Of a DNA stretch of 49,203 nt, positions 1-49,203 are shown piece by piece; the stretch's first letter is position 1, and the number at the start of each line of letters is the position of its first letter. The notes below the pieces were generated by a model. The model worked only from the letters and a program-made list of their open reading frames with translations. It did no database searches and was not told the origin of the DNA. Source of the stretch: Hominimerdicola alba 8 (lineage in GTDB: Bacteria; Bacillota; Clostridia; Oscillospirales; Ruminococcaceae); assembly GCF_000178155.2 (NCBI RefSeq), contig NZ_ADKM02000135.1, forward strand, positions 1-49,203. Direction: 5' to 3'. A program made the position numbers and the translations under genes.

Positions 1-21
1 ATATGGTACGGAACGTTTTTT

Positions 22-2427
22 TTACTTCAGTTCTATGACAGTTACGCCGTCTTCGCCCTCACCGTAAACACCCGGTCTGAATGACTTTACTGACGGGTGT
101 CTGCGCAGATGGTTCCTGATGGCGTTTTTCAGCACGCCTGTGCCTATACCGTGTATAACAGTTACCATGCTGACACCCGACATTACGCAGTTGTCGATGA
201 AGCTGTCCATCTCGTGTACACCCTCGTCGCTGGCGTAGCCACGTATGTCAAGCTCGGTGGAGAAGCGCCTTGTCATGCGGTTCTCAACACCTTTTGTCGA
301 AACGCCTCTCGGCTTTTTCTTCTGTGGCTGAGGTGTCTTGACAGGCTGTTTCTTCTCAACAAGCCTCAGCTTTTTTACATCTATCTTGGTCTTCATGATG
401 CCTGCCTGCACGAAGCACATGCCCTTGTCATCGGGCGGTGTGACAACTATGCCGTTGCGCTTTGTGTCGGTTATCAGCACCGTGTCACCCTTTTTCAGCG
501 GTCTTGGCAGAACATAATCATCATCTGCCTGCTCGGAAACGGGATTGGCTTCCTTGTACAGCTTGTTCATCGTTGACTTCTGCTTATGCCTTGCGTCAAT
601 GGCTTTCTGGGTGAATCCACTTTTCTCCTTTTCTTTGCGGAGTTGGTCGAGTTCGTCCACCAATGCCTGAGATTCGCGCTGTACGCGGTTTACTATGTCG
701 CTCGCCTGACGCCTTGCTTTTTCAAGTTCGTTCTCCTTTTCATCGTAGAACTTTTTGCGCTGTTCTTCAAGTTCATTTCTCAGCTTTTCTGCTTCTGCAC
801 GGTACTTTTCGGCAAGCCTGTTGTTCTCTTCCAGCTGTATGCGTGCCCTTTCAAGATTGTCGATAATCGTTTCAAAGCGCCTGTTGTCCTCTGAGATAAG
901 ACCCTCCGCATAAGCGATTATATCATCGTCGATACCCAGATTTTTCGAGATGGCAAAAGCGTTAGACTTACCGGGTGAACCTATCACCAGCTTGTAGGTT
1001 GGCTTCATCGTTTCAACATCAAACTCACAGGAAGCGTTCTCCACACCGTCGGTATCAAGAGCGTACAGCTTTATTTCCTGATAGTGAGTAGTGGTCACTA
1101 CAGTTGCACCGAACTGCCTGAGCCGCTCTATTATCGAAACAGCCAGCGCCGCACCCTCAACAGGGTCAGTGCCCGAACCCAACTCGTCTATCAGCACAAG
1201 ACTCTCGCTGTCAGCCTTTTCAAGTATCTCTCTTACATTGCCCATGTGCGAAGAGAATGTGGAAAGACTCTGCTCTATCGATTGTCTGTCACCTATATCG
1301 GCAAGTATCTTCTTGTATACAGATATCCTGCACCCGTCAGATGCGGGTATCAGCAGACCGCACATGGTCATCAGTGTCAGCAGACCAACTGTTTTCAGCG
1401 TGACAGTCTTACCGCCCGTGTTGGGACCTGTTATGACCAGCACGTTGTAGCTTTCGCCTGAACTGAAATTTATCGGCACTACCTTGTTTTCATCTATCAG
1501 CGGGTGACGCGCCTTGTTCAGCACGATAACGCCGTCATCAGATATTTCGGGGTTGACAGCCCTCATCTTCGCACCGAGATTTGCCTTTGCAAAGTACAGG
1601 TCAAGTTTCACCGCCGCATCATAGCTTGATTCTATCTGCGGCTGCATCATAGCACATTCTTTCGAGAATTCAGTCAGTATGCGGTGTATCTCGTCCTGTT
1701 CTTTTCCTTGTAGTATGCGTATATCGTTGTTTGCTTCAACGACCGATATAGGTTCTATGAACAGCGTTGAACCTGTTGCGGAAGTGCCATGTACCAGACC
1801 GCCCACATTCCCCTTGAACTCAGTCTTTACAGGCACAACGAAGCGCCCGTCACGCATTGTGACTATCGACTCCTGCAAATACTTCTGAGTTGACGGCGAC
1901 TTTATCATCTTATCAAGAGTTTCGCGTATTTTCAGACCTGCCTTTGCTATCTTGTTCCTTATAGAACGAAGTTCGGGGCTGGCATCGTCAGAAAGGTTCT
2001 CGCTGTCAAGAATGGCAGTTTCCAATCTCTGCCACAGTGACTTGTTCGGGAAAAGCTGTTCAAACAGGTATGAAAGGGGAGTGCTTTTGTCCTCAGCCTG
2101 TTCAAACCAGCGTGTAAGTTCGTTGGTCTGTCCAAGAACTTTCTTTATCTCCAGCAGTTCCCCCAGTGAGAGCGTACCTCCCGCTTTTGCCCTGTTAAGA
2201 CTGGCAGAAACGTTATTTATGCTGTAAAATCCGGGAGTGCCGTATTTTATGGACATCTCCAGCGCACTTGCCGTCTTTCCGACCTCAGTCTTTACCGTGT
2301 AAAGGTCATCTGACGGCGTGACAGCCAGTGCAGCAGCGCGGCTGTCCTTGCTTGAACACAGTGCCGAAAGCATTTCCAACACCTTGTCAAGTTCCAGTAT
2401 ATCGCAGTTTAAATTATCTGTATTCAT
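22..2427 (-). CDS. mutS2: MutS2 family ATPase/endonuclease with C-terminal Smr domain
   Basis: MutS2 proteins act in the cytoplasm on branched DNA and on collided ribosomes, not in classical mismatch repair. The 801-residue length is usual for the family. The ATPase core is visible near residues 330-440: Walker A TGPNTGGKT and Walker B with VLIDELGSGTDP. A long charged coiled coil follows (about 510-620). The C-terminal Smr nuclease domain starts with LDIRG and contains HGIGTG. The start is supported by GAGGA upstream. It is the last gene of the recO-side operon, 20 nt after recO. Identification is firm; whether its main role is recombination suppression or ribosome rescue cannot be told from sequence. 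Confidence 0.97.
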   Translation of the reverse strand: MNTDNLNCDILELDKVLEMLSALCSSKDSRAAALAVTPSDDLYTVKTEVGKTASALEMSIKYGTPGFYSINNVSASLNRAKAGGTLSLGELLEIKKVLGQTNELTRWFEQAEDKSTPLSYLFEQLFPNKSLWQRLETAILDSENLSDDASPELRSIRNKIAKAGLKIRETLDKMIKSPSTQKYLQESIVTMRDGRFVVPVKTEFKGNVGGLVHGTSATGSTLFIEPISVVEANNDIRILQGKEQDEIHRILTEFSKECAMMQPQIESSYDAAVKLDLYFAKANLGAKMRAVNPEISDDGVIVLNKARHPLIDENKVVPINFSSGESYNVLVITGPNTGGKTVTLKTVGLLTLMTMCGLLIPASDGCRISVYKKILADIGDRQSIEQSLSTFSSHMGNVREILEKADSESLVLIDELGSGTDPVEGAALAVSIIERLRQFGATVVTTTHYQEIKLYALDTDGVENASCEFDVETMKPTYKLVIGSPGKSNAFAISKNLGIDDDIIAYAEGLISEDNRRFETIIDNLERARIQLEENNRLAEKYRAEAEKLRNELEEQRKKFYDEKENELEKARRQASDIVNRVQRESQALVDELDQLRKEKEKSGFTQKAIDARHKQKSTMNKLYKEANPVSEQADDDYVLPRPLKKGDTVLITDTKRNGIVVTPPDDKGMCFVQAGIMKTKIDVKKLRLVEKKQPVKTPQPQKKKPRGVSTKGVENRMTRRFSTELDIRGYASDEGVHEMDSFIDNCVMSGVSMVTVIHGIGTGVLKNAIRNHLRRHPSVKSFRPGVYGEGEDGVTVIELK

Positions 2428-2447
2428 ATTTATGTATGTTTCCTCAC

Positions 2448-3203
2448 TTATTTCATCATCTTATAGAATTCCAGTGTGCTGAACCTGTGTTTGAAATGGC
2501 AGGCTATGAACCTTTCTGTGAAAAAGTTCAGTTTTTCCAGATATCTGTCACTGATCTTGAAATAGAAAAGCCTCTCGTAGTCGGTCAGCGCTATGAACCT
2601 CACCAAATACAGCATGGTCTTATCCAGCGCCATAAGCCCACGGTTTTCGGCATCTTGACAACAGTCAGCACATTCAAGGCAATTACGGTCAAAGTCAAAA
2701 TACATCGGTTCGCTCTCGTAACTAAAGCAATTTGCACAGCCAACTAAACCGGGTCTTAGCCCTATCTCGCAAAGCAGCCTGAACTCAAATACGCATTTAA
2801 GAAGTTCGGGATCCATTTTATCTTCATTCAGAAAATGCAGACTGTTCAGCGCCAGTCTGAGCACCTCAGTGTGGTCTTCACCCTCAGTTCCGCAGTATAT
2901 CAGCATTTCGGAAAAATATGCCGCCAGCGCAACTTTTTTCGCATCCAGCCTTATATTATAAAACAGCTTGACAGGCTCGCTGCTGTTGAGATAGCGGCTG
3001 ACCTGTCCCTTTGCGTTTCTTTTTTCTTCAAAGCATAAAGTCGAATAGCTGAGTGCCTGCGTTGATGAAGCGGTCTTGCCGCTCTTGCGTCCGCCGCGCA
3101 CGTAAATGTAGATAACGCCCAGTTCGGCTGTCAGCACGCATATCGACTTGCTTGATTCACCGCTGTCGATCTCTTTCAGCACCAGACCTTTTACTGTCGT
3201 CAT
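2448..3203 (-). CDS. recO: DNA repair protein RecO
   Basis: RecO loads RecA with RecR during RecF-pathway gap repair. The protein has the N-terminal OB fold (about residues 1-80, beginning MTTVKGLVLKE) and a cysteine cluster around residues 148-185 (CANC, C..CADCC) matching the zinc site found in many RecO proteins. I chose the ATG at 3203 because AAAGGA lies 9 nt upstream. An in-frame ATG 9 bases earlier touches that Shine-Dalgarno directly, and one further upstream at 3236 has no better support. The resulting 251 residues fit the family. Its start overlaps the small YqzL-like gene by 47 nt, the known era-yqzL-recO arrangement. Confidence 0.93.
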   Translation of the reverse strand: MTTVKGLVLKEIDSGESSKSICVLTAELGVIYIYVRGGRKSGKTASSTQALSYSTLCFEEKRNAKGQVSRYLNSSEPVKLFYNIRLDAKKVALAAYFSEMLIYCGTEGEDHTEVLRLALNSLHFLNEDKMDPELLKCVFEFRLLCEIGLRPGLVGCANCFSYESEPMYFDFDRNCLECADCCQDAENRGLMALDKTMLYLVRFIALTDYERLFYFKISDRYLEKLNFFTERFIACHFKHRFSTLEFYKMMK

Positions 3204-3285
3204 CTTCACCATTCCTTTCAGCTTTTGCGTAAGCAAGATAATCTTCTATCCTGCCGCTTTTACAGAATTTCTCCCACAGTTCCAT
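3157..3285 (-). CDS. YqzL-like small protein (42 aa)
   Basis: A 42-codon gene sits between era and recO and overlaps the recO start. It begins MELWEKFCKSGRIEDYLAY, which resembles the YqzL family pattern (W..F...G.I..YL.Y), and continues with a short charged, disordered-looking tail. AAAGGA lies 11 nt before the ATG. The position between era and recO is exactly where yqzL lies in Bacillus and relatives, which is the main support. The function of YqzL is not established. The overlap with recO suggests translational coupling. Confidence 0.8.
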   Translation of the reverse strand: MELWEKFCKSGRIEDYLAYAKAERNGEDDDSKRSGAERDRQR

Positions 3286-3337
3286 GCAGACCACCATCCT
3301 TTGAGGATATTATCTGCAACAGCACACTTTTTATACA

Positions 3338-4234
3338 TTATGAAAGTCCGAAATTCTTTATCATGCCTTCGCGGTTACGCCATCCTTCTTTTACCTTGAC
3401 CCAGCACTGCAAATTGACTTTTATTTGGAAAAACTCCTCCAGATCGGCTCTTGCGTCCTGTCCTATCTTTCTAAGCATATTGCCGCCTTTGCCTATGATT
3501 ATGCCCTTGTGGGACTCCCTCTCGCAGTAGATGGTGGCTGTGATATCGAGTATGGCTTCGCCGTTCCTGTCCTCGCGTTCACCCAGCTGTTCAATGGTGA
3601 CAGCAACACCGTGAGGCACTTCATCGTTCAGGTTTTTCAGAGCCTTTTCGCGTATCATCTCAGCCATTATCACTTTTTCGGGTTGATCTGTGAACTTGTC
3701 GTCGGGGAAGAAGTGCGGACCTTCAGCGGCATTCTTTTCGAGTATATCCATGATGATATCAAGCCCGTCATTTTCGGCAACGCTTATCGGCACGACTTCT
3801 TCAAAATCATACAGCGCCGAATATTCCGCCAGTTTAGCGATGACATCTTCCTTGTTATCCAAAAGATCTATCTTGTTAAGCGCCAGTATCACTTTGCTCC
3901 TGCCGCCTTTGAAACTCTGTATCAGGCTTTTTTCGTTGTCTGATATCTTCTTGGTGCAGTCGCACATAAGTATTATCATGTCAACGCCCGCAATGGTCTC
4001 ATTGACAGTGTTCACCATATGTTCGCTAAGTTTGTTTTTAGCTTTGTGCATACCCGGTGTGTCCATAAAAACAAACTGAGTTTCACCCTTTGTCAGCACA
4101 CCTGTTATTTTGGTGCGGGTGGTCTGAGGTTTGTCGCTGACAGCAGCTATCTTCTCTCCCACAAGTGCATTCAGCAGAGAAGATTTGCCTGCATTTGCTC
4201 TGCCCGCTATTGTAACAAAAATATTTCTTGTCAT
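3338..4234 (-). CDS. era: GTPase Era
   Basis: Era is an essential GTPase that binds the 3' end of 16S rRNA during 30S subunit assembly. The 298-residue product has G1 GRANAGKSS near residue 12, G3 DTPG near 58, G4 NKID near 120, and the C-terminal KH domain with GKGGNMLRKIG near 247. Length and domain order are normal. The downstream neighbours are the YqzL-like ORF and recO, as in other Firmicutes; the upstream neighbour is a GNAT gene with a 1-nt gap, so it is probably co-transcribed from the phoH promoter. Confidence 0.97.
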   Translation of the reverse strand: MTRNIFVTIAGRANAGKSSLLNALVGEKIAAVSDKPQTTRTKITGVLTKGETQFVFMDTPGMHKAKNKLSEHMVNTVNETIAGVDMIILMCDCTKKISDNEKSLIQSFKGGRSKVILALNKIDLLDNKEDVIAKLAEYSALYDFEEVVPISVAENDGLDIIMDILEKNAAEGPHFFPDDKFTDQPEKVIMAEMIREKALKNLNDEVPHGVAVTIEQLGEREDRNGEAILDITATIYCERESHKGIIIGKGGNMLRKIGQDARADLEEFFQIKVNLQCWVKVKEGWRNREGMIKNFGLS

Positions 4235-4235
4235 T

Positions 4236-4703
4236 TTAAATATCCTTTACTCCCTTAGTCATTATGTCATAGCACAAGCGGTCGCCGCCGTCACATAAGA
4301 CGACTTCATAGCCGACCGCTTTGTACCCTCTTTTCAAATATATAGACTTTGCCGCCAGCGACACGCATAGCTTTGCCTCATCATAGCTTCGGCTTATCAT
4401 ATCCTCTGCAAAGTCCAGAAGCGCTCTCCCGCAGCCCATTCCCTGATATTTCGGAAGTACGAACAGCCTGTCTATCTCGTCTTCGCTGACAGTCACCGTT
4501 CCTAACGCGGCATCATTTTCATTTACTGCAAGAAAGCATCTGCCGCACGCGATGTCGCCCATGATAGCTTCATCACAGTGATGTTTCAGGAAAAATTCGA
4601 CTGCACCTTTTGGGTAGTAGTGGGGGTATATCTCTTTGATAGTTTCGTGTGTTATCAGTTTTACAGTTTCAAAATCATCTATCGCTGCCTTGATTATCTT
4701 CAT
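4236..4703 (-). CDS. GNAT family N-acetyltransferase
   Basis: A 155-residue single-domain GNAT protein. The acetyl-CoA loop is visible as YQGMGCGRALLDFAE near residues 88-102, preceded by the strand DRLFVLP and followed by LAAKSIYLKRGYKAVGYE, typical of the family's C-terminal half. The start follows GAGGGAC and lies next to the stop of the upstream gene. The substrate cannot be inferred. It lies in the era operon where Bacillus has cdd, so it is a lineage-specific insertion in a conserved operon. Confidence 0.88.
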   Translation of the reverse strand: MKIIKAAIDDFETVKLITHETIKEIYPHYYPKGAVEFFLKHHCDEAIMGDIACGRCFLAVNENDAALGTVTVSEDEIDRLFVLPKYQGMGCGRALLDFAEDMISRSYDEAKLCVSLAAKSIYLKRGYKAVGYEVVLCDGGDRLCYDIMTKGVKDI

Positions 4704-5090
4704 TCAGTGTCCCTCGATATTATCCCAAAAAGGTGCTAAAGTCACGACCCTGAGCATATAGTCGCCGTTTTCTTTGACAGTCAGCTGAAAGCTATCATAA
4801 TTTTGCTTTAAAGCCTTTTCAATGTCATTCTCATCAAGCCCTGACGAAAATGTGACCTCAGAAACGCAGTCAACATGGTTTCCGTTTCCCGTATTTCCTG
4901 TCCACGAGTATTCGTCAGTTATTTCGGCATCTGTCACCACTGTTGTCAGGGTACGTTTCAGATCTGATGTCTGCCTGCCTGTGCTGATATGATTAACGCA
5001 TGCTCCGACTATCTCGATAATAATATAAAGGCAAACGAGAACGAATGGCAGCATCAGCACACATAAGCCTATCCTTTTAAGTACTTTCAT
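4704..5090 (-). CDS. Hypothetical single-pass membrane protein
   Basis: A 128-residue protein of unknown function. One hydrophobic segment at residues 7-29 (LCVLMLPFVLVCLYIIIEIVG) looks like a signal anchor, followed by about 95 polar residues predicted outside the membrane. I recognise no motif. It overlaps the end of the Nudix gene by 14 nt and abuts the GNAT gene, so it is translated within the same operon; GAGGA upstream of the ATG supports the start. Confidence 0.75.
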   Translation of the reverse strand: MKVLKRIGLCVLMLPFVLVCLYIIIEIVGACVNHISTGRQTSDLKRTLTTVVTDAEITDEYSWTGNTGNGNHVDCVSEVTFSSGLDENDIEKALKQNYDSFQLTVKENGDYMLRVVTLAPFWDNIEGH

Positions 5091-5604
5091 TTTCGGATAT
5101 TTTCCTCGCCAGTTTCAGCACAGGGACTTCTCTTTCAGCGATAAGCCTGCCCACCTTTGAGCATCTGCATCTTTCATACTCCGCTTCCGCTTCATCAAAA
5201 GTGAGCCGCAGGATCGAAAGGTGAAAATCGTTGGTCTCTTCCGCAGTCAGCATTCTTTCGCCAAAGCTGACAGCCCTGCACAGGAAATAGTTATTGATAT
5301 TGTGTCGGTGTATGAGATTATAGTAGTCGCTCACAACGCCCAGCCTGCAAACGACCTCTGCCTGAGCGCCCAATTCCTCGCGGAGTTCGCGCAATATTGC
5401 CGTTTCAAGGCTCTCGCCTTCTTCTACACCGCCGCCCGAAGTTTCTATAAGCGCAGCTTTTCCGAATTCATCATCTCGTTCTGCCCTTACAAAATACAGC
5501 ATGCCATCGTCATCAAAAACTATCGCTCGTGCGATAATTCTGTCATGGTCGATGTAGTCGAGTGCCCACTCATTATCGTTCAGGCTTAGTTCCAGTTCTT
5601 TCAT
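5077..5604 (-). CDS. Nudix hydrolase
   Basis: A 175-residue Nudix protein. The Nudix box runs from GGGVEEGESLETAILRE into LREELGA (about residues 56-80), giving the expected GX5EX7REUXEE pattern with metal-binding glutamates. Family members hydrolyse nucleoside diphosphates linked to another group; the substrate is not inferable. The chosen ATG has GGAG 10 nt upstream and begins just past the stop of the lipid-kinase gene (1-nt gap). An open frame extends further upstream but would overlap the kinase gene without better support. Confidence 0.9.
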   Translation of the reverse strand: MKELELSLNDNEWALDYIDHDRIIARAIVFDDDGMLYFVRAERDDEFGKAALIETSGGGVEEGESLETAILRELREELGAQAEVVCRLGVVSDYYNLIHRHNINNYFLCRAVSFGERMLTAEETNDFHLSILRLTFDEAEAEYERCRCSKVGRLIAEREVPVLKLARKISENEST

Positions 5605-5605
5605 T

Positions 5606-6079
5606 TCACTTTTCTCCGTTAAAGCAGACGAACACCCAACAAAACCACAATGCCGCATAGACCGCCGCCGCGATGACAGCCGCAGGCTTGTCTGCAAAAT
5701 AAGCGAATATCTCGTTTATCCTAGTCAGAAAGACCGCGCATGCCACGCCTACAGCACCAAAGCAGAACACCAGTACCGCTCCGGCCGCGCAGTCTTTTGC
5801 TGCACCGGCTTTCTCCGAGCGTTCGCCTTTGCATGCCAGGTCAACGGTATATTCTATCGCTGTGTTGACAGTTTCCAGCGCCAGAACTCCGCCCACTGTC
5901 AGCATAAGCGCCAGCGCTTCACTGCGGCTGACGCTGCATATCGCAGCCAGTGCCGCCACAGCACCCGCAGCCCCGATGTGGAAACGCATGTTGCGTTGTG
6001 TGCGTATGCACCGCCATAGACCGCTGAAAGCATAGCCGAAGCCTTTTCCGAATTTTTTCAGGCTATTCTTTATGCTCAT
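5606..6079 (-). CDS. dgkA: Diacylglycerol kinase family membrane protein, possibly fused to a PAP2-like membrane tail
   Basis: The N-terminal part (MSIKNSLKKFGKGFGYAFSG, then CIRTQRNMRFH) and the motif LETVNTAIEYTVDL are diagnostic for the prokaryotic DgkA family, which phosphorylates undecaprenol or diacylglycerol at the membrane. Four hydrophobic segments are visible in 157 residues. The C-terminal part (about residues 105-155) adds a further hydrophobic pair beyond the minimal ~125-residue enzyme. The start at 6079 gives the canonical N-terminus; GAGGAG lies very close to it. It overlaps the ybeY end by 17 nt, the usual ybeY-dgkA order. Confidence 0.9.
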   Translation of the reverse strand: MSIKNSLKKFGKGFGYAFSGLWRCIRTQRNMRFHIGAAGAVAALAAICSVSRSEALALMLTVGGVLALETVNTAIEYTVDLACKGERSEKAGAAKDCAAGAVLVFCFGAVGVACAVFLTRINEIFAYFADKPAAVIAAAVYAALWFCWVFVCFNGEK

Positions 6080-6575
6080 GCTCCTCAACAAAAGTCTCAT
6101 CACGCGAGATGCCCAGCTGTTCAAGGATAGCTTCTTCCTTTTCACGCATTATCCTCTCCTGCAAACTGCTTTCTTCATGGTCGTAACCCAGCAGGTGCAG
6201 CATCGAGTGAACAGTCAGGAAACCGACTTCACGCTCCAGAGAATGACCGTACACCTGTGCTTGTTTTGTGGCAGTTTCAAGGCTGATGACTATGTCGCCC
6301 AGCAGAGAAGCACCTGTTTCGTAATTGATATCATATACGCCGTCCTCACCCAGAGGAAAACTCAGTACATCTGTAGAGCGGTCGATATTGCGGTGTTCTT
6401 TGTTCAACTCGTGTATCTGGCTGTCATTTACGAAAGATACCGATACCTCAGCATCGTTGCCGAAACTCTCATATTCCAGCACAGCATGGCAGCAGCGCCT
6501 TACCAGCATTCTTATCCCTACAGGTATCTTGACCTCAGTCTGCTCATTAGAAATTAAAACTTTAACTTTGCCCAT
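6063..6575 (-). CDS. ybeY: Endoribonuclease YbeY
   Basis: YbeY is a zinc-dependent endoribonuclease needed for 16S rRNA 3' maturation and ribosome quality control. The metal motif HSMLHLLGYDH is present near the C-terminus (about residues 130-140), and SVSFVNDSQIHELN and STDVLSFPL are family blocks. I favour the ATG at 6575, 170 aa, because AAGGA sits at a proper distance; the ATG at 6587 lies immediately after the same site. It overlaps the phoH stop by 14 nt. In Bacillus pgpH separates phoH and ybeY; here they are directly joined. Confidence 0.95.
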   Translation of the reverse strand: MGKVKVLISNEQTEVKIPVGIRMLVRRCCHAVLEYESFGNDAEVSVSFVNDSQIHELNKEHRNIDRSTDVLSFPLGEDGVYDINYETGASLLGDIVISLETATKQAQVYGHSLEREVGFLTVHSMLHLLGYDHEESSLQERIMREKEEAILEQLGISRDETFVEEHEHKE

Positions 6576-7539
6576 TGTTTTTTCCATTCCTTTTCGAGTA
6601 TTTTTCGTATGCCAGGATTATATCCTGCACGAGTTTGTGGCGGACAACATCTTTGTCCGAAAATCTGTTTATCTTGATGTCCTCAACATCTTTGAGAACG
6701 TTCATCGCTTGTATAAGACCTGAGCGCCTGTTGTCAGGCAGGTCTATCTGTGTGATATCACCTGTTATGACTATCTTAGAATTGAAGCCAAGTCTTGTCA
6801 GGAACATCTTCATCTGCTCATTTGTTGTGTTTTGCGCTTCATCGAGTATTATGAATGCGTTGTCGAGGGTACGACCGCGCATATAAGCCAGCGGCGCTAC
6901 TTCGATGCACCCGCGTTCCTGCTGTCTTGCAAAGGACTCAGGTCCCAGCATCTCAAACAGTGCATCATACAGCGGTCTGAGGTAAGGGTCTACCTTGTTT
7001 TGCAGGTCACCGGGCAGAAAGCCCAGTTTTTCGCCTGCTTCCACCGCAGGTCTTGTCAGTATTATCTTCTCGACCTCATGTGCTTTGAAAGCCTTTACAG
7101 CCATCGCCACCGCAAGATAAGTCTTGCCTGTACCGGCAGGACCGATGCCGAGCACGATGGTGTTTTTGCGGATAAAGTCCACATATCTTTTCTGACCCAG
7201 TGTTTTCGGTTTGATTACTTTACCTGTTATGGTGACACATATGCCGTCATCACTGAGGTTTTGCAGTTCATACTGTCTGCCCTCACGCACCAGAGCAAAA
7301 ACATACCTGATGGTCTGTTCGGACAGCTTTTCGCCTTTGTTTATCATTGTTATCAGTCCGTTGATGGCTTCACATGCGTTGAACACGCCCTGCTCGTCCC
7401 CCGTGACTTTGATATCTTCTCCGCGCCCCAGCACCACGACATTGTATTCCCTTTGTATCAGGTTGACATTTTCATCGTAGCTGCCGAAAAGACTCAGCAT
7501 AGTGTCCATGCTGTCAACAGTTATCGTTTTTTCTGCCAT
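6562..7539 (-). CDS. phoH: PhoH family P-loop ATPase
   Basis: A cytoplasmic ATPase with an N-terminal KH-like part and a C-terminal PhoH domain, 325 residues as usual. Walker A is GPAGTGKTYLAV near 138, Walker B is FIILDEAQN near 230, followed by the GDITQIDLP motif. The family is linked to RNA metabolism and is constantly found next to ybeY. GGAG upstream of the ATG and a strong promoter at 7580-7608 make it the probable first gene of the operon that runs down to mutS2. Confidence 0.95.
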   Translation of the reverse strand: MAEKTITVDSMDTMLSLFGSYDENVNLIQREYNVVVLGRGEDIKVTGDEQGVFNACEAINGLITMINKGEKLSEQTIRYVFALVREGRQYELQNLSDDGICVTITGKVIKPKTLGQKRYVDFIRKNTIVLGIGPAGTGKTYLAVAMAVKAFKAHEVEKIILTRPAVEAGEKLGFLPGDLQNKVDPYLRPLYDALFEMLGPESFARQQERGCIEVAPLAYMRGRTLDNAFIILDEAQNTTNEQMKMFLTRLGFNSKIVITGDITQIDLPDNRRSGLIQAMNVLKDVEDIKINRFSDKDVVRHKLVQDIILAYEKYSKRNGKNNGQS

Positions 7540-7579
7540 TTATTTACACTCCGCTCAGTTTAGCATTTTATCATAAATC

Positions 7580-7608
7580 ATTATACCACATTTTTTAAGT
7601 AAATGCAA
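7580..7608 (-). promoter_or_regulatory. Sigma-A type promoter for phoH operon
   Basis: On the minus strand TTGCAT and TATAAT are separated by 17 bp, about 40 nt upstream of phoH and downstream of yqfD. This separates vegetative expression of the phoH-to-mutS2 operon from the sporulation pair yqfCD. Confidence 0.75.
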
Positions 7609-7630
7609 CAAAAAAAATCAATTATTTTCA

Positions 7631-8869
7631 CTATCTTGCACATTTTTTTTCTTGGCTATTTTCATCTGTTGGAAGTATGTATGCGGGTATGAAAAAGTCG
7701 CTCTCTTTGCAGATTTCTCCGTATAGTTCGTAGGTCACGGTCAGTCTTACACTGTCTTTATTTACCTCTTTGCGGCAATTCTTGTTTTTTAGTTCATAAT
7801 TTTTTAGGAAATTCTGCTCATATCGGTATGCTGACTTCTCAGCAAGCGCAAAGGCTTCTTCTTCATTAAGCAGCTGACTGCGCATATCAAATTCCCGAAG
7901 ACATATCTCGGTGTGACCGAAAGGCAGTCTGAATCCGCCTATCTCGGGAAAATCCTGCTTTTCATACTCAGTTTCGTACCAACCATCGGGGACTTTTGCA
8001 AACATCGGTATCTGTGCGCTGAAAATGTTGATGAAGTGCAGTTTTTTCTCTGTTCCTGTCAGCGACTTTACTTCTGTATCAAAAGGCTGTTCAAACTCAA
8101 CAGTTCGTGTGAAACTGCCGCGCACTTTGCCGATGCTTCTCACATATCTTGTCTTTCTTGTGACATGTTCACCGTCGGCTGACCACTCGGAATTTTCGCT
8201 GACTATCTTACCGCTGACCACGATATCTCCCTTTGTGACACCGCTGCCTATACATTTCATCAACTGACCGTCCAGCAGTTCGACCTCTTCGATAACACCG
8301 TCCTCACATGCCACCAGATGGCATGGCATACCCACATTGAACCCTTTTTCAGCCTCAACAGCTTCTATTACATCTACCGATATCCCCGCACCGGTACGCG
8401 AAATGCCTATCCATGCGGCTTCATCTATCTTCTGTTTGAGCGATCGTTCTTCAAGCACAAGGTCGAGTTCGGGTATATAAGCACCGGCAGTGAAACCGTC
8501 TTCCTTCAGTACATCAGTTATCCTGTCCCGCAGGGCAGTGTCAGTGGTGTCTATGTCTATGCGCAGTATCACGTTCGAGTAATATCCTATAAGCAGGGCT
8601 GAAAGTATCGTCCCGAAGATGATCCCCGGATGCTTGGTCAGCTTTTTGTAAAAGCGGAGTATCCCGCGCACGCCCGTACGCTTTGGCTGATATCCCGCAG
8701 CTTTGCAGCAGCGCTCGAATCGCAGGCAGTATTCAAGTGAAACGCATATCCTGATCTCGCCCGAAAGCTGTTTCATATCACTGTATACAAGACCCTCGCG
8801 TGTAAGCATACGGAACAGCTTTGCAAAGCTGTCGCCGGTGATGACATACTCAATGCTTCCCAGAGTCAT
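7631..8869 (-). CDS. yqfD: Sporulation protein YqfD
   Basis: A 412-residue protein of the YqfD family, made in the mother cell under sigma-E in Bacillus. A single membrane segment lies near residues 93-112 (ILSALLIGYYSNVILRI), followed by a large extracytoplasmic portion with an IGISRTGAGISVDV stretch typical of the family. GGAGG precedes the ATG and the gene overlaps yqfC by 20 nt, the conserved yqfC-yqfD pair. The molecular role is unknown. It supports a spore-forming ancestry. Confidence 0.92.
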   Translation of the reverse strand: MTLGSIEYVITGDSFAKLFRMLTREGLVYSDMKQLSGEIRICVSLEYCLRFERCCKAAGYQPKRTGVRGILRFYKKLTKHPGIIFGTILSALLIGYYSNVILRIDIDTTDTALRDRITDVLKEDGFTAGAYIPELDLVLEERSLKQKIDEAAWIGISRTGAGISVDVIEAVEAEKGFNVGMPCHLVACEDGVIEEVELLDGQLMKCIGSGVTKGDIVVSGKIVSENSEWSADGEHVTRKTRYVRSIGKVRGSFTRTVEFEQPFDTEVKSLTGTEKKLHFINIFSAQIPMFAKVPDGWYETEYEKQDFPEIGGFRLPFGHTEICLREFDMRSQLLNEEEAFALAEKSAYRYEQNFLKNYELKNKNCRKEVNKDSVRLTVTYELYGEICKESDFFIPAYILPTDENSQEKKCAR

Positions 8870-9149
8870 TATCCCGCCTCCTTACACCGCGCGATACCAG
8901 TCTGACCTGTTCTATCAGCCCCCTTACTTCCACACAACCCTCAGCATATGAACTCAGACTCAGCCCGCTGCCCCAGAATTCTATCTCAAAGCTGCCTGTC
9001 AGCAGCCGCACACAGACCTCTGTGCATTCAGATATCTGCCTGCAATTTTCCACCAGCGCCGAACTGTTATCAACTATTTTTATGTATGAACTCAGGCAGA
9101 GCAGTTCGCGCGTTTTGCCAAAAAAACTAATATCAGGAGTCTTTCCCAT
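8850..9149 (-). CDS. yqfC: Sporulation protein YqfC (YabP/YqfC family)
   Basis: A 99-residue small beta-rich protein. The GSFEIEFWGSGLSLSSYAEG block followed by VEVRGLIEQVRLV matches the YabP/YqfC family. In Bacillus yqfC is a sigma-E gene co-transcribed with yqfD, as here. GAGGAGG lies just upstream of the ATG. The gene diverges from the ylbJ-like gene across about 75 bp containing symmetric promoter-like sequences. Confidence 0.88.
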   Translation of the reverse strand: MGKTPDISFFGKTRELLCLSSYIKIVDNSSALVENCRQISECTEVCVRLLTGSFEIEFWGSGLSLSSYAEGCVEVRGLIEQVRLVSRGVRRRDNDSGKH

Positions 9150-9167
9150 GATCGATATCCCTCCTCA

Positions 9168-9206
9168 CAAGTATATTATATTGCAGCTTTGCTCCGCATA
9201 TACTTG
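9168..9206. promoter_or_regulatory. Symmetric divergent promoter region, candidate sigma-E sites
   Basis: The arms CAAGTATAT (9168-9176) and ATATACTTG (9198-9206) form an inverted repeat between the divergent genes yqfC and ylbJ. On the plus strand CATATACTT resembles a sigma-E -10, with ATATT 14 bp upstream. The mirror-image AATATACTT faces yqfC. Both genes are known sigma-E class genes in Bacillus, so shared sporulation control is likely but inferred. Confidence 0.5.
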
Positions 9207-9223
9207 TCTTGGGAGGAATGACC

Positions 9224-10282
9224 ATGAAATATTTACGTTCGCTTGTGTTGTGTACAGTACTGACAGTCCTTACCGCAGGACTCGCCATTTACCCCGCCGA
9301 AGTTTCTGCCGCTGTCAGAGAAGCTGTCATGCGCTGTCTTAATATTCTCATACCATCGCTATTTGCATTTATGACAGCTGCGTCGATGCTTGCCGAAAGC
9401 GGCAGCGCGGCACTTCTGGCAAAACCTTTCAGCCTTGTTTCAAGGTACATATTCAGGATGCCCGAAAGTATCTTCGCAGCTATGCTCATCAGCTTTATAG
9501 CAGGATATCCTGTCGGAGTCAAGCTGGTATCTGACATGCTGGACAGTGGAGAACTTGACTCACATTCTGCCAAACTTGCCGCAAGCTTTTGCTACTGTGG
9601 AGGACCTGCTTTCTACAGCGGTGCGATAGGTCTTGCAGTTTTCGGCAGCAGACAGGTGGGGGTGCTCATTTTTCTGTCTGTTATTCTGGCAGACCTCTGT
9701 CTTGCTTTTGCAGTGTGCAGGTTTTCTGAACTGAATGTTTCCCCCAGAAAAGACAGGTCTGAGAAATGTTCTCTTCTGGTTGGTTCCATCAACTCAGCAG
9801 GAAGATCTATGGCGGCTGTCTGCCTGACTGTAGTGTTTTTTTCAGCAGTCATGGCTCTTGTGGAAGCAAGCGGACTTTTTGCTGAGATATCGCGAATTTT
9901 CGGGCTTTCAAATAACGGTATCGCCATCGTAAAGTCATTCATCGAGATAACCTCACTTGCAGAACTGAACGGTTCACCTTACGGACTTCTGCCTCTCATA
10001 TGCGCGGCGTGTTCCTTTGGCGGGATATGTGTCGTGATACAGCTGTTTTCTCTTAAAAGCAAAGAACTAAGCCTGTTAAGTTTTATTGAACTAAGACCTC
10101 TTGCAGCGGTTCTGTCAGCGGTGTTCTGCAAAATACTTCAGCCGCACCTGATAGACAAGGCAGTTTCTGCCATATCTGTGAATAAGTCTTTGTTGAATAT
10201 AAACAATTTTGCTGCGTCAATATGTTTGATATTGATGATTTTTCTACTGAATTTTAAGAAAACTCTAGTATTTTCAGAGTGA
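9224..10282 (+). CDS. ylbJ: YlbJ-like sporulation integral membrane protein
   Basis: A 352-residue polytopic membrane protein, about eight hydrophobic segments, with the nucleoside-recognition (Gate) type repeats seen in YlbJ: LIPSLFAFMTAASML, FIAGYPVGVKLVSDM, and SFCYCGGPAFYSGAIG. YlbJ is a sigma-E-dependent protein needed for spore cortex in Bacillus. I chose the ATG at 9224 because GGGAGG ends 7 nt upstream; an ATG 6 nt earlier is too close to it. Its divergence from yqfCD supports the assignment. Confidence 0.85.
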   Translation: MKYLRSLVLCTVLTVLTAGLAIYPAEVSAAVREAVMRCLNILIPSLFAFMTAASMLAESGSAALLAKPFSLVSRYIFRMPESIFAAMLISFIAGYPVGVKLVSDMLDSGELDSHSAKLAASFCYCGGPAFYSGAIGLAVFGSRQVGVLIFLSVILADLCLAFAVCRFSELNVSPRKDRSEKCSLLVGSINSAGRSMAAVCLTVVFFSAVMALVEASGLFAEISRIFGLSNNGIAIVKSFIEITSLAELNGSPYGLLPLICAACSFGGICVVIQLFSLKSKELSLLSFIELRPLAAVLSAVFCKILQPHLIDKAVSAISVNKSLLNINNFAASICLILMIFLLNFKKTLVFSE

Positions 10283-10288
10283 GTGTGC

Positions 10289-10294
10289 TATAAT
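10289..10294 (+). promoter_or_regulatory. -10 box upstream of 70-aa gene
   Basis: TATAAT about 60 nt before the ATG at 10355. No good -35 box is seen at the right distance, so only the -10 is proposed. Confidence 0.4.
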
Positions 10295-10354
10295 GTAAAT
10301 AATATCGAAACTCAATATAATTTCAATCTTTTTCGCAAAGGAGTTGCATAGATA

Positions 10355-10567
10355 ATGGCAAGAAAAAGTTTCTTCGGTAACAAGATCACTCCCTCATGTT
10401 CATACTGCAAGTTCGGTAACCGTTCTAAGGAGGGTAATAAGGTGCTTTGTGAGAAGCAGGGTCTTGTAGACGCCGATTACGCCTGCAAGAAGTGGGATTA
10501 TGACCCCATCAAGCGCATTCCCAAGAAGCAGCTGAACATTCCAAATCAGGAAGATGACATAATCTGA
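10355..10567 (+). CDS. Small conserved-looking Cys-containing protein (70 aa)
   Basis: A 70-residue soluble basic protein with four cysteines arranged as CSYC, LCEKQG and YACKKW, which could hold one metal ion. AAGGAG lies upstream of the ATG and a strong terminator follows the stop, so it is a single-gene transcript. I do not recognise a named family. The regular spacing of the cysteines and the clean signals argue that it is a real gene. Confidence 0.8.
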   Translation: MARKSFFGNKITPSCSYCKFGNRSKEGNKVLCEKQGLVDADYACKKWDYDPIKRIPKKQLNIPNQEDDII

Positions 10568-10574
10568 TACCGAT

Positions 10575-10600
10575 AAGGCGGGTACTACCCGCCTTTTTTA
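10575..10600 (+). terminator. Intrinsic terminator
   Basis: AAGGCGGGT and ACCCGCCTT form a 9-bp stem with a 3-nt loop followed by a T run. It ends the 70-aa gene transcript. Confidence 0.9.
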
Positions 10601-10658
10601 TTTGCATAAATCCTTGATCTTCTGCCCATGCTTTTACTGTGTGACAGGGGGTGCGGCA

Positions 10659-11162
10659 ATGATAAGATTCTGGAAGCTGTTTGCTGTTGCTGCTTTCGGT
10701 GCACTGGCTTACGGTGCAGTCGAGGTGGTCGAACGCGGCTATTCCCATATCTCTATGGGTCTGCTGGGGGCGGCTGCGATGGTGGTCATCCACGAACTTA
10801 ACGGTGAGCGCCGCGCAGGCAGGCTCGGACTCATTTCATCTGCTGTCATATCAATGTTTTTCATAACCTCAGGTGAACTGCTGGCAGGTGAGATACTAAA
10901 CCGTCATCTTGGCATGAAGATCTGGAATTACCACAGTATGCCTTTCAATTTTGACGGTCAGATCTGCCTGCGCTATTCGCTGGCATGGCTGGTGCTTTCG
11001 TTTTTGGGAATGGCGGCAGATGGATTCCTGCGCAGGTTCATATTGTGTGAAGTTTCAAAAAGGGCAGACCCGCACAGGTCTGCCCGTAAATATATTCGGT
11101 TCAGAAAAGTTCAGAAAATCAGTTTTTCAGTCCCTCACCGAAATAAACATCATACCAGATAA
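10659..11162 (+). CDS. CmpB-like integral membrane protein (putative ABC transporter permease family)
   Basis: A 167-residue protein with four or five hydrophobic segments. The segment with ITSGELLAGEILNRHLGMKIWNY (split here as SGELLAGEILN and GMKIWNY) followed by FNFDGQICLRYSLAW resembles the PF06541 'CmpB' family, whose members share a conserved E..G...N...G..WDY pattern. Function is unproven. The ATG at 10659 follows a G-rich stretch. The last ~40 residues are basic, and the 3' end overlaps asnB by 44 nt on the opposite strand. Confidence 0.65.
   Translation: MIRFWKLFAVAAFGALAYGAVEVVERGYSHISMGLLGAAAMVVIHELNGERRAGRLGLISSAVISMFFITSGELLAGEILNRHLGMKIWNYHSMPFNFDGQICLRYSLAWLVLSFLGMAADGFLRRFILCEVSKRADPHRSARKYIRFRKVQKISFSVPHRNKHHTR
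11057..11085 (-). terminator. Intrinsic terminator for asnB, inside the convergent gene
   Basis: GGGCAGACC and GGTCTGCCC form a perfect 9-bp stem with a 6-nt loop. On the minus strand it is followed by TTTTT. It lies within the 3' end of the convergent CmpB-like gene. Confidence 0.85.
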
Positions 11163-12960
11163 GGAAGGTGAAAACTGTCCATATCTTGCGTGAGTAGTCG
11201 TATTTCTCTTCGCGGTGTGCATCAAGCAGTTCAACAAGTGCTTTGGTGTTGAAGAATTTCTCTGCCACAGGTGAGGTAAAGCTGTTCTTGACAATGTTGT
11301 AATACTTTTCTTCCCTAAGCCATACCCTTGTGGGTACAGGGAAGCCCAGCTTTTTCTTGTTGGCAGTCTGCGGCGGACATGCTTTCAGCGCCGCGATACG
11401 CATGGCATACTTGGTATTCTCTTTGTTGACGCGGTATTTTTTTGGTATCTGCTGTGCAAGTTCCATCACACGTCTGTCAAGGAACGGCACTCTCAGTTCC
11501 AGCGAATGTGCCATCGACATCTTGTCTGCCTTAAGCAGAATATCGCCTGTCATCCACAGATGCAGGTCGAGATACTGCATCTGTGTCACCTGATCCTGAT
11601 CGCGTACTTTGTCGTAGAAAGGCTTTGTTATAGCCATAGCATCAGGGGCGTTTGTCTTTATCCTGAGTATCTCTTTACGCTCTTTTTCCGAGAAGATATA
11701 TGCGTTGCCGATAAATCTCTCGTCAAGGTCTTTTGAACCGCGTATCAGATAATTGACACCGTGTTTGTGGGGAAGTTTTTCTGCCACAGCGCCCACACCT
11801 TTTCTGAGTGCGCGGGGAAGTTTGAAATAACCTGCCATGTCATCCGGGTTGTGGTAGATGTTGTAGCCGCCGAATATCTCATCGGCACCCTCACCCGAAA
11901 GCACTGCCTTGACCTGTTCGCTCGCAAGTCCGCATACGAAGAAAAGCGCTATCGCCGCAGGGTCAGCCAGCGGTTCGTCCATGTGGTACTGTATCTTTTT
12001 AAGATTGTCCCAGTATTCTTCGGGAGTGATGACCTTTGAGTAATTCGCTTTGCCGATGTACTTTGAGAATTCCTTTGCATAGCCTATCTCGTTGTATTTT
12101 TCGTCCTCACCGAAACCTACGGTGAAAGTCTTGTCAACATCAGCAACAGCCGCCACATAGCTTGAATCTACGCCGCTTGAAAGGAATGAACCAACCTCAA
12201 CATCAGCGAATTTGTGTGCATCAACAGAATTTTTGAAGGTATCTGATATCCTCTGTACCCATTCTTCAAGGTCGGGCGAGTTGTCGGCGTTGAACTTTAC
12301 TTCCCAGTAACGGCGTACTTTCAGTTTGCCGTCCTTGTAAGTAAAGCAGTGTGCCGCAGGCAGTTTCCTGACACCTTTAAAGAAAGTGTCTTCGGTGGGG
12401 GAGTACTGGAAAGTAAGATATGTTTCCAGTACATCGGTGTTAAGTTCTTTTTTGAATGCAGGGTGGTCAAGAAAACTCTTTATCTCGCTCCCCCACATAA
12501 AAGTTCCGCCCATTTCGGCGTAGTAAAATGGCTTTATGCCGAAAAAATCTCTTGCGCCGAACAGTTCGCCCGTAACCGTGTTGTAGATTACAAAAGCAAA
12601 CATTCCTCTCAGCTTGTCGAGAAGACTTTCGCCCCACTCTTCATAGCCGTGTATAAGCACTTCGGAATCAGTAGCGGTGTAGAATTGGTGTCCCGCCCTG
12701 ACTAATTGTTCACGCAGTTCTTTAAAATTGTATATCTCGCCGTTGAAAGTCAGCACAAGCGTCCTGTCCTCATTGAAAATGGGCTGACTGCCCACATCGC
12801 TCAGGTCGATTATTGAAAGCCGCCTGAAACCCATAGCGATATTATCATCTATATATTTGCCCTCAGAATCGGGTCCGCGATGCTTTATCCTGTCCATCAT
12901 CTTTCCCAGCACATCATCAGCGTTGGTGATCGAGTTAGTAAAGCCTACTATACCACACAT
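11119..12960 (-). CDS. asnB: Asparagine synthase (glutamine-hydrolysing)
   Basis: Converts aspartate, glutamine and ATP to asparagine. The 613-residue protein starts MCGIVGF, so the catalytic cysteine becomes residue 1 after Met removal. The glutaminase domain spans about 1-190 and the ATP-pyrophosphatase synthetase domain about 220-550, with SSGVDSSYVAA and LSGEGADEIFGGY motifs. GAGGAC lies upstream of the start. It is transcribed alone from a promoter near 13067-13095, with no T-box leader visible. Confidence 0.96.
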   Translation of the reverse strand: MCGIVGFTNSITNADDVLGKMMDRIKHRGPDSEGKYIDDNIAMGFRRLSIIDLSDVGSQPIFNEDRTLVLTFNGEIYNFKELREQLVRAGHQFYTATDSEVLIHGYEEWGESLLDKLRGMFAFVIYNTVTGELFGARDFFGIKPFYYAEMGGTFMWGSEIKSFLDHPAFKKELNTDVLETYLTFQYSPTEDTFFKGVRKLPAAHCFTYKDGKLKVRRYWEVKFNADNSPDLEEWVQRISDTFKNSVDAHKFADVEVGSFLSSGVDSSYVAAVADVDKTFTVGFGEDEKYNEIGYAKEFSKYIGKANYSKVITPEEYWDNLKKIQYHMDEPLADPAAIALFFVCGLASEQVKAVLSGEGADEIFGGYNIYHNPDDMAGYFKLPRALRKGVGAVAEKLPHKHGVNYLIRGSKDLDERFIGNAYIFSEKERKEILRIKTNAPDAMAITKPFYDKVRDQDQVTQMQYLDLHLWMTGDILLKADKMSMAHSLELRVPFLDRRVMELAQQIPKKYRVNKENTKYAMRIAALKACPPQTANKKKLGFPVPTRVWLREEKYYNIVKNSFTSPVAEKFFNTKALVELLDAHREEKYDYSRKIWTVFTFLIWYDVYFGEGLKN

Positions 12961-13066
12961 GATCTGTCCTCATTTCATAAAAGTTTCGGTATTGATTTAT
13001 CAGATGAAATCTTCGGCTAACGAAGTATCATCATTATATTGCGGGTGTAACATTACTTTAAAACAT

Positions 13067-13095
13067 ATTATACACCCCCTCGATCCGATTTGCAA
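13067..13095 (-). promoter_or_regulatory. Promoter for asnB
   Basis: On the minus strand TTGCAA and TATAAT are separated by 17 bp, about 105 nt upstream of asnB. The leader holds a short hairpin (CTTCG...CGAAG near 13012-13026) but no recognised riboswitch. Confidence 0.7.
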
Positions 13096-13198
13096 TAGTG
13101 ATTTTGTAAATTTAAACAAACATTGATGCACAAATTTGTCTAAATAGCTTTGGTTCACTGATTTTTACGGTAGTTTTTGAATAATTTGTCATGGGGTC

Positions 13199-13227
13199 TT
13201 GCAAAATCATTTCAAATGGTGTATAAT
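13199..13227 (+). promoter_or_regulatory. Promoter for the 59-aa membrane protein gene
   Basis: TTGCAA and TATAAT with a 17-bp spacer, 32 nt upstream of the GTG start at 13259. Confidence 0.75.
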
Positions 13228-13258
13228 AATTATACTTTGAGTTGCGGAGGCGTGTTCA

Positions 13259-13438
13259 GTGAGTGGTGAAAAGAAAAAGGTCAAGCTGTTCAGACCTGTT
13301 CTGGCACTTGTCATCGGTCTGCTGATAATGCTGATATCTTTCGGGACTTACATGGTGCATACCACTCTTGAAGATGTGCTGGAAGAAGAGTATGGTGTCC
13401 CTGTCGTCACCCACGATCAAAGCAGCAGTCAGTCGTAA
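13259..13438 (+). CDS. Small single-pass membrane protein (59 aa, GTG start)
   Basis: A 59-codon gene with its own promoter, GGAGG 8 nt before a GTG start, and a terminator. The product has a basic N-terminus (SGEKKKVKLFRP), one transmembrane helix (about residues 13-32) and an acidic, Ser/Gln-ending tail, so the tail is probably extracellular. No family is recognised. The complete set of expression signals makes it a credible gene despite its length. Confidence 0.75.
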   Translation: MSGEKKKVKLFRPVLALVIGLLIMLISFGTYMVHTTLEDVLEEEYGVPVVTHDQSSSQS

Positions 13439-13444
13439 AATGTT

Positions 13445-13476
13445 CCGTTCGCTTGTTTGGCGGGCGGATTTTTGTT
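13445..13476 (+). terminator. Intrinsic terminator of the 59-aa gene
   Basis: CCGTTCGC and GCGGGCGG pair over 8 bp including two G-U pairs, with a 7-nt loop, followed by ATTTTTGTTT. Confidence 0.75.
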
Positions 13477-13484
13477 TATTGGCA

Positions 13485-13512
13485 CTATGACAAGTTGATG
13501 TGCTTGTCATAG
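13485..13512. repeat. Inverted repeat, first of two related palindromes upstream of nrdD
   Basis: CTATGACAAG and CTTGTCATAG form a perfect 10-bp inverted repeat with an 8-nt spacer. A second palindrome with the same GACAAG-N8-CTTGTC core lies at 13627-13646. The 450-nt gene-free stretch 13439-13888 holds these two sites, a third weaker inverted repeat (TTTGCACAA / TTGTGCGAAA, 13721-13755) and the nrdD promoter. Confidence 0.7.
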
Positions 13513-13626
13513 TTGTTGGTCACAGTTCTGTAATAATTCTGCTCCTGCTTTTTTGTTTGATATATTATTGTCAGAATAGTGGTGTGTCTGTTTTCCCTTA
13601 AAACAGGCTTCCGCGAACCTTGTTCC

Positions 13627-13646
13627 GACAAGCAATTTCACTTGTC
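13627..13646. repeat. Inverted repeat, second GACAAG-N8-CTTGTC palindrome
   Basis: GACAAG and CTTGTC separated by 8 nt, the same core and spacing as the palindrome at 13485-13512. It lies about 150 bp upstream of the nrdD promoter. It may be a regulator site or an RNA hairpin. Confidence 0.6.
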
Positions 13647-13794
13647 ATATTAGCTAATTAACATATAATTCCAATATGCCGCAGATCAGATGCCCCATGT
13701 TTTAATTAAAATGTAATTGTTTTGCACAAGAAACCAATTGCCGGATTGTGCGAAATAAACAAATATAAGGCGCTCATTTTGGCGGTAACCCCGC

Positions 13795-13823
13795 TTGACT
13801 TTATCTGAAATATACTATATACT
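13795..13823 (+). promoter_or_regulatory. Promoter for nrdD-nrdG
   Basis: TTGACT and TATACT with a 17-bp spacer, 65 nt upstream of nrdD. I do not see a convincing pair of NrdR boxes overlapping it. Confidence 0.7.
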
Positions 13824-13888
13824 AGAATACGGACGCATTTTTAATACAAGATGTTGTGGTCTAAAAAGCAAAGTCTGGAGGAAGCACA

Positions 13889-16159
13889 ATGATCGTTAAA
13901 ATAAAAAAGAGAGATGGAAGAACAGTTACTTTTAATATAGAGAAGATAGCGCAGGCTATCTATAAGGCAGCTGAATCTGTCGGAGGCAGTGATTACGAAA
14001 CTGCGCTCGAACTATCGGGCAAAGTCGTTGATATGCTCATGGCGAAGAATGTCATTACCCCCAGCGTTGAGGAGATTCAGGACTGTGTTGAAAAAGTCCT
14101 TATAGAAGAAGGGCATGCTGCCACTGCCAAGTCTTATATCCTCTATCGTTCGATGCGTACAAAGGCGCGTGAAATGGATACAAGGCTTATGAAGGTCTAT
14201 GAAGACCTTACTTTCAAGTCTGCTGAGGACAGTGACCTTAAGCGCGAGAATGCCAATATCGACGGTGATACCGCTATGGGTACCATGCTCAAATACGGCT
14301 CGGTCGGCGCTAAAGAGTTCTATGAGATGTATGTGCTCGAACCTGAGCATGCTGCGGCTCACGAGAACGGTGATATCCATATCCATGATATGGACTTCTA
14401 TACGCTTACCACGACCTGTACCCAGATAGACCTCACAAAGCTGTTCACAGGTGGTTTCTCCACAGGTCACGGCTACCTGAGGACACCAAACGATATCACC
14501 AGCTATGCGGCGCTTGCCTGCATAGCGATCCAGTCCAACCAGAATGACCAGCATGGCGGTCAGTCGATACCGAAGTTTGATTATGATATGGCTGAGGGTG
14601 TCAAGAAGACTTTCCGCCATCGCTACAGAGATAATATCAGACGAGGTCTTTCGCTGCTGGCTGATGTTCCGGATAATCCCGACATCGCCCAGAAATGTGC
14701 CGATTTCCTCAGCAAGCGCGGGCTTGTCCCGACCCTTGCCAATGATAACGGATATATGGAGGAAGAGGCTCAGCTGCTCTCTTCCTACGCTGATGCAAAG
14801 GTAGTCAAGAAAATACAGAATTTTGCTTTCAAAAACGCCATCAAGGAAACTGACAGGGCTACCTATCAGGCTATGGAGGCGCTGGTGCATAACCTCAATA
14901 CCATGAATTCCCGCGCAGGTGCGCAGACGCCGTTCAGTTCTATCAACTACGGCACCGACACTTCTATTGAGGGCAGAATGGTCATAAAGAATATCCTGCT
15001 GGCAGAGGAAGCGGGTCTTGGCAACGGCGAAACTCCGATCTTTCCCATACATATCTTCAAGGTCAAAGAGGGTGTGAACTTCAATCAATCTGACCCCAAC
15101 TATGACCTTTTCAAGCTGGCGTGCCGCGTATCCGCAAAGCGCCTGTTCCCGAATTTTTCGTTTATCGATGCTCCGTATAATCTCCAGTATTATAAAGAGG
15201 GCGACCCCAATACCGAGATAGCTTACATGGGCTGCCGTACCAGAGTCATCGGCAACGCCTACGACCCCGAAAGACAGATAGTGACAGGCAGAGGCAACCT
15301 CAGCTTTACTACCATAAACCTTCCCAGACTGGGTATAAAGGCACACTATAGCATCGAAGAATTTTACAGGCTTCTTGATGCTGAACTTCAGCTTTGTATC
15401 GACCAGCTTATGCACCGCTATCGCATACAGGCAAGCAAAAAGGTCAAGAATTTCCCGTTCCTGATGGGTCAGGGCGTTTGGATAGATTCCGAGAAGCTGT
15501 CTTATAATGATACCATCGGTGAGGTCCTCAAACACGGAACACTTTCGGTCGGTTTCATCGGTCTTGCTGAGTGCCTCAAGGTGCTTACAGGCAAGCATCA
15601 TGGCGAAAGTGAAGAGTCGCGCGAACTTGGTCTGCAAATCATCAGACATATGCGTGAGCGCATGGATAAGGAAACTGAGGCGACAGGCATGAATTACTCG
15701 CTTCTGGCTACCCCTGCAGAGGGTCTTTCGGGCAGATTTGTCAAGATGGATAGAGAAGCATTCGGTAATATTCCGGGTGTTACCGACAGGGATTATTATA
15801 CCAACTCCTTCCATGTACCTGTTTACTACAAGATAAATGCTTTTGAAAAGCTGGCTATCGAAGCACCGTATCATGAACTTACCAACGCAGGTCATATCAG
15901 CTATGTCGAACTTGACGGTGACCCGCTCAATAACCTCAGCGCCTTTGAGAAGGTCGTAAGATATATGAAAGAGGTCGGTATAGGTTACGGTTCTATCAAT
16001 CACCCCGTTGACCGCGATCCGGAGTGCGGATACACAGGCATAATCGGTGACCGCTGCCCAAGATGCGGCAGGACCGAAGCCGAACACCGCAAGTCTGCCA
16101 AAGAGAGGATACCTCGTATCAAGGTGGAATGCTCTGCGGCTGATAAAAAAGAAGAATAA
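13889..16159 (+). CDS. nrdD: Anaerobic (class III) ribonucleoside-triphosphate reductase, C-terminal radical motif not seen
   Basis: Class III reductase makes dNTPs without oxygen, using a glycyl radical installed by NrdG. The 756-residue product has an N-terminal ATP-cone (about residues 1-95), then the NrdD catalytic domain with MGCRTRV (likely thiyl cysteine) and GRGNLSFTTINLPR. Near the end ECGYTGIIGDRCPRCGR resembles the zinc site. After it the protein ends within about 27 residues, ERIPRIKVECSAAD then KKEE, and the RVxGYL-type glycyl radical motif I would expect is not visible. GGAGG precedes the ATG. The neighbour nrdG supports the function. Confidence 0.92.
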   Translation: MIVKIKKRDGRTVTFNIEKIAQAIYKAAESVGGSDYETALELSGKVVDMLMAKNVITPSVEEIQDCVEKVLIEEGHAATAKSYILYRSMRTKAREMDTRLMKVYEDLTFKSAEDSDLKRENANIDGDTAMGTMLKYGSVGAKEFYEMYVLEPEHAAAHENGDIHIHDMDFYTLTTTCTQIDLTKLFTGGFSTGHGYLRTPNDITSYAALACIAIQSNQNDQHGGQSIPKFDYDMAEGVKKTFRHRYRDNIRRGLSLLADVPDNPDIAQKCADFLSKRGLVPTLANDNGYMEEEAQLLSSYADAKVVKKIQNFAFKNAIKETDRATYQAMEALVHNLNTMNSRAGAQTPFSSINYGTDTSIEGRMVIKNILLAEEAGLGNGETPIFPIHIFKVKEGVNFNQSDPNYDLFKLACRVSAKRLFPNFSFIDAPYNLQYYKEGDPNTEIAYMGCRTRVIGNAYDPERQIVTGRGNLSFTTINLPRLGIKAHYSIEEFYRLLDAELQLCIDQLMHRYRIQASKKVKNFPFLMGQGVWIDSEKLSYNDTIGEVLKHGTLSVGFIGLAECLKVLTGKHHGESEESRELGLQIIRHMRERMDKETEATGMNYSLLATPAEGLSGRFVKMDREAFGNIPGVTDRDYYTNSFHVPVYYKINAFEKLAIEAPYHELTNAGHISYVELDGDPLNNLSAFEKVVRYMKEVGIGYGSINHPVDRDPECGYTGIIGDRCPRCGRTEAEHRKSAKERIPRIKVECSAADKKEE

Positions 16160-16166
16160 CTGACAT

Positions 16167-16198
16167 TATCTCCTGTCCAACTTGTTGTACAGGAGATA
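16167..16198 (+). terminator. Intercistronic hairpin between nrdD and nrdG
   Basis: TATCTCCTGT and ACAGGAGATA form a perfect 10-bp stem with a 12-nt loop, followed by GTTTTC. It may attenuate nrdG expression or protect the nrdD mRNA end; the T run is too short for a confident terminator. Confidence 0.6.
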
Positions 16199-16221
16199 GT
16201 TTTCACCTTTGGAGGTGTACT

Positions 16222-16743
16222 ATGGAAATAAGGATAGCAGGGCTGGCGGAAGAGTCTATCGTTGACGGTCCGGGCTTTCGGTATACTATTTTCACTCAGG
16301 GCTGTCCCCATAACTGTAAGGGTTGCCATAACCCTCAGACGCATGATCCTGACGGCGGCAGACTTGATGACACCGACCGCATTTTTGAGCAGATAATCAA
16401 AGACCCTTTGCTTGACGGCGTGACTTTCAGCGGCGGCGAACCTTTCTGTCAGTGTAAGCCACTGGTCTGTCTTGCCAAAAAGATACGCAGCTTTAATGAA
16501 AGAAAGCTGGGGATCATCAGCTATACCGGCTATACGTTTGAACAGCTGATGAAAAGATCTGAAACTGATCCTGACTGCAAAGAACTTCTCAGTCTGCTCG
16601 ACTATCTTGTTGACGGCAGGTATGAAGAGAACAAACGTTCTCTGGAACTTAAATTTCGCGGCAGCAGCAACCAGCGGTTTATTGATGTTCAGCGCTCACT
16701 GAAAGAGGGGCGTGCGGTGGAAGCTGATACGGAATATTTATAA
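16222..16743 (+). CDS. nrdG: Anaerobic ribonucleotide reductase activating protein (radical SAM)
   Basis: NrdG uses a 4Fe-4S cluster and S-adenosylmethionine to create the glycyl radical on NrdD. The 173-residue length is normal. The cluster motif CPHNCKGC (CX3CX2C) is at about residues 30-37, preceded by FTQG and followed by the SAM-binding FSGGEP near 75. GGAGG lies upstream of the ATG. It follows nrdD by 62 nt with a hairpin between and has a strong terminator after it. Confidence 0.95.
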   Translation: MEIRIAGLAEESIVDGPGFRYTIFTQGCPHNCKGCHNPQTHDPDGGRLDDTDRIFEQIIKDPLLDGVTFSGGEPFCQCKPLVCLAKKIRSFNERKLGIISYTGYTFEQLMKRSETDPDCKELLSLLDYLVDGRYEENKRSLELKFRGSSNQRFIDVQRSLKEGRAVEADTEYL

Positions 16744-16749
16744 TAATTT

Positions 16750-16784
16750 GACCCGCACTCATTTGTTGAGTGCGGGTCTTGTTT
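16750..16784 (+). terminator. Intrinsic terminator of nrdDG
   Basis: GACCCGCACTCA and TGAGTGCGGGTC form a perfect 12-bp stem with a 5-nt loop, followed by TTGTTTG. Confidence 0.9.
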
Positions 16785-16798
16785 GCAGGCAGATGGTT

Positions 16799-17026
16799 TT
16801 ATTTCACCACATCTGTTTCAATTATCATTTTATTGCAATCGTGACAGAACCAAGCTTCCGCCGTGAAACCGAAAAAGCTGTATCTTATCGCTGTTACTTC
16901 ACACTGAAATGATAACGCATCCCATATATCGGCTTTTTTATTCCCCTCTTTCCATCTCACTTTCGTTCCGCCATCTCCTGATAAAACGCCTTTTTTCATC
17001 TCTTTTTCGCAATATGGACATTTCAT
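16799..17026 (-). CDS. DUF6487-like zinc-ribbon protein (75 aa)
   Basis: A 75-residue soluble protein with an N-terminal CPYC and a C-terminal CHDC pair, consistent with a single zinc ribbon holding the two ends together. The start MKCPYCEKEMKKG and the final FCHDCNKMII are typical of DUF6487 proteins common in Clostridia. Function is unknown. It lies 42 nt after the transglutaminase-like lipoprotein gene on the same strand and converges with nrdG. Confidence 0.8.
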   Translation of the reverse strand: MKCPYCEKEMKKGVLSGDGGTKVRWKEGNKKADIWDALSFQCEVTAIRYSFFGFTAEAWFCHDCNKMIIETDVVK

Positions 17027-17068
17027 TGTAGTGTTCCTTTCATAGTATCGTTGTTCACGGAAAAGCTG

Positions 17069-18442
17069 TTATTTCGATAAAATCATGTATTTGGCATAAA
17101 CATTGAGTTCTTCGATAAGGTCATCGTTATCGATGCCCTCAAAGATCGGGTCGGCTTTTTCTATAAACGAAAAATCTGTCAGCATGACCAACTCATTGTC
17201 ATATTTCATCGTAACTCTGCCTTTCTCTTCAAGACACTTTCTCAACTCTTCGATATCCGGTTCATCTGTCTGTTTGCCGTTGTGGAATGTTATCACCTTT
17301 TCGTTTTCCATATCTATAGTTGTCACATAGTCGAATACTTTCAATGCAGGGGAGTTCTCGGTGTATCCTGTGTTCGTGGTCGGTATGCCGAACAGACAGT
17401 CGTCAGCCATGTCAAATTCATTGCTTCTTGCACAGCGGTCAGCCCCGAACCATTCATACATTCCGTCAGTTTCGCCCTCTGTTACAGTATCGTTTTCGTT
17501 TTCATAGTATCTTTCGATATCCCATGTGGCATCAAAATCCCATATTTCATCGTCTATCTTTGCATAATTCCATACATGTGCCGTATCGTCATCTTGGTCT
17601 GTGGCATAAACATATACTTTTCCGCATTCGATGTCTGCCATGTTGAACAGCAGTTGAACTGCGCAGGCTATTCCATCGCATACAGCACGCTTTTTTACCA
17701 GTGCGCCGTATGCTGACTGTGGCTCATTGTTTACGTTTATTGTGCTGTCAGCATGAAAACTGTCATATGCAACATTTTTGCATACCCAGTCATACAGGTA
17801 GTACGCCTTGTCAGCATCAGTAACACAGTCCTCAGGCATGCTGTCAACTACCTCTTTTGCGGCAGCCAGTGTTTCTTCGGTGTGCGAAGCTGCCTTAAGT
17901 ACCGAATCAGCGATATGTACCCTGTAATAGCCTTCCTCAGTCAGCTTTACATCGCAGCTGCCTGTCGCCAGAGGGATATTGGGACAGCACAGCCCCGCAT
18001 ATTCCCAGCCGTAGTATATCTCGGCATCACCGTATTCCACAGGGAATTCTATTTCCTCGATGCCGTGTTCGTAGGCATATCTTATGGCTAAAGCAACGGT
18101 CTGTTCGCGTATGAATATATTGTCATTTTCTGCATCGTCATCACTGCCGAGCATCATCGGCACGTATTCATCGTATGGGCTGACATAGCTGAGCCATTCT
18201 TCATATGGTGTATCTTTATAGTTGAAGCGCACCTGCTTGTCGAACACCTGATATTTCCTGCCATCTACTTCTATCTGATGGTCTTTGATCTCGAAGTCAT
18301 ATGCTGAACTCTCGCTGCTGTCAGTTTTGTTTTCTGTATTTGCCTGACTGCCTGCGGGCTTTTTATCTTCCACGCACCCTGTCAAAGAGAGCGCCGCGAT
18401 CGTCAGTGCCGTGATGAATGCTGCTGTTTTACCGAGTTTCAT
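17069..18442 (-). CDS. Lipoprotein with transglutaminase-like domain
   Basis: A 457-residue secreted lipoprotein: signal peptide residues 1-22 with lipobox LTGC, then an acidic linker. A transglutaminase-like domain lies at about residues 205-310: catalytic Cys in RAVCDGIA, His in TAHVWNY, Asp in WDFDATWD, the usual Cys-His-Asp order. Such domains act as proteases or crosslinking enzymes on the cell surface; the substrate is unknown. The region upstream is occupied by a palindromic repeat, and no clear promoter is visible. Confidence 0.85.
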   Translation of the reverse strand: MKLGKTAAFITALTIAALSLTGCVEDKKPAGSQANTENKTDSSESSAYDFEIKDHQIEVDGRKYQVFDKQVRFNYKDTPYEEWLSYVSPYDEYVPMMLGSDDDAENDNIFIREQTVALAIRYAYEHGIEEIEFPVEYGDAEIYYGWEYAGLCCPNIPLATGSCDVKLTEEGYYRVHIADSVLKAASHTEETLAAAKEVVDSMPEDCVTDADKAYYLYDWVCKNVAYDSFHADSTINVNNEPQSAYGALVKKRAVCDGIACAVQLLFNMADIECGKVYVYATDQDDDTAHVWNYAKIDDEIWDFDATWDIERYYENENDTVTEGETDGMYEWFGADRCARSNEFDMADDCLFGIPTTNTGYTENSPALKVFDYVTTIDMENEKVITFHNGKQTDEPDIEELRKCLEEKGRVTMKYDNELVMLTDFSFIEKADPIFEGIDNDDLIEELNVYAKYMILSK

Positions 18443-18462
18443 ATCTATCTCCCATATCTTTA

Positions 18463-18630
18463 TATGACTATCCCTTTAGCACACCACTGCAAAATACCTT
18501 TATCAATGAGGAAAAACTGAGTTGATGTTATCTTTCCCCCCGCCGCAGGCGGGGGAAAGATAACCGCCAACTGTATTCAATTCCCGATATAACATCGTTT
18601 ATTTTGGTGTATCAGCAGGATAATCACATA
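18463..18630 (+). repeat. Palindromic repeat family 1, copy A (diverged)
   Basis: The start TATGACTATCCCTTTAGC and the end TCAGCAGGATAATCACATA match the ends of four other copies in the window. The core TATCTTTCCCC...GGGGAAAGATA is a strong hairpin. The regions between ends and core differ from the other copies. It fills the space between the lipoprotein gene and the flotillin gene; no transposase is linked. Confidence 0.8.
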
Positions 18631-18641
18631 TCTTTATATAC

Positions 18642-18676
18642 AAAGCATTTCCCCCGCTTAGCACGAGGGAAATACT
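18642..18676. repeat. Imperfect inverted repeat after flotillin gene
   Basis: AAAGCATTTCCCCC and GAGGGAAATACTTT pair with a few mismatches around a 7-nt loop. It begins 9 nt past the flotillin stop and may be its terminator, but the T run is poor. Confidence 0.45.
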
Positions 18677-18684
18677 TTTAACTT

Positions 18685-20145
18685 TTACTTGACAGGCTCG
18701 ATTATCTCCACATCTTCGGAGTTCATCTGCTCTGCTTCATCAGCCACTCTCTTGATGGCTTCTTCGCGGGTCTTTTCCAGTGCGTCCTTCATGTCTTTGC
18801 CGAGAAATTCGGGCAGCGACATGCCTGCCTGCTCAAACAGGTCGTTGAGGGGAGGAACGCTCTTCATCAGACCGCTGAGGAAGTCAGCAGTCGAACCATT
18901 TCCGCCGCCGTTGGAACCACTGTCCCAAACGGTGATCTTGTCGATCTTGATATTCTTGATAGCTTCAACCTGAATAGCTATCAGCTGTTCCATCTTGTCA
19001 GCGATTATCAGTCTTACAGCCGCATCAGCATCACCGCCAGACGCAGCAACTATCTGCTTCAGACCTTCTGCCTGCTTGGTCAGTATCTCCTGATTACCCA
19101 TAGCCTCAGCCTGCATCTTAGCGAAGATAGCGTCAGCTTCACCCTTAGCCTTGCGTCTTGTTACCTCAGCCTGTGCCTCAGCTTCGATCTCAGCTTGCTG
19201 CTTGGAGATCTCTGCCTTTACGATAACATCTGCCTTCTGTGTAGCCTTTTCCAGTTCTGCTCTTGTGAGTTCGGCTTCCTGCTGTGCGATGTATGCTTCC
19301 TGCTTAGCCTTAGCTGCCTGTACAGCCTCAGCAGCGGTAGCCTTACGCAGCGATTCTGCTTCTCTTTCTCTTCTTTCAGCCTCAGACTGTGCAACTGCTA
19401 CCTTAGCATCGTTCTCACCCTTGATGGCATCTGCGTTAGCAGCAGCAACTTCGATCCTCTGCTCTTTCTGTGCATGCGACTGACCGATCTCACCATCTCT
19501 GTGCTTTTCGGCAACGCTCTTCTTAGCGTCGTTGATAGCCTTTGCAGCTGCTTCCTTACCGAGTGCTTCAAGGTAGCCCGATTCATCGGTGATATCAGTA
19601 ACGTTTACGTTTATCAGCTTAAGACCGATCTTTTTCAGTTCGATCTCAACGTTGTTTGATACCGCCAGCAGGAACTTATCTCTGTCAGAGTTTATCTCCT
19701 CGATGTCCATTGTGGCGATGATAAGCCTCAGCTGACCGAAGATGATATCCTTTGCAAGTTCCTGTATCTCCATCATTTTCAGACCAAGCAGTCTTTCAGC
19801 TGCATTCTGCATGATACCCGGTTCGGTGGATATACCAACTGTAAATCTCGAAGGAACATCGATACGGATATTCTGCTTTGACAGCGCGTTTTTTAGATCA
19901 ACGTTTATGGAAATGGGTGTCAGATCCATGTATTCGTAAGACTGTATAATAGGCATAATGAATGCCGCACCGCCGTGAATACATCTTGCGCTTCTCGCCT
20001 GACCGTTCTTGTCAGTGCCGACTTTACCGTATATAACAAGCACCTTATCTGAAGGGCATTTTCTGTACCTGGAAAGGATTGCCATCAGTGCTGCAAAAAG
20101 CACCGCCACGATTATGCAAATAATGATTACTGATTCTGATCCCAT
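18685..20145 (-). CDS. Flotillin-like SPFH/band 7 protein
   Basis: Flotillins organise membrane microdomains. The 486-residue protein has an N-terminal membrane segment (about residues 5-23), an SPFH domain (about 30-200), a long Ala/Glu-rich coiled coil (about 205-370) and a C-terminal hydrophobic oligomerisation region, the full FloT-like architecture. AAGGAG supports the start. Upstream in the same direction lie a short ORF, an unknown membrane-anchored protein and an NfeD-like protein, matching the common NfeD-flotillin pairing but with extra genes in between. Confidence 0.93.
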   Translation of the reverse strand: MGSESVIIICIIVAVLFAALMAILSRYRKCPSDKVLVIYGKVGTDKNGQARSARCIHGGAAFIMPIIQSYEYMDLTPISINVDLKNALSKQNIRIDVPSRFTVGISTEPGIMQNAAERLLGLKMMEIQELAKDIIFGQLRLIIATMDIEEINSDRDKFLLAVSNNVEIELKKIGLKLINVNVTDITDESGYLEALGKEAAAKAINDAKKSVAEKHRDGEIGQSHAQKEQRIEVAAANADAIKGENDAKVAVAQSEAERREREAESLRKATAAEAVQAAKAKQEAYIAQQEAELTRAELEKATQKADVIVKAEISKQQAEIEAEAQAEVTRRKAKGEADAIFAKMQAEAMGNQEILTKQAEGLKQIVAASGGDADAAVRLIIADKMEQLIAIQVEAIKNIKIDKITVWDSGSNGGGNGSTADFLSGLMKSVPPLNDLFEQAGMSLPEFLGKDMKDALEKTREEAIKRVADEAEQMNSEDVEIIEPVK

Positions 20146-20205
20146 AGTTATTCTCCTTTGTCATATGTGTTATATGTTTATATTGAAGGTGATTTGTTTT
20201 GCGTT

Positions 20206-20289
20206 TTATCGGCTACATCGGTAGACCCCTGTAAACTGCTTGCCGTCCGACTCATATCGGTATACGGACTTTTGAAGTATGTTTCTCAT
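20206..20289 (-). CDS. Possible 27-aa protein, ATGA-coupled
   Basis: A 27-codon ORF starts by ATGA overlap with the stop of the upstream gene and has AAAGGAG 6 nt before its ATG. The peptide is basic with several tyrosines (MRNILQKSVYRYESDG start) and ends in RCSR. It lies 60 nt before flotillin. The ideal ribosome site and stop-start overlap suggest it is translated; no homology is known to me, so it could also be a decayed gene end. Confidence 0.45.
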   Translation of the reverse strand: MRNILQKSVYRYESDGKQFTGVYRCSR

Positions 20290-21236
20290 GTTTTGCTCCT
20301 TTTTTCTGTGTTATATCCGCATTTCTCAACTATCATATCTCTGAACTTTTGGCTTGCTCTGTCTTCGTTTTTGTCTATGTCAACCTTCTCACCGTTTATG
20401 ACATACACATCAGTGCGATCTATCACTTTTACTTCATCACCCTCACCGATTTTGGTGCGTACCATGTAGTGGTAATTTCCACCGAGATCGGAAGCTGCCG
20501 TATATTCGCTGCATAAGGCTTCTGCTTTTTCAGTGAATTCATCGATCATATCAAATTTGCTCTCATCGGTTATGTCAATATGGACTGCCAGTTCAAAAGT
20601 TTTGCTTTTCGCCGCCTCTCTGAAATCAAAATCTGATAGTATGGGGCAGTTTTCCGGAGATAAGAACTCAGTTACTTTATCTTTGTTATTGTAATCACTA
20701 CTGAAATAAAAAATACTGCTATCAAAAGGGAATACGGCGATGCTATATCCGTCACTTAAGGCTCTAATTGATGAAACCTCAGGGTCGTATTTCGCATCAA
20801 AATATTTCGGAACGATATTATTGTACACATCATTTTTTGCAATTTCATACCCATCAGCTGCAATGGCTGATGCTATATAATAGTCAGATTTTTTGCTTCT
20901 GTTTTTAATGTACTCGATAAAGCTTTCATCAATAGAAGAATAAATCTGATAACCTGCTCTGCCGTCAATTTCAAAATGTCTTTCTTTGCCGTTTTTATCC
21001 TTGTATTCAACATCATATATTTTGTATCTGAAAGGGAGCTTCAGCGGCGCTTCGGGATTATATGTAAAACCGCTTTCAGTAACGGTTATCTTGTAATCTC
21101 CCTTGAAAGTCTTGTCAAAGAGATCCTTGTATCTCTTCTCATAATTGATACCTCTGCACCATGTAAGCCATAATCCGCCTGCAGCACCCACAATGGCTGC
21201 TGCGGCTATCAGTGCGGCTTTTGCTTTTGTTCTCAT
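20286..21236 (-). CDS. Hypothetical membrane-anchored protein in flotillin operon
   Basis: A 316-residue protein of unknown function. A hydrophobic segment at residues 7-27 (AALIAAAAIVGAAGGLWLTW) anchors it; the remaining ~290 residues are polar and probably extracytoplasmic, rich in Tyr, Asp and Lys. No catalytic motif is recognised. It lies between the NfeD-like gene, from which a 290-bp tandem-repeat region separates it, and the 27-codon ORF, with which it overlaps. Confidence 0.75.
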   Translation of the reverse strand: MRTKAKAALIAAAAIVGAAGGLWLTWCRGINYEKRYKDLFDKTFKGDYKITVTESGFTYNPEAPLKLPFRYKIYDVEYKDKNGKERHFEIDGRAGYQIYSSIDESFIEYIKNRSKKSDYYIASAIAADGYEIAKNDVYNNIVPKYFDAKYDPEVSSIRALSDGYSIAVFPFDSSIFYFSSDYNNKDKVTEFLSPENCPILSDFDFREAAKSKTFELAVHIDITDESKFDMIDEFTEKAEALCSEYTAASDLGGNYHYMVRTKIGEGDEVKVIDRTDVYVINGEKVDIDKNEDRASQKFRDMIVEKCGYNTEKRSKT

Positions 21237-21272
21237 TAATGTTACCTCTTCTCTTTTTTCTGGTCAAAAGCC

Positions 21273-21510
21273 GTTTTGTCGTCTGCTTTCTTTTGTCCTA
21301 CACATAAGCTGTTGTCTTTCTTTATGTCTCTTTCTTTTGTCTTTTTTGAACGTTTTGTTGTCTGCTTTCTTTTGTCCTACACATAAGTTGTTGTCTTTCT
21401 TTTATGTCTCTTTCTTTTGTCTTTTTTGAACGTTTTGTCGTCTGCTTTCTTTTGTCCTACACATAAGCTGTTGTCTTTTTTATGTTTCTTTCTTTTGTTC
21501 TTAGCCTTTT
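21273..21510. repeat. Three tandem copies of a 79-80 bp unit
   Basis: Units begin at 21273, 21352 and 21432 with GTTTTGTCGTCTGC and differ by only a few bases and single T insertions. On the minus strand the unit is A/G-rich. The 79/80-bp length is not a multiple of three, so it is not coding. It occupies nearly all of the 289-bp gap between the NfeD-like gene and the unknown membrane-anchored gene, within their probable shared transcript. Confidence 0.9.
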
Positions 21511-21525
21511 TGTATCTATCTTCCG

Positions 21526-22269
21526 CTATGCGTCTTTCTCAACGATCACATCATCGCCGCGTACATCTACCACAACGACCTGCGTGCCTGTCTTTAATAT
21601 CTCATCGCCCTCGTTGAAAGCGCCAAGCTCTATCATCTGACCTTGCAATGTCATCGTTATCTTGCCCATGCCCTGATTTTTCGGCGGGCAGGGGATATAG
21701 ACCGTTGCACTCTCGCCAATGGCATTTCTCAGGTCGAGTGTGCCGTTCTCAGCCAGCTTCATTGAAAGCTGTACCATCTTTGCGACAATTGCCATTGTCA
21801 TCACTCCCAGCAGAGTTCCTACAGTCAGCGCAACCGCCTTGTGAACGTTCGACCCTACCAGCACTATTGATGACCAGCTGAACACTGTCAGGAATGCAAC
21901 TACTGTCTGCAAAGTGAAGAAGTGCATCGAACTGTCGGTAACATGGTCGTTGAAAGAATGGTCGTGGAAATCACCGCTGTCGTGTCCCGAAACATCGTGA
22001 TGTGCGCTCAAATCATGATGGATGTCAAAGCTGTGATGTCCGCCGATGTCGTGTCCGATGTCGTGACTAATATTAAAGTCATGCCCGCCGATGTCGGTGT
22101 GCATATCCAGTCCTGAAGTATCACTGATGTCGTGACCGCCGTGATGTATGCCGAACATGGCAAGCAGTGTTTGTATAAGCAGCAGCATTGTCGAGGGAAA
22201 TGCTATGCAGTAAAGCACTTTCAGCAGCCCGCTCAGACCGTCCCACCAGACTGAAAAGTTTTCCATCAT
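21526..22269 (-). CDS. NfeD-like membrane protein with histidine-rich loop
   Basis: A 247-residue partner-type protein for flotillin. It has a transmembrane segment at about 13-39, a histidine/aspartate-rich region at about 41-116 with 18 His, two further hydrophobic segments at about 115-165, and a C-terminal OB-fold-like domain (about 180-245) beginning NAIGESATVYIP, as in NfeD/YuaF proteins. The His-rich insert is unusual for the family and suggests metal binding. GGAGG lies 8 nt before the ATG. A strong promoter and palindrome lie directly upstream. Confidence 0.8.
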   Translation of the reverse strand: MMENFSVWWDGLSGLLKVLYCIAFPSTMLLLIQTLLAMFGIHHGGHDISDTSGLDMHTDIGGHDFNISHDIGHDIGGHHSFDIHHDLSAHHDVSGHDSGDFHDHSFNDHVTDSSMHFFTLQTVVAFLTVFSWSSIVLVGSNVHKAVALTVGTLLGVMTMAIVAKMVQLSMKLAENGTLDLRNAIGESATVYIPCPPKNQGMGKITMTLQGQMIELGAFNEGDEILKTGTQVVVVDVRGDDVIVEKDA

Positions 22270-22293
22270 ACTAACCGCCTCCTTTTTACTTTG

Positions 22294-22321
22294 GTAAATC
22301 AGCTATGTAAATCTGATTTAC
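22294..22321. promoter_or_regulatory. Operator-like palindrome at flotillin operon promoter
   Basis: GTAAATCAG and CTGATTTAC form a perfect 9-bp inverted repeat with a 10-nt spacer that contains another GTAAAT. It covers the expected transcription start just after the -10 box, the position of a repressor site. GTAAATCA also occurs right after the -10 of the divergent XRE regulator gene (22510-22517). Confidence 0.65.
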
Positions 22322-22324
22322 TAC

Positions 22325-22353
22325 ATTATACACTGTCTTTTTCGTTTTGTCAA
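22325..22353 (-). promoter_or_regulatory. Promoter of the NfeD-flotillin operon
   Basis: On the minus strand TTGACA and TATAAT, both consensus, with a 17-bp spacer, about 55 nt upstream of the NfeD-like gene. Confidence 0.85.
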
Positions 22354-22476
22354 TAGTTTTTTGAAAATAATTTTTAGCCTGTCAACATATAGGGAGGTCA
22401 TATGTGATATTCTTTAATAAGGTAAGCTGTGCTTTCTCGAAATAGTAAACATAAATGTTAATTTTTTGTTAACCAC

Positions 22477-22505
22477 TTGCAATTCGCGTAAATATGTGGT
22501 ATAGT
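22477..22505 (+). promoter_or_regulatory. Promoter of the XRE regulator gene
   Basis: TTGCAA and TATAGT with a 17-bp spacer, about 40 nt upstream of the ATG at 22545. GTAAATCA follows 4 nt after the -10 box. Confidence 0.75.
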
Positions 22506-22544
22506 ATATGTAAATCAAATTGACGGAGTAAAGGAGGCTAACGT

Positions 22545-23072
22545 ATGGACGCTAAAAATATAGGACGCATAATAAAAGAAGCCCGCCTTGCCAAAAAGAT
22601 GACACAGAATGAGGTGGTGGGTGATTTTATAACCCGTAACATGCTCAGCCAGATAGAGAGCGGCTCTGCAATGCCATCAGTGAAAACGCTGGAGTATCTT
22701 TGTAAGGTGCTGGATATACAGATAGAGGCGTATGACAGTTCCCCCGTGGCTGACGGCGGCATGATGGGCTATATAGAACTCAGAAATCTTTACGCCGCAG
22801 GTGTTTATGAGGAAGTTATCCGTGCTGACCCGCCTGCGGGTTATGTTGACGAGTTCACAGCGCTTAAGGCAAGGGCTTGTCTGCATCTTGCCGAACAGCT
22901 CACCGAAAATGAAGATATAACCGCATATCAGCGGGCGGTCGAACTGGCGCGTGAATCAAAAGAATTGTCAACGCAGGGCATTTTTGCCGATATCGGTTCG
23001 GGTGAGCGTGCAGACTCGGTCATAAAAAAGGCTGCTGCCAAGCTGAGCGCTTATTACAGCAGCCTGGTGTAG
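22545..23072 (+). CDS. XRE family transcriptional regulator
   Basis: A 175-residue DNA-binding protein. The N-terminal helix-turn-helix (about residues 5-60) contains IGRIIKEARLAKKMTQNEV and LSQIESGSAMPSVKTL, as in Xre/Cro proteins. The C-terminal part (about 75-170) is helical and TPR-like, seen in regulators that sense peptides or proteins. AAAGGAGG precedes the ATG. It diverges from the NfeD-flotillin operon and shares a sequence motif with that promoter, so autoregulation and control of the flotillin operon are likely inferences. Confidence 0.9.
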   Translation: MDAKNIGRIIKEARLAKKMTQNEVVGDFITRNMLSQIESGSAMPSVKTLEYLCKVLDIQIEAYDSSPVADGGMMGYIELRNLYAAGVYEEVIRADPPAGYVDEFTALKARACLHLAEQLTENEDITAYQRAVELARESKELSTQGIFADIGSGERADSVIKKAAAKLSAYYSSLV

Positions 23073-23102
23073 ACCAAGACAGATAAGACAGGAGATAACA
23101 AA

Positions 23103-23357
23103 ATGGAGTTATTATTTGATATTTTAGATACCGTTCTTTTTGAACTTACAGACAAAGTTGGTATGCCGCAACCTGTTAAAATGGTGCTGAAGATCCTGCG
23201 TATGCTTTTGATGTTTGCAGTCAGCCTGATAGTGCTGGCGTCCGGTATCATCTGTTTCAGGTACTCAGTGTTGCTTGCTTTATGCTGTACTGCACTCGGC
23301 TTGTTTATGCTGTTTCGCACAGTCAGAAGAACGCTGCGCGGTCTTAGCGGAAGATGA
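23103..23357 (+). CDS. Small membrane protein co-transcribed with XRE regulator
   Basis: An 84-residue protein with two hydrophobic segments (about 29-48 and 53-72) and a basic C-terminus. AGGAG lies upstream of the ATG, 30 nt after the regulator's stop, and a hairpin follows the gene, so the two genes form an operon. No family is recognised. By context it could work with the regulator or the divergent membrane-domain operon. Confidence 0.7.
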   Translation: MELLFDILDTVLFELTDKVGMPQPVKMVLKILRMLLMFAVSLIVLASGIICFRYSVLLALCCTALGLFMLFRTVRRTLRGLSGR

Positions 23358-23370
23358 TGTGTAATAAAAA

Positions 23371-23398
23371 CGTTTCGGTAAATCTGCCGAAACGCTTT
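23371..23398 (+). terminator. Intrinsic terminator
   Basis: CGTTTCGG and CCGAAACG form an 8-bp stem with an 8-nt loop, followed by CTTTAT. It ends the XRE regulator operon. Confidence 0.7.
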
Positions 23399-23404
23399 AT
23401 ATCA

Positions 23405-23507
23405 TATAGCAATCCAACTTTTTAAATTCACAAAATCCAGTCGCAAAAGCTGGGATTTATGGGTTTTGTGACTGGATTTTGTCTGAATTTTAAGGCGGAT
23501 TGCTATA
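23405..23507. mobile_element. MITE-like 99-bp palindromic element, copy 1
   Basis: The element TAGCAATCC...GGATTGCTA (23407-23505) is 99 bp, has terminal inverted repeats and folds along its whole length into an imperfect hairpin. TA is duplicated on both sides, the target pattern of IS630/Tc1-mariner elements. A copy with 96 of 99 identical bases lies at 44196-44294. It has no coding capacity and sits in the gap between the XRE operon and the DtxR-type gene. Confidence 0.85.
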
Positions 23508-23552
23508 GAATATATGTAAAATTATTTGATTATTTGTCGTATATATAACGCA

Positions 23553-23566
23553 TTAGTCTTGACTAA
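23553..23566. promoter_or_regulatory. Palindrome at promoter of DtxR-type gene
   Basis: TTAGTC and GACTAA form a 6-2-6 palindrome that overlaps a possible -35 TTGACT (23559-23564), followed 16 bp later by TAAAAT. A second promoter-like TTGAAA/TAAAAT pair lies closer to the gene. The palindrome could be the regulator's own binding site. Confidence 0.45.
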
Positions 23567-23664
23567 CCGATATAATTATATAAAATATAAATAATCTCTT
23601 TACCTACTTGAAAAATATAATAAAATGTGGTAAAATATAATAAGAACAAAATTGGAGGTGCGCG

Positions 23665-24039
23665 ATGAAAATTCAGGAATCTGCTGAGAATTATCTCGAA
23701 AGCATACTTATGATAAGCGAGCGTAAGGGCGAGGTCAGAAGTATCGACATCGTCAATGAACTGGAGTTTTCAAAGCCCAGTGTCAGCATCGCAATGAAAA
23801 ATCTCCGTGAAAACGGATATATCCTTGTGGATAAGGATGGCTACATCACTCTGACCGAAAAGGGTATGGTCATCGCTGAGAAAATGTATGAGCGGCACAA
23901 GCTGTTTTCAAGGCTGTTTGTATCATTAGGTGTTGATGCTAAGACAGCCGCAAAAGATGCCTGTCGTGTTGAGCATATCCTCAGTGATGAAACCTTTGCA
24001 GCAATTAAGAAATATATTACCGAACAGGGAATCATTTAA
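23665..24039 (+). CDS. DtxR/MntR family metal-dependent regulator
   Basis: A 124-residue protein with an N-terminal winged helix (ESAENYLESILMISE, then FSKPSVSIAMKNLRENGYI) and a dimerisation/metal domain containing ERHKLFSRLF and RVEHILSD, the standard layout of two-domain DtxR-family regulators; the SH3-like third domain is absent as in MntR. GGAGG precedes the ATG. Such proteins repress metal uptake genes when Fe or Mn is plentiful. No transporter gene lies next to it, so the target is not clear from context. Confidence 0.9.
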   Translation: MKIQESAENYLESILMISERKGEVRSIDIVNELEFSKPSVSIAMKNLRENGYILVDKDGYITLTEKGMVIAEKMYERHKLFSRLFVSLGVDAKTAAKDACRVEHILSDETFAAIKKYITEQGII

Positions 24040-24048
24040 GAAAAAACT

Positions 24049-24080
24049 ATGGCGGAGCTGATGCTCCGCCATTTTTATTT
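24049..24080 (+). terminator. Intrinsic terminator
   Basis: ATGGCGGAGC and GCTCCGCCAT form a 10-bp stem with a TGAT loop, followed by TTTTATTT. It ends the DtxR-type gene. Confidence 0.9.
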
Positions 24081-24117
24081 GCCTGTTTTTCCAATATTCC
24101 AAGAAAAGCGCTCACTG

Positions 24118-25707
24118 TTAATTCGGTGCAATTTCTGCCATTATTTTAAGTGCCGTGTTCAGACCGTCCACTGCGGCACTCATGATACCGCCTGCATAGC
24201 CCGCACCCTCACCGCATGGGTAAAGGTTGTCGCAGGAAAGGGAAGTCAGCCTGTCCTTATCTCTGGTTATCCTAACGGGTGAACTTGTCCTCGTTTCAGG
24301 CGCACAGAGCAATGCCTTGCCGTCACCGAAACACTTCATCTTACGTGAAAAGACTTTCAGCCCTGTACGCATCATGTCAGTCACCTGTTTCGGGAATATC
24401 TTTTCATAATCCGCAGCAGTTATGCCCAGCGAATAGGTGGGTTCGATATTTGTATCAAGGTCAGCTTTTCCCGAAAGAAATCCTCCGACACTTGTGGCAC
24501 ATGCCTTGTAGCCGCCTGACTGTGCGTATGCGTTCTGCTCTATCCGTCGTGCAAAATACATGCCGTCAAGCGGTTTGTTTCCGAAATCTTCAGGCGATAC
24601 CGAAACCACCAGTGCGGAATTAGCATTTCTGCCATCTCGTGCAAACTCGCTCATTCCGTTGGTAACTATGCCGCCCTCTTCCGATGCCGCAGGCACTACA
24701 TATCCGCCGGGACACATGCAGAAAGTGTAAGCTGCCCGTCCGCTGTTCTCGCGGTATGATAGCTGATATTCGCCTTTGGGGAGCATCGGGTCGCCTGCAT
24801 GACTGCCGTACAGGCTTTCATCTACTGCCGACTGTCTGTGTTCTATCCTTGCACCCACTGAGAAAGGCTTCGCTTCAAGGAAAATACCTTTGTTGTGCAG
24901 TAACTCAAATGTGTCCCTTGCCGAATGACCTATCGCCAGCACCAGCGCAGAAGTCTGTTCACTGCCGCCTGTGAAGCTGACTTGTCCGATGTGCCTGTCA
25001 CCGAGTTCGATGCCGTTAAGTTCGGTGCTGAACCTCACTTCGCCGCCAAGACTGATTATTCGCTCTCTGATGCCTTTTACGACACTTCTCAGCTTGTCTG
25101 TTCCAATGTGAGGCTTAGCCTTTGTGAGTATCTCTTCCGGCGCACCAAATTCCACCATTCGTTCCAGAACATACCTGCACAGCGGGTCTTTTATTCGTGT
25201 CGTCAGTTTTCCGTCAGAGAATGTGCCTGCGCCGCCCTCACCGAACTGTATGTTCGAGCTGATATTCAGCGTCCCGAATTTCATAAAGCGTTCAACGCTC
25301 TCAACGCGCTGTTCAATGCTTTCACCCCGTTCGATGACCAGCGGTCTGTAACCCTGTTCAGCCAGTGCCAGCGCACAGAACATACCAGCAGGTCCGAAGC
25401 CTGTTACGACAACTCTGCCCTCAGCCTTGTTCTGTGAGATAACAGGTTCAAAACTGCTCCCCGCCGCGTAAGTCAGCCGGGCATCTTTAGCAGCAAGTTT
25501 CTCTTCCAGTGAGCGATCCGACAGTGAGAATATGACCGAATGAACATAATGTATGTCGTCACGCTTTCTCGCATCGAGAGAAGTCTTGTAAATGTGTGCC
25601 GAAACTATCTCCGCCGCCGAAACGCCCAGCCTTTTCCTTGCCGACCTTATGACTGTATCTTTGTCAGCACCCAACGGTGCTTTTATCTGATTTACTATGA
25701 CAGGCAT
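24118..25707 (-). CDS. FAD-dependent oxidoreductase of the COG2509 type
   Basis: A 529-residue flavoprotein. An N-terminal ~90-residue domain (MPVIVNQIKAPLGAD start) precedes the Rossmann motif GFGPAGMFCALALAE near residue 103; NIQFGEGGAGTFSDGKLTTR and the C-terminal YPCGEGAGYAGGIMSAAVDG are family signatures. The substrate is unknown. I chose the ATG at 25707 because GGAGG lies 8 nt upstream. The gene follows cdaA-cdaR in many Clostridia; a terminator separates it from cdaR here. Confidence 0.9.
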   Translation of the reverse strand: MPVIVNQIKAPLGADKDTVIRSARKRLGVSAAEIVSAHIYKTSLDARKRDDIHYVHSVIFSLSDRSLEEKLAAKDARLTYAAGSSFEPVISQNKAEGRVVVTGFGPAGMFCALALAEQGYRPLVIERGESIEQRVESVERFMKFGTLNISSNIQFGEGGAGTFSDGKLTTRIKDPLCRYVLERMVEFGAPEEILTKAKPHIGTDKLRSVVKGIRERIISLGGEVRFSTELNGIELGDRHIGQVSFTGGSEQTSALVLAIGHSARDTFELLHNKGIFLEAKPFSVGARIEHRQSAVDESLYGSHAGDPMLPKGEYQLSYRENSGRAAYTFCMCPGGYVVPAASEEGGIVTNGMSEFARDGRNANSALVVSVSPEDFGNKPLDGMYFARRIEQNAYAQSGGYKACATSVGGFLSGKADLDTNIEPTYSLGITAADYEKIFPKQVTDMMRTGLKVFSRKMKCFGDGKALLCAPETRTSSPVRITRDKDRLTSLSCDNLYPCGEGAGYAGGIMSAAVDGLNTALKIMAEIAPN

Positions 25708-25720
25708 AGTTATTACCTCC

Positions 25721-25753
25721 AAAAAAGCGGTCCGACAGCTTGTGCCGAACCGC
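25721..25753 (-). terminator. Intrinsic terminator between cdaR and the COG2509 gene
   Basis: On the minus strand GCGGTTCGGCA pairs with TGTCGGACCGC over 11 bp including G-U pairs, followed by TTTTTT. The T run runs straight into the next gene's ribosome site, so it may act as an attenuator. Confidence 0.75.
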
Positions 25754-25760
25754 CGTGTTA

Positions 25761-27107
25761 TTATTCTGCCGCAGATGAATCTGCATCGCTGCTGTCATCT
25801 GATGTTTTTGGTACGGCTACCGTTACCTGTACTTCATTAGTTCCGAAACTCCATACCTTGTCCTGACCCTCAGCGTATATCTTTGCTTCTTTTGTGTATG
25901 AACCTGTACTTTTCACATCGCTCAGCAGGACGGTTGCGTGGATGTCTTCGTCAGTCAGGCTGTCAATGACATCTTCCGGACCGTATAGCACTACATTCGG
26001 CAGTCTTGCATTGTCTACCTCGCTTACAAAACTCTGCGGTGCGCTCTTTAGTTCTATATTGTCAGCATCAAGCGTGAATGTTGCCGACTTGTAGCCTTTA
26101 TCGTCGAATCTGACTATGACCGTATCGTCACCGCTTGTGTTTATTTCGCCCGTTGCCAGCGGGATATTGAAGCTGAATGTCTTGCTGAGATCTATACTGC
26201 TCAGTGCGATATTGCCAAGCGTTACCTCTTCGCTCTCAGGCTCGTCAAGGTGCGGTGTTATGACCGAAACGCTGTCCTGCGAAAGTATCATCGGAAGTGA
26301 AGAAATATCAAAATCATCAGGCGCACCTGTGATATTCACTTTTAAGTTCAGCTGTTTTTTCTTGTAGATAACAAAATTTACCTTGAAGCTGTCGCTGTCC
26401 TTGACTGTTATCTTGTTCATATCGACTTTTTTGTCGTTCTCATCGTAGAAGACTATGTCGTCTGCCGCGATAGTTTCGTCCTCTCCCAGCTTTTTGGATT
26501 TTGCTATCCTTGCAGTAACTCTGCTTATCTGGTCAAGTTCGTTTTTGGGACCCTCAACGGTTATCTCCTTCGGTGAAACTGAAGTTTCTTTGAGTGTATA
26601 GCCTTCCTGTGCTGTTATCAGCGGTGCTTCGGGCGTTACCTCTATGGTCTTCTGGGTTATCCTGTCGAAGTCCACATCTATCTTGCTGGGTGATACCGAT
26701 ACCACTGTACATCTGTCTGTCGAATGGCTGCTGCGTACATCGATATCAAGGCTGTACTTGCCCTCTTTTGTAACATCATCAAGATTGACTGTTGCAATAA
26801 GGTCATTTTCGGTATAGGTACCTATCTCATAGTTCATGCCCTTTATCTCCACATCAACGGTGATGTCCTTGTAATTCAGTGCCGTCAGACCCTTTTCCTC
26901 AGCAGTGGTGCCGTTCATGCTGAAATCGACATGCACACCCGTGATAGTCTTGTTGATGGTCGGAAACTGCGTTATCGACATTATGAACCATGATATTACT
27001 GCCACGATAAAGGCGAGTATCCGCATTGAGAAATCTGTGCCTTTATCCTTTATCAGTTTTATCCTTTTGGAGTTCTTTTCGTTCTTTTTTCCGTTTACTT
27101 CTTCCAT
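25761..27107 (-). CDS. cdaR: CdaR, YbbR-domain regulator of CdaA
   Basis: CdaR is an extracytoplasmic membrane protein that controls the c-di-AMP synthase CdaA. The 448-residue product has one N-terminal transmembrane helix (about residues 28-47, ILAFIVAVISWFIMSI) followed by repeated YbbR domains, each with a V...V.VEI.G-type strand pattern, and an acidic Ser/Asp-rich tail. It overlaps cdaA by 13 nt. The usual third gene glmM is not in the window. Confidence 0.93.
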   Translation of the reverse strand: MEEVNGKKNEKNSKRIKLIKDKGTDFSMRILAFIVAVISWFIMSITQFPTINKTITGVHVDFSMNGTTAEEKGLTALNYKDITVDVEIKGMNYEIGTYTENDLIATVNLDDVTKEGKYSLDIDVRSSHSTDRCTVVSVSPSKIDVDFDRITQKTIEVTPEAPLITAQEGYTLKETSVSPKEITVEGPKNELDQISRVTARIAKSKKLGEDETIAADDIVFYDENDKKVDMNKITVKDSDSFKVNFVIYKKKQLNLKVNITGAPDDFDISSLPMILSQDSVSVITPHLDEPESEEVTLGNIALSSIDLSKTFSFNIPLATGEINTSGDDTVIVRFDDKGYKSATFTLDADNIELKSAPQSFVSEVDNARLPNVVLYGPEDVIDSLTDEDIHATVLLSDVKSTGSYTKEAKIYAEGQDKVWSFGTNEVQVTVAVPKTSDDSSDADSSAAE

Positions 27108-27976
27108 CTCGAGATCACCCTTCCTGCAAAAGATTTTTCCTTAATGGAATTAGTATCCTTATCTGTTATAAGCGAATTTGTCAGCAGTTTTTTTAGGGAC
27201 TCTTTCGAGTAACCCCTTGTCAGCTCGCCGTTTTCCGCTACAGATATAGCACCTGTTTCTTCCGAAACGACTATTACCAGCGCATCTGAGTTCTCACTCA
27301 TACCTATGGCAGCCCTGTGCCTTGAACCAAGCTGTTTGTTTATCAGTTCGTCTTTTTGCGGGCGAGGCAGAAAGCAGCCCGCCGCCAGTATCACGCCGTC
27401 CCTCATTATGACTGCACCGTCATGCAGCGGCGTATTTGGGTAAAAGATATTTCCGAATACCGCCACCGATGGTGTACAGTTGAGTATCGTACCTGTAGCT
27501 ATCTGTTCGCCCAGCTTTGTCTTACGCTCACAGATTATCAGCGCACCTGTCTTGCTTGAAGAGAGGTTCTGCGCTGCATCACATATTGCTTCGATGGCAT
27601 TGTTCCACTTCATCTCGTCATCAGTTGCATCGGTGGGATTGAGAAAACTCAGTTCGGCTATCCTTGTTCTGCCGACTTTTTCGAGCATACGCCGAAGTTC
27701 AGGCTGGAAGAGTATGATAAGCGCCAGAAAGCCCCACTGGAAGCACAGTTTCAGCAGAAAGCGCATCGTATTCAGATTGAACAGATATGCCAGCGCATAG
27801 CATGCCAGCAGTACCGCGATGCCCTGTGTCAACTGCTGCGCCCTCGTTTCGCGTATCAGCTTGATGCCGTTATATATCAAAAACCAGAGTATGATTATAT
27901 CAACTATATCGTTAAGGCGGATATTGAGAAACACGCCCCAGATAGAATTCAAAGTTTCTTGTATTGTAGGAAGCAT
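27095..27976 (-). CDS. cdaA: Diadenylate cyclase CdaA
   Basis: CdaA makes cyclic di-AMP from two ATP. The 293-residue protein has three N-terminal transmembrane helices (to about residue 85) and a DAC domain with the catalytic DGAVIMRDG and RHRAAIG motifs. I chose the ATG at 27976 because AAAGGG is 8 nt upstream; a GTG 9 nt earlier overlaps that site. It heads the cdaA-cdaR operon, with a promoter at 28024-28052. Confidence 0.95.
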   Translation of the reverse strand: MLPTIQETLNSIWGVFLNIRLNDIVDIIILWFLIYNGIKLIRETRAQQLTQGIAVLLACYALAYLFNLNTMRFLLKLCFQWGFLALIILFQPELRRMLEKVGRTRIAELSFLNPTDATDDEMKWNNAIEAICDAAQNLSSSKTGALIICERKTKLGEQIATGTILNCTPSVAVFGNIFYPNTPLHDGAVIMRDGVILAAGCFLPRPQKDELINKQLGSRHRAAIGMSENSDALVIVVSEETGAISVAENGELTRGYSKESLKKLLTNSLITDKDTNSIKEKSFAGRVISRWKK

Positions 27977-28023
27977 ATTCCACACCCTTTACGTTGATTT
28001 GAATGAGAATTATATTCAATATT

Positions 28024-28052
28024 ATTATATCATAATCCATAAAAAAGTACAA
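28024..28052 (-). promoter_or_regulatory. Promoter of cdaA
   Basis: On the minus strand TTGTAC and TATAAT with a 17-bp spacer, about 48 nt upstream of cdaA. Confidence 0.65.
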
Positions 28053-28162
28053 TACCCATCTAATAATTTTTTTATACAAATTATAGAAGTTTTGGCAAAC
28101 GTTTTTTTACCCCCCAAGACTTCTCACACGGTTAAAATACGGTAACAAAGTTAGTGATTTTA

Positions 28163-28191
28163 TTGACAAATCGGGCGTTTCAGCGTATAAT
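28163..28191 (+). promoter_or_regulatory. Promoter of mgtE
   Basis: TTGACA and TATAAT, consensus, with a 17-bp spacer, 43 nt upstream of the ATG. The leader is too short for an M-box riboswitch. Confidence 0.85.
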
Positions 28192-28234
28192 AATTAGTGT
28201 ATCGTCTTTTGTTTTTCAGGGAAGGAGGGGTATC

Positions 28235-29602
28235 ATGTACGAACAGGTATTACAGCTTTTGACAGACAGAAATTTCAAGCGCATACGTGAGATATTCATT
28301 GATATGAACGAAGCAGATGTTGCTTCACTTCTGCAAAGATTTCACGATGACCACGAGGCTGACAAGCGCGACCTGATAGTGCTTTTCCGTCTGCTCAACA
28401 AGGATATTGCCGCAGATGTTTTCTCCTATATGGACAGCGACATGCAGATGATGCTGATAAACGCATTCACCGACAAGGAACTGCAGGAGGTCATCGATGA
28501 CCTGTATGTCGATGATACCGTTGATATCATTGAGGAGATGCCTGCTAACGTGGTGGCGAGGATACTTCGTTCGGCTGACAGTGAAACTCGCAAGCAGATA
28601 AATCAGATACTCAAATACCCGAAAGACAGCGCGGGTTCTGTGATGACCACCGAATATGTCTACCTGAGAAAAGACTATACTGTCAGGGAAGCTCTGGAAT
28701 GGATAAGGCATATCGGTGTTGTAAAAGAAACTGTGTACACTCTGTACGTTACCGAGAGCCGTGTGCTTATAGGTGTTCTGTCATTGCTTGACCTTATAAC
28801 TGCTGATGAAACTGACAGGATAGAAGATATCATGGAAACTAATATCATTTCTGTCAGCACCCTTGAAGACCGTGAACTTGTGGCTTCTAAAATGGCGAAG
28901 TACGACTTTGCGGCAATGCCCGTAGTTGATAAGGATATGCGTCTTGTGGGCATCATAACCTACGATGATGCTATGGACGTCATTGAGGTAGAGACCACTG
29001 AAGACTTTTCAAAGATGGCAGCGGTCGCCCCCAGTGAGGATTCATATTTCAAGACCTCAGTCATGAAGCACGCCAAAAACCGAATAATGTGGCTGTTGGT
29101 GCTTATGCTCTCCGCTACGCTGACAGGTGCGGTGGTAAACAAGTATCAGTCGGCATTTGCGGCGGTGCCTGTGCTGGTATCGTTTCTTTCTATGCTGAGC
29201 GGTACGGGCGGCAACTGCGGTTCGCAGACCTCTACGCTGGTAATTCGCGGCATGGCACTGGGCGAGATAAACATGCGTGATTTCTTTAAAGTTCTTTTCA
29301 AGGAACTTCGCGTTGCGGTGGTCTGCGGCATTATCCTCTCGATAGTCAATGCAGGCAGGATAATACTTGTCTATCACAATGACACATCTGTAGACTGCTA
29401 CAAGCTGGCATTCACGGTCAGCGGTGCTATACTGCTGACGGTCATACTGTCAAAGCTGATAGCCGCGATGCTGCCGATGGCGGCAAAAAAGCTGAAACTC
29501 GACCCCGCTATCATGGCAGCACCCCTCATCACCACCATTGTTGACACCTGTTCAACGCTGATGTTCTTTGCACTGGCAACGGTGGTATTCGATATAAAAT
29601 AA
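28235..29602 (+). CDS. mgtE: Magnesium transporter MgtE
   Basis: A 455-residue Mg2+ channel. The order is MgtE N domain (about 1-120, with repeated RLL/LLNAF helices), two CBS domains (about 125-250), then five transmembrane helices with the pore-region signature GTGGNCGSQTSTLVIRG near residue 318. GGAGG precedes the ATG at 28235; an open frame upstream lacks signals. It is a single-gene transcript by promoter position. A palindromic repeat starts at the stop codon. Confidence 0.95.
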   Translation: MYEQVLQLLTDRNFKRIREIFIDMNEADVASLLQRFHDDHEADKRDLIVLFRLLNKDIAADVFSYMDSDMQMMLINAFTDKELQEVIDDLYVDDTVDIIEEMPANVVARILRSADSETRKQINQILKYPKDSAGSVMTTEYVYLRKDYTVREALEWIRHIGVVKETVYTLYVTESRVLIGVLSLLDLITADETDRIEDIMETNIISVSTLEDRELVASKMAKYDFAAMPVVDKDMRLVGIITYDDAMDVIEVETTEDFSKMAAVAPSEDSYFKTSVMKHAKNRIMWLLVLMLSATLTGAVVNKYQSAFAAVPVLVSFLSMLSGTGGNCGSQTSTLVIRGMALGEINMRDFFKVLFKELRVAVVCGIILSIVNAGRIILVYHNDTSVDCYKLAFTVSGAILLTVILSKLIAAMLPMAAKKLKLDPAIMAAPLITTIVDTCSTLMFFALATVVFDIK

Positions 29603-29728
29603 TGTGGTTATCCCGCTGACACACCACAAAAACAGCGGCTATACAGAAGTTAAGTTTCTTGGCGTATGGCGCTCAATTATCCTTTTGTTTACCGCATTTT
29701 TAGTTGGTGTGCTAAAGGGATAGTCATA
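29602..29728 (-). repeat. Palindromic repeat family 1, copy B (inverted, core missing)
   Basis: This copy is in reverse orientation relative to the others: ATGTGGTTATCCCGCTGACAC at its left and GCTAAAGGGATAGTCATA at its right. It lacks the C/G-rich core hairpin; the flanks GAGCGC and ATACGCCAAG are joined directly. It begins at the last base of mgtE and may serve as the transcript end. Confidence 0.9.
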
Positions 29729-29757
29729 AAAAGATATATCCAAATTAGGAGGTCATT

Positions 29758-30483
29758 ATGAAAGTTAATAATTACGATACTTATTTCGAGGTGATATTTA
29801 AATGCGTGGGGAAAAAAGATACCATCTGTCATTTTTTCCCGCAGGACAATTTTTTACGCGAACAATATGACGAGATCGAGGCACAGGTGAGGTCATTATC
29901 CGAAAGATTTGAGGGTCTGAGACCGGGAGTCTCACTTTGCGGCGGTTTATTTTCAGTATATTTCCCGCTCTCAAAATTCCCAAAGGAACGCCATGATGAG
30001 ATACTCGGGGCTGTGATGTCTGCCATGAACGGCATATCGGGGATAAAGGCGGCATATATCACCGATAACGGCGATTTTATGAGCTATGATGATATAGAGG
30101 ACGATATGGCAGATATGCAGGAGACTTTCGATGAAAGCTATTGGGACGATATTCTGGGTATCACAAAGCTCGCTCTTGATTATACCGCTCACGCAGAAGG
30201 CATTGAGGGTGAATGCTTCTATTACAGTGTTTACTTTGCCGATGATACAGCGGGAGAAGAAAAGGCAGAGACTGTAAGGAATGCGGTAGAGTCCTTTGAT
30301 CTTGGACTTGCAGATGATGAATACAGCGGTTATTTAAGCATTACTGCCGACAATGACAAGGTAAAGATATTTCTCGATCTGGGTAATGTTCAGGCGAAAA
30401 ATGAGAAGAAGGCCATTCACGGCATACTTCTCGCCCTAAACAATGTTCGAGGTATCAAAAGCGTTATCATCAATGAGGTGTGA
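29758..30483 (+). CDS. Hypothetical acidic protein with internal duplication
   Basis: A 241-residue soluble, acidic protein of unknown function. AGGAGG lies 7 nt before the ATG. The two halves look related: residues about 70-110 (HDEILGAVMSAMNGISGIKAAYI) and about 205-240 (KAIHGILLALNNVRGIKSVII) share the pattern I.G.....N...GIK...I. There are no membrane segments and no catalytic motif I recognise. The gene lies between two copies of the palindromic repeat in opposite orientation and ends in its own terminator. Confidence 0.75.
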   Translation: MKVNNYDTYFEVIFKCVGKKDTICHFFPQDNFLREQYDEIEAQVRSLSERFEGLRPGVSLCGGLFSVYFPLSKFPKERHDEILGAVMSAMNGISGIKAAYITDNGDFMSYDDIEDDMADMQETFDESYWDDILGITKLALDYTAHAEGIEGECFYYSVYFADDTAGEEKAETVRNAVESFDLGLADDEYSGYLSITADNDKVKIFLDLGNVQAKNEKKAIHGILLALNNVRGIKSVIINEV

Positions 30484-30617
30484 ACTTTGGGCTATCCCTG
30501 TTATATAAAGCTCTGTGGGGTATAATATATCATCAGAAAAAGCCTAATGGCATGCTGTCAGCAAGAGATATAAAATATAGCACCCGAAATGTCCGTATAT
30601 GGCTGTGGGGTCACAAA

Positions 30618-30654
30618 AGCGAGTTGTCGTAATGTAATGACAGCTCGCTTTGTT
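30618..30654 (+). terminator. Intrinsic terminator
   Basis: AGCGAGTTGTC and GACAGCTCGCT form an 11-bp stem with one G-U pair and a 10-nt loop, followed by TTGTTT. It lies 135 nt past the acidic protein's stop. The rest of the gene-free stretch 30484-31023 holds repeat copy C, the ilvE terminator and a TATAAT at 30521 without a good -35. Confidence 0.8.
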
Positions 30655-30680
30655 TATGCAGGAAGGATATTTAATATGTT

Positions 30681-30842
30681 ATATGACTATCCCTTTAGCA
30701 CACCAACTAAAAATGCGGTGAACAAAAGGATAATTGAGCGTTGTATATCTTTCCCCGACTGCGGCGGGGGAAAGATATACGCCAAGAACCCTAAGTTCTG
30801 TATAGCCGCTGTTTTTGTGGTGTGTCAGCGGGAGAACCACAT
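30681..30842 (+). repeat. Palindromic repeat family 1, copy C
   Basis: Starts ATATGACTATCCCTTTAGC, ends GTCAGCGGGAGAACCACAT. Core arms TATATCTTTCCCC and GGGGAAAGATATA pair strongly. Nearly identical to copies D and E outside the core loop. Confidence 0.9.
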
Positions 30843-30966
30843 AAAACAATTGCTGCAGCCGCAATATAGCTCACCCTCTTAAAAATGGACAGCTGTATTG
30901 CAGTTGTTTTTAGATATATCCCGATCTGATCGTATATTCGGCAATACATATCAGAATTTATAGTCA

Positions 30967-31002
30967 CAAAAAAAGACCCCGAAAGTATCCCTTTCGAGGT
31001 CT
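30967..31002 (-). terminator. Intrinsic terminator of ilvE
   Basis: On the minus strand AGACCTCGAAAG and CTTTCGGGGTCT pair over 12 bp with one G-U, followed by seven or more T. It lies 21 nt past the ilvE stop. Confidence 0.9.
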
Positions 31003-31023
31003 GTATTATTATCTTGTCAGTTA

Positions 31024-32091
31024 TCAGTCTACCTTAACTGTCCAACCGAAAGTATCGGGTATCTTGCCCCACTGGATACCTGTCATGGTATCATAAAGCA
31101 TCTGGGAGATCTTGCCGATCTTGTTGTCGTTGATGGTCATTACCTTGTCGCCCCACTTCAGGTGACCTACAGGCGAGATGACAGCGGCAGTACCTGTGCC
31201 GAATACCTCGTCCAGCTTGCCCTCGTCATATGCCTTAGCGACCTCTTCGATGGTTATTCTTCTCTCACTGCATGGTATGCCCTTGCTCTTACATACTTCC
31301 AGTGCGCTCTTTCTGGTGATACCGGGCAGAACGGAACCTGTCAGCTTAGGTGTAATTACCTCGCCGTCTATAACGAAGAATATGTTCATCGAACCAACTT
31401 CTTCGATGTACTTCTGCTCAACGCCGTCCAGCCAGAGAACCTGCTCATAATCCTGATTGTGAGCTTCATCCTGACCCTTCAGGGAGATAGCGTAGTTAGC
31501 AGCAGTCTTTGCAAAGCCTGTACCGCCTCTTACTGCTCTTACATACTTCTGCTCAACATAGATCTTAACAGGGTTAAGACCTGTGGAGTAGTAAGCGCCT
31601 GACGGCGAAAGGATTATCAGGAACAGATAGTGGTCAGCGGGTCTTACGCCTACGAAAGGATCTGTAGCGAAGATAAAAGGTCTGATGTACAGTGCAGCAC
31701 CATCGGTATGAGGTACCCAGTCCTTCTCTATTGAGACCAGCTTCTTGGTAGCTTCTACCATGAACTCTTCATCTATCTGAGGTATTACCATTCTCTCAGC
31801 AGAAACGTTCATTCTCTTGTAGTTCTCGTCAGGTCTGAACAGCTGAACAGTGCCGTCAGCAGTTCTGTATGCCTTAAGACCCTCAAAGATCTCCTGACCG
31901 TAGTGCAGGCACATAGCAGCAGGGGAGAGTGTTACGTTGTCAAAAGGAATGATCCTTGCATCATGCCAGCCCTTGCCTGTGTCATAGTTCATAGCAAACA
32001 TGTGGTCAGTGAATACGTGACCAAAGCCCAGCTTGGTTTCATCGGTAGGCTTAGCCTTAGGGGTCTTGGTCAGTTCGATTTTGATTTCCAT
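31024..32091 (-). CDS. ilvE: Branched-chain amino acid aminotransferase
   Basis: PLP enzyme that makes or degrades leucine, isoleucine and valine by transamination with glutamate. The 355-residue length and the blocks LHYGQEIFEGLKAYR, RGGTGFAKTAANYAIS and EVGSMNIFFV place it in the longer, eukaryote-like BCAT subgroup that is common in Clostridia. AAGGA precedes the ATG. It is transcribed alone between a clear promoter and terminator. No T-box is visible in the leader. Confidence 0.95.
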   Translation of the reverse strand: MEIKIELTKTPKAKPTDETKLGFGHVFTDHMFAMNYDTGKGWHDARIIPFDNVTLSPAAMCLHYGQEIFEGLKAYRTADGTVQLFRPDENYKRMNVSAERMVIPQIDEEFMVEATKKLVSIEKDWVPHTDGAALYIRPFIFATDPFVGVRPADHYLFLIILSPSGAYYSTGLNPVKIYVEQKYVRAVRGGTGFAKTAANYAISLKGQDEAHNQDYEQVLWLDGVEQKYIEEVGSMNIFFVIDGEVITPKLTGSVLPGITRKSALEVCKSKGIPCSERRITIEEVAKAYDEGKLDEVFGTGTAAVISPVGHLKWGDKVMTINDNKIGKISQMLYDTMTGIQWGKIPDTFGWTVKVD

Positions 32092-32126
32092 AGTGATCCT
32101 TCTTTCTTAAAAATTGATCTGCTTAT

Positions 32127-32155
32127 ATTATAATACTTTTTATCTGATTTTTCAA
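32127..32155 (-). promoter_or_regulatory. Promoter of ilvE
   Basis: On the minus strand TTGAAA and TATAAT with a 17-bp spacer, about 36 nt upstream of ilvE. Confidence 0.75.
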
Positions 32156-32298
32156 GGGGTAAAACGACATTTCTTGAAATATTTTAGTTTTTTTCCTGCA
32201 TTTTTACGTTTTGTCATCCGAATTTTCCGCTGAGCTTATCATAAAAATGCAGTTTTATATGACTAATTCGGCAATTTGGTTATGAGCAAATCAAATTG

Positions 32299-32457
32299 TG
32301 ACTATCCCTTTAGCACACCAACTAAAAATGCGGTAAACAAAAGGATAATTGAGCGCCCAATATTTTTCCCCCGCCGCAGGCGGGGGAAAAATATACGCCA
32401 AGAACCTTAAGTTCTGTATAGCCGCTGTTTTTGTGGTGTGTCAGCGGGATAACCACA
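32299..32457 (+). repeat. Palindromic repeat family 1, copy D
   Basis: Starts TGACTATCCCTTTAGCACAC and ends GTGTCAGCGGGATAACCACA. The core arms ATTTTTCCCCCGCC and GGCGGGGGAAAAAT are a perfect match around a GCA loop; compensated changes relative to copy C (CTTTCC/GGAAAG to TTTTCC/GGAAAA) keep the stem. It lies in the 526-nt gene-free stretch between ilvE and the FN3-transglutaminase gene; the rest of that stretch contains only the two promoters. Confidence 0.9.
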
Positions 32458-32537
32458 AATCAAATTGGTATAACTTACCGAAAATTGCACCATAATATGT
32501 GCATAACTACGTTTCGGAGGGAATAATATCAAAATGC

Positions 32538-32566
32538 TTGACAAATATGTGAAAAAGTTGTATATT
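32538..32566 (+). promoter_or_regulatory. Promoter of the FN3-transglutaminase gene
   Basis: TTGACA and TATATT with a 17-bp spacer, about 50 nt upstream of the ATG at 32618. Confidence 0.75.
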
Positions 32567-32617
32567 ATAAGGTGTATATTTATGTACGTTATATATTTTT
32601 GTACAGGAGAGATAATT

Positions 32618-33937
32618 ATGAGCATAAAGAATAAAACAGCCGCAGTCCTGATGGCGCTTATGACTTTAGGCACAGGTGTTTCGGGCATATCTTCTGTCAT
32701 CTCGGCAGAGATCTCTGCAAATGCTGCGTCATCTTCAACTGTGGCAGATGGCAAAGCCCCTACTGCTAAAAGCAGATATTCCAGTACCGACAGTTCTATA
32801 ACTATCAGCTGGGATAAGGTGAGCGGTGCGACAGGTTATTATATCTACAGGTGGAGCAAGAATGCGCCTGCATGGGTGAAGATAGGCACAGCACCATATC
32901 TGAATGCAAGTTATACCGATAAAAAGGTAAATTCAGGCTCATCATATAAGTATTATGTCGTTGCTTATAAAATGAGCGGAGGAAAACGCATAATGAGCGG
33001 CAGGAGCAATGAGATCTCTGCGGCAACACTTCCTTCAAAGCCGAAGATAACCGATAATATGACCGATAATAACTATATCACAGTTGTCTGGACGCGAGTT
33101 GCCGGCACAGGTTACGAGGTCAGCTTCAAGCAGGGCAGCGGTGCATGGAAAGTCGCAGGTAAGACAAGTTCTGCCGATACCACATCGTTCGATATCAAGG
33201 GGCTGACTTCCGAAACACTGTATAGTGTCAGGGTAAGGGCTATCTCCAAAGATGCTGACGGAAATACCGTTTACGGCGATTACAGCGATGCTGTCGATGT
33301 AAAGACCGCACCCGATTTTGTTTACCGCCGCAGCAGTCAGTATCTTATAGACAGGCTTGACAGCGCCAAGCTGAACCCCGGACAGACAACTTATGAGGAG
33401 ATAGATCGTCAGGATACCGAAGATCGTAAGTCAGTACGTACCATATCTGATGCTGACCTTGCTGCCATCAAAAAGTTCGTAGACGCTCATTTCACTTCTG
33501 ACATGACTACAGGTGAGTTTCTTGATTACACAGTGCAGTGGCTCAACAAGAATATCAGCTATGCAGACGGTGTTCACGGACCTCAGTACAGTGAGATATG
33601 GAACAGGTCACATGTTGACAACTGCCTGAATTACAAGGTCGGTCAGTGTATTCAGTACAACTCCACCATATGCGCAATAATGCGTTATCTTGGCTATGAT
33701 GCAAGGGTCATACAGGGCTGGCGCGGCAATTCACTTGATAATAAATGGCAGCACTTCTGGTGTGAGGTCACCATAAACGGCACTGATTATGTTATGGACA
33801 GCTATAACTACGGCACAGACGGCGACTGGTACTTTGTATGTGCGACATATTCCGAAACTGCACCATATGCTTACAACTCCCACTATATCATGAACCGTAA
33901 ACTCATGGCGCCTTTCAAGGGCTATATAACCAAATAA
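32618..33937 (+). CDS. Secreted protein: two FN3-like domains and a transglutaminase-like domain
   Basis: A 439-residue exported protein. Signal peptide residues 1 to about 36, ending AEISANA. Two fibronectin type III-like domains follow (about 45-137, with SITISWDKVSGATGYYIYR, and about 138-230). The C-terminal transglutaminase-like domain (about 290-410) has Cys in VGQCIQYNS, His in WQHFWCEV and Asp in YVMDSYN. It probably acts on cell-surface or extracellular protein. AGGAGA precedes the ATG at 32618; an upstream in-frame ATG at 32534 lies before the promoter. Confidence 0.85.
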   Translation: MSIKNKTAAVLMALMTLGTGVSGISSVISAEISANAASSSTVADGKAPTAKSRYSSTDSSITISWDKVSGATGYYIYRWSKNAPAWVKIGTAPYLNASYTDKKVNSGSSYKYYVVAYKMSGGKRIMSGRSNEISAATLPSKPKITDNMTDNNYITVVWTRVAGTGYEVSFKQGSGAWKVAGKTSSADTTSFDIKGLTSETLYSVRVRAISKDADGNTVYGDYSDAVDVKTAPDFVYRRSSQYLIDRLDSAKLNPGQTTYEEIDRQDTEDRKSVRTISDADLAAIKKFVDAHFTSDMTTGEFLDYTVQWLNKNISYADGVHGPQYSEIWNRSHVDNCLNYKVGQCIQYNSTICAIMRYLGYDARVIQGWRGNSLDNKWQHFWCEVTINGTDYVMDSYNYGTDGDWYFVCATYSETAPYAYNSHYIMNRKLMAPFKGYITK

Positions 33938-33944
33938 AATGCAA

Positions 33945-33980
33945 AACGCCTTTCGTAGATATCGAAAGGCGTTCTTTTAT
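33945..33980 (+). terminator. Intrinsic terminator, probably bidirectional
   Basis: AACGCCTTTCG and CGAAAGGCGTT form an 11-bp stem with a 7-nt loop, followed by CTTTTATTT on the plus strand and TTTT on the minus strand. It separates convergent genes. Confidence 0.9.
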
Positions 33981-34471
33981 TTGTTTTTGATAAGTTTAAG
34001 CGAACTGAAAACACATATCATCAGATCTGCCATCGCACCTACCAGTAAGCTGAACCAGGGAACATACTGCGCTTTCACGAATGCTTCCTGCCCCTGTGAA
34101 CCTATTAGCCTTGTTACAGTGTCCTCTTGTCCAAAAGCCGCAAGTATCAGCATAAGTGCAAATCTCAGGTTCATCAGGCATATTATGATATTTACTATGT
34201 ATATGATGCACTTGCCGAGCGCACTCATGCTGTCCTCTTTTCGGTAGGCTTCTGCACCCATCACCGCACATATCACACAGCTGAGAAAATACAGTATAAA
34301 CACTGAGAATACAGCAGTTGTCAGAAATTTGTTTCCTGTTTCGATTATCCTGTTCATAAACATAAACAGCATCGCCACAAACCCTACAGCTATAACCGCA
34401 CACACTATCGTGCTTTTGCAGAAGCGTTCTTCCAGCGGTTTCAGCTTTGGTTTTTTTATCGTTATCGGCAT
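33977..34471 (-). CDS. Hypothetical membrane protein (four TM)
   Basis: A 164-residue protein with about four transmembrane segments (near 20-40, 48-70, 84-112, 138-158) and a basic N-terminus (PITIKKPKLKP). No family is recognised. GGAGG lies in the end of the upstream CorC-like gene, whose stop directly abuts this ATG, so the two are co-translated. Confidence 0.75.
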   Translation of the reverse strand: MPITIKKPKLKPLEERFCKSTIVCAVIAVGFVAMLFMFMNRIIETGNKFLTTAVFSVFILYFLSCVICAVMGAEAYRKEDSMSALGKCIIYIVNIIICLMNLRFALMLILAAFGQEDTVTRLIGSQGQEAFVKAQYVPWFSLLVGAMADLMICVFSSLKLIKNK

Positions 34472-35710
34472 TCAGTTTTCCTCCGTCAGTGATATTTTTA
34501 CTCTGCCTATCTTCTGTTCGTCCTGCATGTGTATCTCCATCTCAAAAGGCGGCGAGAATATCCGCTCACCCTCTTCGGGTATCCTGTCAAGCAGTTCCAT
34601 TATCCAGCCGCCGACAGAATGCCGCTCGGTTTCGATGGCATTTTCTTCAAGCCCGAAGCGTTCGAGAAAATCCGATATCGAAAGTTCAGCCGAAACTTCG
34701 CACTCATTCTCCGAGATCTTTATAAAAGAGGTATCCTCTTCATCGCTCTCATCGTATATCTCGCCCACAAGTTCTTCGATGATATCCTCAAGCGTGCAGA
34801 TGCCCGCAGTGCCGCCGTACTGGTCAAGTACCACCGCCATGTGTACCTTTTCTTTCTGCATTATCTTCAGCGTTTCGGATATCTTTCTGCTTTCGGTGAT
34901 ATAGATAGGTTCATTGAGTATCCTGCGTATGTCCTTTTTGCCTTTTGAAACATACATCTCAAAGAAATCAGCCTGATGTATCACGCCTATGATGTGGTCG
35001 ATATCCTTTTCATAAACAGGCAGTCTTGAATACTTGGTCTTAAGGAAAAGATCTTTTATTTCCTCGATATCGTCTTCAACATCGACAGCCGCCACGCTGA
35101 CTCTCGGTACAAAAATGCTGTTTATGGTTATCTCATCAAAATCCAGAGCCGAGCGCACCAGATCGGACTCCTGCTCTTCAAGCACGCCTTCATCTTCTAT
35201 CTCTTCGATGATGTATTTAAGTTCTTCCTCAGTGACAGACGGCGCTTCATTCTTTGAGCCGACCAGCTTAACGACCAGCTGTTTGATACCTGTGAATATC
35301 CATATAAGCGGTGTTATGATGAACATGAAAGCCGCCAGCGGTGCCGCCATGAACACAGAAAAACTCTCCGCACTTTCTTTTGCAAGGCTTTTAGGCAGTA
35401 TCTCACCGAAGATAAGCACCAGCACTGTCATAACAGCAGTCGCCAATCCTACACTGCCCGCGCCGAACTTTTCGGTGAAGAACACCGTTGCCAGCGCTGA
35501 TGAAGCAATGTTTACAACATTGTTGCCAATGAGTATGGCGGTCAGTGCCTTGTCAAAGTTGTCGCAGATGTTCAGCGCTTTTGCTGCACTTTTACTGCCG
35601 CTGTCAGCCATTTTTTTCAGCCTTATCCTGTTGCATGAGGAAAAGGCAGTTTCAGTAGCCGAGCAGATCGCTGAAAGCATCAGCAATACTGCTATCAAAG
35701 CTATGTCCAT
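34472..35710 (-). CDS. CNNM/CorC-type (DUF21, CBS pair, CorC_HlyC) membrane protein
   Basis: A 412-residue hemolysin-family protein. The order is DUF21 transmembrane domain (about 1-180, with ETAFSSCNRIRLKK and NNVVNIASSALATVF), CBS pair (about 200-320, with FVPRVSVAAVD) and C-terminal CorC_HlyC domain (about 335-412, with VGGWIMELLDRIP). The family is linked to Mg2+/Co2+ export. The ATG at 35710 gives the typical N-terminus MDIALIAVLL. It forms an operon with the downstream four-TM protein. Confidence 0.9.
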   Translation of the reverse strand: MDIALIAVLLMLSAICSATETAFSSCNRIRLKKMADSGSKSAAKALNICDNFDKALTAILIGNNVVNIASSALATVFFTEKFGAGSVGLATAVMTVLVLIFGEILPKSLAKESAESFSVFMAAPLAAFMFIITPLIWIFTGIKQLVVKLVGSKNEAPSVTEEELKYIIEEIEDEGVLEEQESDLVRSALDFDEITINSIFVPRVSVAAVDVEDDIEEIKDLFLKTKYSRLPVYEKDIDHIIGVIHQADFFEMYVSKGKKDIRRILNEPIYITESRKISETLKIMQKEKVHMAVVLDQYGGTAGICTLEDIIEELVGEIYDESDEEDTSFIKISENECEVSAELSISDFLERFGLEENAIETERHSVGGWIMELLDRIPEEGERIFSPPFEMEIHMQDEQKIGRVKISLTEEN

Positions 35711-35815
35711 ATAAAAACAGATCGTCCTTTCAGTCAGTAATACAAATATGATACCATATATCAATAAAAAATGCAAGTATGTTGTGCATCAACGTTTGAA
35801 TATTTCCTTGAACAA

Positions 35816-36277
35816 CTAATTGATATTCAACCCGTCTGAAAAAAACAAGATGGAAATTATAGCCAGAATGATCGCGCCCACTGCTGTGACCGCCAGATTT
35901 GCTTTGGCATAGTTTTTGGCTGACTTGTCATTTGTCATGAAAAACATCACCAGACAGCCGATGAACGGAAAAATTCTGGTGACTATTATCCAGCCGACCC
36001 AGCCGAGTGTAGTTGTGGGCTGCGAGAAAAAGTCTGCGTTCGGCACAGGATAATTCTGATAATATGGTGTCTGATACGGCTGATAGTAGTTCTGACCATA
36101 TTGCTGACCATATCCGTTCTGTCCGAAAGATGGTTCGTATATACCGTTTATGCTGTTTGCGTTATTATCCGCACCAAGATGAATATACGATCCGTCATCA
36201 AGTGCTGCGCCGCAATTGATGCAGTTCGTGATATTGTCATTATTGGTCGTGCCGCAGCTGTTACAGAATTTAGGCAT
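35816..36277 (-). CDS. Zinc-ribbon membrane protein with Gln/Tyr-rich linker
   Basis: A 153-residue protein. The N-terminal zinc ribbon has CNSC and CINC pairs (residues 5-24), then a Gly/Gln/Tyr/Pro/Asn-rich low-complexity linker (about 50-85), then two transmembrane helices (about 92-112 and 127-147) with PFIGCLVMFFMTNDKSAKNYAKANL, as in the common zinc-ribbon plus DUF-type small membrane proteins of Clostridia. Function is unknown. AGGAGG and a promoter at 36309-36337 support the start. Confidence 0.82.
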   Translation of the reverse strand: MPKFCNSCGTTNNDNITNCINCGAALDDGSYIHLGADNNANSINGIYEPSFGQNGYGQQYGQNYYQPYQTPYYQNYPVPNADFFSQPTTTLGWVGWIIVTRIFPFIGCLVMFFMTNDKSAKNYAKANLAVTAVGAIILAIISILFFSDGLNIN

Positions 36278-36308
36278 CTCGTTGTCCTCCTAAAAAGTGA
36301 TTTTACTT

Positions 36309-36337
36309 ATTATATCACATTTCTTTAATAAATTCAA
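36309..36337 (-). promoter_or_regulatory. Promoter of the zinc-ribbon membrane protein gene
   Basis: On the minus strand TTGAAT and TATAAT with a 17-bp spacer, 31 nt upstream of the ATG. Confidence 0.75.
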
Positions 36338-36370
36338 TACTATAAACGGGTTTTCATGACCCGCTCCCAC

Positions 36371-36403
36371 AAAAAATACCTCTCACAGCAAAGTGAGAGG
36401 TAT
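36371..36403 (-). terminator. Intrinsic terminator after yebC
   Basis: ATACCTCTCAC and GTGAGAGGTAT form a perfect 11-bp stem with a 6-nt loop; on the minus strand TTTTTT follows. It lies 20 nt past the yebC stop. Confidence 0.9.
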
Positions 36404-36423
36404 CTAAAGCTATTTCAGAGATA

Positions 36424-37167
36424 TTATTCTTCCTCGTCAGAAGGCATATTCTCCCAGTTGTGGAAAACGTTCTGAACATCATCGTTATCTTCCAGATTAT
36501 CCAGCAGCAGACCCATCTTCTTCATAGCGTCTTCATCAGTGATGGTAACGTATGTTGATGGTATCTTGTCAGCTTCAGCAGAAAGTACCTTGTAGCCCAT
36601 TCCTTCGAGGGTTTCTCTTACAGAACCAACAGAGTTTGGTGAGCAAGCTATCTCGATAACATCTTCTTCAACGTTGAAGTCGTCAGCACCGGCCTCAAAA
36701 ACATCGTCCATTATCTTGTCTTCATCAGCGCCGTTGTTTTCGATAACAACAGTTCCGACATCGGAGAACAGGTAGGATACACAGCCTGTACTGCCCATAT
36801 TTCCGCCGAACTTGTTGAAGTAGCTGCGCACATCAGCCGCAGTTCTGTTCTTGTTGTCAGTCAGGCACTCAACTATTACAGCTACACCGCAGGGACCGTA
36901 GCCTTCGTATACCATCGACTCGTAGTTGTTCTTGTCGCCGTCGCCCGCAGCCTTCTTGATTATTCTCTCGATGTTGTCGTTTGGCACGTTGTTGGACTTT
37001 GCCTTAGCGATAAGATCTCTCAGCTTCGCGTTGCCGGAAGGATCGGGACCGCCCATCTTAACGACTACTGCGATCTCTCTGCCTATCTTAGTGAAGATCT
37101 TGGCTCTTGCTGCATCGGTAGCACCTTTTTTCCTCTTAATGTTTTCCCATTTTGAATGTCCTGACAT
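36424..37167 (-). CDS. yebC: YebC/PmpR family protein
   Basis: A 247-residue protein starting MSGHSKWENIKRKKG, the family signature, with AKSNNVPNDNIERIIKKA and YEGYGPCGVAVIVE. YebC-type proteins act as DNA-binding regulators or as factors relieving ribosome stalling at proline stretches; the two subfamilies cannot be separated here by eye. AGGAG lies upstream of the ATG, 6 nt after mrnC. The C-terminus is acidic. Confidence 0.95.
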   Translation of the reverse strand: MSGHSKWENIKRKKGATDAARAKIFTKIGREIAVVVKMGGPDPSGNAKLRDLIAKAKSNNVPNDNIERIIKKAAGDGDKNNYESMVYEGYGPCGVAVIVECLTDNKNRTAADVRSYFNKFGGNMGSTGCVSYLFSDVGTVVIENNGADEDKIMDDVFEAGADDFNVEEDVIEIACSPNSVGSVRETLEGMGYKVLSAEADKIPSTYVTITDEDAMKKMGLLLDNLEDNDDVQNVFHNWENMPSDEEE

Positions 37168-37173
37168 TTTATT

Positions 37174-37599
37174 TCACTCCTTGATTTTATTGTTGAATTC
37201 TTCTGCGCCGTGTTCCCAGCACTTTTCGAATAATTCTTCTATACGTTCATTCTGCGCCGTAAGATACAGGAACCCGAAAAGGCATTCAAGTCCTGTGGCG
37301 TTTCTGTATTGGGCAATAGTCGAATGTTTTGGCGCATTGACCTTAGTGTTGCGCCCTCGCTTGAAAACCTCAAGTTCCTTTTCGTTAAAAGAACCCTGTT
37401 CAGTCAGCATCTCAACGCATTCCGACTGGTATTCCGCACAAACTCTGCTCACAGCCAGCTTGTGCAGTTTGTTTGCGGGCATGTTCGCCGCCAGAAGTAT
37501 CCTCTCTCTCACCAACTGTTCATAGACCGAATCGCCCAGAAAAGCCAGCGCGAGAGGGGAGTACTGGTTGGCTTCCCGCTCTGTTATATTTATCTGCAT
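37174..37599 (-). CDS. mrnC: Mini-ribonuclease III
   Basis: A 141-residue single-domain RNase III used in 23S rRNA maturation. The catalytic block YSPLALAFLGDSVYEQLVRE is near the N-terminus, and the domain lacks a dsRNA-binding tail, as in MrnC. The C-terminal ECLFGFLYL motif is the second acidic active-site region. I chose the ATG at 37599, with AAGGG 8 nt upstream and 11 nt after obgE; earlier ATGs overlap the ribosome site. Confidence 0.9.
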   Translation of the reverse strand: MQINITEREANQYSPLALAFLGDSVYEQLVRERILLAANMPANKLHKLAVSRVCAEYQSECVEMLTEQGSFNEKELEVFKRGRNTKVNAPKHSTIAQYRNATGLECLFGFLYLTAQNERIEELFEKCWEHGAEEFNNKIKE

Positions 37600-37610
37600 C
37601 AGCATCACCC

Positions 37611-38888
37611 TTACGGTATATACTCAAACTCAAAGTCGAATACTGCCACAGTGTCGCCCTCTTTTATGCCCATAGCTTCCAGCTTTCTGATTATGCCGCT
37701 GGATACCAGCACGTTCTGGAAGTATTGCAGTGACGAATAGTCGTCCATATCCGCAACTCTGAGTATATCATACAGCCAGTCAGCTTCAACGAAGTAAACG
37801 CCGTCCTCAACAGTGATGGAGAACTCTCGGTTGTTCGTGTTCTTCCTCTCGACTTCTTCTTTGGTGAGCGGCTGTGCTTCAAACCTCTTGACAGGCGGCA
37901 GTTCAGCCAGCTTTTCGTTTACGCCGTAGATGAGTTCCTGCGTACCCTGAGTTGTGGCAGCCGATATCTCGTAGCAGGGAAGTCCCAGATCGTCGATATA
38001 CTCCTTGAATCTCTGCTTCTGCTCGTCAGTCGCCATATCGGATTTGTTCGCCGCAACTATCTGCGGTGCTTCTGCCAACTCTTCCGAGAAATTTGCAAGT
38101 TCCTTGTTGATGGCTTCAAAATCCTCTATGGGGTCGCGCCCCTCGATGCCCGATACATCGACCACATGAACTATCAGCCGACATCTCTCCACATGCCTGA
38201 GAAACTCATGACCCAGACCCACACCTTCGCTTGCACCTTCGATAAGACCGGGTATATCCGCCATTACGAAACTTCTTTCCTCTCCGACCTTAACAACACC
38301 CAGCACAGGTGTCAGTGTGGTGAAGTGGTAGTTGGCTATCTTCGGCTTAGCAGCCGATACAACAGATATCAGCGTGGATTTGCCCACATTCGGAAATCCC
38401 ACCAGACCAACATCAGCCAGCAGTTTAAGTTCCAGCTGAACGTTGAATTCTTCGCCTCTGAAACCGGGCTTGGCAAATCTCGGTATCTGCCTTGTGGAAG
38501 TTGCAAAGTGCGCATTACCTCTGCCGCCCTTGCCGCCGTGAGCGACCACAACAGGCTCGTCAGCCGACATATCAGCCAGTATCCTGCCTGTATCAGCGTC
38601 CTTTATGACAGTGCCTCTCGGCACCTTGATGACCAGATCGTCCGCGCTTCTTCCGTAGGAATTTTTTGCGCCGCCGTTCTGACCCTTTTCTGCAACATAT
38701 TTTTTCTTATATCTGAAATCGATAAGGTTAGAGATATTGTCATCGACCTTGAAGATAACATCTCCGCCCTTGCCGCCGTCACCGCCGTCGGGACCTCCTG
38801 CGGCGACATATTTTTCACGGTGGAAGGAAACAGCGCCGTCGCCGCCGTCACCCGCTTTGATATATATTTTTGCCTGATCGACAAACAT
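37611..38888 (-). CDS. obgE: GTPase ObgE/CgtA
   Basis: An essential 50S-assembly and stress GTPase of 425 residues. The glycine-rich Obg fold spans about 1-158 (GDGGDGAVSFHREKYV, GGKGGRGNAHFATS), the G domain about 159-330 (GFPNVGKST, DIPGLIEGA, NKSD) and the C-terminal OCT domain about 345-425. GGAGGTCGG lies upstream of the start. It follows three paralogous membrane genes rather than rpmA directly. Confidence 0.97.
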   Translation of the reverse strand: MFVDQAKIYIKAGDGGDGAVSFHREKYVAAGGPDGGDGGKGGDVIFKVDDNISNLIDFRYKKKYVAEKGQNGGAKNSYGRSADDLVIKVPRGTVIKDADTGRILADMSADEPVVVAHGGKGGRGNAHFATSTRQIPRFAKPGFRGEEFNVQLELKLLADVGLVGFPNVGKSTLISVVSAAKPKIANYHFTTLTPVLGVVKVGEERSFVMADIPGLIEGASEGVGLGHEFLRHVERCRLIVHVVDVSGIEGRDPIEDFEAINKELANFSEELAEAPQIVAANKSDMATDEQKQRFKEYIDDLGLPCYEISAATTQGTQELIYGVNEKLAELPPVKRFEAQPLTKEEVERKNTNNREFSITVEDGVYFVEADWLYDILRVADMDDYSSLQYFQNVLVSSGIIRKLEAMGIKEGDTVAVFDFEFEYIP

Positions 38889-38903
38889 TTCTCCGACCTC
38901 CCT

Positions 38904-39485
38904 TTATATACTTCTCATTTTATGTTCATAACGCAGTGCTGCCAGCCCGAACGAAGTGTGCAGCACTATATATACCTCTAAAAAGATCACTGCACACAGC
39001 CACAAATATGTCGGGTGCATCTGCCTGTACTCTCTGCTTGCTTCCTTAGCATCACACTCAGGGCTGTAAACAGGGAAGACTTCACCCTGACTTGTTTTAT
39101 ACAGCGTCAGCTTTCTTTTTGAGTAATATTCAAACTGCGCGAAAACATGCTCAGTAACACTGCCTTTGAACAGTCGTTCAGTCTTTTTTGCCTGATTTTT
39201 TTGTTCCTCATATGCCGTATAAACATCTTTGTCCTCAGCTGTAAAATCAGGTTCAAAGTCCTCATAAAACGTACAGTTTACGCTGATCATGTATTTGGTG
39301 TAAGAGTCATGATCGTTATAGTCATCAACTCTTTCGGTCCACGTATTGACCTCAAAATCTTCATAAGTACCGACTTTAGTAACTTTCGGATTATTAACAT
39401 GATAGAATAATATTGCCGCACAAAAAACAGCAGCAAACAGCGCATTAAGCAGATAACTGCGTGAACTCTTGAATTTTATTCCCAT
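38904..39485 (-). CDS. Paralogous two-TM membrane protein, member 3
   Basis: A 193-residue protein with a transmembrane helix near residues 13-33, a polar domain of about 115 residues, and a second helix near 158-180. It carries the shared block GEVFPVY, then ECDAKEASREYR and a Pro-Trp motif, also present in the two genes upstream. I chose the ATG at 39485, with AAAGGA 8 nt upstream. Function is unknown. Directly followed by obgE (15 nt). Confidence 0.75.
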   Translation of the reverse strand: MGIKFKSSRSYLLNALFAAVFCAAILFYHVNNPKVTKVGTYEDFEVNTWTERVDDYNDHDSYTKYMISVNCTFYEDFEPDFTAEDKDVYTAYEEQKNQAKKTERLFKGSVTEHVFAQFEYYSKRKLTLYKTSQGEVFPVYSPECDAKEASREYRQMHPTYLWLCAVIFLEVYIVLHTSFGLAALRYEHKMRSI

Positions 39486-39510
39486 TATGCTGTTCCTTTC
39501 GCCCAATCTG

Positions 39511-40242
39511 TCAGAACGGAAATCTGTTGTTTCTGCGAGAATTTCGCATTTCTGCTTTTTCCCGTCTGATCCTCATTGTAGCCATAGCCGCAAGGGCATC
39601 TTCCGTTGTTGCAACATTATCAGGCTTTTTTTCATACAGCACATTATCACTGTAATTATTTGCTGTTCTTTTAGCATTTTTTCCGCAGCTCAAAAGTATC
39701 AATCCCAGCAGGATACCTGCGCCGTAGGCTGTGTACCACAATGTCGGCGGATCAAGCCTTCTGTATTCGCGTTCAGCCTCAGCTGCACTGCAATTCTGCT
39801 TGTATACAGGGAAACTTCTGCCCCAATCTGTCTTGAACATTGTGACTTTATTTGAGTTATAATCGTTAAATTTGCTGTAATACAGATAAGGCACTCGTCC
39901 GTAAAACAGTTCATTCTCCTCAATGGTCTGTGCTTGATCGTATATATCTTCACTCAGCTTGTCTTCGTTTTTGTAGAGTTCACTGAAATCAAAGACGTCG
40001 TGCTTGCTGACCTCCTGATATATTTTCATATAATAGACATTGTAAGTGCCGCCCTTGCTGTTGCGGTGCTGTTCATGCCATGTATTCACTGTGCAGTTAT
40101 CATACGTATCGTCTTTTGTTACCTTTACATAACCCGTTAAGGAGTTATAAAGAAAGACCGCCAGCACTATCCCAAGCACTATCAGACCTGCCCGCGTGTT
40201 TGAACGACCGATATCGTTGTTTATTCTCTGCGCTTCATTCAT
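39511..40242 (-). CDS. Paralogous two-TM membrane protein, member 2
   Basis: A 243-residue relative of its two neighbours. Helices lie near 18-38 and 165-185. The shared block is RSFPVY, then CSAAEAEREYRRLDPPTLWY. The start includes TYDNCTVNTWHEQ, parallel to TYEDFEVNTWTER in member 3. A cytoplasmic tail of about 50 residues follows helix 2. The ATG at 40242 has GGAGG 8 nt upstream. Unknown function. Confidence 0.77.
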   Translation of the reverse strand: MNEAQRINNDIGRSNTRAGLIVLGIVLAVFLYNSLTGYVKVTKDDTYDNCTVNTWHEQHRNSKGGTYNVYYMKIYQEVSKHDVFDFSELYKNEDKLSEDIYDQAQTIEENELFYGRVPYLYYSKFNDYNSNKVTMFKTDWGRSFPVYKQNCSAAEAEREYRRLDPPTLWYTAYGAGILLGLILLSCGKNAKRTANNYSDNVLYEKKPDNVATTEDALAAMATMRIRREKAEMRNSRRNNRFPF

Positions 40243-40259
40243 ATCATGTCCCTCCACGT

Positions 40260-41003
40260 TCAGTCAGGCCATTTGAAGTCATTGGCATCTTTACTCAGAA
40301 ATGAGGTGAGCAGATCTGCATTTGATGTTTTATCAGCAGATCTTTGTCTTGCGAGATCCATCATAGCGAAAGCGCCTCTCTCACCCGCAGTACACATGGG
40401 ATCTGGGCTGAATTCATAGTTTTCATTCCTGTAATTAGCCGCGACTTTTGCAAGTCTGATGGAATTGTACAGGCATATGATGCCCAGTACTCCGCCAATG
40501 ATGTATAATGCGTACCAGCCATACGGCGGTTTGATATGCCTGAATTCCCGCTCAGCTTCTGCCTCATCAGCATTTGCTGCATAAACAGGGAACTCTTTAC
40601 CGTCTTCGCTTTTGAATATGGTGATCTCTTCAGCATCGTAGTTAACAAAATGCTTGAAATGCGCCTGCGATGTTGTACACTGAAATATCGGTTCTTCATT
40701 ACTGAGATCCCATACAGACAGCATGGTTTTATCATCATTTTTTTCGCCGTCTGCCTCTTCTGTATCTGTCGGTACTTCGTCATGAGTGTAAATGCTTAAA
40801 TAATAGGTGTTTTTTGTCATGAACGGTTCTTTCGTGCTCGAAGTAGTCACTATGCAATTTTTGATAGTCCTGACTTTGGCAACATCGTTATAGCCGTTGT
40901 GGTCTTTGTAAAAGAAAATACCACCGACCACAGCCAGAATGATGATACCGTACCTGAGAAATGAATGACTCAGTTTTCTGTGGAGTTCTGAATGTATGTT
41001 CAT
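40260..41003 (-). CDS. Paralogous two-TM membrane protein, member 1
   Basis: A 247-residue first member of the triplet. Helices lie near 15-33 and 165-187. The shared block is KEFPVY, then ADEAEAEREFRHIKPPYGWY. A cytoplasmic tail follows with SPDPMCTAGERGAFAMMDLA. GGAGA precedes the ATG. It lies 100 nt after rpmA past a strong terminator, so it may start a new transcript covering the triplet and obgE; I see no clear promoter in the A/G-rich gap. Confidence 0.77.
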   Translation of the reverse strand: MNIHSELHRKLSHSFLRYGIIILAVVGGIFFYKDHNGYNDVAKVRTIKNCIVTTSSTKEPFMTKNTYYLSIYTHDEVPTDTEEADGEKNDDKTMLSVWDLSNEEPIFQCTTSQAHFKHFVNYDAEEITIFKSEDGKEFPVYAANADEAEAEREFRHIKPPYGWYALYIIGGVLGIICLYNSIRLAKVAANYRNENYEFSPDPMCTAGERGAFAMMDLARQRSADKTSNADLLTSFLSKDANDFKWPD

Positions 41004-41060
41004 AATAGTATCTCCGTTAAATTGTCTTTTGTTCTTTGTATCTATCTTTCTTTTTCTTTA

Positions 41061-41095
41061 AAAAAGACCCCGAGCTAAGGTGCTCAGGGTCTTGT
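41061..41095 (-). terminator. Intrinsic terminator after rpmA
   Basis: On the minus strand AAGACCCTGAGC and GCTCGGGGTCTT pair over 12 bp with one G-U, then TTTT. It ends the rplU-prp-rpmA transcript 10 nt after rpmA. Confidence 0.88.
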
Positions 41096-41105
41096 CGCTG
41101 CGTAA

Positions 41106-41387
41106 TTAAGCCTGAGGATAAACCGAAACCTTCTTACGGTCCTTACCCATTCTTTCAAATCTTACGATACCGTTGCTTGTAGCGAACAGAGTATCATCAG
41201 AACCACGCTTAACGTTCTCGCCTGGATGAATGTGAGTACCTCTCTGGCGAACGAGAATGTTGCCGGCAAGTACAAACTGACCGTCAGCTCTCTTCACACC
41301 CAGTCTTTTAGACTCGGATTCACGACCGTTCTTGGTAGAACCCATACCCTTCTTATGAGCGAAAAACTGCATTGAGATCTTTATCAT
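41106..41387 (-). CDS. rpmA: 50S ribosomal protein L27 with cleavable N-terminal extension
   Basis: A 93-residue L27. The mature N-terminus [14 protein letters not shown] is preceded by MIKISMQFF, the Firmicutes-type extension that Prp protease removes after the FF pair; mature L27 N-terminus reaches the peptidyl transferase centre. The adjacent prp gene supports this. GGAGG precedes the ATG. Followed by a strong terminator. Confidence 0.97.
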
Positions 41388-41417
41388 TGAAATTACACCT
41401 CCATTGATGTGATGTTG

Positions 41418-41735
41418 TCAGCTGTTGCTGACTTTTAGCTTGATATGCCCGGGAAATTCATCCTTAAGATTATACATATGGATAAACAACCCCAGTATGA
41501 GCCTGTCCGCATCGCTGCCTGCATTTTTGACAGTCAGCTTTATTTCGTTTTCATCTACCTCGACATCTGCATCTATCTTGAATGCTTCTGTGATGGTATT
41601 CGCCGTCATCATAACAGCAGACGAAACACTTGCACAGCATACATCATAGCCGAAATCAGCCATGCCTGCATGACCTGTAACACGGAAACCTGTCAGCATA
41701 TCACTCGAATTCTTGTAGAAATCCGCGGCGATCAT
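41418..41735 (-). CDS. prp: Ribosomal-processing cysteine protease Prp
   Basis: A 105-residue cysteine protease of the YsxB family that cuts the L27 N-terminal extension. Catalytic His is in GHAGMADFGYD (about residue 21) and Cys in DVCCASVSSA (about 33). It lies between rplU and rpmA as in other Firmicutes. GGAGG precedes the ATG. Confidence 0.93.
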   Translation of the reverse strand: MIAADFYKNSSDMLTGFRVTGHAGMADFGYDVCCASVSSAVMMTANTITEAFKIDADVEVDENEIKLTVKNAGSDADRLILGLFIHMYNLKDEFPGHIKLKVSNS

Positions 41736-41754
41736 GAATGATGCCTCCTGCGAA

Positions 41755-42066
41755 TTAACCGTTGATAGCTTCGATAACTACCTTAGTGTAGGGCTGTCTG
41801 TGACCCATCTTCCTCTTCTCACCCTTCTTGGGCTTGTAAGTGAAGACTGTGATCTTCTTGGACTTGCCGTTCTTGACTACCTTTGCGGATACGGTTGCAC
41901 CCTCAACATAAGGAGCGCCGACCTTGATGCCTGCATCAGAACCAACTGCCATTACCTTGTCAAAAGTAACGTTCTCATCAGCGTTTACGTCCAGCTTCTC
42001 AACGAAGATCTCGTCGCCTGCCTTTACCTGATACTGCTTTCCGCCTGTTTCAATTACTGCGTACAT
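41755..42066 (-). CDS. rplU: 50S ribosomal protein L21
   Basis: A 103-residue L21 starting [14 protein letters not shown] and containing [20 protein letters not shown] ([14 protein letters not shown] is the RNA-binding core). I chose the ATG at 42066 because it gives the family N-terminus and has AGGTG 10 nt upstream; the upstream in-frame ATG at 42078 adds four residues that are not typical. Confidence 0.97.
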
Positions 42067-42149
42067 CTTAATATGCACCTGCCTTTACATGAACTCGCTG
42101 CACACGGAGGTGTTTTCAGACACACTTATCAGACCCGTGAACATGCGGC
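42067..42149 (-). promoter_or_regulatory. 5' leader of rplU, possible L21 leader
   Basis: The transcript has about 83 nt before rplU. It contains a hairpin-prone segment (GTGTGTCTGAAAACACC on the minus strand). L21 leaders that autoregulate rplU are known in Firmicutes; I can only say position and size fit, not the structure. Confidence 0.4.
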
Positions 42150-42155
42150 ATGATT

Positions 42156-42184
42156 ATCATACCATAATCCAATATAAAAGTCAA
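42156..42184 (-). promoter_or_regulatory. Promoter of rplU-prp-rpmA
   Basis: On the minus strand TTGACT and TATGAT with a 17-bp spacer. Confidence 0.75.
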
Positions 42185-42216
42185 GGGATTAGAATGGCTT
42201 CACAAAAATTTTACAA

Positions 42217-43593
42217 TCAACCTATCTGCGAAAATGCTTCCTTTATCGACCTAGCGCCGATTATCTGCATATTGTATTTTGCTGTATTCAGCTTTTTTAC
42301 AGTGTAGTAGGGGAGTATGCACCGTTCAAATCCCATTCTTTCTGCTTCCTGTATGCGCTGTTCTGCGTGGGTGATGTTTCTGAGTTCTCCGCCCAGACCT
42401 ATCTCACCGAAAGCTATCGTCTTGTCATCGACCACTTTATCTGTAACGCTTGAATACAGCGCCATAGCCACAGTGAGGTCAGCCGCCGTATCGTCCAGTT
42501 TCAGACCGCCGACGATATTTATGAAAACATCAAGTCCCCCGAAGAAATATCCCAGCCGTTTTTCTAGGACTGCCAGTATTATCGACATTCTGTAGTAGTC
42601 AAATCCCGTTGCGGTGCGCTTTGGCTGTGATGAGCTGCTTTTTGACACAAGTGCCTGCACCTCAGCCATTATGGGGCGCGAACCCTCCATTATGCAGGCG
42701 ACGCAGCTTCCCGAAACATTGACCGGTCTGCCCTCAAGCATCAGCATAGAGGGGTTTTCGACCTCCAGAAGACCGCTGTCAGCCATTTCAAAAACGCCTA
42801 TCTCGTTTGTCGAGCCGAAACGGTTTTTGACCGCCCTGAGTATGCGGTAGGTCAGGTTTCGCTGACCCTCAAAATACAGCACGCAGTCAACGATATGTTC
42901 CATGACTTTAGGACCCGCGATGGCACCGTCTTTGTTTACGTGACCCACTATGAATATGGGTATCTCTTCGCTTTTTGCTGTGCGCATGAAGAGATTGGTG
43001 CATTCGCGCACCTGTGTTACAGAGCCTTGTGCAGAACTTATCCCGCTTATGCTCATGGTCTGTATCGAGTCGATTATGACTATCTCAGGTTTCTCTTTGG
43101 TTATCGCGGCGCATATGCTCTCGGCATCATTTTCAGCCAGCAGGTAGAGATTATCGTTGTTGACACCCAGCCTGTTCGCCCTGAGTTTTATCTGCCTTGT
43201 GGATTCCTCGCCCGATACATAAAGAATAGTGTGGTCATCGCCCATTGTCTGACATATCTGCAACAGCATAGTCGATTTTCCGATTCCCGGCTCGCCGCCC
43301 AGCAACACCAGCGAACCCTTTACCAGACCGCCTCCAAGCACTCTGTCCAGTTCGTGCATGCCCGTGTCGTAGCGTATCTCGTTGTGGCTGGCATCTACCG
43401 AGTTTATATTGAGTATACTGTCGGAAACATCTTTTACAGTCACCGACTTTGCCTTGCCGCCCGTCCTTGCCGAAACTTGAAGTTCTACCTCTTCAAAGGT
43501 GTTCCACTCACCGCAGTCGGGGCATTTTCCGTTCCACTTGCTTGTTTCGTATCCGCAGTTCGAGCATACGTAAGAAGTTTTTACCTTAGCCAT
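42217..43593 (-). CDS. radA: DNA repair protein RadA
   Basis: A 458-residue RecA-like helicase that helps branch migration in recombination. Four-Cys zinc motif CSNCGY/CPDCGEW at residues 10-31, Walker A GGEPGIGKST near 95, the RadA motif KNRFGST near 255, and the C-terminal Lon protease-like domain (about 290-458). It follows the Dabb gene by 8 nt. Length and order are normal. Confidence 0.96.
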   Translation of the reverse strand: MAKVKTSYVCSNCGYETSKWNGKCPDCGEWNTFEEVELQVSARTGGKAKSVTVKDVSDSILNINSVDASHNEIRYDTGMHELDRVLGGGLVKGSLVLLGGEPGIGKSTMLLQICQTMGDDHTILYVSGEESTRQIKLRANRLGVNNDNLYLLAENDAESICAAITKEKPEIVIIDSIQTMSISGISSAQGSVTQVRECTNLFMRTAKSEEIPIFIVGHVNKDGAIAGPKVMEHIVDCVLYFEGQRNLTYRILRAVKNRFGSTNEIGVFEMADSGLLEVENPSMLMLEGRPVNVSGSCVACIMEGSRPIMAEVQALVSKSSSSQPKRTATGFDYYRMSIILAVLEKRLGYFFGGLDVFINIVGGLKLDDTAADLTVAMALYSSVTDKVVDDKTIAFGEIGLGGELRNITHAEQRIQEAERMGFERCILPYYTVKKLNTAKYNMQIIGARSIKEAFSQIG

Positions 43594-43601
43594 ATCCTGC
43601 C

Positions 43602-43892
43602 TCAGAACTCGTAATCTATGCAGGCTCTCTCTTCCTTGACGGTCGCAACGAATTTGCCGAATTCGATGTGTGTAGGCGATGTCTGGTAAGCGTTCAGGTC
43701 ATCAACGCTGTCAAAGTCGAATATCAGCGAAACATCATAGTTGCTGTCAGGTGTGCGCTTGTCGTTGGTGACTACCTCATATCTTTTCAGCTGGGGCAGA
43801 GTTTTCAAGCTCTCAGCCCTCTCGCAGAACTCTTTCACCGAAGCGTCCTTGTTTTCGTTTTTCAGCTTGAACATACATATATGTCTTATCAT
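43602..43892 (-). CDS. Dabb (stress-responsive alpha/beta barrel) domain protein
   Basis: A 96-residue single-domain protein starting MIRHICMFKLK and ending with FDSVDDLNAYQTSPTHIEF, both standard for the Dabb ferredoxin-like dimeric barrel. Its ligand is unknown. AGGAGG lies just upstream of the ATG at 43892; an open frame extends further but lacks a ribosome site. It is co-transcribed with radA. Confidence 0.87.
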   Translation of the reverse strand: MIRHICMFKLKNENKDASVKEFCERAESLKTLPQLKRYEVVTNDKRTPDSNYDVSLIFDFDSVDDLNAYQTSPTHIEFGKFVATVKEERACIDYEF

Positions 43893-44077
43893 TTTTATTC
43901 CTCCTGAAATCTGTACATTATAAACTTGTGATACCCGCATTCCTAAAATTGTGTTAATGGGACGGTCATATCATCAAATACAGCCTATACATTATAGCAC
44001 ACTTTTGAAGATTTGTCACCTGTTTTTTCAAAAAAGCGTTCTTCACAGGATAAGACGGGTACCCATACAGAAATTTT

Positions 44078-44107
44078 GCCCCGAAGCGTTACAAAGTGCT
44101 TCGGGGC
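44078..44107 (-). terminator. Hairpin after the broken DUF6440 gene
   Basis: GCCCCGAAGC and GCTTCGGGGC form a 10-bp perfect stem with a 10-nt loop. On the minus strand AAAATTT follows, a weak T run. It lies 15 nt past the ancestral stop codon. Confidence 0.65.
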
Positions 44108-44122
44108 TTAGATAAGAATTTA

Positions 44123-44400
44123 TCACTTTGCATATTTGGGGTCAAGTAAAGGTTTTCCGTCCTTATCGACCGGAACAGTGAGTCCTCCTGCATTATAGCG
44201 ATACAACTTTTTAAATTCACAAAATCCGGTCGCAAAAGCTGGGATTTATGGGTTTTGTGACTGGATTTTGTCTGAATTTTAAGGCGGATTGCTATAGTCC
44301 GGTGAGCCGATAAATATTGGACACCCGTTTCTTTGTCAACAATTATACGAGCACCCTGCACTGACCCATTCTTTTCCACAAATTCAAACCTGTTTTCCAT
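44123..44400 (-). pseudogene. DUF6440-like gene interrupted by a MITE-like element
   Basis: The 5' part encodes MENRFEFVEKNGSVQGARII and continues to GVQYLSAHRT; the 3' part encodes AGGLTVPVDKDGKPLLDPKY and ends AK-stop. Together they match the short DUF6440 pattern (VDKETGV.YL then AGGLT...D.DGKP). Removing 101 bp (the 99-bp element plus one TA) leaves 177 bp, exactly 58 codons plus stop, and joins T-N-A in frame. In its present state translation runs through the element in a wrong frame afterwards. A consensus promoter lies 10 nt before the ATG, so the mRNA would be nearly leaderless. Confidence 0.88.
44194..44296. mobile_element. MITE-like 99-bp palindromic element, copy 2, inside a gene
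   Basis: The element at 44196-44294 is 99 bp and differs from copy 1 at three positions, all in the left half. TA is repeated at both ends (44194-44195 and 44295-44296). It interrupts the DUF6440-like gene between an Arg-Thr and an Asn-Ala junction. No transposase is nearby; an IS630/Tc1-mariner type enzyme elsewhere in the genome is inferred from the TA target. Confidence 0.9.
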
Positions 44401-44410
44401 GTCAGTAAAA

Positions 44411-44439
44411 ATTATAGCACAGCGTTGCTTCTTTGTCAA
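44411..44439 (-). promoter_or_regulatory. Consensus promoter of the broken DUF6440 gene
   Basis: On the minus strand TTGACA and TATAAT, both perfect consensus, with a 17-bp spacer. The ATG at 44400 is only 10 nt past the -10, leaving no room for a ribosome site. Confidence 0.8.
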
Positions 44440-44521
44440 TATCAAAGAAAAAAGCCACAGCACTCCTGACTTTGCATCAGAAATACTATGGCATAATGCG
44501 CTGTGCTTATGTCCGAAAATT

Positions 44522-44995
44522 TTACCTGTTAAGCATGTAAATGCCCGCAGTCAGATATGTTGCATATATGCACCAGAGCATATACGGCAGATTTATCAGC
44601 GCTGATTTTTTACGCACTTTTGAGAAAGCACATATCATCATTGCGACCATTATATCGAGCAGTATTATGACGATCAGCCCGCCGATAAAACTCTTCATAC
44701 CGAAGAAAACGGGCGACCACAGGAAATTCACGAAAAGCTGTGCCGCGTAAATTTTCAGCGCTTTGTTTCTTCCATTGCTGTCAGCAATATAAATAAGGTA
44801 TGCCGAGTAGCCCATCAGCGCATACAATATCGCCCATGCCACAGGGAAAAGCCATGCAGGCGGAGCAAATGGCGGCTTTTCGAGTGCCGCAAAGAATTCT
44901 CTGAACTGTCCGCCCGATACCAGCGCGGAAAGCGCCCCGACCAGTTCTGCGCTGACTATTGAGATAAGCAGTTCGGTCACTCTGAATTTTTTCAT
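44522..44995 (-). CDS. tspO: TspO/MBR family membrane protein
   Basis: A 157-residue five-helix membrane protein that binds porphyrins and sterol-like ligands. Signatures are KPPFAPPAWLFPVAWAILY after helix 1 and NFLWSPVFFG in helix 3. I chose the ATG at 44995 because GAGG lies 8 nt upstream; GTG and ATG codons just before it fall within the ribosome site. It diverges from glpK; no neighbouring heme genes are present. Confidence 0.93.
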   Translation of the reverse strand: MKKFRVTELLISIVSAELVGALSALVSGGQFREFFAALEKPPFAPPAWLFPVAWAILYALMGYSAYLIYIADSNGRNKALKIYAAQLFVNFLWSPVFFGMKSFIGGLIVIILLDIMVAMMICAFSKVRKKSALINLPYMLWCIYATYLTAGIYMLNR

Positions 44996-45067
44996 TTTCA
45001 TCACCTCGCTAAATAATATGTTTGTTTATGTGATTTAAGAATTGCAGTCATTAAACAAAATTTCATC

Positions 45068-45096
45068 TTGACAATAACCGATTTTGGTAGTATCAT
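45068..45096 (+). promoter_or_regulatory. Possible promoter of glpK
   Basis: TTGACA and TATCAT with a 17-bp spacer. If used, the transcript would carry repeat copy E in its 200-nt leader. The 305-nt gene-free stretch 44996-45300 contains only this promoter and the repeat. Confidence 0.55.
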
Positions 45097-45102
45097 ATAA
45101 TT

Positions 45103-45266
45103 ATATGACTATCCCTTTAGCACACCGGCTGAAAATGCGGTAAACAAAAGGATAATTGATCGCAGGATATCTTTCCCCTGCCAGCGGCGGGGGAAAGATA
45201 TCCGCCAACCACTTTAAGTTTTGCTAGACCGCTGTTTTTTGTGGTGTGTCAGCGGGGTAAGCATAT
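45103..45266 (+). repeat. Palindromic repeat family 1, copy E
   Basis: Starts ATATGACTATCCCTTTAGC and ends GTGTCAGCGGGGTAAGCATA. Core arms ATATCTTTCCCC and GGGGAAAGATAT form the central hairpin. It lies between the promoter and the glpK start. Confidence 0.9.
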
Positions 45267-45300
45267 ATAATTATAATCTAAAATGAAAGGACGATGTTCC

Positions 45301-46791
45301 ATGAATAAATACATACTTGCCTTAGATCAGGGCACAACATCATCGCGTGCGGTGCTTTTTGACAGGAGCGGCGCTAAAGTTTTTGCGGCGCAGTACGAAT
45401 TTCCGCAGATATTCCCGAAAGCGGGCTGGGTGGAGCATGACCCTAAGGATATACTCGATTCACAGCTTCACGCTTTGCGCGACTGCATCGAATTTCTCAA
45501 AACCGGCGGTGAAGACATATCCGAGATAGCCGCCATCGGCGTTACAAATCAGCGTGAAACTACGATGATATGGGATAAGTCAACAGGCGAACCTGTCTAC
45601 AATGCGATAGTCTGGCAGTGCCGCCGCACCGCCGATACCTGCGACCGTTTTGAAGAACAGGGACTTGATAAGTTCTTCCGCAGTAAGACAGGTCTGTTGA
45701 TAGACCCTTATTTTTCCGCGACGAAGATAAAGTGGATATTCGACAATGTTGACGGTGTGCGCGAAAGGGCACAGCGCGGTGAACTGCTTTTCGGCACAGT
45801 TGACACATGGCTCATCTGGAATTTGACAGGCGGCAGGGTGCATGCCACCGACTACACCAACGCTTCACGGACGATGCTTTTCAACATACACACCCTTGAA
45901 TGGGATAGAGAGATACTGGGTCTGCTGGGCATTCCCGAGTGCATTCTCCCTGAGGTGAGAAATTCTTCGGGCGATTTCGGGGTAACATCTGCCGATGTCA
46001 TTGGCGCTGAGATACCCATATGCGGCTGTGCGGGCGACCAGCAGGCGGCGCTTTTCGGGCAGTGCTGTTACCTCAAAGGCGATGTCAAGAACACCTACGG
46101 CACAGGCGGTTTCCTGCTTATGAATACGGGCGATGAATGTGTCGAGAGCAAAAACGGTCTGCTGACCACTATCGCGTGGGGCATCGGCGGTAAAGTCACT
46201 TATGCGCTGGAAGGCTCAGTTTTCGTGTCGGGTGCTGTGGTGAAATGGCTTCGCGATGAACTCTGCATTATTAACTCGGCAGAAGAAACAGCCGCCCTTG
46301 CCGAAAGCGTCCCCGATAACGGCGGAGTCTACTTCGTCCCCGCATTTGTTGGACTGGGCACGCCCTACTGGGACAGCGATGCGCGCGGTGTCATCTGCGG
46401 GCTGACAAGGGGCGCGGGCAGAGCGCATATCGTTCGTGCGGCACTGGAAGCCATCGCTTACCAGACGGCAGATGTCATAAAGGCGATGGAAGAGGACACC
46501 TCAGCGCTGGGGCTTATCAAGGTAGACGGCGGCGCATCGCAGAACGATTTCCTCATGCAGTTCCAGTCCGATATTCTGGGCAGGAGCATAATTCGCCCGC
46601 GCAATGTGGAGTCCACCGCAACAGGCGCGGCATTCCTTGCGGGACTGCACTGCGGCTTCTGGGAGAACCGCGAAGAACTTAACCGCGTATCGCAGAAATT
46701 CCGCGAGTTTATCCCCGCCATGCAGGAAAGCGAACGTTCTCGCCTGACAGACGGCTGGAAACAGGCAGTGGGCAGGAGTCTGATGAAATAG
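45301..46791 (+). CDS. glpK: Glycerol kinase
   Basis: Phosphorylates glycerol to glycerol 3-phosphate with ATP. The 496-residue length is normal. FGGY-family motifs are [12 protein letters not shown] near residue 8, ITNQRETT near 80 (here [12 protein letters not shown]), and the C-terminal [19 protein letters not shown] and [17 protein letters not shown] chose the ATG at 45301, with AAAGGA 9 nt upstream, giving the standard N-terminus. No glycerol facilitator or dehydrogenase is adjacent. A terminator follows. Confidence 0.96.
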
Positions 46792-46797
46792 AACATC

Positions 46798-46829
46798 ACA
46801 GCGTCCCCCGCAGGACGCTGTTTTTGTTT
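46798..46829 (+). terminator. Intrinsic terminator of glpK
   Basis: ACAGCGTCC and GGACGCTGT form a 9-bp perfect stem with a 6-nt loop, followed by TTTTGTTT. Confidence 0.9.
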
Positions 46830-46839
46830 GCGGCGGTGG

Positions 46840-46868
46840 TTGACAATCACCGAAATATGTAATATAAT
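46840..46868 (+). promoter_or_regulatory. Promoter of ppk1
   Basis: TTGACA and TATAAT, consensus, with a 17-bp spacer, 34 nt upstream of the GTG start. Confidence 0.85.
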
Positions 46869-46902
46869 AGGTATAGCTTATTTTATGATAGGAGAAAATA
46901 CC

Positions 46903-49194
46903 GTGAAAAACAGGGTATATGATAACCGTGAGCTTTCATGGCTCAAATTTAACGAGCGTGTGCTGGAAGAAGCCCGCGATGAGCGCAATCCGCTGCTTGA
47001 AAGACTGCTTTTCCAGTCGATATACGGCAGTAACCTTGATGAGTTCTTTATGGTCAGGGTGGGTTCGCTGTATGATGCTTCACTGGTGGACGACTCGCAC
47101 AAGGATAATAAGTCGAAGATGAAGCCCTCAGAACAGCTGAGTGCTATCTTCACAAGGGTGCGTGAACTGATAGCGGTGGAGGACGAGAGCTTCAAGACCA
47201 TACACAAAGCGCTCGAACCTAAAAATATAGAGCATAAGAGCATGAAGAGCCTGACGATGCAGGAAGCGGAGTTCTTGGAGGCTTACTATGCTTACGAGAT
47301 AAAGCCTTTTCTCAGCCCGCTGATAATCGACAAGCGCCACCCGTTCCCGTTTTTGCCGAACAAGAGCATATACGTGGCGGCAAAGCTGACCTCTAAAAGC
47401 GGTGTCACACTGGGCATCATAGGGTGCAGTGAGAAATTCCAGCGGGTGATCTTCCTGCCGCGTCAGGACGATTCCATAGCTTATGTGCTGGTGGAAGAGC
47501 TGATATTCCACTACACAGATAAGATATTCTCAGGCTATAAAGTCGAAGAAAAGACCCTCATGCGCATAACCCGCAACGCCGATATTGATGTTGATGAGAG
47601 TTTTGACCGTGAACTTGATTTCAGGCAGAACATGTCCGAGCTGATAAACAAGAGAAAGCGCCTTTGTGCGGTGAGATTACAGCTTTCAAAACAGGTGTCC
47701 GAACCTCTCCAGAAAGAACTCTGCACAAGACTGGAACTGTCCAAAAAACAGGTCTTTGTCGAGAAAACTCCACTTGACCTGTCATATGTGTTCGCTGTGT
47801 TTGAAAAGGCGGCAGATAAAAAAGAACTTTTCTATGAGCCGCAGACATCTCAGCTTTCGCGCATGATAGACGAGAGCCGCCCGATGATAGAGCAGGTCGA
47901 TGAACGCGACTTGTTCCTGTCTTACCCTTACGAAACTATACAGCATTTTATAAGAATGCTGAATGAAGCCGCTAAGGACGAAAGCGTGGTCTCCATAAAG
48001 ATGACGCTCTACCGTGTGGCAAAGCATTCTAAGGTCATAAAGGCTCTGTGTGCCGCCGCTGAAAACGGCAAGGAAGTTTCGGTGCTGGTGGAGCTGAGAG
48101 CGCGTTTTGACGAGGAAAATAACATCGGCTGGTCAAAACAGCTCGAAGAAGCGGGCTGTCGTGTAATGTACGGTCCTAAGGGGCTGAAAGTTCATTCAAA
48201 GCTGTGCCTTATAACCCGCAAGACCTCAGAGGGAGTAAAGTACACCACGCAGATAGGCACAGGCAACTATAACGAAAAGACAGCTTGTCTTTATACCGAC
48301 CTCTGCCTTATGACTGCCAATACGCAGATAGCACATGAAGCGGAAGAAGTGTTCCGCGCACTCTCCATAGGTGAACTTGTCGAGGACAGCAAGCTGCTGC
48401 TGGTAGCGCCGCACTGTCTGCAAAACCGTTTGCTTGAAATGATGGATAACGAGATAGCTGTCGCAAAAGCGGGCGGCGAGGGCTATGTGGGCGCGAAACT
48501 CAATTCGCTGACCGACAAAGTCCTGATCGATAAGATGATCGAATGTTCGCAGGCAGGCGTAAAGGTCGAGATGGTCATAAGAGGTATATCCTGTCTTGTG
48601 GCAGGCATACCGGGCGTTACCGAAAATGTGCGCATTCGCTCGATAGTGGGCAGGTATCTCGAACATGCCCGAATATATATATTCGGCAGCGGTGTCAGAA
48701 AAAATGTGTATATCTCTTCTGCCGATTACATGACAAGAAACACCACCCGCCGCGTGGAAGTCGCAGCACCTGTGCTGAACGATGAGATAAAACAGCGCAT
48801 TATTGAACTGTTTGAAACGCAGATGAAAGATAACGTCAAGGCACGTGATATGCAGCCCGACGGTACATATATCAGACTTCCTGCGTCAGAACCTCTTGTT
48901 GATGCACAGAGCAGACTTTTTGCTGAGGCGTATGCCAATGTGCCCAAGTCTAAGCCTGTGCCAAATCCTGAACCGAAAGCAGAACCTGTTCCCGAACCCG
49001 TGACTCAGCCCGTACAGGCGCAGACGGAGGTGCGGGAAAATACAGAGAACGCTCAGACACAGACGAATGTTGAAGAAAAGCCTGAGCCTGTTCAGAATGC
49101 GACACCTGTTGAAGAACCTGTAAAAAAAAAAGTCTTTGGTCAAGGTTCATCGCGTTATTCCGTCGTAAAAGTAAAAGTTAAAAAGAAAAAATGA
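46903..49194 (+). CDS. ppk1: Polyphosphate kinase 1 with Pro/Glu-rich, lysine-ending tail
   Basis: Makes polyphosphate from ATP. The start is GTG at 46903 with AGGAGA 7 nt upstream and a promoter that excludes earlier starts, giving 763 residues. The N domain begins YDNRELSWLKFNERVLEEA; the two PLD-like catalytic domains show VHSKLCLITR (autophosphorylated His) and EHARIYIFGSGV. After about residue 675 comes a low-complexity tail rich in Pro, Glu, Gln and Val, ending in a lysine cluster (KVKVKKKK). The catalytic part is standard; the tail of about 90 residues is not. Confidence 0.95.
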   Translation: MKNRVYDNRELSWLKFNERVLEEARDERNPLLERLLFQSIYGSNLDEFFMVRVGSLYDASLVDDSHKDNKSKMKPSEQLSAIFTRVRELIAVEDESFKTIHKALEPKNIEHKSMKSLTMQEAEFLEAYYAYEIKPFLSPLIIDKRHPFPFLPNKSIYVAAKLTSKSGVTLGIIGCSEKFQRVIFLPRQDDSIAYVLVEELIFHYTDKIFSGYKVEEKTLMRITRNADIDVDESFDRELDFRQNMSELINKRKRLCAVRLQLSKQVSEPLQKELCTRLELSKKQVFVEKTPLDLSYVFAVFEKAADKKELFYEPQTSQLSRMIDESRPMIEQVDERDLFLSYPYETIQHFIRMLNEAAKDESVVSIKMTLYRVAKHSKVIKALCAAAENGKEVSVLVELRARFDEENNIGWSKQLEEAGCRVMYGPKGLKVHSKLCLITRKTSEGVKYTTQIGTGNYNEKTACLYTDLCLMTANTQIAHEAEEVFRALSIGELVEDSKLLLVAPHCLQNRLLEMMDNEIAVAKAGGEGYVGAKLNSLTDKVLIDKMIECSQAGVKVEMVIRGISCLVAGIPGVTENVRIRSIVGRYLEHARIYIFGSGVRKNVYISSADYMTRNTTRRVEVAAPVLNDEIKQRIIELFETQMKDNVKARDMQPDGTYIRLPASEPLVDAQSRLFAEAYANVPKSKPVPNPEPKAEPVPEPVTQPVQAQTEVRENTENAQTQTNVEEKPEPVQNATPVEEPVKKKVFGQGSSRYSVVKVKVKKKK

Positions 49195-49203
49195 CCCAAT
49201 GAC

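Follow-up and report, generated by a model that had tools for sequence, protein, structure and literature searches.

Correia elements of Neisseria use TA as a target and have a repeat beginning with TATAG. They are small MITEs described as present in more than 120 copies (PMC10969869), and although the host is unrelated they resemble the element reported here, by description and not by sequence. RUP of Streptococcus pneumoniae is a 107-bp hairpin with 110 copies in one genome that disrupts genes, including by insertions recorded in pneumococcus, nests with other repeats and is linked to IS630-Spn1 (PMC3049150); this likeness is again one of description rather than sequence and, in contrast to RUP, no IS630 partner was found for our element in the 29 genomes of the genus sampled here. 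The enterobacterial units RU-1, RU-2 and RU-3 (ERIC and others; 127, 168 and 103 bp) are MITE-like and sometimes lie inside reading frames, where the cases described were fused in frame and kept (PMC2759123), whereas the insertion studied here, also compared by description, shifts the frame and cuts the domain. MITEPsy1 of Pseudomonas syringae (100 nt) is described as targeting CTAG or YTAA, but it makes a 4-nt duplication, has other ends and is linked to ISPsy2 (PMC3189936), while our element has a 2-nt TA duplication and TATAGC ends. The IS630 / Tc1-mariner group (ISY100, IS630) shares the TA target and its duplication, ISY100 being reported to insert almost only at TA (PMC2170065); our element differs in carrying no transposase gene, and no family member scored over cut-off in the genus sample.

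The locus lies in a window (the whole stretch of DNA analysed) of 49,203 nucleotides. The initial annotation had proposed that a 99-bp element splits a DUF6440 gene there, and this is borne out, as both halves match PF20037 and the gene is unbroken in relatives:

44194-44296, no strand: MITE copy with both TA copies, 103 bp, its boundaries fixed by uninterrupted alleles in genomes G018, G025 and G004
44196-44294, no strand: MITE unit between the TAs, 99 bp
44194-44195, no strand: left TA target copy; a single TA at that place in the three uninterrupted alleles
44295-44296, no strand: right TA target copy; a single TA at that place in the three uninterrupted alleles
44295-44400, minus strand: upstream (5') piece of the DUF6440 gene, codons 1-35 plus one base of codon 36, its first; PF20037 positions 1-33, E 5.9e-9
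44123-44195, minus strand: downstream (3') piece of the DUF6440 gene, ending at the stop; PF20037 positions 36-53, E 1.8e-4
44089-44400, minus strand: frame open today, which starts at the gene's ATG, crosses the element and continues in the wrong frame until a stop; 103 aa

Exact removal of 101 bp (99 bp plus one TA) from the 278-bp stretch 44123-44400 restores the frame, as had been predicted: 177 bp remain, that is 58 codons plus stop, and the flanks joined at one TA read MENRFEF...GVQYLSAHRTNAGGLTVPVDKDGKPLLDPKYAK followed by the stop. The insertion target in the gene is a CATTAGTC site. Against the PF20037 profile, the 5' part scored 36.0 bits (cut-off 26.5) and the 3' part 21.6 bits, on its own below the curated cut-off; in the 103-aa frame the DUF6440 match is confined to the first part. 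The gene product is probably lost, since beyond residue 35 the reading frame is a different one and the final third of the domain is missing. Among the neighbouring genes, RadA and glycerol kinase scored over their NCBIfam cut-offs and TspO below its own, and the small gene beside radA had no NCBIfam match. DUF6440 was not named in any paper found in our literature search.

We then looked for empty sites in the 29 genus genomes, the source genome (G000) included, with a 1408-bp query covering the locus. In G018, contig C4 matched the query at positions 1-599 and 699-1408, with an overlap of 2 bp corresponding to the TA, and contigs C303 of G025 and C90 of G004 likewise gave two abutting matches with a 2-bp overlap. 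When joined at one TA, the flanks matched G018, G025 and G004 over 92, 90 and 89 bp (95, 83 and 81% identity) with no net length difference; the empty site reads CACCGGACTAATGCAGG in G018 and CACTGGACTAATGTGGG in G025 and G004, and the three uninterrupted proteins align over the same 58 codons. The single TA of these alleles confirms the ends and the TA target assigned to the element from the window alone, and the uninterrupted 58-codon gene, sought in relatives at the radA-tspO locus, was found in all three, with the order radA, adjoining small gene, tspO and glpK kept in G018 (95.1, 97.2, 96.3 and 97.3% identity, respectively). Synteny was seen in G018 alone: the G025 match is on a short contig, and G004 has the gene and the match to the radA-adjoining small gene on different contigs. 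The opposite outcome, a 99-bp segment conserved in homologous loci, was also looked for, and none of the full-length DUF6440 matches listed from the 29 genomes carries it. The insertion had been called recent; it does postdate the split from G018 (neighbouring genes 95-97% identical), but this age is only relative. With 3 mismatches to the consensus over its 103 positions, the copy is not among the 21 of 71 distinct copies that match it perfectly.

The element reads TA-TAGC...GCTA-TA at 44194-44296, a net gain of 101 bp (99 bp and one TA). Its ends are inverted repeats, paired across 72 copy records, and it folds into a hairpin: as single-stranded DNA with 4 flanking bases per side, the fold reached -24.1 kcal/mol, whereas shuffled sequences averaged -8.0 (z -7.0; 0 of 200 shuffles equally stable). 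The inner part of this hairpin is formed by two arms:

44219-44237, no strand: inner hairpin arm, 89% complementary to 44253-44271, with covariation
44253-44271, no strand: second side of the inner hairpin arm, partner of 44219-44237

It is short (103 bp), without a transposase gene, multi-copy and bounded by a target duplication, and empty-site alleles exist in three relatives at the DUF6440 site and for three further copies, all of which are features of a MITE. In the genome, the pattern TATAGC(N85-115)GCTATA occurs at 146 places versus 54 for a reversed control, and of the first 50 listed, 44 proved to be the element, each 103 bp long, which extrapolates to a copy number of ~130. The element is not a chance feature, because dozens of near-identical copies occur in the same genome. 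One of them lies elsewhere in the window:

23405-23507, no strand: another copy of the MITE, without any difference from the consensus built on the examined copies

Element matches were found in 8 of the 29 genus genomes, G000 included. In G018, contigs C82, C85, C87, C143 and C149 end inside the MITE; the repeat thus breaks assemblies, and the copy number in this genome may be underestimated. At locus L127 (1400-2500), small genes lie next to one complete MITE and one half copy that have a common flank on one side, an arrangement due to segmental duplication or rearrangement.

Target preference was determined on the 72 copy records, which are the first or best listed and not a random draw, and which represent 71 distinct copies (one was recorded twice at overlapping contig ends). 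A YTAR target was present in 58 of the 71 distinct copies, or 59 of the 72 records (CTAA 23, TTAG 22, CTAG 9, TTAA 5), where 6.4 would be expected from the NTAN frequencies of the same flanks. With the single TA in the empty alleles, this corresponds to the duplicated TA and CTAG-like preference of IS630/Tc1-mariner elements. Joined flanks (45 bp per side) were then compared with six relatives for 30 of the 59 copies with suitable flanks, taking the best 40 candidates per genome, a setting in which misses say little: 4 of the 30 copies (numbers 0, 6, 7 and 9) had an insertion-free match spanning the junction and differing in length by no more than 2 bp, the flanks of copy 17 lie in a second repeat and match many MITE-free copies of that repeat, and the other copies had no spanning match among those listed or flanks that are themselves repeats. 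The element seems to be mainly intergenic. Other potential gene breaks, scored as an open frame of at least 90 aa that runs through the joined site and covers 15 aa either side of it, appeared in 6 of 72 records, most of which look spurious by eye; the DUF6440 gene itself is too short for this test.

Beyond the genus, at least 10 of 297 family genomes matched the element (best 3 candidates per genome), including G000 and one same-genus genome. G123, from another genus, carries full-length copies at 92% and 89%, and in G216, G138 and G204, where the matches are partial, they can be extended to hairpins ~101-115 bp long with different outer ends. In a 23-row alignment, 29 named pairs were 94.7% paired, with two-sided changes in 82 cells versus 25.1 in shuffles and a covariation score of 0.361 versus 0.124 (0 of 500 shuffles as high in either case); less favourably, two-sided change affected 13 of the 29 pairs (reached by 126 of 500 shuffles) and 31 further pair types were seen (reached by 30 of 500). 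Among the copies of G000 itself there is little variation in the arms, with most pairs changing rarely or not at all. A comparison of the two groups of rows shows 85% likeness in the centre and 54% in the arms, against 90 and 89% within the first group (G123 rows included); the other-genus relatives were detected through their central part, which inflates this apparent core conservation.

We consider it highly probable that a non-autonomous hairpin MITE of the genus inserted into the 58-codon DUF6440 gene with duplication of TA and was moved in trans by an IS630-type enzyme. The insertion with its exact ends, the broken frame, the empty alleles, the high copy number and the YTAR bias are seen directly, whereas the mode of movement is an inference: a DDE transposase of Tc1/mariner/IS630 type would recognise the terminal repeats TATAGCRATCC and move the element by cut-and-paste. 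Such chemistry is indicated by the 2-bp TA duplication at YTAR (PMC2170065), and IS630 itself, going by the title of Tenzen and Ohtsubo (1991), reportedly prefers TA within CTAG. In the 29 genus genomes, no protein scored over cut-off for PF13358 or NF033545: PF13358 gave matches at E <= 0.001 in 2 genomes, both below cut-off and neither at a locus that reads as IS-like, and NF033545 gave weak matches in all 29 at E <= 1 (best 49 bits vs 100). This absence could reflect the draft state of the assemblies, loss of the enzyme following a burst, or a transposase that goes unrecognised.

An autonomous element with the same ends was not found either, using ends-only patterns that are strict by design on draft assemblies. 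One scan of 10 genomes, whose patterns (like those of the genome-contig scan) deliberately cover only some of the possible sequences, returned 30 places in 3 genomes, which were MITE copies, some of them rearranged, plus a small number of single ends; a second scan of 10 genomes returned 22 places in 4 genomes, each within a known MITE or a shortened copy. At six loci (L156, L157, L163, L164, L167 and L177) one end is joined to other DNA, with no second end within about 3 kb and no transposase-like protein, by eye, among the two largest frames. The ends-only pattern matched three stretches in the genome contigs database (two from uncultured Ruminococcus and one from Rheinheimera, the latter with no second end in its 8 kb and with its two largest frames downstream of the end resembling a two-component pair by eye) and none in viral contigs. 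Half copies were considered as a hidden IS and rejected, since L127 holds a rearranged half copy and L171 and L173 have the second repeat inside the MITE. Phages and plasmids contained no match to the element, and viral contigs none to its core pattern.

A DDE transposase from a different family, such as an IS5-type enzyme, could have made the same insertion, although we regard this as unlikely. The IS5-type group prefers YTAR. Among five genomes searched, DDE_Tnp_1 (PF01609) genes occur at two places in G000, three in G018 and one in G008; two of these loci (L192 and L193) look IS5-like, and the one in G008 has TTAG on its flanks, consistent with YTAR. A published list moreover enters as 'IS5?' a MITE of 100 nt whose target is CTAG or YTAA (PMC3189936). 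Yet the ends of the IS5-like IS, GGCAACACCGC, are unrelated to TATAGC, so that L192 and L193 were rejected as partners (the other four DDE_Tnp_1 loci were checked for TATAGC ends alone), and the copy in G008 has a 4-bp TTAG on both sides where our element has a 2-bp TA against three uninterrupted alleles. It appears less likely still that the MITE is not a plain IS deletion derivative but part of an undescribed lineage spread over several genera, with arms that co-evolved (13 of 29 pairs), a nearly fixed centre around CAAAACCCATADAYSCNAGCTTTTGC and no transposase partner found in the sample; in that case the host, or a mobilising protein not yet recognised, would read the hairpin and its apical core directly. 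That the hairpin survives two-sided changes and keeps a similar centre across genera could also suggest a structured RNA or regulatory hairpin kept for host benefit and not a mobile parasite, but we find this very improbable: the target duplication and empty sites demonstrate mobility, no Rfam family reached its gathering score in 5 loci, and an E-value search around the window copy returned 2 weak miRNA look-alikes. The covariation shows that the arms are kept matched and not that an RNA functions, since the terminal repeats of any transposon would co-vary. A start codon lies within 100 bp in 19 of 72 records versus 51 of 308 control sites (which included non-intergenic DNA), a comparison with no clear link, and a promoter or start-codon role was set aside because enrichment near start codons is not clear.

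A different question is whether the element itself inactivated the gene, which has a predicted upstream signal:

44411-44439, minus strand: promoter-like TTGACA - 17 bp - TATAAT upstream of the DUF6440 gene, predicted from sequence

Compared with G018, G000 lacks 29 bp between this site and the coding start, the likely ribosome-binding site among them, and in the window the ATG is ~10 bp from the -10-like box (44400-44411); G025 and G004 have G-rich purine stretches ahead of ATG. A transcript from the promoter-like site would thus be almost leaderless, so the insertion may not be the gene's only defect, and the gene may have been failing beforehand. We therefore hold it possible, if somewhat doubtful, that a decaying pseudogene was already present when the element arrived, the insertion being a passenger and not the cause of the loss. 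G000 and G018 differ at 6 of 177 nt, all six amino-acid changing, and five of these changes are derived on the intact G018 side, so that constraint looks weak, but six of six is too few for significance; a DUF6440 match over cut-off is present in only 12 of 29 genus genomes (G000 included), and the gene may be dispensable in the clade. Against prior decay, the 58-codon frame is intact apart from the element, with one derived substitution in G000.

Other repeats lie near the locus. A second repeat family at 45105-45264 has arms ATGACTATCCC..CACAC, a G+C-rich central hairpin and ATATAATTAT on both sides, and its arms match 9 times in the window versus 0.01 expected. Nesting occurs in both directions: L171 and L173 have this repeat within a MITE copy, and MITE copies lie within the repeat. 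The tspO-glpK gap measures 278 bp here and 108 bp in G018, where the 45105-45264 repeat therefore seems absent. Stretches 44399-44496, which includes a terminator-like hairpin upstream of the promoter-like site, and 44051-44107, a CCCCGAAGC...GCTTCGGGG hairpin, match many places in the genus and look like recurrent terminator-like repeats.

Altogether, the insertion of a MITE in a small gene is real and exactly defined, and it is ordinary in kind, with RUP as a precedent. It pins down the precise ends and target site of a very abundant Ruminococcus MITE, of which we found no description in the literature searched (MITE terms with Ruminococcus or Ruminococcaceae returned no paper). Near-identical copies and other-genus relatives, with no partner transposase found, raise a testable question, namely what moves this MITE. 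The locus also provides a clean pair of empty and filled sites; such pairs calibrate annotation, in which split genes are called as two ORFs, and show how such genomes lose small genes.
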